Below, one piece after another: positions 1-64,000 of a DNA stretch of 64,000 nucleotides; position 1 is the first letter of the stretch, and every line of letters begins with the position of its first letter. A program made the translations under genes and the position numbers. Below the pieces are notes generated by a model, which was given only the letters and a program-made list of their open reading frames with translations, made no database searches and was not told the origin of the DNA. Source of the stretch: an uncultured Gammaproteobacteria bacterium (lineage in GTDB: Bacteria > Pseudomonadota > Gammaproteobacteria > Nitrosococcales > Methylophagaceae); NCBI GenBank assembly GCA_905479985.1, contig CAJQOM010000024.1, positions 1-64,000 on the forward strand, given 5' to 3'.

Positions 1-1
1 A

Positions 2-394
2 TCAATCAGTGAGCATCACGGTACGCAAGTAGGTGAGCAAGCGTGGCAGTCCGTTGCAGAAACGCTTGCCGCTCGATTGCGAGAAAGCGACTTGATCTTT
101 CGCACGGAAAGTGACGAATTTTGTATAGTTCTCAATCAGACCGATCTAGACGGTGCCTTGGCACTGGCTGAGAGGTTGCGGCAGGAAGTTGACCGTTGTG
201 TCAGTTATGACAATGTCCAGTTTGTGTTGACCGCTAGCGCGGGCGTGACAGAGCTCGGCATATCTGACGACGCTACAGGTTTATTGGCAAGATCAACCGA
301 TGCTCTGACGCTTGCTAGGACATCTGGCCGAAACCAGGTGCGGGCTTTGTCTCCGGAAGAACCTACGACAGGGGACGACCCTACAGCTGCGTAG
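2..394 (+). CDS. GGDEF-domain protein, C-terminal part (5' end outside window); degenerate signature ESDEF
   Basis: Frame is open to the window edge (..SEHHGTQVGEQAWQSVAETLAARLRESDLIFRTESDEFCIVL..); typical GGDEF-domain pattern with ESDEF replacing GGDEF. Confidence 0.75.
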   Translation, partial: SISEHHGTQVGEQAWQSVAETLAARLRESDLIFRTESDEFCIVLNQTDLDGALALAERLRQEVDRCVSYDNVQFVLTASAGVTELGISDDATGLLARSTDALTLARTSGRNQVRALSPEEPTTGDDPTAA

Positions 395-545
395 TGTCCG
401 AAAGGGCAGTGTAGAAACGCACTAATTGCTAACTAAGTCGTTTTTATAAGGCTTAGAGCAAATTAATTACTCATCCTTGCGCCACTAGCAAAAACTTTCG
501 GGTACAATACGCAGCTCGAAGGCGCTGGTTCTCCAGCAAATCAAT

Positions 546-621
546 GTCCCCTTCGTCTAGTGGCCTAGGACACCGCCCTTTCACGGCGGTAACGGGGGTT
601 CGAACCCCCCTGGGGACGCCA
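546..621 (+). tRNA. tRNA-Glu (anticodon TTC)
   Basis: Cloverleaf gtccccttcgtctagtggcctaggacaccgccctttcacggcggtaac..ggttcgaacccccctggggacgcca, encoded CCA, anticodon TTC. Confidence 0.97.
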
Positions 622-628
622 TATAAAC

Positions 629-666
629 AAGGGTCAGTGATTAAATCACTGACCCTTTTTTATTTT
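629..666 (+). terminator. Intrinsic terminator after tRNA-Glu
   Basis: aagggtcagtga-ttaa-atcactgaccctttttt hairpin plus T tract. Confidence 0.85.
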
Positions 667-693
667 TACGGCTTCACAAACTAACTACCTCAG

Positions 694-1758
694 CTAATAA
701 ATCCGCTTCATCCAAAAATACCCAATACCCGCGAATACCAACGTCGGTAACGAAGCAGCTAACCACGGTAAGACACCAAAGACTAGCCCGATATGCTGGA
801 AACTTTGGTTAAACAAATGAAAACCAATACCGACCAATGTACCCACTAAAATACGGGCACCTATCGGGGTTGAGCGTAAGGGTCCAAACACAAAGGGTAC
901 CGCTAAAAACACCATCACCGCCGAGCTAAAAGGCATCATCACCTTCATCCAAAATGCCATTTGATACTGACCTACCGACTGATGATTTGTCTTTAAGTAA
1001 CTAATGTATTCCACTAAAGACCAAACCGGCAAGAATTCGGGTGGCACAATAACCACATTCAACATCCCTGGGTTTAACTGTGACCGCCATTGAGCGTATT
1101 CAACCGCTTTAACGGATACGCCATCTTTGTCCAGATTACTCTGAATCACATCCGATAAAGTCCAGCCAGTATCGTCATAACGTGCTTCTTTAGCCTGAGT
1201 GACCACACGTAACCTATTTTCATCATCAAACTCATAAATCGAAATACCGGCAAAACGGCCATCAGGCAAAATGCGATCAATATGATTAAAGTGCGTTCCA
1301 TCACGCGTCCAAAAACCATTATCCGAACGGCTACCAACCGTACCTGTTTGAGCCATTGATTGCAGTTCACGAGCCGCCTGTTCAGCCGGCGGCCGAATCA
1401 CTTCGCCAATGAATAATGCCAACAACATTAAGCCAACAGCAACAATCATCACTGCTTTATTAATACCTTGAATAGAGATGCCTGCAGCGCGCATTACCAC
1501 CAACTCACTCTGACTTGCCAAGTTGCCTAACCCTAAGACACTGCCCAACAGCGCGGCTATCGGCAATAACTCATAAATCCGCTTTGGCATTGATAAAGCA
1601 AGATACGCCAACACATCCGCTAATTGATATTCCCCTTTACCGACTTCTTCTAATTCGGTAATAAAATCCATAAAAGTGTAGAGACCCAACAACACCAGTA
1701 AAACCAGTCCAGTACTCGTTAAAATAGCCTGTGCAATGTAACGTTGAAGTATTGTCAT
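694..1758 (-). CDS. lptG: LPS export ABC transporter permease LptG
   Basis: YjgP/YjgQ-type permease; likely start MTILQRYIAQAIL at 1758 rather than the longer ORF start at 1791; adjacent to lptF. Confidence 0.93.
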   Translation of the reverse strand: MTILQRYIAQAILTSTGLVLLVLLGLYTFMDFITELEEVGKGEYQLADVLAYLALSMPKRIYELLPIAALLGSVLGLGNLASQSELVVMRAAGISIQGINKAVMIVAVGLMLLALFIGEVIRPPAEQAARELQSMAQTGTVGSRSDNGFWTRDGTHFNHIDRILPDGRFAGISIYEFDDENRLRVVTQAKEARYDDTGWTLSDVIQSNLDKDGVSVKAVEYAQWRSQLNPGMLNVVIVPPEFLPVWSLVEYISYLKTNHQSVGQYQMAFWMKVMMPFSSAVMVFLAVPFVFGPLRSTPIGARILVGTLVGIGFHLFNQSFQHIGLVFGVLPWLAASLPTLVFAGIGYFWMKRIY

Positions 1759-2888
1759 ACCGCGACACCCTCCCTTTGGCGTTGCACCCAAGCATGGTGT
1801 ATTTTTTGTCGATTAAATAACAATACAAGAATCACAATCATCAACACATGCACCCACACACTACCAAACCAAAGTGGTAACACCCCTTTGGTAATCCATG
1901 CCCGCGTCACACCCAATAAATTACTATAAACAATATAAGTGAGAATAGCGGGTAGTAAACCCGCATAGCGCCCTTTCCTCGGGCCAGCATCCGCAAACAC
2001 CATAGCAAAAAAACATAAAACAACCGCCATAATCGGCGAGGCAAACCGCCATTGAATCTCTGCTAAATCTTTATCTTGTCCCCGTTCCCATAATTGACCC
2101 GTTGACAATGATTTATGACGCTCACGAGTTTGTTTTTCACCGCCTTTTTCAACCAATAAACTATGACTAGAAAACTCAGCAATGACATAGTCCTTATCAC
2201 CCGCTTGCCCTTCATAACGGTAACCGTTATCCAAAATCAAATATTTATTTCCGGTCACAGGATCAATATCAAACTGGCCCTGCTCTGCCCGAAAGACCAA
2301 CGGCCGAGCGCCTTTATGAATCTCAATAAACACATTTTCCATTTTCTGCTTATCGTTCGTCAATCCTTGAGAATAAAACGTCCAACTGCCATCGCGACTT
2401 TCCTTAAAACTACCTGCGACTAAGCCTGTAGTGTCCGCCGCAATTTTTGCTTTTTGCTCTAATTCATACCGGCCCGACAAAACATCCGGCACAATAACCA
2501 AAGACAATAAGGCCACAATCACCGCAACGACACCAGAAAACAAGCCAACATTACGCATCACTCGCAGACGCGGAATACCGCACGCCGCCATCACCGTCAG
2601 TTCATTGTCGGTATTCATTCGACCTAATGCCAACATCACAGCCAGAAAAGCCGCTATCGGTAATAATAACGATAATGCACCTAAAGAACTGTAGCCTAAT
2701 AAGGTAAAAATCACTTCACTGGGTATGCTTCCAATCGCAGCTTGTGCTAAGTAACGGGCAAATCGGGTCGCAACATAGATCAGCCATAACACACCAATCA
2801 CGCCCAATAGCGTTAAAGTAAACTCTTTAAGCAAGTAGCGATCAATAACTGAAAAAACAGTCGGAATAATTTTGCGATTAACAGGCAT
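1755..2888 (-). CDS. lptF: LPS export ABC transporter permease LptF
   Basis: IDRYLLKEFTLTLLGVIGVLWLI..; paired with lptG and divergent from pepA, a common gammaproteobacterial arrangement. Confidence 0.93.
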   Translation of the reverse strand: MPVNRKIIPTVFSVIDRYLLKEFTLTLLGVIGVLWLIYVATRFARYLAQAAIGSIPSEVIFTLLGYSSLGALSLLLPIAAFLAVMLALGRMNTDNELTVMAACGIPRLRVMRNVGLFSGVVAVIVALLSLVIVPDVLSGRYELEQKAKIAADTTGLVAGSFKESRDGSWTFYSQGLTNDKQKMENVFIEIHKGARPLVFRAEQGQFDIDPVTGNKYLILDNGYRYEGQAGDKDYVIAEFSSHSLLVEKGGEKQTRERHKSLSTGQLWERGQDKDLAEIQWRFASPIMAVVLCFFAMVFADAGPRKGRYAGLLPAILTYIVYSNLLGVTRAWITKGVLPLWFGSVWVHVLMIVILVLLFNRQKIHHAWVQRQREGVAV

Positions 2889-3050
2889 TATTTGGTGGTC
2901 TTCGTTACAATAGTGTCAGAGATTGAAGCAATTAAAGGGCTTCCCTTAAGTCTTTTACATTTACATCTAAATTTAAGCGTTGATGTCATAGCGCACTCAA
3001 TTACAGTTATTGTTTGCAGTCTAAATCATCTACGCACAGAGGAGAAATCA

Positions 3051-4544
3051 ATGCAGTATTTTGTCACAACCAACACAGCATCGTCAGAACAAACAGACTG
3101 TGTCGTCATTGCCATTTTTGAACAAGGTCAACTCAGCCCAAGTGCAGCCGATCTCAACAACAGTAGCAATGGACAAATACAACATTATATAGACCGAGGT
3201 GATATTACAGGCAAAATAGGTCAAACGCTATTACTCCAAGACCTAAACGGCATCACTAGTCCCCGTGTTTTACTCATCGGCTGTGGTGATAACACCGGTA
3301 TCAAAGAAAGCGATTACGCCACTATCATCACCAGCATGACCAAAATATTAGACAACTCTGCCGCCGCTAATGCCGCTGTCTACTTAACCGAAATCAATGT
3401 GAATGACCGCTCAGCACAATGGCTCGTCACCAATGCGATCACCACAGCAGAAACAAGCTTATATATGTACACCGCAACAAAAAGTGACACCAAACCAAAA
3501 GACAAGCCGATCGAATCACTTTCTTTCTTTGCAAACAAAGCTAACGCTGGACTAGAACAAGCCACGGCAAATGGTCTAGCCATTGCCAATGGCATGAATT
3601 TAGCCAAAGAATTAGGTGATCTTCCAGGTAATGTCTGTACACCAACTTACCTCGCAGAACAGGCCATTATCATTGGTCAACAATTTGACTCGGTAACCAC
3701 GACCATTCTCGACGAAGCTGAAATGGCTGAACTCGGCATGGGATCACTATTATCGGTCTCACGAGGCAGCCGCCAACCCGCTAAACTCATCACCATGAAC
3801 TACCAAGGTGCAGGCGATGAAAAACCTGTCGTCCTAGTCGGTAAAGGCCTGACCTTTGATGCCGGTGGTATCTCACTCAAGCCTGCCGGTGGCATGGATG
3901 AAATGAAATATGACATGTGCGGTAGTGCCAGTGTCTTTGGCACCATCATCGCCATTGCAGAATTAAATTTACCGATCAATGTCGTCGCCGTCGTCCCAAG
4001 CTCAGAAAACATGCCTGATGGTGATGCCAACAAACCCGGTGATATTGTCACCAGCATGGCCGGTAAAACTATCGAGATCCTAAATACCGACGCCGAGGGT
4101 CGCCTGATCCTCTGTGATGCACTCACCTACAGTGAACGCTTTGATCCCGCCATCGTCATCGATATTGCCACACTCACGGGCGCCATCATTGTCGCATTAG
4201 GCAGTAGAACCACCGGCCTGATGTCAAATGATCAAGATCTCGCTGATGACTTATTACAAGCCGGTCGTGATAGCGCCGATAAAGCATGGCAATTACCGTT
4301 ATGGGATGAATACCAAGAGCAACTTGATAGCAACTTTGCTGACATCGCCAATATTGGTGGTAAAGAAGCCGGCAGTGTCACCGCAGCGTGTTTCCTCTCT
4401 CGCTTCACTGAACACTACACATGGGCTCACCTTGATATCGCGGGTACGGCATGGAAAAGTGGCGGCAAAGCCAAGGGTGCCACCGGTCGTCCTGTACCAA
4501 TGTTAGTACAATATTTGTTAAACCGCATTGCCAATAAAGACTAA
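3051..4544 (+). CDS. pepA: Leucyl aminopeptidase PepA
   Basis: Motifs VGKGLTFDAGGISLKP and NTDAEGRLILCDALTY; SD ggaga upstream of ATG 3051, so the ORF start at 2892 is over-extended. Confidence 0.96.
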   Translation: MQYFVTTNTASSEQTDCVVIAIFEQGQLSPSAADLNNSSNGQIQHYIDRGDITGKIGQTLLLQDLNGITSPRVLLIGCGDNTGIKESDYATIITSMTKILDNSAAANAAVYLTEINVNDRSAQWLVTNAITTAETSLYMYTATKSDTKPKDKPIESLSFFANKANAGLEQATANGLAIANGMNLAKELGDLPGNVCTPTYLAEQAIIIGQQFDSVTTTILDEAEMAELGMGSLLSVSRGSRQPAKLITMNYQGAGDEKPVVLVGKGLTFDAGGISLKPAGGMDEMKYDMCGSASVFGTIIAIAELNLPINVVAVVPSSENMPDGDANKPGDIVTSMAGKTIEILNTDAEGRLILCDALTYSERFDPAIVIDIATLTGAIIVALGSRTTGLMSNDQDLADDLLQAGRDSADKAWQLPLWDEYQEQLDSNFADIANIGGKEAGSVTAACFLSRFTEHYTWAHLDIAGTAWKSGGKAKGATGRPVPMLVQYLLNRIANKD

Positions 4545-4558
4545 ATTGCCAAGCAATA

Positions 4559-4984
4559 ATGACGCGCATTAGTTTTTACATTCTACAAGGTGAACAAGAA
4601 CATGCCCGGCAAGTATTTGCTTGCCGGCTGATCGAAAAAGCCTATACCCAAGGCCAGCAGATTTATGTGCACACGGAAAGTGCACAGCAGACCGAACAAC
4701 TCGACAAATTACTCTGGTCATTCCGAGCAGATAGTTTTGTGCCACACCAAATGATGCATGAACAAGGGTTAGAAGACTGCCCCGTGTTAATTGGCCATGA
4801 TACTAACCCGCCTCGCCTAATGAATTTATTAATAAATCTAAGCCCACAACATCCGCTATTTTTCAGCCAGTTTGAACGGGTTGCCGAATTCATTAATGAC
4901 GATAATGACACCAAAACACAAGGCCGAGGACGTTACCGCTTTTATCAACAACGCGGTTACGAACTCGAAAGTCACAAAATATAA
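4559..4984 (+). CDS. holC: DNA polymerase III chi subunit HolC
   Basis: RISFYILQG..ARQVFACRLIEKAYTQGQQIYVHTES..LLWSF..SFVPH pattern; located between pepA and valS. Confidence 0.93.
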   Translation: MTRISFYILQGEQEHARQVFACRLIEKAYTQGQQIYVHTESAQQTEQLDKLLWSFRADSFVPHQMMHEQGLEDCPVLIGHDTNPPRLMNLLINLSPQHPLFFSQFERVAEFINDDNDTKTQGRGRYRFYQQRGYELESHKI

Positions 4985-5067
4985 CCTCAACCATCGTTTG
5001 CCCAGCCAACAACCGCCACAACACGGTATAATGGCGAGCTAATTCATGATCTGACGACGCTGACAAT

Positions 5068-7821
5068 ATGGAAAAAACCTACAACCCTGACCAAATCGAA
5101 CAAAGTTGGTACCAGAAATGGGAAAACAATGGCGAATTCTCACCATCAGGGAAAGGCACGCCTTACGCCATCATGTTGCCACCGCCGAATGTCACTGGCA
5201 GTCTCCACATGGGTCATGGCTTTAACAATACCATCATGGATACCCTCACTCGATATCATCGGATGAAAGGCGATAATACCTTATGGCAACCCGGTACCGA
5301 TCATGCGGGTATCGCGACCCAAATGGTTGTCGAACGCCAACTCAATGCCGAAGGCAAAACCCGCCATGACTTAGGCCGTGACAAGTTTATCGATCGCGTT
5401 TGGGATTGGAAACAAGAGTCTGGCGATAACATTACCCGCCAATTACGTCGTTTAGGCTCCTCACTCGACTGGTCTCGTGATCGTTTTACCATGGATGAAG
5501 GTTTATCAGATTCTGTTCAACATGTCTTCATTCAATTACATAAAGAAGGTTTAATCTATCGCGGCAAACGCCTCGTCAACTGGGATCCAGTACTTCACAC
5601 TGCTGTCTCAGATTTAGAAGTCTTATCTGAAGAAGAATCAGGCCATCTCTGGCATTTTAAATATCCCTTAACTGATGGCAGCGGTCACCTCACCGTTGCA
5701 ACAACACGGCCAGAAACCATGCTCGGAGATAGCGCCGTTGCTGTTCACCCAGATGATGAACGCTATCAACACCTGATTGGCAGCACCATCACCTTACCCT
5801 TAGTGGGCCGTGAAATCCCCATTATAGCCGATGATTATGTCGATCCTGAATTTGGTACCGGGTGTGTCAAAATCACCCCAGCCCATGATTTTAATGATGC
5901 TGAAATGGGCCAGCGACACGACTTAGAAAAAATCAATATTCTCACCATTGATGCTGCCATTAATGACAATGCACCTGAAAAATATCGCGGCCTAGATCGT
6001 TATGCCGCACGTAAAGTCATTGTGCAAGATTTCGATCACCTTGGCTTGCTAGACAGCATCAAAGACCATAAATTGATGGTGCCACGTGGTGACCGAAGTG
6101 GTGCCGTGATCGAACCATTATTAACCGATCAATGGTATGTCAAAGCTGATGTCTTAGCAGAGCCTGCCGTTAAAGCAGTGCAAGAAGGTAAAATCAAATT
6201 TGTACCGGGCAACTGGGACAAAACATTTTATAACTGGATGGATGGCATTCAAGACTGGTGTATATCTCGCCAAATCTGGTGGGGCCACCGTATCCCAGCT
6301 TGGTACGATGATGAAGGAAATATCTACGTCGGCCAAGATGAAGCCGCTGTACGACAAGAGAATAATATTGCGGCTGATATCCCATTAAGACAAGATGAAG
6401 ACGTTTTGGATACTTGGTTTTCATCAGCACTCTGGCCGTTTTCTACCCTTGGCTGGCCAGAAAATACCGATGCCTTAAAAACTTGGTATCCCGGCAGTGT
6501 CTTGGTCACCGGTTTCGATATTATCTTCTTCTGGGTCGCCAGAATGATGATGATGGGCTTACATTTCATGGATGACGTACCCTTCAAAGAAGTCTACATT
6601 CATGGCCTCGTTCGCGATTCAAATGGGCATAAAATGTCCAAATCAAAAGGTAATGTCCTCGATCCTATTGACATTATTGATGGCATCGACCTTGAATCCT
6701 TAGTCAAAAAACGTACTACGGGCATGATGCAACCTGGACTCGCCGCCAAAATTGAAAAAGCAACGCGTAAGGAATTTCCAAAAGGTATCGAGCCACATGG
6801 TACTGATGCCCTTCGCTTTACTTTTGCCTCATTAGCCTCCACCGGTCGCGATATCAACTTCGATATGAACCGGATTGGTGGCTACCGTAATTTCTGTAAT
6901 AAATTATGGAATGCCGCCCGTTACGTCTTAATGAATACCGAAGACCAAGACACCGGTATTGATAATACTGATATTGAACTCAGTCTCGCTGATCGTTGGA
7001 TACTTTCCCAACTGCAAACCACAGAACAAACCGTCACAGCAGCCATCGACAATTACCGTTTGGATCATGCAGCACAAAGTATCTACGAGTTTATCTGGAA
7101 CAATTACTGTGATTGGTACTTAGAACTCTCTAAACCGGTACTCACCAGCGACCAAGCCTCTGACGCAGCCAAGCGTGGCACACGACACACCTTAGTCCGA
7201 GTACTCGAAGCGGTACTGCGTTTAGCGCATCCCATTATGCCGTTTATTACCGAAGAAATTTGGCAAACAATTTCACCTTTAGCCGGCAAAACTGGCGACA
7301 GCATTATGAGCCAGCCTTATCCTGTGTCGGATGACAGTAAAGTGGATGACGCTGCCGTTGCTGAAATGGAATGGCTAATGGCGTTCATTACCGGCGTACG
7401 TTCTATACGCTCACAAATGAATATCCCGCCGAAAAAACAATTACCCGTCTTGTTAAAAGACACCGTCGAACTCGACCAGCAACGCTTAACAGCTAATCAA
7501 GATTTCCTAAGTCGCTTAGCTAACCTTGAATCAATTACACTATTAGAAGGTGAAGCCCCTCCTGCCGCGACTGCCTTAGTGGGTAAAATGGAAATTTTGA
7601 TTCCGCTTGAAGGCTTGATTGATAAAGACGCTGAGATTCAACGCCTCGACAAAGAAATAGCTAAGTTAGAAAAAGTGATCAAACAATCATCAGGTAAACT
7701 GAGTAATGATAACTATGTTGCAAAAGCCCCTACTGCAGTCGTGCAAAAAGAGCGTGAAAAATTGGCTGAAATGGCACAAACCGTATCGCAATTACAACAA
7801 CAACGCCAATCGCTAAATTAA
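5068..7821 (+). CDS. valS: Valyl-tRNA synthetase
   Basis: [18 protein letters not shown] and [12 protein letters not shown] motifs; C-terminal coiled coil. Confidence 0.98.
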
Positions 7822-7834
7822 CTAACTCACAATA

Positions 7835-7863
7835 AAAAAGCCTAACATCTCGTTAGGCTTTTT
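7835..7863 (+). terminator. Intrinsic terminator after valS (probably bidirectional)
   Basis: aaaaagcctaac-atctc-gttaggcttttt. Confidence 0.85.
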
Positions 7864-7921
7864 ATTTCTGAACCTGCATTTATCAAGGCACTGCCTTAAT
7901 GAATACAGTGTAGGTAAACGC

Positions 7922-8236
7922 TTATAGTAAGTGAGTACCATGTGTTAATGCAGCACCGGCACGTAATGCAGTTGCAACAAAAACAGTTTCTGACAATTCT
8001 TGCTCTGTAGCGCCTGCTTTTTTAGCTGCCGCTTTATGGACTTCTAAGCAATAAGGACATTGCGTTGTTAGGGCAACAGCCAAAGCCATCAACTCTTTAT
8101 ATTTGACAGGAATAGCGCCTTCAGCAAGCGCCGCTTTATCAAGCGCTTGAAACGCAGCGAGTGCTTCAGGTGTATTCTTTTGTAGCGTCGCTAGTTTATC
8201 CAGGTTAGACATATCGTACATTCGGATTTCCCCCAT
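7922..8236 (-). CDS. Carboxymuconolactone decarboxylase / AhpD-like family protein
   Basis: CPYCLEVHKAAAKKAGATEQELSE contains the CxxC-x3-H motif of the family; start may be internal (MYDMSN). Confidence 0.85.
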   Translation of the reverse strand: MGEIRMYDMSNLDKLATLQKNTPEALAAFQALDKAALAEGAIPVKYKELMALAVALTTQCPYCLEVHKAAAKKAGATEQELSETVFVATALRAGAALTHGTHLL

Positions 8237-8348
8237 CTTTATATTATTTATGAAATTTTTTTAATCTGTTCAGTTAGCTATATACCAACCAACCCTAGCC
8301 TATTGGATTGTGACACTAAGATCAAGCCATCTCTACAACAGATAGAAA

Positions 8349-8384
8349 CAAAAAAGCGACATATAAAAATACGCCGCTTTTTAG
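8349..8384. terminator. Putative intrinsic terminator downstream of the 8451 rhodanese gene
   Basis: aaaaagcg-N16-cgcttttt inverted repeat. Confidence 0.5.
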
Positions 8385-8450
8385 ACAGACTAGACGGTTA
8401 AACTAAATCATTAATTCATAACAATAAAACGTTCACACCTCTGGTCTTTA

Positions 8451-8798
8451 TTAACCTAATGCACGATAGGCAATCAAGCCACCTAAAATAAATTTAGCAT
8501 TGCCATAACCCATCGATCTTAAACTATCAGCAGCCAAAGCACCGCGATTAATCGCATTGCAATAGCACAAAACCATCGTCTCTAGATCAGGAATTTCACC
8601 TTCCACCAGCATTTCTAATTTACCGCGACTGATATTCAATGAACCAGGAATATGATCGACATCATGCTCCTGCTTATCACGTATATCTAAAGCAATCGCT
8701 CCCTTGGCCATTAAGGAATCGACATGCTCAGGTGAGACTTCCTCAACACGTGCTCGTGCTACATTAGCCATATTTTGGAATTTTTGTGTATAAGCCAT
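8451..8798 (-). CDS. Rhodanese-like domain protein (paralog 1)
   Basis: ALDIRDKQEHDVDHIPGSLNISRGKLEM..VLCYCNAINRGALAADSLRSMGY: rhodanese fold with CxxxxR loop. Confidence 0.88.
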   Translation of the reverse strand: MAYTQKFQNMANVARARVEEVSPEHVDSLMAKGAIALDIRDKQEHDVDHIPGSLNISRGKLEMLVEGEIPDLETMVLCYCNAINRGALAADSLRSMGYGNAKFILGGLIAYRALG

Positions 8799-9134
8799 TT
8801 CCGTTTTGTCTCTCTCAATAAAGATGAATTAATCGCTATTTATCTAGTTGCTGTATGTACTTGCTGAATAGCCGACAACGAATTAAATCCGTCATCTCCA
8901 ACCTGCCAACAAAAAATCATTGCAACAAAATAAAAACCAGCACGACCTTCTCAAGCAAAATAGCAATGAGCGCCTCGCCCGGCTTATTAGGGAATAACTT
9001 TAATCGAAATGACAAAAATGCCTAAAGAAGTAGGTCACATTTTTCTAAATTGTGACAAAAACAAGAGGAAATTAAACAATGAAACGAAAAGTCCGCCTAG
9101 AACAGAGAACTTAGAATTTTGAACAGCGTGAAAC

Positions 9135-9491
9135 TTAGTCGGATAACGCTTTATAAGCTATCAAGCCACCATCAATATACTTGGCATTAACATAGCCCAT
9201 CCCGCGCAGCGTGTCGGCTGACAAAGCACCACGGTTCACAGCATTGCAATAACACAAAATGGTTGTCGCCAAGTCCGGGATTTCACTCTCTACTAACATC
9301 TCAAGCTTACCGCGGCTAATATTGATCGATCCTGCAATATGTCCAGCTTTATGTTCTTCACTATCACGAATATCCAACGCCACTGCACCAATATTCAGCA
9401 AATCATCCACTTTATCGGACGACACACCTTCAACCCGAGAACAGGCCTTATCCGCTAATTGTTGAAATTTTTCTGTATAAGCCATACCCAT
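9135..9491 (-). CDS. Rhodanese-like domain protein (paralog 2)
   Basis: Aligns without gaps to the 8451..8798 product; ILCYCNAVNRGALSADTLRGMGY; likely start MAYTEKF at 9485. Confidence 0.88.
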   Translation of the reverse strand: MGMAYTEKFQQLADKACSRVEGVSSDKVDDLLNIGAVALDIRDSEEHKAGHIAGSINISRGKLEMLVESEIPDLATTILCYCNAVNRGALSADTLRGMGYVNAKYIDGGLIAYKALSD

Positions 9492-9621
9492 TTCTCTTTA
9501 TTATTTTAGACATTTAATCCGGGTTAAATTCTTGTAGACAACAAAGTCCACCCCTATTACTTAAGCAATATTAACAGTGATACTCAATAATTAACCAGGT
9601 TTTTGCTCGCATGACGCACAA

Positions 9622-11319
9622 CTAATGTGAAACCCGTTTATATTCGCGATACTCTGGTAACCAAAACTGCGCTGTTATCGCAGCCCTTAAAGCCTCATCC
9701 GTCATTGATTCTGCCAAACCTTGCTCAAAAGCAACTTGGCTAACTGCAAAAGCAATCTCTTTACTCAATTGTCCAATATCGGCCAATTTAGGTAACAAAG
9801 CATCCTGTTTGTTGATAGCTGCAGGTGATGCCTTTGCTAATACTTCGCTCGCGACCACCAACATCTCATCACTAATATGGCGAATTTTAGCGGCAACCAC
9901 AGCCAAGCCAAACCCCGGGAATATATAACTATTATTACATTGCGGAATAATATAACGTTGACCATCATAATTTACCGGTTTAAACGGGCTACCCGTTGCC
10001 ACAATCGCTTGGCCTTTTGACCAATTAAGCAATTGTTCAGGTGTTGCTTCAATCTGTTTAGACGGATTACTCAACGGCAAAATAATAGGTGCTTCGCATT
10101 CGGATAACATCGCTTCAACGATCGACTGCGTGAATAACCCTCCTTGGCCAGACACACCAATCAAAATGGTCGGCTTCGCGAAGCGAACTGTCTCTTCTAG
10201 TGATGGGTACAATTCATCCAAATCCCAATCAGCAATATGACTTGGGTCCTTAGACAGTGGAAATTGGAAATCTAAAATAGAGGACATCGATGAGACTAAT
10301 AAGCCATCTCGGTCAACCATAAAGACTTGGCTTCTCGCCTGTAATTCTGACAGCCCTTCGGCACACATTTGCGTGATGATTTGTTCAGCAATCCCACAAC
10401 CCGCAGAACCAGCGCCCGCAAACACGACCGTTTGTTGACTCAATGCCGTATTTTGTACTCGACAAGCAGCTAATAAAGTCCCCACTGTCACCACTGCCGT
10501 ACCTTGAATATCATCATTAAAACAGCAAACCTCATTGCGATAACGATTTAATAGCGGCAAAGCATTGGTCTGATTAAAATCTTCGAACTGCAATAGCACT
10601 TGAGGCCAACGGCGCTTCACAGCTTGAATAAATAAATCTAAAAATTCGTCATATTGATCTTGCTCAATTCGTGGATGGTGCCAACCCATATAATGTGGAT
10701 CATCTAACAAACTCTGATTATTGGTCCCAACATCCAACATAATTGGCAAAGTATAAGCCGGGCTAATCCCACCACAAGCGGTATACAAAGATAATTTACC
10801 AATCGGAATTCCCATTCCGCCAATGCCTTGATCGCCCAAACCTAAAATACGGCTGCCATCCGTCACAACAATGACTTTTATATTTTTCTTCGTGACATTC
10901 GCTAACATCTCATCAATGTCATGCCGATCGGGGTAAGCAATAAACAAACCGCGCGCACGACGATAAATTTCCGAAAATCGTTCACAAGCATCGCCGACCG
11001 TCGGCGTATAGATGATCGGCATCATCTCTTCTATATGCGCATTCACGAGCCGGTAAAATAAGGTTTCATTACTATCTTGCGTGGCACGAAGATAAATATG
11101 CTTATTAATCGGCTCATCAAAGCTCGAGTATTGCTGATAAGCACGTTCTACCTGCTGCTCTATTGTTTCGTAGCGCTTCGGCAACAACCCTAGTAACCCA
11201 AAGGCTTCACGCTCTTCGCGTGAAAAGGCACACCCTTTATTAAGCAAAGAAATATTAAGTAGTGTTGGTCCAGAATAAGGTAAGAATATCGGCTTTTTTT
11301 GTTCCATTTTCTCAGTCAT
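9622..11319 (-). CDS. maeA: NAD-dependent malic enzyme
   Basis: [55 protein letters not shown] motifs. Confidence 0.94.
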
Positions 11320-11335
11320 CTTCGCAATTTAATAA

Positions 11336-11362
11336 ACAAAAAAGCCAACATGACGTTGGCTA
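11336..11362 (-). terminator. Intrinsic terminator for the suf operon
   Basis: Minus strand agccaac-gtcat-gttggcttttttg. Confidence 0.8.
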
Positions 11363-11416
11363 AAATTAAGTGGGTTCGTGAGAACCAAATTCAAAAAGAA
11401 AACGATGTCATAACGC

Positions 11417-11749
11417 CTAAAAGAAACCCAATTGTAACTGCGCCGCTTCCGACATCATATCCTTCGTCCATGTCGGATCCCAAACAACCTCAACATGCGC
11501 TTCACCGACACCTGGTACCGAACCAACCTTCTCTTCGATTTCACCCGGAAAGGTTTGAGCAACGGGACAACCTGGCGCAGTTAACGTCATTTTAATATCA
11601 ACGACAAACGACTCACTGATATCAATCACATAAATTAAACCCAATTCATAAATATTCACCGGAATCTCAGGATCATAAATCGTTTTTAACATATCGATGA
11701 CATCTTCTTTTAACTCTGCCACACTTGGTTTAACTAACTGTTCACTCAT
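11417..11749 (-). CDS. sufT: SUF-associated DUF59/MIP18-family protein (SufT)
   Basis: DMLKTIYDPEIPVNIYELGLIYVIDI..MTLTAPGCPVAQTFPGEI; last gene of the suf operon. Confidence 0.88.
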   Translation of the reverse strand: MSEQLVKPSVAELKEDVIDMLKTIYDPEIPVNIYELGLIYVIDISESFVVDIKMTLTAPGCPVAQTFPGEIEEKVGSVPGVGEAHVEVVWDPTWTKDMMSEAAQLQLGFF

Positions 11750-11755
11750 GATTGC

Positions 11756-12208
11756 TTACTCTGTTGTCACTTGGCCATCGGCATCACTTTCCATTGCAGA
11801 ATGCATGGTATGCCATGATAACGTCGCACATTTAACCCGGGCCGGGAACTCCCGAACGCCCCCTAATACTTCTAATTTCCCCAGTGTCGCCATATCAACT
11901 TCGCCACCAGTCATTTGCTCATGCATCTGCTGATAAATGGCATCAGCCTCTGCAACCGTTTTGCCCTTCAACGCTTCGGTCATCAATGATGCAGAAGCAA
12001 CAGAAATCGCACAACCACTGCCCTGAAAACTAACATCTTCAATCACATCACCATTGAGCTTTACATACACCACCAAAGTATCACCACACAATGGGTTATT
12101 ACCGTGGGCAAGATGATTAGCATCAGCCATATCACGGAAATTACGTGGCTTTTTATTGTGATCCATGATCACCTGTTGATAAAGATCTCTTAAATCAGCA
12201 CCACTCAT
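11756..12208 (-). CDS. sufU: SUF Fe-S assembly protein SufU (IscU/NifU-like)
   Basis: LYQQVIMDHNKKPRN..NPLCGD..FQGSGCAIS..RVKCATLSWHTM. Confidence 0.93.
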   Translation of the reverse strand: MSGADLRDLYQQVIMDHNKKPRNFRDMADANHLAHGNNPLCGDTLVVYVKLNGDVIEDVSFQGSGCAISVASASLMTEALKGKTVAEADAIYQQMHEQMTGGEVDMATLGKLEVLGGVREFPARVKCATLSWHTMHSAMESDADGQVTTE

Positions 12209-13431
12209 TACGCAAATAGCTCCTGTACTTTTTGAATGGCGCCAACTAATGCATCGACTTCATCCATCGTATTATAAAAAGCGAAAGAAGCACGCGCCGT
12301 CGCTGGAATACCAAAAAACTGCATTACTGGTTGAGCACAATGATGACCGGTCCGTATTGCGACACCTTGTTGGTCAAAAATCGTCCCAACATCATGTGGA
12401 TGGACACCATCAATCATAAAAGACAACACACTGGCCTTTTGATCTGATGTTCCAATAATGCGAAGCCCTTCAAGCCCACCGACTTGCGCTGTCGCATACA
12501 TCAATAATTCATGTTCATAGGCAGCCAATTCTGCGATACCGACAGATTGCATATAATCAATGGCAGCGCCTAGGCCAATCGCACCTGAAATATTAGGCGT
12601 ACCCGCTTCAAACTTATACGGTAATTCATTGTATAGCGTCTTCTCAAAGCTCACCGACAAAATCATATCGCCGCCGCCTTGCCATGGCACCATCTCTTCT
12701 AATATCGCTTGCTTCCCATACAAAGCACCGATACCCGTTGGTGCAAACATCTTATGACCAGAAAACACATAAAAGTCACAATCTAAATCTTGTACATCAG
12801 CCGGCATATGCGGGACGGCTTGTGCGCCATCAATTAATACTGGAATGCCCTTGGCATGCGCTTTTTCAGTCATCATTTTAACTGGGTTAATTGTACCCAA
12901 GGCATTGGATACCTGACCCACGGCCATGATTTTAGTTTTCGATGTTAATAAATCATCAAAAGTAGTAAGGTCTAACTCGCCCTTCTCCGTCATCGGAATC
13001 ACAACCAGCTTAGCACCGACTTGATCACACAACATTTGCCAAGGCACAATATTGGCATGATGTTCCATATGACTAATCAAAATCTCATCGCCGGCATGCA
13101 ACATCGGACGCACAAAACTATGGGCCACTAAATTAATCGCTTCCGTCGCACCGCGAACAAACACAATTTCTTTATCAGATTGCGCACTTACAAAGTCACG
13201 GACTTTACTGCGCGCCCCTTCATAAGCATCCGTTGCGCGTTGGCTTAAACGGTGCACACCACGATGGACATTGGCATTATCTTCACGATAATAATCCGCG
13301 ACCGCATCAATCACTTGTACCGGTTTCTGACTAGTCGCTGCATTATCTAAATACGCTAATGGGAAGCCATATATTTCTTGATCAAGAATAGGAAAATCTT
13401 TCCTAATCGCCTGAATATCTAAACCACTCAT
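12208..13431 (-). CDS. sufS: Cysteine desulfurase SufS
   Basis: FSGHKMFAPTGIGALYGK PLP-lysine motif; RTGHHCAQPVMQ active-site Cys. Confidence 0.95.
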   Translation of the reverse strand: MSGLDIQAIRKDFPILDQEIYGFPLAYLDNAATSQKPVQVIDAVADYYREDNANVHRGVHRLSQRATDAYEGARSKVRDFVSAQSDKEIVFVRGATEAINLVAHSFVRPMLHAGDEILISHMEHHANIVPWQMLCDQVGAKLVVIPMTEKGELDLTTFDDLLTSKTKIMAVGQVSNALGTINPVKMMTEKAHAKGIPVLIDGAQAVPHMPADVQDLDCDFYVFSGHKMFAPTGIGALYGKQAILEEMVPWQGGGDMILSVSFEKTLYNELPYKFEAGTPNISGAIGLGAAIDYMQSVGIAELAAYEHELLMYATAQVGGLEGLRIIGTSDQKASVLSFMIDGVHPHDVGTIFDQQGVAIRTGHHCAQPVMQFFGIPATARASFAFYNTMDEVDALVGAIQKVQELFA

Positions 13432-14738
13432 CAGCTTTTCTCACCGCGCGGTAAACGTTGCTCAATCACTGCCGATAAAGCCTGGCGAATCGTCTCAGAA
13501 GGAAGTCGTGCTAAAACATCAACGGCAAAAGCATGCGTTAACAAACTTCTTGCAGTGACGTCATCCAAACCACGTGCCCGCAAGAAAAACAACTGATCCA
13601 TATCCAACTGGCCCACCGTACTACCATGGCCGCATTTCACATCATCAGCATAAATTTCCATTTCAGGCTTAGTATCAATGGCACAGCCGCGAGATAATAA
13701 TAAATTGTGATTATATTGATTAGAGTCCGTTTTTTGAGCATCTTGATGCACAATTACTTTGCCGTTAAACACACCATGGCATTCATCATTTAATACGCCT
13801 TTATACAATTCATTACTCGTTGTATTTGGCACAAGATGATCGATACGTGTGTGTGTATCAGCATGCTGCTCATCATTAAGCAAATACAAACCATCCATCG
13901 TGGTATGAGACTGCTCGCCTTCTAACCGACTATGCACATCATTACGCGACAACTTTCCGCCCAAAGTAATATTCTGGGTATGCCATTGACTACCGGCAGC
14001 TTGTTTCGCTGCTAAAGTCGCAATATGAAAAGCCTGATGTGACTCTTGTTGCAATTTATAATGAAACAATTCAGTCTGTTCAGCCAACACCACTTCACTG
14101 ACTACATTGGTGAAATTAACACCGTCTGTGACACCAACATAATGCTCAACAACGGTCGCTTGTGCATTGACATCCAGTACAATCATATTGCGTAAATGTG
14201 TTGCCAAATCTGCTGTGGCACCGCTGTTAATCACTAATAATTCAATTGGCTTGTCGACCACAGTATCCGCAGCGACATGCACCATCACGCCTTCTTTCAT
14301 CAACAGCGTATTGAGTGCCGTTAAACCCACTTTATCTAAAGCAACTTGTTGACCCAGCTGTTGTTTAACCGAATCTAGAGAGGCTGAAAAAGGACGAACT
14401 GTTAGTCCTACAGGTAAGTCATCTAATTGAGACAAGGTAGCTACATACACACCATCGACAATAACAAGGCGATAAGCATCATCCAATAAAGCCAAATCCT
14501 CAACTTGTGCAGCATCAACAGTCGACTCAACAGCCTGATGTGTAAAAGGATGTTGAGACAGGTTCCATAAACTGGTGTATTTCCAATCTTCTTGCTTCTT
14601 AGCCGGTAAACCCGCAGTCGAAAACTGGGTCAAAGCACGCTGACGCAATGCTTGTAACCAAGGCAAATCTTGACCGGGTAAGTCACTACTCTCTGCCACA
14701 GTGGCAAAGGGCGTCGCTAATTCATTTAACTGTTTCAT
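13431..14738 (-). CDS. sufD: Fe-S cluster assembly protein SufD
   Basis: [36 protein letters not shown]; operon position. Confidence 0.94.
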
Positions 14739-15490
14739 GCGGCCGGACCTTCAGCATGCACCCAGCTATAGCCTTTTGACTCTAGTTCTTTCGCCAATTC
14801 TTTATCACCTGATTTCACAATCTGACCATCCGATAAAACATGGACAAAATCCGGCACAATATAATCGAGTAGACGTTGATAATGCGTAATCATCACAATA
14901 GAGCGATCAGCTGAACGTAGCGCATTAACCCCTTCAGAAACAGTTTTCAAAGCATCAATGTCCAAGCCAGAATCTGTTTCATCTAAAATGGCTAAAGTTG
15001 GCTCTAATAAGGCCATCTGCAAAATTTCATTGCGTTTTTTCTCACCACCCGAAAAACCTTCATTCACGCCACGATACATAAAATCTTCATCCATCTTGAC
15101 GAGCTTCAACTTCTCTCTGACCAAGGTCAAAAAGTCCATCGCATCTAACTCTTCCAACCCTTGATGTGTACGGACTGCATTTAACGCCGCTTTCAATAAA
15201 TAGATATTACTGACACCTGGAATTTCAACCGGGTATTGAAAAGCTAAAAACACACCACGACGCGCACGCTCTTCTGCTTCTAACGCTAATAAGTCTTCAT
15301 CTTGAAACGTGACAGAACCTTGCGTGATTTCATAACCATCACGTCCAGCCAACACATTGGATAAAGTACTTTTACCTGCGCCATTCGGGCCCATAATCGC
15401 ATGTACTTCGCCCGGTTTAACGGTCAAGTTAATCCCTTTAAGGATATCTTTACCATCAACGCTGGCATGGAGGTTTTTAATTTCTAACAT
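14735..15490 (-). CDS. sufC: Fe-S cluster assembly ATPase SufC
   Basis: [10 protein letters not shown] Walker [14 protein letters not shown] signature, [16 protein letters not shown]. Confidence 0.97.
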
Positions 15491-15550
15491 GTTTTATCTC
15501 TTTAAATAAATTTCGTCTATAAACGGAACAGCAACCTAGTCGGCGATAAG

Positions 15551-16999
15551 TTAGCCGACAGAGCCTTCGAGTGATAAGCCCAATAAGTTTTGTGCTTCAA
15601 CCGCAAATTCCATCGGTAACTGATGAATTACTTCTTTACAAAAACCATTTACAATCATCGACACGGCATCTTCAAGATCCATCCCACGCTGTTTACAATA
15701 GAACAACTGATCTTCACTGATTTTTGACGTCGACGCTTCATGTTCGACTTGTGCCGTCGGATTCTTCACTTCTATATAAGGGAAAGTGTGTGCCGCACAG
15801 GTATCGCCCATTAATAAAGAATCACATTCGGTATAATTCCGTGCATTCTCTGCATTAGGCCCAATACGGACCAAACCACGATAGGCATTTGACGAACGTC
15901 CCGCCGAAATTCCTTTTGAAATAATCGTCGAGGTCGTATTTTTACCCAAATGAATCATCTTAGTCCCGGTATCCGCTTGCTGCATATTATTAGTGACGGC
16001 AACGGAATAAAACTCACCCGTCGAATTATCTCCTTGTAATATCACGCTCGGGTATTTCCACGTAATCGCCGAACCTGTTTCAACTTGTGTCCAAGACACT
16101 TTTGAACTCTCTCCACGACAAGCAGCGCGTTTCGTCACAAAGTTATAAATACCACCTTTGCCATTTTCATCACCCGGGTACCAATTCTGTACTGTTGAGT
16201 ATTTAATCTCGGCACGATCCATTGCCACCAATTCAACCACCGCAGCATGCAATTGATTTTCATCACGCATCGGTGCAGTACAGCCTTCCAAATAACTCAC
16301 ATGCGAATCATCATCAGCAATAATCAATGTCCGCTCAAACTGTCCTGTATTCGCAGCATTAATCCGGAAATAGGTCGACAGTTCCATCGGGCAACGAACG
16401 CCTTTCGGAATATAAACAAATGAGCCATCACTAAACACGGCTGAATTCAATGCCGCATAATAATTATCACGGTATGACACCACACTACCGAGATACTTTT
16501 TCAGTAATTCAGGGTGTTGTTTAACCGCTTTCGAAAACGGCATAAACAAAATGCCTTCTTCGGCCAATTTATCTTGGAATGTATTCGCCACAGAGACACT
16601 ATCAAATACTGCATCAACCGCCACGCCCGCTAAACGAGCCCGCTCTTCCAAAGGCACACCCAATTTCTCATAGGTACGTAACAACTCAGGATCAACTTCA
16701 TCCAAGCTTTTTGGCCCATCTTTTTTATCTTTCGGCGCAGAATAATAACTGATCGCCTGATAATCAATTTCTGGATAGTTGACATGCGCCCATTCCGGCG
16801 TCTCTAATGTTAGCCAGTGACGATACGCTTCCAACCGCCACTCTAATAAGAATTCAGGTTCGCCTTTAATGCGAGAAATCTCACGAACCGTCTCTTCGCT
16901 TAAACCTGGCGGCAAACTATCGGACTCAATCTCCGTCACAAAGCCAGCTGAATACTCACTCGGTACGAACTCTTCTATTTGTTGTTTTTGTTCAGCCAT
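15551..16999 (-). CDS. sufB: Fe-S cluster assembly protein SufB
   Basis: [41 protein letters not shown]; start at MAEQKQQ (16999) favoured over 17011. Confidence 0.96.
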
Positions 17000-17486
17000 G
17001 GATCTCACCATCCTGTTTTGTCGCTGTATCTCTCTGCTGTGCAGAAGGATAAAAATGAATCGGGCTCACACCATTAACATGGGTTTGTTGCACCAACATA
17101 TCGGATAACTTCACTTCGTCTAACGCGTGATACACAGCACTGTTAATCCGTTCCCAGTTGGTTTGCACAACACAATGTACTTCTTGGTCACAATGACTTT
17201 CTTCACTAACACATTCTGTCAAAGCTATCGGTCCCTCAATGGCAGTAATGACTTCAGCAATTGAAATCACATTTGCTGCTTTAGCCAAACTATAACCGCC
17301 ATGAACACCCCGTTCAGAGTTTAATAAACCGCTCTGAGATAACGCCTTAAGCACTTTTCTCACTGTCGGCAATGGCACACGAACAGCATCCGCTAAAGTA
17401 TGTGCATTGTGGTGTAACCTTGTATTTTCAGCCAGGTAACTCATCAAGACGATACCGTAATCTGTCAATTTTCCCATGCGTAACAT
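16992..17486 (-). CDS. SUF-type Rrf2-family transcriptional regulator
   Basis: [50 protein letters not shown]; three-Cys segment [15 protein letters not shown] typical of cluster-binding Rrf2 proteins. Confidence 0.92.
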
Positions 17487-17510
17487 GTCAGGCCCTCCTA
17501 ATATGAGACC

Positions 17511-17539
17511 ATTATAGTCCCAATTAGGTCATTAACCAA
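17511..17539 (-). promoter_or_regulatory. Putative sigma70 promoter of the suf operon
   Basis: Minus strand TTGGTT-N17-TATAAT, 25 nt upstream of the regulator start. Confidence 0.65.
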
Positions 17540-17667
17540 GTTGCAGGCAGGGTTATTTCTCAACCAACTTTGTGAGAGAATAGCCGCGATGAACTTTTTG
17601 CCTTGTTGCCTGACTAAGCAACACACCATATTAAATTATCATTTACATAACCTAGGGAAGCTTCCAC

Positions 17668-18369
17668 ATGAAACTCAAAACGCTCGTACTTTTGCCATTA
17701 TTATTAGCGGCGCCGACCATCGTTAGTGCAGCTGACGTCAAAACGGACAAACAAAAACTGAGCTACATCTTTGGCGTACAAGTTGGTCAAGGTCTTAAAG
17801 CAGAAGGCATTGAATTAGAAATGGATGCTTTTTCAGCCGGCATCACAGATATGATGGAAGGCAATAAGCCAAAAATTGATCAAGCGACTGCTCAAAAACT
17901 AGTCCAAGACTATCAACAGAAAAAACAAGCTAAAATGGCAGAAACAGCGGCCAAAAAACAAAAACAAGCCGATGCTTTCCTTGCTAAAAATGCCAAAGAA
18001 AAAGGCGTTGTCGTCACAGCAACCGGCTTGCAATACAAAGTCCTTGAACAAGGCAAAGGCAAATCACCTACATCGGAAGACAAAGTCGTTGCTCATTACA
18101 CTGGCAAGTTATTAGACGGTACTGTATTTGATAGCTCTGTTGAACGTGGCGAACCCGCCACCTTCCCAGTCTCTGGTGTGATCAAAGGTTGGCAAGAAGC
18201 CTTACCAATGATGAAAGAAGGTGCCAAATGGCAATTAGTGATTCCTGCTAACCTCGCCTACGGCGACCGCGGTATCGGTAACATCATTGGTCCAAACGAA
18301 ACATTAATGTTTGATATTGAATTAGTATCAATCGAAACGGCTGACGCGACAAAAGCCATCAAAAAATAA
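17668..18369 (+). CDS. Exported FKBP-type peptidyl-prolyl isomerase (FkpA/Mip-like)
   Basis: Signal peptide; N-terminal dimerisation region; C-terminal FKBP domain VVAHYTGKLLDGTVFDSSVERGEPATFPVSGVIKGWQEAL. Confidence 0.93.
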   Translation: MKLKTLVLLPLLLAAPTIVSAADVKTDKQKLSYIFGVQVGQGLKAEGIELEMDAFSAGITDMMEGNKPKIDQATAQKLVQDYQQKKQAKMAETAAKKQKQADAFLAKNAKEKGVVVTATGLQYKVLEQGKGKSPTSEDKVVAHYTGKLLDGTVFDSSVERGEPATFPVSGVIKGWQEALPMMKEGAKWQLVIPANLAYGDRGIGNIIGPNETLMFDIELVSIETADATKAIKK

Positions 18370-18386
18370 TCTCGAACACAGCAATT

Positions 18387-18421
18387 AAAAAGGCCATATC
18401 TATTTTAGATATGGCCTTTTT
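18387..18421 (+). terminator. Intrinsic terminator after FKBP gene
   Basis: aaaaaggccatatct-atttt-agatatggccttttt. Confidence 0.88.
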
Positions 18422-18492
18422 GTTTCTAACGTATTAAAAAATAAGCATCAATTTACAATCAAGCTGGTTGCCCCTTGATTTTCGTAGTTAGC

Positions 18493-18936
18493 TTAAACAG
18501 CTGTCATCGAAATAGTAACCGGTGTCGCATTAGTAATATTGTCACTAACAGGACATCTGGCTTCGACGGCTGCTAGCAACTGGGCAATTTGATCAGCTGA
18601 TGCACTACTTTTGACTTCAATTCCGATCGCGATTTCTTGGTAGCCCGCGCGAACACTCATATCCGCACCTGAAAATTTTGAAGGATCCAACTTACCCGTG
18701 ATATTGATTTCAGTACCGTCAACGGGAATACCCATTTCATTTGCAATAAAGAAGGTCATAAAATTTAAGCAACCACCGTGTGCAGCAAGAATAAAATCTA
18801 AGGGGTTCGGTGCACCATTTGTACCACCTAACTCTTCAGGCTCGTCCATGAATATTTTAAAAGCATTGGCACTTGTAACACTATGCGCCATTGATTCACC
18901 GACTGTTTTGACCTTTCCGACATAAGATGCTGACAT
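18493..18936 (-). CDS. OsmC/Ohr family protein
   Basis: GAPNPLDFILAAHGGCLNFMTFFIANEMGI..EARCPVSDNITNATPV; start MSASYVGKVK at 18936, preceded by SD. Confidence 0.88.
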   Translation of the reverse strand: MSASYVGKVKTVGESMAHSVTSANAFKIFMDEPEELGGTNGAPNPLDFILAAHGGCLNFMTFFIANEMGIPVDGTEINITGKLDPSKFSGADMSVRAGYQEIAIGIEVKSSASADQIAQLLAAVEARCPVSDNITNATPVTISMTAV

Positions 18937-19432
18937 GGTTATCTCCTCAGATATTAAAAGCAATAAAATTACTTGAACATCGACAGTACGCTTAAAGAAG
19001 CAGGCAATATATAGGTAATAGTACGGACATAAATGATGCGATAAAACGAACAAAATCAGTAACTTCCTGTTCTGTTCCTGAGCACTCGATTTACGAAGCG
19101 ACAAGCGATATAGCATCCCCAAAATCAAAAGAAATGCTAGGTTTATTTTTCGCCTTTCGAGCTACCCCAGAATGACCTTTCATCAATCACCTTATTCCTA
19201 TTCGTTTATCTTTAAATTATGCAGGAATTTATTGCTCAGAATGATATGGACTCGCAGTCGGTGGCTGAGCATTTCCATTATGGTATGATAAAAATAAGAA
19301 CTTGAACCTCACTGGCCAGATTCAGATGGCGGGATAATCCATAGCCTTACAAATTGATAGCCCTGACTGATGACAGCCTAGATATAGGACTTTTATTAAC
19401 TAGGTTAAAGAATCTGGCATAAAGGCGATAGG

Positions 19433-19741
19433 GTGAGTAATGTGAAGTTCGTTTATTCTTCAATATCAAATAAACGTTATAAGCAGCTTCGTTCTTTGAA
19501 TCATATTGCTGTTCAAAGCGTTGTGTTTATAGCGGGTGCAGGCACTTCCTGTTTAATTATGATTTTAAGCACGATTCTATTTAGCCGCTGGGATCTCGCT
19601 GCGATCTTTTTACTCGGGCTTGCTCTGACCGCCGTAATCATTATCGCACCAATCCTATTGAATCTTGCATTAGCCACCATTATAAAACGGATAAAATTTG
19701 CTAAGCTTTATAAAAAAGCTTCCAAAAATTCAAGGGGTTAA
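19433..19741 (+). CDS. Hypothetical small membrane protein
   Basis: 102-aa ORF with two strongly hydrophobic segments; possible GTG start; no family recognised. Confidence 0.45.
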   Translation: MSNVKFVYSSISNKRYKQLRSLNHIAVQSVVFIAGAGTSCLIMILSTILFSRWDLAAIFLLGLALTAVIIIAPILLNLALATIIKRIKFAKLYKKASKNSRG

Positions 19742-19879
19742 CTAGCTTGGTTGTTATATTCATCCCTTCTCCTATCCCCCATGCGTTGATGATTTAGGGG
19801 ACGGCAGCCTTCCAAGGTTCAGGCCGTAAACCCTGACCAGTATTGAAATAGTGTGTCTATTGACGCTTAGTTTAATTAA

Positions 19880-20713
19880 TTAATCAAGCAAACCATCCAA
19901 ACCCGTTTCTAATTGAGACAGGGTCATCATACCGCTAAGAATGCTATTTACATCCAATCCTAGTTTTTGCCATTCATTTTTAGGAAATGTCTCTAATAAC
20001 ACTTCTTCACCTTCATCGCTGTAGCTAGATTGACTCACATAACGTGCAACGTGAACAGCACAAGCTGACAGTGACAGCTGGCTATATGTCAGCGGTTCCC
20101 CAGATTTTTCTACAGTACTAATTAATTCTTCAGGGAATTGCCATTGGCGACATAACTCTGCACACGCCTCATGGCTGGTAAAACCAAGATATTGGCGTTC
20201 GCTATCAAGACGATTTTGACCTTGATACACTGCCTCAGTGATATCACTGGCAGCATCAGGTTCACCCAGGTGGACCAATATCGTACCTAGGTCATAGATC
20301 AAGCCAGCCGTAAAAATCATCTCGCTATGGCCTAATTGAGCCTCTTCAGCAATCCATTTAGCATAAGTGGCCGTGCGATAACTATCTTGCCAAAAATCGT
20401 TAAGGTCTATATTTGGTAAATGAGGCAATGACTCGGCTAGCCCAGTGACTATCACTAATCTACGTATTTCTTGCATGCCCAAAATAGTCAAAGCGTCTTG
20501 AATAGAGCTCACTCTTTTCCTCAAGCCAAAATGAGCAGAGTTAACATTCCGCAAGACTTTAATCGCCAGGACCTGCTCTTTTTCAATATTGCTGGCCACT
20601 GCTTTGAAGTCAATATCAGGATCGTTCACTTGCTCTAATAATGTTTTTACAACGTCAGGTACACGTGGGATGTCGTCGATATGACTAAAGAGTCGCTCTA
20701 GCGCTGGTTGCAT
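19880..20713 (-). CDS. HDOD-domain protein
   Basis: LFSHIDDIPRVPDVVKTLLEQVNDPDIDFKAVASNIEKEQVLAIKVLRNVNSAHFGLRKRVSSIQDALTILGMQEIRRL. Confidence 0.92.
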   Translation of the reverse strand: MQPALERLFSHIDDIPRVPDVVKTLLEQVNDPDIDFKAVASNIEKEQVLAIKVLRNVNSAHFGLRKRVSSIQDALTILGMQEIRRLVIVTGLAESLPHLPNIDLNDFWQDSYRTATYAKWIAEEAQLGHSEMIFTAGLIYDLGTILVHLGEPDAASDITEAVYQGQNRLDSERQYLGFTSHEACAELCRQWQFPEELISTVEKSGEPLTYSQLSLSACAVHVARYVSQSSYSDEGEEVLLETFPKNEWQKLGLDVNSILSGMMTLSQLETGLDGLLD

Positions 20714-20841
20714 AGTAGTAAGGTGTCCTATGTGAGTATCAGTTTTGTATCAAGGCCTTACTATAGCCAAATATAACTGTATAAGAATTGAACTGAATCA
20801 AAGAACAGTCAGATTAATAAATAACACATCAGAAAATGAAC

Positions 20842-21399
20842 TTATTCCAGCAACAATCCATATAACTTCTCCCAATCAAAATACGGGCCAGGATCCGTCT
20901 TGCGGCCAGGCGAAATTTGGTTATGCCCTTTTAACTGCGCTTTGGTAATCAAGGGATAAGTTTCACATAACAACAAGACAAGATCGGCTAGCTGTTCATA
21001 CTGCGCGGCCTCAAAATACTGGTCATCACACCCTTCTAACTCGATGCCTATCGTAAAGTCATTGCAACGTTCACGCCCCTCCCAATTCGATTTGCCAGCA
21101 TGCCAAGCTCTTTGCTCAAATGGCACATACTGCACTACTTCGCCATCACGTCGAATCAGCACATGCGCAGAGACTTCCATACCCTTAATCTGCTCAAAAT
21201 AAGGATGCGCTTTGGGATCAAGTTGGTTCATAAATAAATCATCAATCCAGCCCCCACCAAACTCACCCGGTGGCAAACTAATATTATGGATTACAACACC
21301 ACTAATATCAGTGTCATCAGGTCTCGCATCTTGATTCGGCGAGCAGCGATAAGCTACACCATCAATCAAGCCTGTCTGTTGTTCCAGCTTCATATCCAT
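20842..21399 (-). CDS. ampD: 1,6-anhydro-N-acetylmuramyl-L-alanine amidase AmpD
   Basis: VIHNISLPPGEFGG..FEQRAWHAGKSNWEGRERCNDFTIGIELEG..GHNQISPGRKTDPGPYFDW. Confidence 0.96.
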   Translation of the reverse strand: MDMKLEQQTGLIDGVAYRCSPNQDARPDDTDISGVVIHNISLPPGEFGGGWIDDLFMNQLDPKAHPYFEQIKGMEVSAHVLIRRDGEVVQYVPFEQRAWHAGKSNWEGRERCNDFTIGIELEGCDDQYFEAAQYEQLADLVLLLCETYPLITKAQLKGHNQISPGRKTDPGPYFDWEKLYGLLLE

Positions 21400-21503
21400 C
21401 CCAACCTTAAAATCACATTACCAACAGGACAAAATCGTAATAAAGATAGAAAATTGTGTCACCAACCGTTACCCTTCTTTATTTGACTATTATCGACACC
21501 ATC

Positions 21504-22346
21504 ATGACACTTAAGAATACTGTCCCTGCTGACCTCATCTCTTCACAAGTCAAATTAGCACTTGAAGAAGACATTGGTCAACACGATCTCACTGCCGATC
21601 TTATTCCCTTAGCAACACTCGCCACCGCAACGATTCTAAACCGTGAACCGGCTACCTTATGTGGTCAAGCATGGGCCAACGAAGTGTTTAAACAAGTTGA
21701 CCCTAGCATTACGATAGAGTGGCATTTTAACGACGGTGACGCCCTGCCTACAGACAGTATCATTTGTACATTAACCGGGCCTGCCCGAACATTACTGACC
21801 GGTGAACGTACCGCGATGAATTTCTTACAAACTTTGTCGGCTACTTCAACATTATGCCAACGTTACGCACAAGCAGTACGAGGCATTAACGTTCAAGTCC
21901 TTGATACCCGAAAAACCATTCCAGGTTTCCGCCTAGCTCAAAAATATGCCGTGCGTTGCGGTGACTGCTATAACCACCGAATCGGCCTTTATGATGGCAT
22001 TTTAATCAAAGAGAACCACATCAATGCGGCTGGATCCGTCAGCGCTGCTATCGATCTCGCCCACCAACTCCACCCCAGCATTCCGGTCGAAGTGGAAGTC
22101 GAGAACTTTACAGAAATGGAACAAGCTTTAGCTGGTAAAGCCGACATTATCCTACTTGATAATTTTGATATTCCTGCTTTAATAAAAGCCGTCAAACTCA
22201 ATCAAGGTCAAGCCAAGTTAGAAGCCTCGGGCAACGTTAACCTCGACACTGTAAGCGCTATTGCAGAAACCGGCGTTGATCGCATTTCTGTCGGCGGCCT
22301 AACCAAAGACATTAAAGCCATCGATCTGTCTATGCGATTTATTTAG
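21504..22346 (+). CDS. nadC: Nicotinate-nucleotide pyrophosphorylase NadC
   Basis: LALEEDIGQHDLTADLIP..GERTAMNFLQTLSATST..LDTRKTIPGFRLAQKYAVRCGDCYNHRIGLYDGILIKENHI; start MTLKNTV preferred. Confidence 0.96.
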   Translation: MTLKNTVPADLISSQVKLALEEDIGQHDLTADLIPLATLATATILNREPATLCGQAWANEVFKQVDPSITIEWHFNDGDALPTDSIICTLTGPARTLLTGERTAMNFLQTLSATSTLCQRYAQAVRGINVQVLDTRKTIPGFRLAQKYAVRCGDCYNHRIGLYDGILIKENHINAAGSVSAAIDLAHQLHPSIPVEVEVENFTEMEQALAGKADIILLDNFDIPALIKAVKLNQGQAKLEASGNVNLDTVSAIAETGVDRISVGGLTKDIKAIDLSMRFI

Positions 22347-23404
22347 CCAGATTGCTGATGGCTGACATCAGTCATCACCGCTAGCTCACGCATCACCGCC
22401 GTCGCATAACAACCTGATGGTAAAAAGAAACGTAAGCTTAACTGATCACCCTCTAAAAACTGCCACTCAAAATCTTGCGGAAATAACCGCAAAGCACGAC
22501 GAGATTGCTCAAGCCCCGCACGTTCCAACCCCGCTTGCCAATCTTGCCATTCTGACAATGCAGCCTGTTCCAAAGCCAAGCACTCACCTGACACAATGGC
22601 TCGGCCTCTACCCCACATTGGGCCTGTCGGATGAATATCCATCGTGTCTAATCGGGGTTGTATCGTTGCATCTTCTTGTTCAACATGAAATACACTGCCT
22701 TTCGTACCAGACAACAACATCACATCGCCCTGTAAATGACGGTTCCAATTCGATTGTTGTAACCGCTCATTCAACACCAAGTTAAACAGCCAAGACCGCG
22801 CGGCCGATAAATAAATACTTTTCTGGTTTCTTTTCTTCGGCGCTCTGCCAGTCGCAAACCAATGATCAGCACGGGCTAAATTATTACCATTATGGCCAAA
22901 GCGTTGTTCAGCAAAATAATTCGGTACACCATGCTGTTGAATCGCTTCAAGGGAATGTTGCCAAAGCGCTTTGTCGCCCAGACAATCAGTTAACCGCAAT
23001 AAAAACCAATTCCCTTCCAGCACACCACGCTTTAATTTTTTACCATGGCGTGTTTGTTGAACAATCTCTATGCCCTCTTGCTCGAACTGGGACCAATCTG
23101 GTTCAACCTTGCCTTCTGTTTTAATACTAAACCATTGCATCGTCACAGCATGGCGATCTTTCATCCCCGCATAGCCAATATCAACCGGCGGCACTTGAGC
23201 AAATTCTGCCAATAGCTTAGCCACCCAATCGGTATTCATACCGCGCTTACGAATCTGCAACCAAACATGACCGCCCTCACCATCGGGCTCAAAAGGCAGT
23301 TTTTCATCTACTTGGAAATAATCAACTTGCTCACGAATCGACGCGCTGCAAACAGTCGCCGACGGATTAAGTCGCGCTAGGGCCGAAAAATCAAAGTCAC
23401 GCAA
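22343..23404 (-). CDS. truD: tRNA pseudouridine(13) synthase TruD
   Basis: DIGYAGMKDRHAVTMQWFS; NYFAEQRFGHNGNNLARA. Confidence 0.95.
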   Translation of the reverse strand: MRDFDFSALARLNPSATVCSASIREQVDYFQVDEKLPFEPDGEGGHVWLQIRKRGMNTDWVAKLLAEFAQVPPVDIGYAGMKDRHAVTMQWFSIKTEGKVEPDWSQFEQEGIEIVQQTRHGKKLKRGVLEGNWFLLRLTDCLGDKALWQHSLEAIQQHGVPNYFAEQRFGHNGNNLARADHWFATGRAPKKRNQKSIYLSAARSWLFNLVLNERLQQSNWNRHLQGDVMLLSGTKGSVFHVEQEDATIQPRLDTMDIHPTGPMWGRGRAIVSGECLALEQAALSEWQDWQAGLERAGLEQSRRALRLFPQDFEWQFLEGDQLSLRFFLPSGCYATAVMRELAVMTDVSHQQSG

Positions 23405-23410
23405 GTGAGA

Positions 23411-23887
23411 TTAATCTACAGCAACAAGTAAAGCCACAGCGTGGGCAGCAATACCCTCTTTACGACCTGTAAACCCCAACATTTCTGTTGTCGTTGCTTT
23501 TACATTCATTGCCGAAATAGATATCGCACAATCAGCCGCCAAATTTTCTCGCATCGATGGAATAAACGGCGCTAATGTCGGCGCCTGTGCAACCACAGTG
23601 CTATCAACATTGGCAATTTTCCAGCCGTTTGCATATAGATCTTTCACCACACGCCTTAGCAAAACGCGACTATCAATATTTTTAAACCCATCGTCTGTAT
23701 CGGGAAAGTGATGACCAATATCCCATAGACCCGCCGCACCTAGTAAGGCATCACAGATCGCATGAATCAACACATCACCATCAGAGTGCGCTTCTAAACC
23801 ATGACTATGCGGCACAGAAATACCACCAAGGATTAGTGCGCTGCCTTCACAAAAACGATGTACATCATAACCATGTCCAATTCGCAT
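23411..23887 (-). CDS. ispF: 2-C-methyl-D-erythritol 2,4-cyclodiphosphate synthase
   Basis: [44 protein letters not shown]. Confidence 0.96.
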
Positions 23888-24591
23888 TAGTGCTCTCCTT
23901 GTTGTTGCAAAAACCAAGATGCCAAGGCTAAATCCTGTGGCACAGTAATCTTAATATTATCACTATGGCCTTCAACCATCATCGGTTTTACACCCATCAA
24001 TTCAATGGCACTAGCTTCATCTGTCACTGGAAAATGTTGTTCAATCGCCATCTCTAATGCTGACTTTAACTGGCGTAAATGAAACATCTGTGGCGTCGCC
24101 GCCCGCCATAAATTACGCCGATCAACGGTCTCAGTGATGACATTACCTAAACCCGTTCGTTTAACGGTATCGTTAACTGGAATGCCTAAAATACCACCCA
24201 CATCATGCTCGGATAACGAAGTTAACATCTGGTCAACATCTGTCAATCTCAGACAAGGTCGCGCCGCATCATGGACTAATACCCAAGGATCATCGTCAAC
24301 AAGATCTGACAGTGCCGATAAGGCATTCAAAACAGAATCCGCTCGCTGTGCCCCACCCTCTACAACATGCAATGGGCAGTTTAGAGACAATGACAAACTA
24401 GGCCACCAGGTATCTTCCGGTGAAATCGCCACAATAATACCTGCGATTTGAGCATGTGAAGCCAGACGTTGCAAGGTATATTCAATCACCGTCTTATCGT
24501 CTAGTTGAAGATATTGCTTTGGTCGGTCAGCTTGCATCCGCTCACCAATCCCCGCCGCCGGCACCACGGCCCAAAAACGTAAACTAGTCAT
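23887..24591 (-). CDS. ispD: 2-C-methyl-D-erythritol 4-phosphate cytidylyltransferase
   Basis: [48 protein letters not shown]; adjacent to ispF and ftsB. Confidence 0.95.
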
Positions 24592-24865
24592 CTGATTCTT
24601 CAATGATTTGGAAAAATGTTTCATCTTCCTTAATCATGCCCAATTCACTGCGTGCCCGTTCTTCAATGGCACCCAAGCCACTTTTTAGATCCTGAACCTC
24701 AGCAGCCAATACTTGATTACGTTCCTCAAGCTTCTCATTAGCAGCCCGTTGTATTTCAACAGAACGATGTAAATGCATCGCCGATGGTAATCCCGCATGA
24801 CTAAACCACAAACGATATTGCAATAACACCAAGATCACCGTCAGCAGGATCATTATCGGCTTCAT
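24584..24865 (-). CDS. ftsB: Cell division protein FtsB
   Basis: Short single-TM coiled-coil protein; position between eno and ispD; EERARSELGMIKEDETFFQI. Confidence 0.92.
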   Translation of the reverse strand: MKPIMILLTVILVLLQYRLWFSHAGLPSAMHLHRSVEIQRAANEKLEERNQVLAAEVQDLKSGLGAIEERARSELGMIKEDETFFQIIEESDD

Positions 24866-25035
24866 GCGCTATACTCGTTACCATTCAAAATACATGTTTT
24901 TAGTGCTGCTAATCGTCTCATTGGCAAGGCGTCCTTTTCAAGTAATAGTCGTGCTATTGCTGAAAATAATAACGCAGTCCAATGTGACGAGTAGTTGTGA
25001 TAAAAATATGTACTTTGACTGATCACGCGTATTCT

Positions 25036-26340
<1,305 letters not shown>

Positions 26341-26380
26341 TTAATATATCTACTTAAGGTACTGATTAATAAATTATAAA

Positions 26381-27216
26381 CTAAATCAAATCATCTTCAA
26401 TAAAGGGGTGTTTCTTAACAGTACTATCAATCGCCATTAAGGTTGTTAATAATGCTTCCATTCGTGCTAGCGGCCATGAATTCGCACCATCACTCAGCGC
26501 TTTTTCTGGTTCAGGATGGGTTTCCATAAACACACCAGCTACACCGACAGCAACAGCTGCACGGGCTAATACCGGCACAAACTCACGCTGGCCACCTGAG
26601 GTGCCACCTTGGCCGCCAGGTTGCTGTACAGAATGCGTGGCATCAAACACCACTGGACAATCCATTGCACGCATCACAGGCAAACCACGCATGTCTGATA
26701 CTAAGGTGTTATAACCAAATGACGTACCACGATCACATAACATGATCTGTTGATTACCTGTCGACTTGGCTTTTTCAGCCACATGAGTCATATCCCAAGG
26801 CGCTAGAAATTGGCCTTTTTTAATATTAACCGGTAAGCCTTGCTCAGCCACTTTCAAAATAAAGTTAGTTTGACGACACAAGAAAGCCGGCGTTTGTAAG
26901 ACATCAACCACACTGGCAACTTCTGCCAACGGCGTATCTTCATGCACATCGGTCAACACCGGGATGCCATATTCTTTTTTTACTTTTTCTAAGATCGCAA
27001 GGCCCTTTTCTAAGCCTGGGCCACGATAACTCTTAGTAGACGTTCGGTTCGCTTTATCAAATGACGACTTATAGATAAAAGGAATGCCTAGCTTATCGGT
27101 CAATTCTTTCAAACGACCCGCTACATCCATGGTCATTTGTTCACTTTCAATCACACACGTACCTGCAATCAAAAACAGCGGCTGTTGCCCACCGACTTCA
27201 TGGCCACATAACTGCA

Positions 27217-27217
<1 letters not shown>
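26381..27217 (-). CDS. kdsA: 3-deoxy-8-phosphooctulonate synthase KdsA
   Basis: [55 protein letters not shown]. Confidence 0.97.
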
Positions 27218-28866
<1,649 letters not shown>

Positions 28867-28958
28867 TCAAATTAAACGGCATCACCAGAATAGTGTTGCT
28901 CAAATTGGCTACATATAATATACAATTTATGCATTTTTCTCAATGAAAGTCTGCGTTT

Positions 28959-30284
28959 TCACCGTGTTTTTATTAGCGGTAAATAACCTTTCTGGTCTGA
29001 TGACAAAACACATTGTTCACTAAAGCCATAACCCACAACAGCCAGCAATTCATCCCCAGAAAACAGTAACGGAATGCGGTTACGTTCCCAAGGTGGAATC
29101 GCCCACTCCTGATACAACTGCTTAAGACTTTTATGATGGCCATGACCGACTAGTTGAATCGCTTCACTGCCTTGTCGAAACCCAAGCCTCAAACCCTGCT
29201 TAAATATCGCATCACTGATACCCACTTTATCGGCGTCAAGCCATGTGAGCTCGCGGCCATCCGCCAACAACACGGTTTCTGGCCCAAAGCATAAATGTTG
29301 TTCAGCCTTATCTTGCGCCAATTCAGGCCATAAAAAATACAACGTATCTCGGTATCGCCTCACTTCGACATTCGCCCAAGTCACTAGTGGCATTTTATCC
29401 TCAGCGGCCAAACACAGTTCATTTAGAATACGTTCCAACATCACGGCCGATGGCATCGCCAAACCCAGCTCAGTCAAAACAGTGCGAATCACATTACGCG
29501 CCCGTGCAGGCGACAGGCCCAATAAAGCCTGAACCGATAACTGTCGCACTGACACATCAACACCCATTGTCTGCAAATCTAGCGCGGCCAGTTCTGACAA
29601 CAACACATCCGCTTCTGCACAATAAGAAGCACTTCGGCTCAAGGATTTAGCAGCACTCGGCCAACGTGCGACAACGGAAGGTAATACATTTTTTCGGAGA
29701 TAATTCCGATTAAGCTTGGTATCTGCATTACTCGGGTCTTCCACCCAAGCCAGTGCATGTCTTTCAGCATAAGCCTCTATTGCAGCCTGACTAATGGCTA
29801 ACAGAGGCCGTACGACCTGCTTACCTTCTAGCGAAAACGCAGCGGCCATTGCTGACAGTCCTTTAACGCCCGCACCTCTCAGTAATTGCAATAATAAGGT
29901 CTCAGCTTGGTCTTCTTGATGTTGCGCTGTTAAAACAACATCCCCAGCGGGCACGGTGTCAGCAATCGCTTGATAACGTGCATTACGCGCTGCCGCTTCT
30001 AAACCTAGTTGAGGAATATCATTAACGGCAACGCGGACACAATGGAAATCAATCTTCAAATCACCGGCAATTTGCTGGCAATGTTTTGCCCAATGCTGAG
30101 AATCGGCTTGTAAGCCATGATCAATATGAATCGCGTGAATCCATGACGAATCAATCTGGTCCGACGATGCTAATAAGTGTAATAAGACATGGGAGTCGAC
30201 ACCACCACTATAGGCAACCCAAAGTGCCCGTTCAGAATAATCAGCTACGATCTGCTCAGCAATTAAAGACAGATCATCCGTCAC
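28959..30284 (-). CDS. tilS: tRNA(Ile)-lysidine synthase TilS
   Basis: VAYSGGVDSHVLLHLL PP-loop; HIDHGLQADSQHW; TAQHQEDQAETLLLQLLRGAG. Confidence 0.95.
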   Translation of the reverse strand: MTDDLSLIAEQIVADYSERALWVAYSGGVDSHVLLHLLASSDQIDSSWIHAIHIDHGLQADSQHWAKHCQQIAGDLKIDFHCVRVAVNDIPQLGLEAAARNARYQAIADTVPAGDVVLTAQHQEDQAETLLLQLLRGAGVKGLSAMAAAFSLEGKQVVRPLLAISQAAIEAYAERHALAWVEDPSNADTKLNRNYLRKNVLPSVVARWPSAAKSLSRSASYCAEADVLLSELAALDLQTMGVDVSVRQLSVQALLGLSPARARNVIRTVLTELGLAMPSAVMLERILNELCLAAEDKMPLVTWANVEVRRYRDTLYFLWPELAQDKAEQHLCFGPETVLLADGRELTWLDADKVGISDAIFKQGLRLGFRQGSEAIQLVGHGHHKSLKQLYQEWAIPPWERNRIPLLFSGDELLAVVGYGFSEQCVLSSDQKGYLPLIKTR

Positions 30285-30293
30285 AATTAAGGT

Positions 30294-31253
30294 TTAGCCT
30301 TCAAACTCACCGTAGCCCAGTAAACGCGCTTGGCGTTGCATCAATAAGTCTTCCATTGATAACCGTTCTAAATCAGACAAACGCACCTCAATTGCACTTT
30401 TAACCCGTTGCGCCATTTCATCAATATCGCGATGCGCCCCACCTAGAGGTTCAGGAATCACGCTATCAACCAGACCTGAGTCTTTCAAACGTTCAGACGT
30501 CACACCCAAGGTAGCGGCTGCATCAGGGGCTTTTTCAACACTCTTCCACAAGATAGAAGCACAGCCTTCTGGCGAAATCACCGAATAAATACTGTATTCC
30601 AACATCATCAAATGATCGGCCACACCAACAGCCAATGCACCACCAGAACCACCTTCACCAATCACCGTACTGATAATGGGTGTTTTTAATTGCGCCATTT
30701 CAAACAAGTTACGGGCAATCGCCTCACTTTGGCCTCGTTCTTCAGCATCGATACCGGGATAGGCTCCTGGCGTATCTATAAACGTCAACACTGGTAAGCC
30801 AAAACGCTCTGCCATTTTCATCACACGTAATGCTTTACGATAACCTTCTGGTCTTGGCATACCAAAATTACGGGCGACTTTTTCACGAGTATCACGGCCT
30901 TTTTGATGACCAATCACCACGACTGAACGACCATTTAAACGGCCAATTCCTGTCACAAGCGCCTGATCATCAGCATAAAGACGATCACCATGTAGCTCTT
31001 CAAAGTCAGTAATAATGCGGTGAATATAATCTAATGTATAAGGACGCTGTGGATGACGCGCCATTTGTGTCACTTGCCAAGGCGTTAAATTAGCAAAAAT
31101 AGAACGCGTCATCTCGACCGTTTTATCCTGAAGCTTTTGAATTTCCTCAGTGATATTAAGATCTTCACTATCACTACTCATATAGCGCAACTCGTCGATC
31201 TTTGCTTCTAATTCAGCAATAGGTTGCTCATAATCAAGGAAATTTTGTTGCAT
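30294..31253 (-). CDS. accA: Acetyl-CoA carboxylase carboxyltransferase alpha subunit
   Basis: [61 protein letters not shown]. Confidence 0.98.
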
Positions 31254-31314
31254 CGGTGCTTACCCTAAAAAATCAAATAGTCTGGAATTATACACGTGCC
31301 ACACGGAAAAAGAG

Positions 31315-32412
31315 CTAGCCGATGATTAATTCACTTTCTTCATCAGACGCTTCTTTCTTACCCATTCGAATCGCCAAATTCAAATCATTCTTTGAATCCG
31401 CATTAAGTAGCGCTTCTTCTTGCGTTATTTTACCCTGACGGTACAAGGTTAACAAAGCCTGATCAAACGTGACCGTACCATCGTCTGTACTCTCTTTCAT
31501 CGCCTCTTTAATGTCCCCAATATGACCTTTCAAGATCAACTCTTTGACATAGGGTGAGTTCAACATTATCTCAACAGCAGGAATCCGGTTACCGTCGATA
31601 CTCGGAATTAGCCGCTGCGACACAATGGCACGTAAATTCAGTGATAAATCCATCTGCAACTGACGGTGCGCAACTTCAGGGAAAAAATTCAGAATGCGAT
31701 CCATTGTTTGATTGGCATTATTCGAATGCAATGTTGCCAGACACAGATGACCCGTTTCAGCATAAGCAATCGCATGCTTCATCGTCTCCATATCACGAAT
31801 TTCACCAATTAAAATAACATCCGGTGCCTCGCGTAACGCATTCTTTAAAGCATTTTCGTAAGTTAAGGTATCAATACCCACCTCACGTTGCTGCACAATT
31901 GAGCGCGCGTGGTTATGAATAAACTCAAGTGGGTCTTCAATGGTTAAGATATGCGAGTTAGAATTGCGGTTACGGTGTCCAATCATGGCTGCTAATGTCG
32001 TTGACTTACCCGATCCGGTGGCACCAACCACCAGCACCAAACCTCGCTTTTCCATAATAATATCACCCAAAACGAGGGGTAAGTTCATTTCTTCAAAACG
32101 TGGAATCACAGAATTAATGTAACGTATGACAATCGACGCTTCGCCTCGTTGGCGAAAAACATTGACGCGGAAACGGCCAATGCCTGACAAAGGCACAGCA
32201 AAATTCATTTCCAAAGTCCGTTCAAACTCTTTGGCTTGTTCAACACTCATTAACGCAGCAGCCATGCCCGTCACATCACCCGGCTCTAATTTTTTACTGC
32301 CAACCGGCCTGATTGAACCATTAATTTTAATCTGGGGTTTCGTTCCCGTACAAAAGAACATATCTGACGCATCTTTCTCAGCCATCAGTTTCAAATATGG
32401 CATCATATCCAT
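31315..32412 (-). CDS. pilU: PilT/PilU-family type IV pilus retraction ATPase, PilU-like
   Basis: VLVVGATGSGKSTTLAAMIGHRN; GEIRDMETMKHAIAYAETGHLCLATLHSNNANQTMDRILNFFP. Confidence 0.88.
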   Translation of the reverse strand: MDMMPYLKLMAEKDASDMFFCTGTKPQIKINGSIRPVGSKKLEPGDVTGMAAALMSVEQAKEFERTLEMNFAVPLSGIGRFRVNVFRQRGEASIVIRYINSVIPRFEEMNLPLVLGDIIMEKRGLVLVVGATGSGKSTTLAAMIGHRNRNSNSHILTIEDPLEFIHNHARSIVQQREVGIDTLTYENALKNALREAPDVILIGEIRDMETMKHAIAYAETGHLCLATLHSNNANQTMDRILNFFPEVAHRQLQMDLSLNLRAIVSQRLIPSIDGNRIPAVEIMLNSPYVKELILKGHIGDIKEAMKESTDDGTVTFDQALLTLYRQGKITQEEALLNADSKNDLNLAIRMGKKEASDEESELIIG

Positions 32413-32504
32413 AACGACATCCCCATCTATTACGTAATCAAAATCCGTTCGCTATTTTAATGACAAGGCCTATCCAAAACCTTGCTTAACCCTATGATAA
32501 AGCA

Positions 32505-35500
32505 CTAACCATACTTCATTTTAACAGCAGTAATCATCGGTGATGCGGCCAAGTCGGCTAATAAAGCATCTTCAGGCCGCACCTTCCAATCAGATCCCAA
32601 AGAAATTAAGGTTCTGGCATCTTGATTACGATAATCGACTTCAACCGGAATCAAACCATCTTTAAAAGGCATCATCGTTGTTTGTAAAAATGCTATCCAA
32701 GCCTGATCATCAGATACATTATCGACATGCACAACCAATGCTTTACCACACATCTCGCGTGCCCGTGCCACGTCATAAACCACTTCCGCCGTCGCGGCTA
32801 AACCACCGGTAAAATTATCTTGGCCAATTTTACCTTGAATCACCACCAACTTATCAGGTTGTAATAAGGCCTGATATTGCTCATACACTTCTGCAAATAT
32901 CCGTACTTCTAGCCTCGCCGTTCGGTCATCTAGCGTGATAAAAGCCATTCGGCCGCCATTTTTATTCTTCATCGTTCTAATAGCGACAATCAAACCCGCG
33001 GTAATCACCGGAATCTCATTACGTTGATAGCCTTTTGTTTCAGGTGCATCCAAATCGCTAATCCGCTTAGGAATAAAGCGCGCTAACTCATCGACATAAC
33101 GATCAATCGGATGACCACTGAGATACAAGCCCAAGGTTTCTTTTTCGGCAATCAACAGCTGTTCTTTTGACCATTCAGCCACATCAATCAAAGGTTCATC
33201 CTGCGCTTCTGTCGGTTCAGACACCATCAAACCAAACATATCATTTTGACCGCTATCCTGATCACGACGATGTTGTTCAGCAATATGTGTGGCCTTCGTC
33301 AAGCTGGCCTCCAAACTCGCTCGGTGCCCACCTAAATCATCTAAAGCACCTGACTTAACTAATGCATCCATCACCCGACGGTTAATCTTCTTCATATCAA
33401 CCCGACGACAAAAGTCATACAGACTACTGAATGCATCACCGGATTCGCGTTCTTCCACAATCCCCGCCAAAGCAGCCTCGCCGACCCCCTTAATCGCGCC
33501 CATGCCATATCGAACCGTCTTATCATCGGCCACGGTAAAACGAATTTTACTGTGATTGACATCAGGCGGTAACACGGTCAGATTCATATCGCGACATTCA
33601 TCGATCAAGCCGACAATCTTATCGGTATTATCCATATCAGCGGACAACACCGCAGCCATAAAGGCGGCCGGGTAGTGGGCTTTTAACCACGCCGTTTGGT
33701 ACGCCACCAAGGCATAAGCAGCAGAATGTGATTTATTAAAGCCGTACTCAGCAAACTTTTCCATCAAATCGAAGATAGGGCCTGCCGTCTTCTCATCAAT
33801 ACCGCGATTAGCTGCACCTTCAAGGAAAAATTGACGTTGTTGTGCCATTTCCTCGGCTTTTTTCTTACCCATCGCACGCCGAAGCATATCGGCACTACCT
33901 AAACTGTAGCCCGCCAGCACCTGCGCGATTTGCATAACCTGTTCTTGGTAAACAATAACCCCGTAAGTCGGCTTAAGAATGGGCTCTAAATCTGGGTGCG
34001 GGTAATCGACTTTCGCGCGACCATGCTTTCTGTTCACAAAGTCATCAACCATGCCTGACTGCAATGGTCCCGGCCGGAAAAGTGCCACCAAGGCCACGAT
34101 ATCTTCAAAGGTATCAGGTTGCAGGCGCTTAACCAGCTCCTTCATACCGCGCGACTCAAGCTGGAATACCGCCGTCGTCTCGCAACGTTTTAATAACTCA
34201 TAACTGGGTCGGTCATCTAAAGGGAGGTTGGTAATCTCAATCTTATCGATTTCTGCTTGCGGCAAAATGGCTTTAAGATTTTTAATCGTCCAATCAATGA
34301 TTGTCAGCGTCCGTAAACCTAAAAAGTCAAACTTCACTAAGCCCACACTTTCTACATCATCTTTATCGTATTGTGATACCAGACCGGCACCATTCTGCTC
34401 ACAATAAATCGGGGTATATTCCGTCAACGCCTTAGGTGCAATCACCACACCACCAGCATGCTTACCGACATTACGCGTCAAACCCTCTAATTGAAGGGCC
34501 AAATCAATCAGCGTCTTAACGTCCTCTTCTTTGTCGTAACGTTCTTGTAACAGCGGTTCTTGCTCTAACGCCTTGGTCAGCGTCATCTTCAACTCAAACG
34601 GCACCAACTTCGCTAAACCATCGACCAAACCATACGGAAAGCCAAGCACACGTCCGACATCTCGCAATACCGCTTTTGCCGCCATCGTGCCGTAGGTAAT
34701 AATCTGCGATACATGGTCACGGCCATAATGTTCTGAGACATACTCAATAACCCGATCACGCCCTTCCATACAGAAATCGACATCGAAATCCGGCAACGAT
34801 ACCCGCTCAGGGTTTAAGAACCGCTCAAACAACAAGTCGTATTGCAATGGATCAATATCAGTGATCTCAAGGGCATAAGCCACCAAAGAACCCGCACCTG
34901 ACCCGCGACCAGGCCCAACCGGCACACCGTTATTTTTTGCCCAGCGAATAAAATCGGCAACAATTAAGAAATAACCAGGAAAACCCATCTCATTGATAAC
35001 ATCAAGCTCAATTTTCAAACGATCATCATAGGCTGCACGTTGCTGTTCAAGATCAGCCGAATCAGGAAATATAACAGGTAAGCGTTTTTCTAAACCTTCG
35101 GCTGATTCTTGCGTTAAAAACTCAGCAATCGTCATGCCCTCAGGCACAGGAAAGTCAGGCAAGTAATGTTGGTCTAATATCAGTTCAACATTACACCGTT
35201 TCGCAATCTCAACCGTATTTTCAATTGCCTCAGGAATATCACTGAACAAAGCCACCATTTCTTCTGGCGAACGCAAATACTGTTCAGGAGAATAATGGCG
35301 CGGTCGTCTTGGGTCATCCAACAAACGACCATCACTAATACACACCTTGGCTTCATGCGCTTCAAATTGTTCGGGTGCTAAAAATCGCACCGCATTGGTC
35401 GCCACAACCGGTAAATCTGCTTTGGCTGCTAACGCTAAAGCGGCGTCTATATAACGCTCATCATCTTCTCGGCCTGTCCGCATCAACTCCAGATAAAAGC

Positions 35501-35990
35501 GATCAGGAAATAATTTTTTCCAACTCTTGACGACAGATTCAACTTCTTCTTTTTGGTTATTTAACAAACCTTTAGAAAGTAAACCTTCACGACTAGATGA
35601 AATACAAATCAGGCCTTCTGTTTGTCCTTCCAACCAATCAAGATCAAGCATCGGCACGCCCAAATGCTGGCCTTCGATATACGCCCGAGACAGTAACCGC
35701 GACAGATTGTGATAGCCCACCATATTCTGACACAACACAATAAACCGGCTATTACCTTTCGCATCCGCTTCATCTCTCAGCCGAAGATCGGCCCCTAAAA
35801 TAGGTTTAATCCCCGCCTTAATAGCGGCACTATAAAACTTCACCGCCGCAAAGAAATTATGCTGATCCGTTAAGGCCACCGCAGGCATGCCCGCATCTAC
35901 CGCAGCGGAAATTAATGGCTTAATGCGTACTAAACCATCGATTAAGGAATAGTCACTATGAATATTTAAATGAACAAACTGTGCAGTCAT
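32505..35990 (-). CDS. dnaE: DNA polymerase III alpha subunit
   Basis: FVHLNIHSDYSLIDGLVRI; PDFDVDFCMEGRDRVIEYV; 1161 aa. Confidence 0.98.
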   Translation of the reverse strand: MTAQFVHLNIHSDYSLIDGLVRIKPLISAAVDAGMPAVALTDQHNFFAAVKFYSAAIKAGIKPILGADLRLRDEADAKGNSRFIVLCQNMVGYHNLSRLLSRAYIEGQHLGVPMLDLDWLEGQTEGLICISSSREGLLSKGLLNNQKEEVESVVKSWKKLFPDRFYLELMRTGREDDERYIDAALALAAKADLPVVATNAVRFLAPEQFEAHEAKVCISDGRLLDDPRRPRHYSPEQYLRSPEEMVALFSDIPEAIENTVEIAKRCNVELILDQHYLPDFPVPEGMTIAEFLTQESAEGLEKRLPVIFPDSADLEQQRAAYDDRLKIELDVINEMGFPGYFLIVADFIRWAKNNGVPVGPGRGSGAGSLVAYALEITDIDPLQYDLLFERFLNPERVSLPDFDVDFCMEGRDRVIEYVSEHYGRDHVSQIITYGTMAAKAVLRDVGRVLGFPYGLVDGLAKLVPFELKMTLTKALEQEPLLQERYDKEEDVKTLIDLALQLEGLTRNVGKHAGGVVIAPKALTEYTPIYCEQNGAGLVSQYDKDDVESVGLVKFDFLGLRTLTIIDWTIKNLKAILPQAEIDKIEITNLPLDDRPSYELLKRCETTAVFQLESRGMKELVKRLQPDTFEDIVALVALFRPGPLQSGMVDDFVNRKHGRAKVDYPHPDLEPILKPTYGVIVYQEQVMQIAQVLAGYSLGSADMLRRAMGKKKAEEMAQQRQFFLEGAANRGIDEKTAGPIFDLMEKFAEYGFNKSHSAAYALVAYQTAWLKAHYPAAFMAAVLSADMDNTDKIVGLIDECRDMNLTVLPPDVNHSKIRFTVADDKTVRYGMGAIKGVGEAALAGIVEERESGDAFSSLYDFCRRVDMKKINRRVMDALVKSGALDDLGGHRASLEASLTKATHIAEQHRRDQDSGQNDMFGLMVSEPTEAQDEPLIDVAEWSKEQLLIAEKETLGLYLSGHPIDRYVDELARFIPKRISDLDAPETKGYQRNEIPVITAGLIVAIRTMKNKNGGRMAFITLDDRTARLEVRIFAEVYEQYQALLQPDKLVVIQGKIGQDNFTGGLAATAEVVYDVARAREMCGKALVVHVDNVSDDQAWIAFLQTTMMPFKDGLIPVEVDYRNQDARTLISLGSDWKVRPEDALLADLAASPMITAVKMKYG

Positions 35991-36019
35991 AAAACCGACT
36001 TAATCCAAATAAACAACAT

Positions 36020-37756
36020 TTAAGGAAACCTGACCGGACCAGGCTTCGTATCGAGACCTGTTGTCGCTTCGACAATCGACTGTGCTTCTTGTCTGCCAAT
36101 TTCAAAAGCATCTGCCTCAGACATAGCCGGACTAAACTGTCTTGTCACACTCTCTACTGCAGCTTGATCTTGTTTGAGATAAAGCGTCTGGGTCGGATAA
36201 GCAAACTCAACCTCTAACTGTTTCGCCAGACGCAGAATATCAAGTAAGAAACGATGCCGTTCTCTTAACTCCGTATTCCAATCTGGCGTTTCCCAAAACA
36301 CATAAACCAAAATATCCAAAGACGCCGCATTGTATTGATTAAAGTAGACCTGATAATAGTCTTTACGCATGTATGGGTGTAGACCAATCAGGACGCGAAT
36401 CCCTTCACAAAACGCATCAATTTTCTCTGGTGGCGTATCATAAGTCAGTCCCAACATCGACTTCATCCGTCGATAACGCCGCGCGCCCATATTATCAATT
36501 TTTGTCGTCGTTAAAATTGCATTAGGTAAGGTTATCAATGAATTATAGAATGTTCTTATCCTAGTACTTCTAAAGCCAACGGCTTCCACTGATCCCTCTA
36601 CATCACCAATGACCACCCAATCACCAATCTGAAAAGGTCGATCAAGTAATACGGTTAATGAACCGAAGAAATTACCCAGTAAATCTTTTGCTGCCAGAGC
36701 AAAGGCTAAGCCGCCAATACCTAATCCTGCCAACAAACTCGTGACATCAATATTCAAATTATCAGCAGAGAAAATAATGCCCATCACAACGACAAACACT
36801 TTCAGACTTTTAGTCACCATCGGCACTAATAAGTCATCAAAGCGATTAGCTGTTGCCAACGCTTTACGCATTAATAAGGCATTGATAATATCAACCAGCC
36901 TAAAAGCACTCCACACGGCAGACAAACTCACCAGTAACTTCACGGCTACCGACAAAATTACCTGTGCAGTATCTGGCAAACCTAATAAGCCTAATAAGAA
37001 CCACCAAATCATGGCCATCGCCATTAATCCTAACGGCCTCAAGATAGCGTCTTCAACGCCATTAAAAGCCGTATGATTGACCTTCCAGCGTTTTACATTT
37101 TTTGATAAAAACCAAGCCACCAATTTATCAGCAATAAAGCCGACAATGACAACAAAGAAAATACCCAACCACTGCCAATATTCAAGCAAAAACCCACCTT
37201 TCAATACATCAGGCAATTTTGATCTTAAATGAATATAAAAAGGCAACGCGACTTGGGGATCTTGGCTACCATTTTTCGTTGGTGTTTCTAATAGCCCTTC
37301 CACAATCTCTGGCAAAGCACGTAAAGATTGTTGGCTGAACAACCAACGACCATCGGCTTGTTTTACAATATTCACATCACCTTGTGCATACGTTCCAAAG
37401 ACATACTTATCACTTTTAGGCTGACGCGGAATTTGGCTCAGCGCCACCGCTTTACTGCGTTCCATGACCGATAACAACATCGTTGCTAACGCTTTGCCTT
37501 TCTCTTGTTGTATCACCGCGGGTAAATAACTTAAATCCAACGTTGAAATCGCAATATCAACTTGATCTTTCTCGCCTTGAGACACCGCCGTCATTGCATT
37601 CATAAACGTCTGCATGGTAGCCCGAGCATCCAATAATGTCTCTGGCACCTCGACAGCAACAGCGTCAGCGCCGCCAGCACCATTTTCGGCATACAAAACT
37701 GGCTGGAAAGCCAATAGACTCAATAATAAGATAAATCGCATCAACATTTTTATCAC
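36020..37756 (-). CDS. Mechanosensitive ion channel (MscS family)
   Basis: [63 protein letters not shown]; signal peptide; multiple TMs. Confidence 0.93.
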
Positions 37757-38802
37757 GCTAAATTAAACTCCAACTCAGGATCAGGCGCATAACCCAACAC
37801 GGTCTGCACCGCTGTTTTCCACTCTTCACTCGCCATCAATGTGTCACGTTGCAAGCCATGACGACCATGCAGGCGAATCAAACGCATATGTCGTAAAGGA
37901 TCCGGCTCAATTTTCAAGCCATCAATGACCTGCACTACGCTATCCGGTTTATTACACACCAACACCATGTCACAACCCGCTGACAACGCCGCTTCGGCAC
38001 GCGCGACACTATCGCCCATTACTGCTGCACCTGCCATACTCAAATCATCACTCAATACCGCACCTTGAAACCCTAACCGTTCTCGTAATACTTCCTGAAT
38101 CCAAAACGGTGAAAATCCCGCCGGTAAACTATCACTTTTTTCATACACAATATGGGCAGGCATAATGCCCGCCAATGCGCTATTACATAACTGTCTAAAC
38201 GGCAACATATCGGCTTGAAGCATATCCTCAAAATGACGAGTATCCGTCGGCAAACCAAGATGAGAATCCACTTCCACTGCACCATGACCTGGAAAATGTT
38301 TACCAACCGCCGGCATCCATGCCCGCTTCATACCTTGAATATAAGCCCTTGCAACCGCCGTCACCGTCTCAGGATCACGGTGGAAGGATCGGTCACCAAT
38401 CACCTCACTAACGCCATAATCCAAATCAAGTACCGGTGCAAAACTAAAGTCCACGCCAACAGCGCGTAATTCAGCCGCCATTAACCAGCCTGTCATTTCA
38501 GCACGCGATAATGTTAATTCTTGCTGGCGTTCATAACCTTGGCCCAATACGCCCACAGGCGGTAGCCGTGTAAAACCATGACGAAAACGTTGTACCCGGC
38601 CCCCTTCATGATCAACTGAAATTAATAAATGGGGATCACGTAACGCACGAATGCGAGTTGTAAGTTGTATGATTTGTTCTGGCGATTCATAATTACGACT
38701 GAATAAAATCACCCCGCCAACTAAAGGATGCTGCAATATCTCAGCTTCTTCTTCGCTCAGTGTTAAACCGATCAAATCGACCATTAATGGGCCTAATGTC
38801 AT
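37753..38802 (-). CDS. nagZ: Beta-N-acetylhexosaminidase NagZ
   Basis: [55 protein letters not shown]. Confidence 0.96.
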
Positions 38803-38813
38803 ACACCCTCACT

Positions 38814-39302
38814 CTATTCTTGAATCAACACCTGTGTACCGACTTGAACTAACTCAAAAAACGGCAACAAATCCCGATTATGCATTCGAATACACCCATG
38901 AGATAACGGTTCACCCATCGGTAAACTATCAGGACAACCATGGATATAAATATAACGTTGCATTGTATCAACATTTGCCAATCGATTGCGGCCAACTTCC
39001 AAGCCACTGAGCCATAAAATACGGGTTAATATCCAATCTCGTTCAGGGAACTGTGCCGACAAGGCTTCTGTATAACATTCACCTGTAGGCCGGCGGCCAA
39101 CAAAGATTGTATTGTCTGGCAAGCCAGCACCAATACGAGCTCTAATCTGATGTAGCCCTCTTGGCGTACACTCACTGTCCTTTGTTTCCCCCGCCCCATT
39201 CCTAGCCGTCGACACATTGGCTTCAAACACACACGTATTGTCCTTACCATAAGATAAGACGCGGCAAACTTGCTTAGAAAGAGAAATTTCAACCCGTAAC
39301 AT
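38814..39302 (-). CDS. L,D-transpeptidase (YkuD-domain) family protein without evident signal peptide
   Basis: IYIHGCPDSLPMGEPLSHGCIRMHNRDLLPFF catalytic motif; likely start MLRVEISLSKQ (39302), not 39395. Confidence 0.87.
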   Translation of the reverse strand: MLRVEISLSKQVCRVLSYGKDNTCVFEANVSTARNGAGETKDSECTPRGLHQIRARIGAGLPDNTIFVGRRPTGECYTEALSAQFPERDWILTRILWLSGLEVGRNRLANVDTMQRYIYIHGCPDSLPMGEPLSHGCIRMHNRDLLPFFELVQVGTQVLIQE

Positions 39303-39446
39303 TAAATCATTTGTTTTATCATAAAAGCCATCATCATCGGCAGTATACACATCGCCACAGACAACTTGGCTGTTTGTTGTTAAACAAACAACCAAGTCAT
39401 GTATAGGACCCTTTTAGTTTTAAACCTGCAGTAACTTTAAAATCGG

Positions 39447-39872
39447 CTATCCTGCAATATGGTGATGATCCTGCGATAAATCTGGCACACGTTCCGTCAC
39501 AGCCACAACCAGTAAAATACCTAAGCCCATCACAATGTAATATGCCATCGCCACACCGGTAAACCCAAAAATAAATGGCCAGATAACAAAAACAACACCT
39601 GCAGAGGCATCAAGCCCTAAATGGACTTTTAATGGAATCATTTTGCTAATGCTAAATGCGTAGTCTGTTAATAGGCTATAGCCTATCAACACAGCCCCAG
39701 CAACCACTGATAACCAGTAAGCAAAGGGAGACACTTCATTCAGCTTTAAAATGGCGGGCGCCACTAATAAAACAAAAGCCGCGGTGTAATCTAAGATGCC
39801 ATGAATCGCGGGCGTTAAAAATCGAATGTTCATACGACTACCCTCCTTAGAATGTTGAGATAGCATAATCAC
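39447..39872 (-). CDS. Small integral membrane protein, SPW-repeat-like
   Basis: MNIRFLTPAIHGILDYTAAFVLLVAPAIL..four hydrophobic segments; family call tentative; likely start MNIRFLTP at 39833. Confidence 0.6.
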   Translation of the reverse strand: MIMLSQHSKEGSRMNIRFLTPAIHGILDYTAAFVLLVAPAILKLNEVSPFAYWLSVVAGAVLIGYSLLTDYAFSISKMIPLKVHLGLDASAGVVFVIWPFIFGFTGVAMAYYIVMGLGILLVVAVTERVPDLSQDHHHIAG

Positions 39873-39935
39873 GCGTACAAGCGAATATTATGCCTACATA
39901 TATAGACATCTACTCCGCGTAGAGGGTTCAAAATA

Positions 39936-40916
39936 TTACGAGTCGAACTGTTTATTAAAAAACGTCGTTAATCGCTTTTCTATCCAATATTTAGCCGTAA
40001 AAGGCGTCTTACCATAGACAAACCCAACATGCCCGCCACTTTCTGTTAATTCCAAAGTGACATTAGGAGATAAATCAGCTTCCGTCGGTATCGCCTGTTC
40101 TGTCATAAAAGGATCATTCTGACTATGCAAAATATAGGTCGGTATCGCGATCTTTTTCAGCAAAGGCTTTGAACTAGAACGCGCATAATAATCCTCCGCA
40201 TCTACAAAACCATGTAATGGTGCGGTCACCTTATCGTCAAAGTCATAAATCGTGTTGGCTGACTTAATGGTGTCGACACTAACCGGTGAAGGCATTGTCT
40301 TGAATTTATCCAATAATTTATTTTGTACAGAGCGACATAAATGGCCTTGATAGACCTTGGCAAAGCCCTTACCCAAATGTCTCGCTGTATTGGCTAACTC
40401 AAAGGGGACAGAAACCGCCATCGCAGCGGTTAACAGGCTATCGTCACCCTCTTCCCCTAAATACTTCAGCAAAGCATTTCCCCCCAAGGAAACGCCCATT
40501 GCCCCCAAAAGCCTATCAGGGAAACGTGCATGTAAAGTTCGGATGAGAAAATCAATATCTTGGCTATCACCGGAATGATAGCTCCGTGCTAGCCGGTTAT
40601 GGGCTTTGCCACAGCCTCTAAAGTGCATCAACACCCCTTGCCAGCCATTTTGCTCAATGGTTTTAAGTATGCCTTTGGCGTAAGCCGACTCTATAGAACC
40701 TTCCAAACCATGAAACAACATGATGATTGGGCCAGAATCACGGTCTTGTGTCCAAGCTAACTCCACGAAATCGCCATCGGGCAGCTCCAATACTTCTTCC
40801 GTCAATGTGAGTGAAACTTGCCTTCTAAACAGGGTTGGGAATAACGTTTGGCTATGCCTTTCGGGTAACCAATAGGCTGTTTTAAACTCACTGTCAATGA
40901 TTGTTCCCTGGGTCAT
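39936..40916 (-). CDS. YheT-family alpha/beta hydrolase
   Basis: HSQTLFPTLFRR..MLFHGLEGSIESAYAKGI..VLMHFRGCGKAHNRLARSYHSGDSQDI..GVSLGGNALLKYLGEEGD. Confidence 0.93.
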   Translation of the reverse strand: MTQGTIIDSEFKTAYWLPERHSQTLFPTLFRRQVSLTLTEEVLELPDGDFVELAWTQDRDSGPIIMLFHGLEGSIESAYAKGILKTIEQNGWQGVLMHFRGCGKAHNRLARSYHSGDSQDIDFLIRTLHARFPDRLLGAMGVSLGGNALLKYLGEEGDDSLLTAAMAVSVPFELANTARHLGKGFAKVYQGHLCRSVQNKLLDKFKTMPSPVSVDTIKSANTIYDFDDKVTAPLHGFVDAEDYYARSSSKPLLKKIAIPTYILHSQNDPFMTEQAIPTEADLSPNVTLELTESGGHVGFVYGKTPFTAKYWIEKRLTTFFNKQFDS

Positions 40917-41063
40917 AAGCTAATATCACATAATCCAAAATAATTAAAAGAATGCAAACTGAGTCTCAGTACGCGTCAATCATTCATTGCTAGTTAAGGC
41001 AATAGCCACTACTCTGATCATTCATAAAATGATAAATAACACCGGACGGACCTGGAATAAATT

Positions 41064-44021
41064 ATGATGAAAAACAACATTTTAAATAACTCCCCTACCC
41101 GAACGGTATTATTTTTTGGCGTGGTATATATCGTCTTTGTTGTCATCATTACTTATTTAAACGTCGTCAACAAAAAGCAAACGCTATATCAACACATCGA
41201 TAAGCAACTCGAAGATGCAGCGATGACAACACAATTGCTACTCCCTTCAACACTGCACAACAAAGAGATGAAACAAAACGGACTCACCGAAAGACAGACG
41301 TTAAACAACATCAAAGCCTTATCTGACTTTACAGACCAACGAGACGTTAACTACATCTACACCCTCATCTTACGTGATGACAAGGTTTTATTCACGTCGT
41401 CCAGTGCAACACCAGAAGAAAGACAATCTGGTGAAAACCTAAGTTATTACTTCGACCACTATGACGACGTCGACCCACGTGTTCTTGATATTTTTAAAAG
41501 TAAAAAAAAGACTTTTCTTGAATATACTGATCAATGGGGCACATTCCGGAGTGTTTTCATTCCTTCAATTTCATCAGATGGCACATTTTATATTGCAGTT
41601 GCCGATCTTTCGATTTCACACATTCAAGCCTTACTAGACAAACAAATAGTTAATTCCATTTTTACCGCTTTTCTCTTTTTATTGTTTGCTTACCCCCTTT
41701 ACTACACCACCACACGCAAACTAAAAAAAGATGCGACACGGCTTAACAAAGAAGTACAACGTCAAACTTTGGCTATCAAAGATAGTCAAGAAAAATTAGT
41801 TGAAAATCAGCGGGTATTATTGGACTTAGCCAAAGAGAACTTTATTGACCAACCAACAGCATTGACCGAAATTGTCTCAGCGGCAGCAAGTCAACTAGAA
41901 GTCGCTCGCGTCAGTATCTGGCTTTTTAATACTGACAAAACACTCAGTATTTGCCAAGTGCAATACGCACAAGGGGAAATTAGCACTGACCATAATGCTA
42001 TTGAGACCAATGACTATCCTCGCTACTTTGACAAATTAAACGACGACGGCTTTATCTCTGCTGACGATGTCAACACCCATCCAGATACCAATGAGTTTTT
42101 AGATGGTTATACCGAAAACTTAGGCATCAGCTCAATGCTCGATACACCCATCTACTCAGAAGGTGATGTCATTGGCTTGAGTTGTTTTGAACATACCGGC
42201 CCGAAAAGACAGTGGAGCCGAGAAGACGAAGAGTTTGCACGATCCATTTCTGATCTCTGTTCCCAGGTGGTCATCAGTGAACAACGCAAAAAAGCAGAAA
42301 AATTACTTAACGTACAAGCACATTATGACGAACTAACCAAGCTGCCTAACCGTGTTCTATTTGCTGATCGGTTTTCCCAATCCATTGCGCATAGTAAACG
42401 TACCAATACCATGCTAGCAATCTGTTTCCTCGATCTCGATAATTTCAAACCTGTCAACGATACTTATGGCCACGATGTTGGCGATAAATACCTGATTGAA
42501 GTCGCTAAACGTTTAAAAGGCGCGATTAGGGAACAAGATACTGTGTCACGGCAAGGTGGTGACGAATTCACCCTTTTATTAGGCGATATTGACTCTAAAA
42601 CACAATGTGAGCAATTATTAAAGCGGATCAATACCACCTTGAGCCGAATCTACTTTATCAACGACGCCCCCCACAGAATAAGTGCTTCTATCGGTGCAAC
42701 CTTATACCCCAATGATGATATCGATTTAGACACATTAGTGCGCCATGCGGATCAGGCCATGTACCAAGCCAAATTAGCCGGTAAAAACCAACAAACCTTT
42801 TTCAACCCAGAAAATGATCAACAAATTGTCCACCGACAAACGCAATTACAAGAAATAAAACAGGCTTTAGCTAATAACGAATTTCAGCTTTATTACCAAC
42901 CTAAAGTTAATATGAGAACAGGTAATGTATTTGGTGCAGAAGCCTTAATACGATGGTTCCACCCTGAAAAAGGAATGATAGCACCCATCGATTTTTTACC
43001 CTTAATTGAAGGCAATGACTTAGAAATACAGCTTGGTGACTGGGTCATTAATAACGCCCTGCAACAATTAGCAAAATGGCATCAACAAGGTACCCCGCTT
43101 GAAGTCAGCGTCAATATCTCTTCTTACCACATACAAACCACTACTTTTTTTGACCAACTAAAAGAGGCGCTAGAACGTCACCCTACCGTTAAACCAAAAT
43201 GGTTACAGTTAGAAATCCTTGAAAGCAGTGCATTAGGTGATCTTAATACCATCAGTGACGTCATCGAGAGGTGCCAAACAAAGTTTGGCGTCAGTGTTGC
43301 GCTAGATGATTTTGGCACAGGCTACTCCTCGCTGCCCCATATGCGCGACCTATCGGCCGATGTAATTAAAATAGATCGCACTTTCGTCCGTGATCTACTA
43401 CTAGATCCAAACGATTACAGTATTATTGAAGGTATTATCGGCTTAGCAAATGCATTTAACCACCAAATCATCGCCGAAGGCGTTGAAACTGATGAACAAG
43501 GCTTAATGCTGCTCATCATGGGCTGTGATGAAGCACAAGGTTTCGGTATTTCCCGTCCATTGCCCGTTGATGAACTATCAGATTGGTTAGCAGCCTATAC
43601 CCCTAATCCCTATTGGTTATATTACGGACAAAAAAAATTGTCTACCAAACAGCAAAAACTCATCTTATTACAATTGACAACCAAGCACTGGTATACCAGC
43701 ACTTTATCCCTAATAGAAACAGTATTACCCGCAGAGTCAAAACTAGTTGAGTGCCATTTAAGTGTCTGGTTTAACCACCTTAAATACGAAAAATCGTTTC
43801 CCAAAAAGTGGTTACGTCAGCTTAAGCAACAGCACGATATTATGTTTGAATTAGCCAAAGAACTCATCGGCATCGAAGAGTCAGAAAATACAGCTATGGA
43901 ACAGACTAAGCTAAATAACTTTAAAGCCGCTTACCATATTCTACAATCGCAACTACAAGCCCAAACGACACAAGCGACGCATGACATCGTATCGTACATA
44001 GATCCTTCGCGAGTAGCCTAA
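41064..44021 (+). CDS. Membrane GAF-GGDEF-EAL c-di-GMP protein with C-terminal CZB-like domain
   Basis: N-terminal TM/extracytoplasmic/TM region; GAF; RQGGDEFTLLLGD; GAEALIRW and DDFGTGYSSL; C-terminal KHW..CHLSVWF..QQH pattern. Confidence 0.93.
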   Translation: MMKNNILNNSPTRTVLFFGVVYIVFVVIITYLNVVNKKQTLYQHIDKQLEDAAMTTQLLLPSTLHNKEMKQNGLTERQTLNNIKALSDFTDQRDVNYIYTLILRDDKVLFTSSSATPEERQSGENLSYYFDHYDDVDPRVLDIFKSKKKTFLEYTDQWGTFRSVFIPSISSDGTFYIAVADLSISHIQALLDKQIVNSIFTAFLFLLFAYPLYYTTTRKLKKDATRLNKEVQRQTLAIKDSQEKLVENQRVLLDLAKENFIDQPTALTEIVSAAASQLEVARVSIWLFNTDKTLSICQVQYAQGEISTDHNAIETNDYPRYFDKLNDDGFISADDVNTHPDTNEFLDGYTENLGISSMLDTPIYSEGDVIGLSCFEHTGPKRQWSREDEEFARSISDLCSQVVISEQRKKAEKLLNVQAHYDELTKLPNRVLFADRFSQSIAHSKRTNTMLAICFLDLDNFKPVNDTYGHDVGDKYLIEVAKRLKGAIREQDTVSRQGGDEFTLLLGDIDSKTQCEQLLKRINTTLSRIYFINDAPHRISASIGATLYPNDDIDLDTLVRHADQAMYQAKLAGKNQQTFFNPENDQQIVHRQTQLQEIKQALANNEFQLYYQPKVNMRTGNVFGAEALIRWFHPEKGMIAPIDFLPLIEGNDLEIQLGDWVINNALQQLAKWHQQGTPLEVSVNISSYHIQTTTFFDQLKEALERHPTVKPKWLQLEILESSALGDLNTISDVIERCQTKFGVSVALDDFGTGYSSLPHMRDLSADVIKIDRTFVRDLLLDPNDYSIIEGIIGLANAFNHQIIAEGVETDEQGLMLLIMGCDEAQGFGISRPLPVDELSDWLAAYTPNPYWLYYGQKKLSTKQQKLILLQLTTKHWYTSTLSLIETVLPAESKLVECHLSVWFNHLKYEKSFPKKWLRQLKQQHDIMFELAKELIGIEESENTAMEQTKLNNFKAAYHILQSQLQAQTTQATHDIVSYIDPSRVA

Positions 44022-44150
44022 AGAAAAACACCTTCGCTTCATATTCAACTCACGATGTTTTAGAATCGTTAAAACAAGCCCATTTTGCTCGAAAACAGAA
44101 CCGTTGAATAAAACGCACCGTAGTAGCTGCTGCCACAAAAGGACACCCTC

Positions 44151-44525
44151 ATGGCCCAACATGAAAAGATCAATTACCTAGAATTTCCAGCCAAAAACAT
44201 CGTAATGACCAAGGCCTTTTTTGAAACTGTTTTCAATTGGACATTTGAAGATTTTGGCCCAGACTATACCGCTTTTTCTAATCAAGGCATTGATGGCGGC
44301 TTCTTCACATCAGAACAGGCTTCCACCAGTAGCAACGGTTCAGCCTTAACCGTCTTTTATAGTGATGATCTCATTGCCACCCAACAAAAAATAGAACACG
44401 CGGGCGGTGTGATTGTACAAGCCATCTTCGACTTCCCCGGTGGCAGCCGTTTTCATTTCACCGAGCCCAGTGGCAATGAGTTTGCTGTTTGGTCTGAAAA
44501 CCCGCATAACAGCACGAAGGAATAA
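44151..44525 (+). CDS. VOC/glyoxalase-like family protein
   Basis: INYLEFPAKNIVMTKAFFETVFNWTFEDFGPDYTAF..GSRFHFTEPSGNEFAVWSE. Confidence 0.9.
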   Translation: MAQHEKINYLEFPAKNIVMTKAFFETVFNWTFEDFGPDYTAFSNQGIDGGFFTSEQASTSSNGSALTVFYSDDLIATQQKIEHAGGVIVQAIFDFPGGSRFHFTEPSGNEFAVWSENPHNSTKE

Positions 44526-44527
44526 CA

Positions 44528-44929
44528 ATGAAAACATCAAGCTTATTTGCTAACGCCCTATTCTTTGCAGCCATCCAAACTGCTCAAGCGAATGACGTTG
44601 AAATTTTAGCGACCGCCATCATTCACCAAAGCCAAGGTGAATATCTGATTAACGTCAAACTACAACACCAAGATACCGGCTGGGAACATTACGCAGATGA
44701 ATGGCGCATTGTCGATCAACACGGCCATGTTCTAGGATCCCGTGTACTCCTACACCCCCATGTAGATGAACAACCTTTTACCCGAGCACTCAGTAACGTC
44801 AAACTCGATGACAGCCATCAAGTCATCTATATCGAAGCACATGACAAACAACATGGTTGGGCAAAACAAAAATTGGAAATTGATTTAACCAAAATGCAAG
44901 GTGGCAGATTACTTGTCAAAAGCCAATAA
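44528..44929 (+). CDS. Hypothetical exported protein
   Basis: 133 aa, probable signal peptide (..AIQTAQA|ND), starts 2 nt after the upstream VOC gene; no family recognised with certainty. Confidence 0.7.
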   Translation: MKTSSLFANALFFAAIQTAQANDVEILATAIIHQSQGEYLINVKLQHQDTGWEHYADEWRIVDQHGHVLGSRVLLHPHVDEQPFTRALSNVKLDDSHQVIYIEAHDKQHGWAKQKLEIDLTKMQGGRLLVKSQ

Positions 44930-44970
44930 TCACATCACCCTCAGCTGATTAAACTCAGAGGCTTAGCCTA

Positions 44971-45567
44971 ATGAAAACCATCTTTCTTACCTTCACCGCC
45001 ACCCTCGCCGCACTATCTTTTGCTGCCACGCTTTTTCTAAACACCATTCTGGGCACCTTTGGTTTGGTCACAACTTCCGTCGACACCTTAAACAAGCTCA
45101 AATCATCACAGGTAGTGATGGATAAAATGAAAACCCGGCATCAGGCAAAGCGACTAACGGCAACCAAGAAGCTCGCCAAACGATCTAGCAGGAGAGTCGC
45201 GTCAGCTTCACTGGCTGCCGCCACCATTGGCACGGTAGCGGTCGCCATCACCATGACGGGGTTTGAGATACATGATTATTGTGAAGATCAAGCGTCATTA
45301 CAAATAGACAACAACATCTTGTACGGTACAACAGATGAATTCAATCTCGACGCCTGCCTTGAACAGGGTAAAGAGGAATCTAAACGGATTCTAACCGAAG
45401 TGAAGCAGTCCGCTAGCGAAAGTGTGAATAATGCCATCGATTCAGCAGCACAATATAGTAATGAACAATGGCTGGTGCTTGCAGAATCTAATGCCGATGC
45501 CGTCGAATCAACCAGCCAAACCATTGATGAACTTAAAGCACTGGTTAGACAGTGGTTGAAAAAATAG
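44971..45567 (+). CDS. Hypothetical membrane protein
   Basis: 198 aa, N-terminal hydrophobic segment, second hydrophobic segment (SLAAATIGTVAVAITMTG), charged C-terminal helix. Confidence 0.65.
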   Translation: MKTIFLTFTATLAALSFAATLFLNTILGTFGLVTTSVDTLNKLKSSQVVMDKMKTRHQAKRLTATKKLAKRSSRRVASASLAAATIGTVAVAITMTGFEIHDYCEDQASLQIDNNILYGTTDEFNLDACLEQGKEESKRILTEVKQSASESVNNAIDSAAQYSNEQWLVLAESNADAVESTSQTIDELKALVRQWLKK

Positions 45568-45650
45568 CAACAAAGCAAGCCCACTTAATTGTCTATATAG
45601 GAACAACATGTAATAACAATATTGATAATAATTAAATAAGTTACACCCAC

Positions 45651-45694
45651 AAAAAAGCCCGTAGAAAAGTAACTTCTTCTACGGGCCTTTTTTT
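45651..45694. terminator. Bidirectional intrinsic terminator between convergent genes
   Basis: aaaaaagcccgtagaa-aagtaact-tcttctacgggcctttttt. Confidence 0.85.
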
Positions 45695-45706
45695 AACTTA
45701 AATCAA

Positions 45707-46759
45707 TTAAACTGAAACGGCTAATAAGCCCTTCAATTGACCATCAATAAAACCAAAGTCCTCTGGGAAAACACCAAACATTGCAAAGTGGCCCCATGTA
45801 CTTGGAATCGGCTTATGTTCACAATTTGGAATCATCGCTGAATCATCACGACATTCTAATTCTGTGAACATCATATCTTGCTCAAATGGCATATTGTGAA
45901 CCACCGCTTTAATACTGCCTAACGCTGCTGCTAAATTACCACCAGTGTTTTTTGACACGTCCGCATGTTGCCATTTATCTAACATAGAGACCAATGCATT
46001 AGGATCCATCGGTCTAAACCATGCTTTCCAGAAATCAACCAAGAATTGCTCAACTGATTCAAACCCGGCAACACGCCAATCTTCTTTCGCATAAAATTCG
46101 CGGCTCACACCAATCGAAGCAAACATAACGGCTAAATGACAAAGCCCTTTATCTAACTCCTCACAAGAAGAATAGTTACCGTCATTAAAGTTAGTTGCAG
46201 TACGTAAAGCACCCATTAAACTTTCCACCATCACTGTATTGTGATCAGAGGTCTTAGCTGTTCCACCAATTGGCGCGGCACGTTTAACCATATCTGGGTA
46301 GCGAACAGCCCACTCATAGGTTTGTTGCGCCCCCATTGACCAACCCAAGACTAAAGCGATTTCAGTAATGCCGAATTGCTCAGTTAACAAAGCATGCTGG
46401 GCACGAACATCATCACCAATCGATATTTGTGGAAAGTCACACATCGAAATCGAGGTATCGTCAGTATTATGAGCAGATGTTGATACACCATTACCAATTT
46501 GATTCGGGAAAATAATAAAGTACTTAGCGGGATCAAGCGCCTTACCTTCACCGACATAGGCTTCTAAACTTTTACTGGTACCCGAAAACATATGAGGAAA
46601 AAGAATGACATTGTCTTTAGCAGCATTCAATGTACCGTGGGTCGAATAAGCAATGCGACAGTTGGCAATTTTGCCACCATATTCAAGGTCAAAGTCTTTG
46701 ATATCAAAGAATTCGTAAGGCCCTTGATTTTCTTGTGAATAAAATTCATTCTTGATCAT
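45707..46759 (-). CDS. Alpha/beta hydrolase of the MetX / homoserine O-acetyltransferase-like family
   Basis: LVLGWSMGAQQTYEWAVRYPDMVKRAAPIGGTAKTSDHN; FPNQIGNGVSTS; catalytic-His region WGHFAMFG. Confidence 0.85.
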   Translation of the reverse strand: MIKNEFYSQENQGPYEFFDIKDFDLEYGGKIANCRIAYSTHGTLNAAKDNVILFPHMFSGTSKSLEAYVGEGKALDPAKYFIIFPNQIGNGVSTSAHNTDDTSISMCDFPQISIGDDVRAQHALLTEQFGITEIALVLGWSMGAQQTYEWAVRYPDMVKRAAPIGGTAKTSDHNTVMVESLMGALRTATNFNDGNYSSCEELDKGLCHLAVMFASIGVSREFYAKEDWRVAGFESVEQFLVDFWKAWFRPMDPNALVSMLDKWQHADVSKNTGGNLAAALGSIKAVVHNMPFEQDMMFTELECRDDSAMIPNCEHKPIPSTWGHFAMFGVFPEDFGFIDGQLKGLLAVSV

Positions 46760-47058
46760 ATCTACCCTCCATTAAAAATTTAAAGTTGAGACCGTCTCGT
46801 CGTTCGCATTTATTTGGTCATGTAACCTTGTAACTATATATTAAGGTCAACGCATCATGTTGCCTTGATGAATGACTGGGCCGATAGTAGAACGAAGTTT
46901 CATTTCATGTCAATGCGTAGTGATCCCAAGCAAATTTTCGCCATCTCCAATACCAACCAAACAGAATGCAATAATGTGTAATAGTGCAACAAAGAGAAAT
47001 AATAATATGTTAGTCTAAATTTCAGTTATCTCTAACCTCAAAATACGGAACAACAACA

Positions 47059-49410
47059 ATGTCCCGATGGTCATGGTACAAGCTTCTCACTGCCCTACTC
47101 TTCACCCTATATAGCTTATCTCTCCAAGCCGGTCAGACAGTTAATATTGCCGTCCTCTATGACGGACCAATCAAACGTGAAGTACTCAGCTTAGAACAAA
47201 TCAAGAAAGAAATAAACGACTTAAATAGCCGTGAATTTAACATCCGTTTCCCAGACAAATACACACGTCATGGCAATTGGAAAATGGATGATATTAGACA
47301 AAACTTAAACGCCTTATTGAATGATCCAAACGTCGACATTATTATTGCCAATGGTCTTCTATCGTCTCATCAAGCCGCGCTTATTGATAACTTAAAAAAA
47401 CCGGTTATTGCACCCGAAGTCGCCGATCGCATTCTACAAAACTTACCTTATGAAAATGGCGCCAGTGGCAAAAAAAATTACGTCTACATCAACGAAAACA
47501 AATTAGTCGGCGATGACTTACGCCGGTTCTCGCAACTCGTGGGCTTTAAACATTTATTAATTCCAGCTGATCATTTATTTCTAGAAGCCATACCTGAACT
47601 GCGGCTGACCACCCTAGAAATGCAAACTAAACTCGGCTTTAAAATCACCATGCTGCCAATTAATGACAATCTTATGGAAGTATTTGATGCCATGCCAGCA
47701 GGTATTGACGCCGCCTACATCCCGCCATTACAACGTTTCAGCATTGAGGGTTTTAAACAATTTAATCAAGGTTTTATCGAAAAACAAATTCCCACGTATT
47801 CCTTATTAGGTAGAGAAGAAGTCCAGATGGGCGTACTCGCAGCTTCAGGTGGTAGAGCATCCGATAATCAACGTTACACGCGACGCATTGCACTCTATGT
47901 CCAATCCATCTTATTAGGTGCCGACCCAGCCAAGCTCAAAGTCAATATGGAACAACCCCAAAAATTAGCCATCAATATGAAAACTGCCCAAGCCATCGGC
48001 TTTTCGCCAAGCTGGCCGTTTTTAGAAGAAGCAGATTTACTTTATCTCGAACAAACCAAATCACACACCACATCGATTACCCTTAACGACGCAATAGACC
48101 AAGCCATCAATAACAATTTAGGCCTACGTATAGCCCAAATTAATCCTGAATTATCTAAAGATAGTCTTGCATCCGCGCGTGCCGCCTTATTACCGCAACT
48201 CAATATCGGCCTAGGCACAACCCAACTCGATAGCGATACTGCACAATCAGGTCAAGTCGAACGCAGCAGTGATGCCAATTTAAATTTAAGCCAAAGCATT
48301 TATTCAGAGCGTTTATGGTCTAGTTATGACATTGCAGAGCTCAATTTACTATCCGAAGATATGGGGCTAAAAGCCAGCTTACTCGACACTATTAGCAGTA
48401 CCGCTAGCGCCTACTTAAACTTATTACAAACATTGGCATCCGAGAAAGTAAGACAATCTAATACCAAAGTCACCGAAACCAATTTAGAAGTCGCCCAAAA
48501 TCAGTTTAAATTGGGCAGTACTGACCGTTCCGCCGTTTTACGTTGGCAAAGTCAGTTAGCAACCGATAGACAAGATCTCTATCTAGCCACCGCCAGTCGA
48601 GAACAAGCCGAAACCAGCTTAAAACAGCAGCTCAATATCCCGCAATCGGACTCTATCTCCGTCACTGATGAAGGCATACGAAAGCTATTAGCCTTATTAA
48701 GTGAGCCCCGCTTTAAACGCTTTTTCGCTAACCCGAAGTTATTCAAAACATTCTCGGCGTTTGAAACGCAACGTGCTATCGAAAATGCCCCTGAGTTACA
48801 GCAGCTAGATTACGCCATCGATGCAAATGAACGCCAACTAAGCGCAGCAAAACGGTCTTATTACCTCCCGGATGTTGACCTGAATGCATCTGTAGGGCAA
48901 AACCTTAACCGTAGTGGCATCAACAGCAATAACAACAATCTCAACGACGACAACTGGTCCGTCACACTACAAGCAACTTTACCGCTATTCACTGGTGGAG
49001 AACGCAAATCTAACATCTCAAGTGCCCGCCACACCCTCACCCAAAACACCTACCAAAAACAAAACACCCAACAACAAATTGAAGTCCGGGTTACTAACGC
49101 ACTACAAAGTGCTGGCGGCAGTTATCCTGCAATCAGATTGTCTGCCAATGCCGAAGCCTCAGCGAAAGAAAATTTAAGCCTTGTCAGCCAGACCTATTCA
49201 CAAGGCACCATTTCAATTACTGAGCTAATCGATGCTCAAAACAATGCCCTACAAGCTCAGCTCAATGCCGTTAATGCACAATATCGTTTTATGCTCGACT
49301 GGATAGAAATCCAACGGTCGATTGCAAACTTCGATTTATTACTCACTCCCAATGGCTTTGATCACTGGTATGAATTATTAGATGCCTACTACCAACAGCG
49401 AAATAAATAA
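47059..49410 (+). CDS. Outer-membrane efflux channel (TolC-like) fused to an N-terminal ABC substrate-binding-protein-like domain
   Basis: Signal peptide; residues about 27-333 end in ILLGADPAKLKVNMEQPQKLAINMKTAQAIGFSPSW (resembling the end of ABC_sub_bind proteins); from about residue 340, ITLNDAIDQAINNNLGLRIAQIN.. and repeated TolC-type helices. Confidence 0.85.
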   Translation: MSRWSWYKLLTALLFTLYSLSLQAGQTVNIAVLYDGPIKREVLSLEQIKKEINDLNSREFNIRFPDKYTRHGNWKMDDIRQNLNALLNDPNVDIIIANGLLSSHQAALIDNLKKPVIAPEVADRILQNLPYENGASGKKNYVYINENKLVGDDLRRFSQLVGFKHLLIPADHLFLEAIPELRLTTLEMQTKLGFKITMLPINDNLMEVFDAMPAGIDAAYIPPLQRFSIEGFKQFNQGFIEKQIPTYSLLGREEVQMGVLAASGGRASDNQRYTRRIALYVQSILLGADPAKLKVNMEQPQKLAINMKTAQAIGFSPSWPFLEEADLLYLEQTKSHTTSITLNDAIDQAINNNLGLRIAQINPELSKDSLASARAALLPQLNIGLGTTQLDSDTAQSGQVERSSDANLNLSQSIYSERLWSSYDIAELNLLSEDMGLKASLLDTISSTASAYLNLLQTLASEKVRQSNTKVTETNLEVAQNQFKLGSTDRSAVLRWQSQLATDRQDLYLATASREQAETSLKQQLNIPQSDSISVTDEGIRKLLALLSEPRFKRFFANPKLFKTFSAFETQRAIENAPELQQLDYAIDANERQLSAAKRSYYLPDVDLNASVGQNLNRSGINSNNNNLNDDNWSVTLQATLPLFTGGERKSNISSARHTLTQNTYQKQNTQQQIEVRVTNALQSAGGSYPAIRLSANAEASAKENLSLVSQTYSQGTISITELIDAQNNALQAQLNAVNAQYRFMLDWIEIQRSIANFDLLLTPNGFDHWYELLDAYYQQRNK

Positions 49411-49412
49411 TC

Positions 49413-50492
49413 ATGACTAATAAACTCATCTATCCACTACTCGCATTGCTATTAACCGCATGTAGCTCAGAAAGTGACCAAGCCCAAATAACAGAGAAAC
49501 CCATCCGCCCTGTTCGCTTTATCACCATCGAACAGCAACAAGATGGCAACACGCGGACATTCTCTGGCAGTGCCCAATCCAGTGAAGAATCCAAACTCAG
49601 CTTTCGTGTTGCCGGCACCATTAATAAAATTCATGTTGATATCGGTCAACCACTCAAAAAAGGCCAAGTCATCGCCGAACTTGATCCATCTCAATACCTC
49701 ATACAGGCACAACAATCGAGAGCTAACCTTGCCCAAGCCCGAGCGAACCAACGTAATGCCGAAGCCAATTTCGAACGCGTTAAAAACCTATATGAAACTA
49801 ACAGCACCTCGCGTAATGAACTTGACTCAGCACGGGCTAATGCTGAATCCACCCGAGCCCAGGCTAATGCTAACCGACAAGCATTAGATCTGTCGCTACT
49901 TAACGTCAATTACACCAAATTAAAAGCCACAACAGACTGCAACGTCGCCACCAAAGAAACAGAAATCAACGAATTTGTGAGTTCCGGCCAAACTGTGGTG
50001 AATGTCACTTGTGGTAAAGCAATAGAAGTGCAACTTGCCGTACCCGAAAGCAGCATCGCCTTAATTGAAGCTAATATGCCAGCGACGGTCAGCTTTAGTG
50101 CCTTACCTAACCAACACTTTGACGCCAAAGTATCAGAAGTCGGCATCGCATCTAATGGCGGAGCAACTTACCCTGTCACTGTGATCCTAGACCAGCAACC
50201 TAACAACTTACGCCCAGGTTTAGCAGCTGAAGTCAGCTTTAACTTTAAACAAAAAGGACAACATCTCGTTGTACCATCTGCTTCGGTGTCAGAAGATACG
50301 CAAGGCCGTTATGTATATACCTTACACCCGGCTGATAAGCCCGGTACCGCGATCATAAAACGGCAAGCCGTCACCATTGGCGAACTCACACCAAATGGCT
50401 TAGAAATCACTCAAGGCTTAAGCATCAACGATCGGGTTGTCACTGCCGGCGTCAATATTGTGCGTGATGGTTTAACGGTGCATGCAGAATAA
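49413..50492 (+). CDS. RND efflux periplasmic adaptor (MFP/HlyD-type lipoprotein)
   Basis: Lipobox LLTACSS; RPVRFITIE..FSGSAQSSEESKLSFRVAGTINKIHVDIGQPLKKGQVIAELDPSQY. Confidence 0.94.
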   Translation: MTNKLIYPLLALLLTACSSESDQAQITEKPIRPVRFITIEQQQDGNTRTFSGSAQSSEESKLSFRVAGTINKIHVDIGQPLKKGQVIAELDPSQYLIQAQQSRANLAQARANQRNAEANFERVKNLYETNSTSRNELDSARANAESTRAQANANRQALDLSLLNVNYTKLKATTDCNVATKETEINEFVSSGQTVVNVTCGKAIEVQLAVPESSIALIEANMPATVSFSALPNQHFDAKVSEVGIASNGGATYPVTVILDQQPNNLRPGLAAEVSFNFKQKGQHLVVPSASVSEDTQGRYVYTLHPADKPGTAIIKRQAVTIGELTPNGLEITQGLSINDRVVTAGVNIVRDGLTVHAE

Positions 50493-50494
50493 TC

Positions 50495-53400
50495 ATGAGC
50501 TTAACTAACATCGCCTTTCGTTATAACCGCATTGTCATCATGCTGATCATCATTCTATTATTCAGCGGTCTACTTGCATATAAAAGCTTACCCAAAGCAC
50601 AAGATCCTGGCTTTACTATTCGCACCGTCGTTATCATCACCCGATTGCCTGGCGCCAGTCCAGAACGGATGGAATTATTAGTCACTGACAAAATAGAAAA
50701 GAAAGTACAAGAAATGCCCGAGGTCGACAATATCACCAGCGAATCTCGCACGGGTATTTCGATCATTAACGTCAATTTCAAAGAATCATATAAAATCATG
50801 CGGCCCATTTTTGATGACCTTCGACGTAAAGTTGAAGACATCACGAACGACTTACCAAAAGGTATCAGTGGCCCCAATATCAACGATGAATTTGGCGATG
50901 TCTTTGGCAGCGTTTATAGCTTAAAAGGCGAGGACTTTAGTTACGCTGAGCTCAAAACCATTGCTGATGATATTAGAGACCGACTTTTAAAATTAGATGA
51001 TATCGCCAAAGTCGACCTCCATGGCGAACAGGATGAAGTCATCTTCGTTGAATATAACAATGCACGCTTGAATGAACTCGGCATCTCACCGCAGCAACTT
51101 TCTAGCATGTTAAGTTCCGCTAATATCTTATCGTCAGGCGGTAATATTCTGACCGGAAGAGAACGTATTGTCCTTGAACCTACAGGCAATTATGAAAGCT
51201 TAGAACAACTTAGAAACACCGTGATTGAATTACCCAATAGCGATGTCGTTTACCTAGGTGAAATTGCCACCATTTACCGTGATTACACTGATCCACCGAG
51301 TAGTGTCAGTCGTAGTAACGGAGAACGCACATTGGCCATTGCCATCTCAATGCGAGAAGGCGGCGACATCCTATCCTTGGGTCAACAGCTTGATCACCTT
51401 ATGCCTATCATTCAAGCCAACTACCCTTGGGGTATTGAAATAGAAAAAGTCTGGTTTCAAGCTGATATTGTCGAAACCAATATCGATAACTTCACCCTCA
51501 ACCTGATCCAGGCTGTCGCTATCGTCACCATTATCATGCTGTTCTTCTTAGGGTTAAAAGTCGGCTTAGTCGTCGCAAGCTTAATTCCAGCAGCCATGAT
51601 TATTTCATTCTATTTTATGCAATTATTTGGCATTACCATTAACCAAATATCATTAGCAGCCTTAATCATTTCACTTGGTTTATTGGTCGATAATGCCATT
51701 GTCATGGTCGAATCAATACTCGTTCGACGCGATCAAGGCAGCACAGCTATCGACGCTGCCATCGAATCCGGTAAAGAATTGTTCACCCCACTCCTTATCT
51801 CATCGCTCACCACCAGTGCTGCCTTTATGCCGATAGGGTTAGCTGAATCCAGTGTCGGTGAATACACCGGAGATATTTTCTACGTTGTCACCATTACCCT
51901 ATTAATATCATGGGCCTTAGCCATGACAATGATTCCTTTACTGAGCAGTTGGGCATTAGCCAATAGACAGCCTAGTATAAAAATGCAGGGACAAGATGAA
52001 TTCTCAAGCATCGGTTATCGAATCTATCGCTCTTTATTATTACCCATCCTTCGAAATAAACTATTATTTTGTCTTTTCATCATTATCCTCTTTTTTAGTG
52101 CCATTCAAGGCCTGAACTATGTCCGTGTTGCCTTTATAGAACCGTCTGAAGATCCTCTCTTTACAGGCACTTTCGAAATGCCACTCGGCACCTCGATAGA
52201 AACCAGCCAACAGATCATGACTGACATTGACCAGTTTATTCATGAACAGTACTATCAACCTAAAGACGGTGAACCTTTAATTAGCAATTGGCTTACCCAC
52301 ATTGGCAATGGTGGGCCACGCATCGCTCTGACTCTCAGCCCCCCTAACGCCAACCCAGCTAACTCTTTTTTAGTCGCCAATACCATCAGCGGCCAAGATG
52401 TAGAAACTACCATTGCCGGCATTCAAGCCTTTACTACACAAAATTATCCAGATTTAGGTGTCAAACTTAGTCGCTTAGAAAATGGCCCCCCTGTCGGTTA
52501 CCCGATTCAAGTCCGTCTATCTGGCCCAGACTTTGATACCTTGTATCAACTTTCTGATCAAATCACAGCCAAGCTCTCTGATAATAAGGCCATCCTTTCG
52601 GTGAAAAACACTTGGGGTAAAAAAACCAAAAAATTATTAGTAACGGTCGATCAGCAGCGCGCATTAAAGGCCGGCATCACCAGTGACGATGTTGCCTATT
52701 CACTTAAAGCCAGTCTCAGTGGCATCGAAATGACCGAATATAGAGAAGATGACAAACTTATTCCTATTACACTTCGCTCTATTGCAGCTGATCGGCAAGA
52801 TATTCAAAAACTCGATGGCACCAGCATCTACTCACAAAGCACCGGACAATCTGTCCCACTCAAACAAGTTGCTGATGTCAGCATGGTCTTCGAGCCGGGC
52901 ATTATCGAGCGAAGAGATAGAACACGAACTATCACCCTAAAAGCCCTATTGATGCCTAATACAACAGCAACAGAGGTCAACAAAGAGCTCATCCCATGGC
53001 TAGAACAAGTCGCTGTAGATTGGCCCACTGATCACCATTATGAACTCGGCGGCGAAGCAGAAGACTCAGGTGATGCTAATGCCTCCATCGTAGCTAAACT
53101 CCCGATAGCCGCTATGATTATCTTGCTGTTACTTGTTGGTCAATTTAACTCTATCAGGCGACCACTCATTATTCTCACCACCATCCCGCTCGGCGTTATT
53201 GGCGTCGTAATTGGGCTCCTCGTAGCCAACTCTTCTTTTGGATTTTTCACTATCTTAGGTATTTTATCGCTTGCTGGCATCATCATTAATAATGCCATTG
53301 TCTTAATCGACCGTATTAAAATTGAAATAGAACAATTAGGTAAGTCAGCCAATACGGCGGTGATTGCAGCCTGCCAACAACGGCTTAGACCCATTCTACT

Positions 53401-53578
53401 AACTACAGCAACCACCGTACTGGGCATGATGCCCCTGTGGTGGGGCGGCACAGCAATGTTTAGACCTATGGCTATCTCAATTATCTTTGGTCTCGCTTTT
53501 GCTACGGTTATTACCCTTTTCTTAGTCCCCGTTTTATATGGCCTATTCTTCAAAGTGAATTTCAGCGACACAAAATAA
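50495..53578 (+). CDS. RND efflux permease (AcrB-like)
   Basis: 1027 aa; PKAQDPGFTIRTVVIITRLPGASPERMELLVTDKIE; GLLVDNAIVMVES; C-terminal TM bundle. Confidence 0.95.
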   Translation: MSLTNIAFRYNRIVIMLIIILLFSGLLAYKSLPKAQDPGFTIRTVVIITRLPGASPERMELLVTDKIEKKVQEMPEVDNITSESRTGISIINVNFKESYKIMRPIFDDLRRKVEDITNDLPKGISGPNINDEFGDVFGSVYSLKGEDFSYAELKTIADDIRDRLLKLDDIAKVDLHGEQDEVIFVEYNNARLNELGISPQQLSSMLSSANILSSGGNILTGRERIVLEPTGNYESLEQLRNTVIELPNSDVVYLGEIATIYRDYTDPPSSVSRSNGERTLAIAISMREGGDILSLGQQLDHLMPIIQANYPWGIEIEKVWFQADIVETNIDNFTLNLIQAVAIVTIIMLFFLGLKVGLVVASLIPAAMIISFYFMQLFGITINQISLAALIISLGLLVDNAIVMVESILVRRDQGSTAIDAAIESGKELFTPLLISSLTTSAAFMPIGLAESSVGEYTGDIFYVVTITLLISWALAMTMIPLLSSWALANRQPSIKMQGQDEFSSIGYRIYRSLLLPILRNKLLFCLFIIILFFSAIQGLNYVRVAFIEPSEDPLFTGTFEMPLGTSIETSQQIMTDIDQFIHEQYYQPKDGEPLISNWLTHIGNGGPRIALTLSPPNANPANSFLVANTISGQDVETTIAGIQAFTTQNYPDLGVKLSRLENGPPVGYPIQVRLSGPDFDTLYQLSDQITAKLSDNKAILSVKNTWGKKTKKLLVTVDQQRALKAGITSDDVAYSLKASLSGIEMTEYREDDKLIPITLRSIAADRQDIQKLDGTSIYSQSTGQSVPLKQVADVSMVFEPGIIERRDRTRTITLKALLMPNTTATEVNKELIPWLEQVAVDWPTDHHYELGGEAEDSGDANASIVAKLPIAAMIILLLLVGQFNSIRRPLIILTTIPLGVIGVVIGLLVANSSFGFFTILGILSLAGIIINNAIVLIDRIKIEIEQLGKSANTAVIAACQQRLRPILLTTATTVLGMMPLWWGGTAMFRPMAISIIFGLAFATVITLFLVPVLYGLFFKVNFSDTK

Positions 53579-53634
53579 GCGTATACTGAAATTAGCTAAC
53601 GCGGCATCCTTTTAACTAAAATAAAGGAAAACAA

Positions 53635-54054
53635 ATGACACCATTTGAAACAGCAACCGCCTTTTTCCATGCTTGTGAAACCCTCAAAGGCTGGGAAGGC
53701 TGCCAGCAATACGCTACTGTGAATGCCACTTTCTCTGCTCAGTCAGAGCCCTTAGCTAAAATCACAACACTACAAGAATACACAGAATGGATGAAAGGGT
53801 TTGGCTCAACCACGACCATCGGTGCAACTTACGATTTACATAGCGCTAGTTACGATGAGAACACTCGAACTGCTGTCTTCTTTGCAACGTACAATGGCAC
53901 CCATAATGGTGAAGGTGGCCCAGTCCCCCCGACCAACAAAACCACGCATTCAGATTACGTTTATATCCTGGTCATGAACAATAAAGGTTTAATAGAACGC
54001 ATGGTTAAGGTCTGGAACGCACCTTGGGCAATGAGAGAGCTCGGCTGGTTATAA
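53635..54054 (+). CDS. SnoaL/NTF2-like protein
   Basis: TATAFFHACETLKGWEGCQQYATVNATFSAQ..HSDYVYILVMNNKGLIERMVKVWNAPWAMRELGW. Confidence 0.8.
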   Translation: MTPFETATAFFHACETLKGWEGCQQYATVNATFSAQSEPLAKITTLQEYTEWMKGFGSTTTIGATYDLHSASYDENTRTAVFFATYNGTHNGEGGPVPPTNKTTHSDYVYILVMNNKGLIERMVKVWNAPWAMRELGWL

Positions 54055-54088
54055 ACTGAATTAACTCTGAATTTAATGTCGAAGCGAT

Positions 54089-55369
54089 TTAATCTTCTTC
54101 ATCTGCAAATTCAAGCCCTGCAATATTATCGAGCATCGGCATGGAATTAGAAGAAACCCCTTGCAACTCACCACACACGGCTAACATTTGATCAGAAATC
54201 CGGCCAATCTGCATCTCCCGTTTTTTCCATAAACGTAGCATCGCCGCTTTCTCTTTTTCTAAATCGCTACGCATCGATTCATAGTTTTCCACCACAGCTC
54301 GGATACGCTGGGCAAATTGATTACTCGTCACGTAATCAAACATCGCTTCCATTTGCTCATTCTTACCGACACTGACTGACTTCTGACGTTGCGATTCAAT
54401 CAAGACTGTTCGTAAAGCGGCCGACAAACCCGATACCACTTCAGGGCGAACCAACCAAACCCCTTCATGCTGGACAATCACATCATCAATATTGGCCGGG
54501 AACACCGTACTCACCAACACGGCAATATCACCTGCTTCGCGTTGCATATCTTCTTTTAGCTTAGGGATCCAATTATTCGACCAATTCTCTGCCCGCTTAG
54601 TCTCCCAAACAATCGTGCCACATAAGCCACCAGAACGTAGTTTAACGCGCTGAATCACATCAGCCCCTCTCACGCCTTTCTTCACAGGTTCGATGTCATC
54701 AAACGGATAACTCTGACCCAGTAACGATTCTAGCTCCAGTTCTAAAACCTCACCTTGTAGTTGTTGTGAACCTTGTTCTAATTTACGCGTTAATTCGTCA
54801 TTTGCTTTCTGGGCATCGGTGATCTTCTTCTTCAGCTCAGCTTCTTTTAAAGAAAATGTCGCATTAATCTTCTGTTCCATTTGCACGCGTTCTTTATCAA
54901 TCTTTCGTTCAACCTCTAATGTCAGTTCTTCTTTTTGCTGCTCAACCAGCTTCTTTTCTTTGCGTAACGTCAATTCTGCATCACGAAATGCACTCAAACG
55001 TTTATCCTTATCAAGCATCTCGTCTTTCAATGACTTCAACTCGAACGCCGCTTCTTCACGCACGCGCTCGGCTACTTTCTGGCTCGCAACTTCAAGCTGT
55101 TTTTTAAATTGGGACTCGGCTTGTTGGCTATCTTTTAGCTGTTCCTTTAAAGCCAATAATTCTGACGCATGGATTTTAGCTAACTTTCGCTGCTGCTCTT
55201 GAGTCACCCGTTGCTCAAGTGCTTCACGCTCTTTATCGAGCATCGCAGCATACTCATCTTCGTATTGCTCAATCAAATGATGTGATAAACCAGCTTGTAC
55301 CGGAAAAGCCGTTTCACATGCAGGACATGACACTTTGTCATCACCATTCAATATGATCTTTTGGCTCAC
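54089..55369 (-). CDS. DUF2130-family protein (zinc-ribbon-like N-terminus, coiled coil, nuclease-like C-terminal domain)
   Basis: CPACETAFPV; long coiled coil; GADVIQRVKLRSGGLCGTIVWETKRAENWSNNWIPKLKEDMQREAGDIAVLVSTVFP. Confidence 0.85.
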   Translation of the reverse strand: MSQKIILNGDDKVSCPACETAFPVQAGLSHHLIEQYEDEYAAMLDKEREALEQRVTQEQQRKLAKIHASELLALKEQLKDSQQAESQFKKQLEVASQKVAERVREEAAFELKSLKDEMLDKDKRLSAFRDAELTLRKEKKLVEQQKEELTLEVERKIDKERVQMEQKINATFSLKEAELKKKITDAQKANDELTRKLEQGSQQLQGEVLELELESLLGQSYPFDDIEPVKKGVRGADVIQRVKLRSGGLCGTIVWETKRAENWSNNWIPKLKEDMQREAGDIAVLVSTVFPANIDDVIVQHEGVWLVRPEVVSGLSAALRTVLIESQRQKSVSVGKNEQMEAMFDYVTSNQFAQRIRAVVENYESMRSDLEKEKAAMLRLWKKREMQIGRISDQMLAVCGELQGVSSNSMPMLDNIAGLEFADEED

Positions 55370-55491
55370 AGCTTTCTCCTAATAACGACGTGCACAATAA
55401 GTTTTCTGCCATAGTAACAAAGCAGTTCGAACAGAGAAAATAAGACAGTGAAAACAGTAGGCATAGAACACACCTAATACGACAAAATAAA

Positions 55492-55539
55492 TGGTCGGAG
55501 TAGCAAGATTCGAACTTGCGACCCCTTGTCCCCCAGACA
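55492..55539 (-). repeat. Partial duplicate of tRNA-Pro 3' part (48 bp identical to 55730..55777)
   Basis: tggtcggagtagcaagattcgaacttgcgaccccttgtcccccagaca present in both copies; divergence starts in the anticodon stem. Confidence 0.95.
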
Positions 55540-55729
55540 CAGCGGCAAGAATATAAAAACCAACTAAATCATAATGTTGCAGCGCTTCCCACCTCAATAT
55601 AATGATTAAATTGTCACAAAAATGACGCATTATCGCGAACTTGTGTCACAAAATCCCCACAGAGGGTAAATGAGTGAAAACAGGAGAGTTACAAAATGAC
55701 GGTAACTTATTGTATTAACTAGATTAAAT

Positions 55730-55806
55730 TGGTCGGAGTAGCAAGATTCGAACTTGCGACCCCTTGTCCCCCAGACAAGTGCGCTACCAGACTGCGCTAT
55801 ACCCCG
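55730..55806 (-). tRNA. tRNA-Pro (anticodon GGG)
   Basis: Minus strand CGGGGTATAGCGCAGTCTGGTAGCGCACTTGTCTGGGGGACAAGGGGTCGCAAGTTCGAATCTTGCTACTCCGACCA. Confidence 0.97.
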
Positions 55807-55930
55807 ATCGTATGACTTTTCATCAGCTAAACAAAAACTAAATCGTTAATTATAAAGCCTTAGATAGACTAAAACCCAACTAAACAAGACATGTCGAGGT
55901 GGGTTTTAAAAGATGTAACAAATAAAATGT

Positions 55931-56287
55931 TTAAACAAGTAAAGCGCGAATCTCCGCCAACTCAGCTAACATTTCTTTAATCATTTGCTTCTTATCAACA
56001 GCTGTCTCTTCAGGCTTAGCATCACTTTCTAAACGCTGACGAGCGCCACCGATAGTGAAACCTTGCTCGTATAACAAACCGCGAATTTCACGAATCAATA
56101 CCACATCGTGACGTTGATAATAACGCCGATTACCACGACGTTTAACAGGTTTAAGTTGTGTGAACTCTTGTTCCCAGTATCTTAAAACATGCGGCTTAAC
56201 ACCACAGAGTTCGCTTACTTCACCTATAGTGAAATAACGCTTACCCGGAATAACAGGAAGTTCGTTGTTATTGCTCGCTTCTAGCAT
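55931..56287 (-). CDS. MerR-family transcriptional regulator (short, downstream of ihfA)
   Basis: [66 protein letters not shown]. Confidence 0.94.
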
Positions 56288-56567
56288 AACTATCTACCCT
56301 TGCTTTTAGTTTCTGACCCGGTCTGAAAGTCACTACCCGGCGTGCCGTAATAGGAATTTCTTCACCCGTTTTTGGGTTCCGACCCGGTCTTTCACTTTTA
56401 TCTCGTAATTCAAAATTGCCAAAACCTGACAATTTTACATTTTCACCCGCTTCTAACGCAGAACGTACTTCTTCGAAAAACATTTCGACTAGCTCTTTCG
56501 CTTCACGCTTATTAAAACCAAGCTCATCGTAAAGTTGCTCAGTCATATTGGCTTTAGTTAGTGCCAT
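56268..56567 (-). CDS. ihfA: Integration host factor alpha subunit
   Basis: [87 protein letters not shown]. Confidence 0.98.
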
Positions 56568-56600
56568 GTATACCTCTAAATCAATTACTTTCAGTTTGAT

Positions 56601-58979
56601 CTACGAACGTATCGTAGCACCAACTTGTTGTTCTAACTGTGTCGTTATCCGCAAAATAAGGTCATTGACCTCATCATCTGTTAACGTACGCTCCTTATGT
56701 TGCATGTGAAATGCGACAGCAATGCTCTTTTGACCCTGCTCGACACCATCTCCACTATATACGTCAAATACTTGAATTTCTTTAAGAATATCAGATCTAA
56801 CGTCATTCAAGCAATGCTTGATTTCACCAGCAGTTATTGTGCCAGAAACAACCAATGCTAAATCTCGACGAATCGCTGGAAACTTGGATAAAGCAGAAAA
56901 AGCAGGAATTTCTGACATTAACACCGAAGATAACGCCAATTCAAACACATAAGCCGGCACATTTAAGTCTAATGATTTATGTAGTTTAGGGTGAATGGCA
57001 CCAATCCAACCAATCGCTTGCTCACCTGCATAAATGCGAGCAGATTGACCGGTATGTAATGCTGGGTGAACTTCCGCCACAAAACGAATATCCGTCCTGC
57101 TGCCCAAAGCCAATAACGCTTCCACATCTGCTTTAACATCAAAAAAGTCAACAGGGCGTTGCTTCTCAGCCCACTGTTCAGCATAACGTGGACCACACAC
57201 CACCCCACCAATATGACGATGTTGTTCTACATTATCGTGGGTACCACTAAAGATACGGCCAACTTCAAACAAACGGACACGATCATGTTGACGGTTTAAA
57301 TTATGTGTTAAAGCCTGAATCAACCCTGGCCACAAAGAGGTTCTCATCACAGATAAGTCGGCAGAAATCGGGTTCGCCAAAATAATGGCTTCTTCACCTT
57401 CAACCGCCAAATATTGTTGGAATTCTGGATCAACGAAGCTATATGTGATCGCTTCTTGATAACCACGATCAACCAATAATGATTGCAACCGTGCTGTTGC
57501 CAAACTGTGTTCGGAAATATCTGCCGTTAATACCGTGCCTTGCGGCCGTGTTTCCGGCAATTTATCGTAACCATACAAACGACCCAACTCTTCAATCAAG
57601 TCCACTTCGATCGCGATATCAAAACGAAAGCTTGGCACCGTCACTGACCAGCCGTCAGCTTGCGCCGTCACGCCTAGCCCTAATCGCGTTAACTGTTCTT
57701 CAACTTGTGCCGCTTCAATCTCAATGCCTAATACCCGCTTAATCCGCGCTGCTCGCAAAGAAATCGTCGCTTGCACAGGTAAATGGGCTTTCGACACGAC
57801 GTCTGTTATCGGGCCCGCTTGTCCGCCCACAATCGATAATAATAACGACGTCGCACGTTCCAACGCACGGCCAGCTAATTCAGGATCGACACCCCGTTCA
57901 AAACGATGAGACGAATCAGTGTGTAAACCATGACGACGTGCACGACCGGCAATCGCAGTCGGCGTAAAAAAGGCTGATTCTAAGAATAAGTGTTGGGTAG
58001 TATCACCAACACTAGAAGCTTCTCCGCCCATAATCCCTGCTAAAGCTAATGTTGAAGACGCATCGGTAATCGCCAATGTTTCACCGGTGATACGCATTGC
58101 TTGACCATCTAATAAGGTGATCTGATCGCCCGGCGTCGCCATTTTGACATTAATGCCTACATCGATTTTATCCAAATCAAACGCATGCATCGGCTGGCCT
58201 AATTCCAACATCACATAATTCGTAACATCGACTACAGGGCTAATACTGCGTAAACCGCTACGACGCAATTTCTCTTGCATCCACACCGGCGTGGCAGCTT
58301 TAACATTCACATTTTCAATCACTCGGCCCACATAACGTGGGCAAGCAGCAGGATCACTCACGACGACAGACAATTTCTTCTGACTGGTAATCTCAATGGT
58401 AGCTTGTGACCATTCAGTGAGATCACAACCCGTTAACACGCCTACTTCACGTGCAATCCCAGCAATGCCTAGACAGTCACTACGGTTCGGCGTTAAATCA
58501 ACATCAATCGACAGATCATCTAAACCTAAATAATCCCGAATATCCGTACCAACAGGCGCGTCAGCTGCTAGTTCCATCAGGCCATCGATATTATCGACCA
58601 TGCCCAACTCTTTCGCAGAGCACAACATGCCAAAAGACGGTACACCACGTAATTTCGCTTTTTTAATTTTGAAATTACCAGGTAAAACCGCACCGACAAC
58701 CGCAACAGGAATTTTTAAATCTTGGCGTACATTGGAAGCACCACATACAATAGATAGCAATTCATCACCATCAACATTCACTTGGCATAACCGCAATTTA
58801 TCCGCATCAGGATGAGGTTCAACAGAGACCACCTGCCCCACAACAACGCCAGAAAATGCACCTGCAACAGGCTCAGTACCATCAACCTCTAAACCAGCCA
58901 GTGTCAGTTTTGCAACCAGTTCGTCACTGCTTAATTCAGGGTTTACCCACTCACGTAACCATTTTTCACTAAATTTCAT
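56601..58979 (-). CDS. pheT: Phenylalanyl-tRNA synthetase beta subunit
   Basis: MKFSEKWLREWVNPELSSDELVAKLTLAGLEVDG; 792 aa. Confidence 0.98.
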   Translation of the reverse strand: MKFSEKWLREWVNPELSSDELVAKLTLAGLEVDGTEPVAGAFSGVVVGQVVSVEPHPDADKLRLCQVNVDGDELLSIVCGASNVRQDLKIPVAVVGAVLPGNFKIKKAKLRGVPSFGMLCSAKELGMVDNIDGLMELAADAPVGTDIRDYLGLDDLSIDVDLTPNRSDCLGIAGIAREVGVLTGCDLTEWSQATIEITSQKKLSVVVSDPAACPRYVGRVIENVNVKAATPVWMQEKLRRSGLRSISPVVDVTNYVMLELGQPMHAFDLDKIDVGINVKMATPGDQITLLDGQAMRITGETLAITDASSTLALAGIMGGEASSVGDTTQHLFLESAFFTPTAIAGRARRHGLHTDSSHRFERGVDPELAGRALERATSLLLSIVGGQAGPITDVVSKAHLPVQATISLRAARIKRVLGIEIEAAQVEEQLTRLGLGVTAQADGWSVTVPSFRFDIAIEVDLIEELGRLYGYDKLPETRPQGTVLTADISEHSLATARLQSLLVDRGYQEAITYSFVDPEFQQYLAVEGEEAIILANPISADLSVMRTSLWPGLIQALTHNLNRQHDRVRLFEVGRIFSGTHDNVEQHRHIGGVVCGPRYAEQWAEKQRPVDFFDVKADVEALLALGSRTDIRFVAEVHPALHTGQSARIYAGEQAIGWIGAIHPKLHKSLDLNVPAYVFELALSSVLMSEIPAFSALSKFPAIRRDLALVVSGTITAGEIKHCLNDVRSDILKEIQVFDVYSGDGVEQGQKSIAVAFHMQHKERTLTDDEVNDLILRITTQLEQQVGATIRS

Positions 58980-58994
58980 CGTGATATCCCAAGC

Positions 58995-60085
<1,091 letters not shown>

Positions 60086-60138
60086 CTTTTAACAAAACTG
60101 ATTTATTACTCTGCAACTACACTGCGCGAGTAATAATA

Positions 60139-60498
60139 TTAGTCTGCTAATGCAGCCTTCGCTTTCTCAGCAACTGCTGTAAAGGCTGCCATATCGTTCA
60201 TAGCAAGATCAGCTAAAACCTTACGATCGATTTCAATGGCTGCTTTCTTCAGACCATCAATCAATTTGCTATAAGACAATCCACATTCACGTGCACCGGC
60301 ATTAATACGTGCAATCCATAATGAACGGAATACACGTTTCTTCTGACGACGATCACGGTAAGCATATTGACCTGCTTTCGTAACGGCTTGAACTGCTACG
60401 CGATAGACGTTTTTACGACGACCGCTATAACCTTTGGCTTGTTTGATAACTTTTTTATGGCGCGCATGAGCTTGTACGCCGCGTTTTACTCTAGGCAT
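60139..60498 (-). CDS. rplT: 50S ribosomal protein L20
   Basis: [35 protein letters not shown]. Confidence 0.99.
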
Positions 60499-60513
60499 GT
60501 GATAACTCCTTAA

Positions 60514-60711
60514 TTAAAGATTAGGCAACAGTTTACGAACAGACATATGATCGGCTTTACAAACCATCAATGTTGAACGCAATTGGCGTTTCCGCTTAGT
60601 GCTTTTTTTAGTAAGGATATGACTTGTAAACGCTTGTGAGCGTTTAAATTTACCACTTCCAGTCAGTTTGAAGCGCTTTGCAGCACCTCGGTGTGTTTTC
60701 ATTTTTGGCAT
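60514..60711 (-). CDS. rpmI: 50S ribosomal protein L35
   Basis: [45 protein letters not shown]. Confidence 0.99.
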
Positions 60712-60746
60712 TTCGAACTCCGCATTCGTTATTTCAATTAATAGGT

Positions 60747-61262
60747 TTACTTCTTACTGGGTGCTAAAACCATAATCATTTGACGCCCTTCTTTCTTAGG
60801 ATGTTGCTCAATGACTGACAATTCCTTTAGATCTTCTGCTACTCGTACGAGTAGCTTCAATCCAAGGTCTTGATGTGCCATTTCGCGTCCACGAAAGCGA
60901 AGACTGACTTTGGTTTTATTCCCTTCTTCTAGGAAACGTGTCAGGTTGCGTAGTTTTACCTGGTAATCCCCTTCTTCTGTCCCTGGTCTAAATTTAACTT
61001 CCTTAACTTGTATCTGTTTTTGCTTTTTCTTAGCAATTTGCTTTTGCTTATTAGCTTCAAACACATACTTGCCGTAATCCATAATACGACACACTGGTGG
61101 CGATGCTTGTGCAGATATCTCCACCAAATCTAAATCTGCTGCTTCTGCAAGTTCCACGGCCTTTGCTAATGCAACAACACCTAGTTGTTCCCCATCAGCG
61201 CCGGTTAGACGTACTTCTCTAGCTGTAATTTCACCATTCAGCTTTTTTTCATCAGTAGCGAT
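60747..61262 (-). CDS. infC: Translation initiation factor IF-3 (probable ATC start)
   Basis: Upstream in-frame extension (ATC)[65 protein letters not shown] is IF-3 N-domain; track start at 61157 is internal. Confidence 0.93.
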
Positions 61263-61266
61263 CTTT

Positions 61267-63192
61267 TTAATCCTCTAAAATAATTCGACCGCGACCAGCA
61301 ACGTCCTTTTGCAAGGTTTGCGCGAAGTTATCAAGTGTCATGACACCTAAATCTTCACCCTTGCGAGTACGTACTGCCACGGCGTTATCCTGCGCTTCAC
61401 GATCCCCGACTACTAAGAGATAAGGAACCCGACGCAATGTGTGCTCGCGTATTTTAAAGCCTATCTTCTCATTTCTCAAGTCTATATCGGCTCTAAACCC
61501 TTTATTTTTCAATTCTTTTGTTATTTTCTTGGCGTATTCGGCCTGATGTTCGCTGATTCCCATCACCACAACTTGTCTCGGTGCTAACCATGTTGGGAAG
61601 GCGCCAGCGTATTCTTCAATCAAAATACCGATGAAACGTTCAAGTGAACCCAAGATGGCACGATGCAACATAACGGGCACTTGTTTACTGCCATCATCAG
61701 CAATATATTTCGCATCCAAACGACCCGGCATCGAGAAATCAACCTGAATCGTCCCACACTGCCACACTCTACCTAGACAATCTTTCAAAGAAAACTCAAT
61801 CTTCGGGCCATAAAAAGCACCCTCGCCCGGCTGTAAATCCCAATCCAAACCTTTGTTATTCAAAGCTTGTTCAAGGGCATGTTCGGCTTTATCCCACACT
61901 TCATCGCTACCCACACGATTTTCAGGACGCGTTGAAAGCTTGACGATAATGTCATTAAAACCAAAGTCGGCATAGACTTCTTGCAACAAATCCATAAAGG
62001 TCGACACTTCATCTTGAATTTGGTCTTCAGTACAGAAAATATGCGCATCATCTTGGGTAAAACCACGTAAACGCATCAATCCATGCAAGGTGCCAGACGG
62101 CTCATTTCGATGACACGAACCAAATTCTGCCATGCGTAAAGGCAAGTCACGATAGCTCTTCTGACCTTGATTAAAGATTTGAACATGACAAGGACAATTC
62201 ATTGGCTTAACGGCGTAATCACGGTTTTCAGAATGGGTACTGAAAATCATGTCACCAAACTTATCCCAGTGGCCTGATTTTTCCCATAAAGACCGATCTA
62301 CTACTTGCGGTGTTTTGACTTCTTGATAACCATTGTTTTGCAATACATCGCGAATATAGTTTTCAACTTCGCGATAAATGCGCCAACCATTGTCATGCCA
62401 AAAGATCATGCCAGAGGCTTCTTCTTGCAAATGGAATAAATCTAAATTCTTAGCAATCTTACGATGATCGCGTTTTTCTGCTTCTTCTAACCGGTGAATA
62501 TATTGTTTTAAGGCTTTTTTATCAGACCATGCAGTGCCATAAACACGTTGCAACATCTCATTGTCAGAGTTACCACGCCAATACGCACCTGCGAGCTTCA
62601 TCAACTTAAAGGCTTTTAATTTACCTGTGCTCGGCACATGGGGGCCACGGCATAAATCGATAAAGTCACCTTGACCATATAAAGATAAGGTTTCGCCTTT
62701 CGGAATATCTTCTAAAATTTCAGCTTTGTAGTCTTCGCCCATCGCACGGAATTTTTCAATACCGGCTTCGCGAGAGATTTCTTCGCGAACCAACGGAATA
62801 TCCTGTTTAACTAACGCCGCCATCCGTTTTTCGATTTTAGTTAAATCTTCCGGCGTGAAACCCGGCGCATAAGCAAAGTCATAATAGAAACCATCATCAA
62901 TGACAGGGCCAATGGTGACTTGCGCTTCAGGAAACAACTGCTTAACGGCTTGCGCCATCAAATGCGAGGTCGAGTGGCGAATAATATCCAAGCCCTCTTC
63001 ATCACGCTCGGTGATAATCGCAATATCAGCATCTTGTTCAATTAGAAAGTTGGTATCAACCAACACACCATTGACCTTGCCAGCCAGAGCAGCACGGGCT
63101 AAGCCAGCACCAATATCAAAGGCGACATCATGAATAGAAACAGGGTGATCAAACTGGCGTTGATTGCCATCAGGAAGTGTTACAGAAATCAT
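61267..63192 (-). CDS. thrS: Threonyl-tRNA synthetase
   Basis: Start [40 protein letters not shown]; 641 aa. Track start at 63321 lies inside tRNA-Val. Confidence 0.97.
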
Positions 63193-63281
63193 AGGAAACT
63201 CTCTCTGGTTGTGGCCGATACAAAGGGCCTTAAAAACCAAAAAAGCACCATTATCAGAATAATAAGTGCTTTCTATATTAT

Positions 63282-63358
63282 TGGTAGGCACGAGTGGATT
63301 CGAACCACCGACCCCTACCATGTCAAGGTAGTGCTCTAACCAACTGAGCTACGCGCCT
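63282..63358 (-). tRNA. tRNA-Val (anticodon GAC)
   Basis: Minus strand AGGCGCGTAGCTCAGTTGGTTAGAGCACTACCTTGACATGGTAGGGGTCGGTGGTTCGAATCCACTCGTGCCTACCA. Confidence 0.97.
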
Positions 63359-63501
63359 GCCGTTAAGCGAAGGAATTATACAGAGCTGGTTATTTAACGC
63401 AAGGATTAGCTAATAATCTGCTCTTTTCACAGACTATCTCACTAAAAATAAATCTGTCCCCTTTGTTTGTTTAATATGCCATCGAAAATTTCCCTATTAA
63501 A

Positions 63502-64000
63502 TTAAATCTGTTTATTAAAGATCGCTCTTAAAGCTTTGCCAGTGTATACAGAGAGATAAATAACCGCCGTTTCTATACAAAGCAATGAAAATTCTGAATT
63601 GTAATAAGACATAATTCTCTTTGACGTGAATCCTCTTCCACCCACATCCCAATAAAAAATAATTATCAGCCCCAAAATAGATATCAATGGTAGAAGCCCT
63701 ATGTTTTTATTCCGCCGTATTATTTCCATTCTTTTGCCTTCATGACTCACAGAAATAAATAAGCAGAGTGCAGCATTAAAAAACATTAGGTAATAACAAC
63801 CATCAATCACGTCACGAAAGGTTTTTGAATTATGTCGCCATGTATCTGGGTCCCCAACCCCAAATTGCTCTATAGGTCGCGCCATACCACTCGTCACTTG
63901 TGACACTTCTGGGTTATTAAGAATCGATAAAGAACTGGCAAGCACGAAAATGACCGTACTACTCAGTAACAGTGCATACGCTGTTCCACTAATCGATAAC
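63502..64000 (-). CDS. Unknown membrane protein, N-terminus beyond window end
   Basis: Frame stays open upstream of the track start to the edge (..LSISGTAYALLLSSTVIFVLASSLSILNN..); several hydrophobic segments; family not recognised. Confidence 0.5.
   Translation of the reverse strand, partial: LSISGTAYALLLSSTVIFVLASSLSILNNPEVSQVTSGMARPIEQFGVGDPDTWRHNSKTFRDVIDGCYYLMFFNAALCLFISVSHEGKRMEIIRRNKNIGLLPLISILGLIIIFYWDVGGRGFTSKRIMSYYNSEFSLLCIETAVIYLSVYTGKALRAIFNKQI

Follow-up and report, generated by a model that had tools for sequence, protein, structure and literature searches.

The described proteins that lie closest to the locus reported here come from two sources. The first is the ABC_sub_bind group of class I substrate-binding proteins, which includes TrpX SP1069 (3lft), VC_1101 (3lkv) and CD0873 (6hni); the ligands of CD0873, VC_1101 and SP1069 are Tyr, Phe and Trp (PMC6816091). 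The second is the group of TolC- and OpmH-type outer membrane factors (OMFs), proteins of about 450 amino acids (usually 420 to 500) that carry two OEP repeats (PF02321) and are encoded in operons with an adaptor and a pump. Helix H1 of TolC is assigned to the equatorial domain (PMC8277102). In E. coli, the separate lipoprotein YbjP attaches to TolC close to its equatorial domain, where a contact with peptidoglycan has been proposed and where YbjP shows no signalling role, and TolC opens at its lower coiled coil rather than at the equator (PMC13082787).

The window (the whole stretch of 64,000 nucleotides that was analyzed) carries an operon in which these two kinds of protein are joined in one gene, with the following features.

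47059 to 49410, plus strand: SBD-OMF fusion gene, 783 amino acids, comprising a signal peptide, a class I substrate-binding domain (SBD), a linker and a TolC-type OMF
47059 to 47136, plus strand: signal peptide region, residues 1-26, with a helix at 3-21 in the full-length AlphaFold model
47137 to 48042, plus strand: class I (ABC_sub_bind) substrate-binding-like domain, residues 27-328, from Pfam, AlphaFold, Foldseek and PDB profile matches
48043 to 48078, plus strand: linker, residues 329-340, from the family alignment
48079 to 49323, plus strand: TolC-type OMF body, residues 341-755, two OEP repeats
48634 to 48789, plus strand: equatorial H4-H5 (L1) segment, residues 526-577, a candidate docking platform for the SBD
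49413 to 50492, plus strand: RND-type periplasmic adaptor, 359 amino acids, TIGR01730 at 221.8 bits (cut-off 94.9)
50495 to 53578, plus strand: RND permease, 1027 amino acids, closest among solved structures to MexK and then to 6vej

The fusion gene has no internal stops and stays in frame over all 783 codons, and gaps of 2 nucleotides separate it from the adaptor gene and the adaptor gene from the permease gene, as the first-pass annotation had noted. The permease aligns with MexK at 621 bits and with 6vej, which we take to be TriC, at 587 bits. With its adaptor and RND permease genes, the operon therefore has the layout of a tripartite RND pump of the MexK/TriC type, with efflux as its predicted function, and it differs from the MexJK and TriABC systems by having its own SBD-bearing OMF gene. 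Around the Asp pair of the RND proton relay MexK reads LLVDDAI, and the alignment places LLVDNAI of the window permease opposite it. The adaptor has an apparent lipobox, LTAC, as judged by eye. GC content is equal in the operon (43.8%) and in the window (43.7%). An open reading frame of 139 amino acids at 53635 to 54054, just 3′ of the permease gene, has no Pfam match; it probably lies outside the operon, because a homologue is located near the hydrolase gene in another genome (G010) that lacks the operon.

Several comparisons establish that the additional 300 or so N-terminal residues adopt a binding-protein fold. Pfam assigns residues 76-314 to ABC_sub_bind (PF04392) at 27.2 bits, just above the gathering cut-off of 25.9, and recognizes two OEP repeats in the same protein (8.2e-50). 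Only four of 21 relatives reach an E value of 0.001 with PF04392, and thus the SBD family is divergent. An AlphaFold model of residues 25-333, built from 58 sequences, has a pLDDT of 94.9 and a pTM of 0.91 and contains two intact lobes. Foldseek searches with this model return 3lft, 3lkv, 6hnj and 6hni as the best matches, at E values of about 1e-14 and with TM scores of 0.71-0.75 for 3lft, 3lkv and 6hni, and profiles made from family alignments recover 3lkv from the PDB at 1.8e-8 and 7.8e-9. The full-length monomer model (pLDDT 88.7) gives two sets of matches, one to TolC, OprM and CusC and the other to these binding proteins. The domain thus has the two-lobed class I fold, in agreement with the first-pass annotation, which had proposed a periplasmic-binding-protein-like N-terminal domain from the sequence and had placed its boundaries and its ABC_sub_bind-like ending correctly. 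Unlike TrpX SP1069, VC_1101 and CD0873, with which it has this fold in common, the window SBD is fused to an exit duct, and no importer permease and ATPase genes were found near it, nor do importer genes recur as a fixed neighbor at the other family loci.

The OMF body has the TolC fold (TM score about 0.8 when normalized by target) and is closest to TolC itself. Window residue 347 is aligned to residue 8 of mature TolC, and therefore the SBD joins the channel at the TolC N-terminus, at about mature residue 1. The linker that makes this connection is of identical length in all 47 relatives aligned, whose linkers the window protein exceeds by one residue. Moreover, the equatorial H4-H5 segment spans 51-53 residues in each of 61 family members versus 32-35 in five ordinary OMFs (four others from the window genome and one neighboring OMF), such that the equatorial loop of every fused protein carries about 18 extra residues. 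When a profile of this insertion was searched against 369 genomes, the 20 fused proteins of this sample were matched, as is expected because the profile was built from fused proteins. The informative result is that unfused OMFs gave no strong match; three matched weakly (E values of 8e-5 to 9e-4), and for two of these the match lies outside the insertion. No lipobox is present in any of the 61 family members checked. The window gene shows all the traits that define the family, namely the SBD, the constant-length linker and the equatorial insertion.

From the attachment point, the constancy of the linker and an equatorial insertion private to the family, three SBDs are suggested to dock around the equator of the duct, a predicted trimer, and we consider this arrangement probable. 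The first-pass annotation had placed the domain beside the adaptor and permease, which is doubtful given that both the attachment and the insertion map to the equatorial belt, far from the permease. In the YbjP-TolC complex, too, an additional periplasmic component is found at or close to this level, although YbjP is a separate lipoprotein and the SBD is covalently fused and non-lipidated.

The same two-domain architecture was found well beyond the window. Among 369 genomes sampled from the class Gammaproteobacteria, 19 others encode the full fusion. A scan of a larger collection yielded 68 loci, and in 65 of these the SBD and the OMF lie in a single open frame, some of them cut at contig ends; the exceptions are a contig that ends after the SBD (L074), a locus with two frames (L101) and a locus in which no OMF was found (L120). 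Selection of these loci relied on the motif [KR][LM][TAS]INMxTA[RQ], which biases the apparent conservation of residues 303-311 in alignments A5 and A6, and statements on invariant residues therefore rest on alignment A2 where possible. The same scan with the single window protein as query gave no matches, and no SBD-OMF was found on viral contigs. The fusion is present in Pseudomonadota, Thermodesulfobacteriota, Acidobacteriota, Nitrospirota, Gemmatimonadota, Myxococcota, Nitrospinota, Latescibacterota, Dadabacteria and Riflebacteria (the last two assigned from record titles), an overall spread of about ten phyla. A plasmid of Sulfuricurvum kujiense (Campylobacterota) also encodes a fusion, of 803 amino acids, annotated merely as ‘ABC transporter substrate binding protein’. 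When 399 genomes were sampled evenly from the phylum of the window, only the window's own genome carried the fusion and the others showed just standalone binding proteins, and thus the fusion is sparse. Because its distribution is sparse but wide, the fusion is probably old, with transfer as a possible contributor.

The first-pass annotation knew of no characterized pump with this architecture, and we likewise found no description of it in the open-access full-text literature, although absence there is not proof. The accessible text of a Chem Rev review of tripartite pumps mentions neither ‘periplasmic binding protein’ nor ‘substrate-binding protein’. These proteins form a conserved, uncharacterized family of TolC/OpmH-like ducts in which each protomer carries an N-terminal class I SBD. 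We regard the architecture, its conservation and its association with the duct as solid.

Members of the family occur in four operon layouts. The gene order SBD-OMF, adaptor, RND is that of the window, and the second layout is adaptor, RND, SBD-OMF. In the remaining two the pump is an ABC exporter, with the orders adaptor, RbbA-type ATPase, ABC permease, SBD-OMF and SBD-OMF, adaptor, RbbA, permease. Most loci have an RND pump like that of the window, whereas others have exporters of the RbbA/YhiH type, as annotated in S. kujiense, which comprise a HlyD-type adaptor, an RbbA-like ATPase and an ABC permease. Two of the layouts correspond to one well supported clade each, and the partner type changes four times on the tree. 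Because the SBD is kept with either RND or RbbA-type ABC partners, it belongs to the duct and not to one pump. No general recurrent neighbors other than the pump genes were evident at the collection loci, and a neighborhood free of transporter genes occurs in one case (L031 and L058, which are on the same contig). Genes for a Mla-like ABC transporter (including an MlaD-like protein and an ABC ATPase, identified by eye) adjoin the SBD-OMF operon at L030 (12837 to 16000) and also at L059 and L069. At L119 (2 to 7371), genes for a separate adaptor, an RND protein and an ordinary OMF of 464 amino acids come after the end of an SBD-OMF gene, which places two ducts side by side.

The histories of the two halves agree. 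Trees made separately from the SBD and the OMF recover the same two operon-layout clades and have 27 of 56 bipartitions in common, and pairwise distances in the two halves correlate at 0.906, versus a maximum of 0.23 among 2000 permutations. These sequence comparisons show that the two halves have been inherited jointly from an old fusion. Within the window's own genus, the SBD was found in one other species beside the same neighboring gene and with 83% identity, on a contig that ends inside the gene. Three further genomes of the genus (G011, G018 and G022, at loci L139, L140 and L141) lack the operon and have a gap of about 230-280 bp between the hydrolase and DUF2130 genes. A fourth (G012, contig 14, L137) retains at this site a broken 3′ remnant of the RND gene at 2520 to 3607, with the SBD-OMF and adaptor genes gone. 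This locus is a decaying copy of the operon, and because it retains the broken 3′ part, at least one loss of the operon has occurred in the genus.

Whether the SBD binds a ligand is addressed by the residues of its cleft. The positions of the aromatic amino acid site were taken from PMC6816091 and placed on the family alignment. Thr114, Asp238 and Asn239 (CD0873 numbering), which are constant in CD0873, VC_1101 and SP1069 and are likely to contact the ligand backbone, are replaced in the SBD-OMF family, and the side-chain selector positions 263 and 279 are Gly/Asp and variable. An aromatic amino acid ligand, as might be proposed by homology, is therefore rejected for the canonical site. D35, G99 and D123 are strongly conserved, and probably face the cleft because they follow N-lobe strands. 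Taken together, the cleft-side loops do not exceed the remainder of the domain in conservation, as evident by the fact that 3538 of 5000 circular shifts score as high, and there is no statistical excess within clades either (fractions of 0.16-0.73 of shifts as high). Motifs in the cleft are nevertheless consistent within clades (PPLLRF, DGxDH with EPR, and TDLARL), a hint in the alignments that ligands may be clade-specific. This leaves two options, a separate ligand for each clade or a cleft that is not used.

The best reading of these data, which we hold tentatively, is that the SBD docks on the duct and, as a ligand-responsive module, regulates it. Three SBDs would sit in the periplasm on the exterior of the duct at the level of the equator. 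Less certain than this docking is that the two-lobed domain would open and close on a small periplasmic ligand and thereby control the duct, where the step affected might be docking of the duct to the adaptor, opening of the duct or its stability, and where the presence of ligand would engage the pump. Such a ligand probably differs between clades, and canonical binding of an alpha-amino acid is improbable. The fold, the fusion, the joint inheritance, the constant linker, the insertion, the exchangeable pumps, the YbjP precedent and the cleft motifs all speak for a ligand-responsive module. However, the cleft is not especially conserved, and a direct mechanical link from the equator to the lower coiled coil, where TolC opens, is not obvious. 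The more specific proposal of a ligand-gated duct, in which three equatorial Venus-flytrap domains detect a small molecule in the periplasm and switch the assembly or opening of pumps driven by RND or ABC transporters, is possible but somewhat doubtful.

A less likely but live alternative is that the SBD has lost ligand binding and now forms a structural ring that stabilizes or places the duct, for example relative to peptidoglycan or the outer membrane, or that aids its assembly. Such a scaffold would be consistent with the loss of the aromatic amino acid site residues, with cleft conservation no higher than elsewhere, and with a constant linker that co-occurs with an equatorial insertion; the peptidoglycan contact proposed for the TolC equator and the binding of YbjP there, with no signalling role shown, also fit (PMC13082787). 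Against a scaffold stand the two intact lobes of the high-confidence model, the conservation of the N-lobe residues D35, G99 and D123 on its cleft side, and cleft motifs that are consistent by clade.

Capture, as the first-pass annotation had suggested, is also a live alternative, although an unlikely one: the SBD would bind the substrate of efflux while it is in the periplasm and hand it to the pump, in the manner of a built-in CusF. The binding-protein fold and the nearly constant adjacency of adaptor and pump genes would fit such a role, but the N-terminal attachment and the insertion put the SBD at the equator, and in the AcrAB-TolC geometry the RND entry sites are far from this position. 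Hand-over to an RND pump is made less likely still by those relatives that have exchanged it for an unrelated RbbA-type ABC exporter and kept the SBD.

An improbable alternative is that the SBD serves a signalling or uptake system and is merely parked on the duct. A standalone ABC_sub_bind relative does adjoin a histidine kinase gene (L052), and on a Nitratidesulfovibrio plasmid (L004, 7590 to 11856) another precedes a 1012-amino-acid protein that combines an MFS domain with a long N-terminal part; however, kinase or importer genes do not recur as fixed neighbors of the fused genes.

Finally, a frameshift or an assembly fusion, which the first-pass annotation had named as a way for its claim to fail, and likewise a chance fusion or profile match, are ruled out for practical purposes by the high-confidence fold and by intact fusions at more than 60 loci from about ten phyla, despite two aberrant loci from metagenome-assembled genomes (MAGs) in which the SBD and OMF halves lie in different frames (L101, 9923 to 12171, probably a MAG frameshift) or the SBD runs into RND sequence (L032, 10445 to 12030, probably a deletion or misassembly).

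That two unrelated pump types share an SBD-bearing duct suggests that some efflux ducts may themselves sense or handle a small molecule. The family offers testable residues and cultured hosts, among them Desulfuromusa kysingii, Sulfuricurvum kujiense and Desulfosarcina alkanivorans. A widespread family of channels with an SBD of their own, retained when the type of pump changed, would imply an ability of the exit duct to sense or select.
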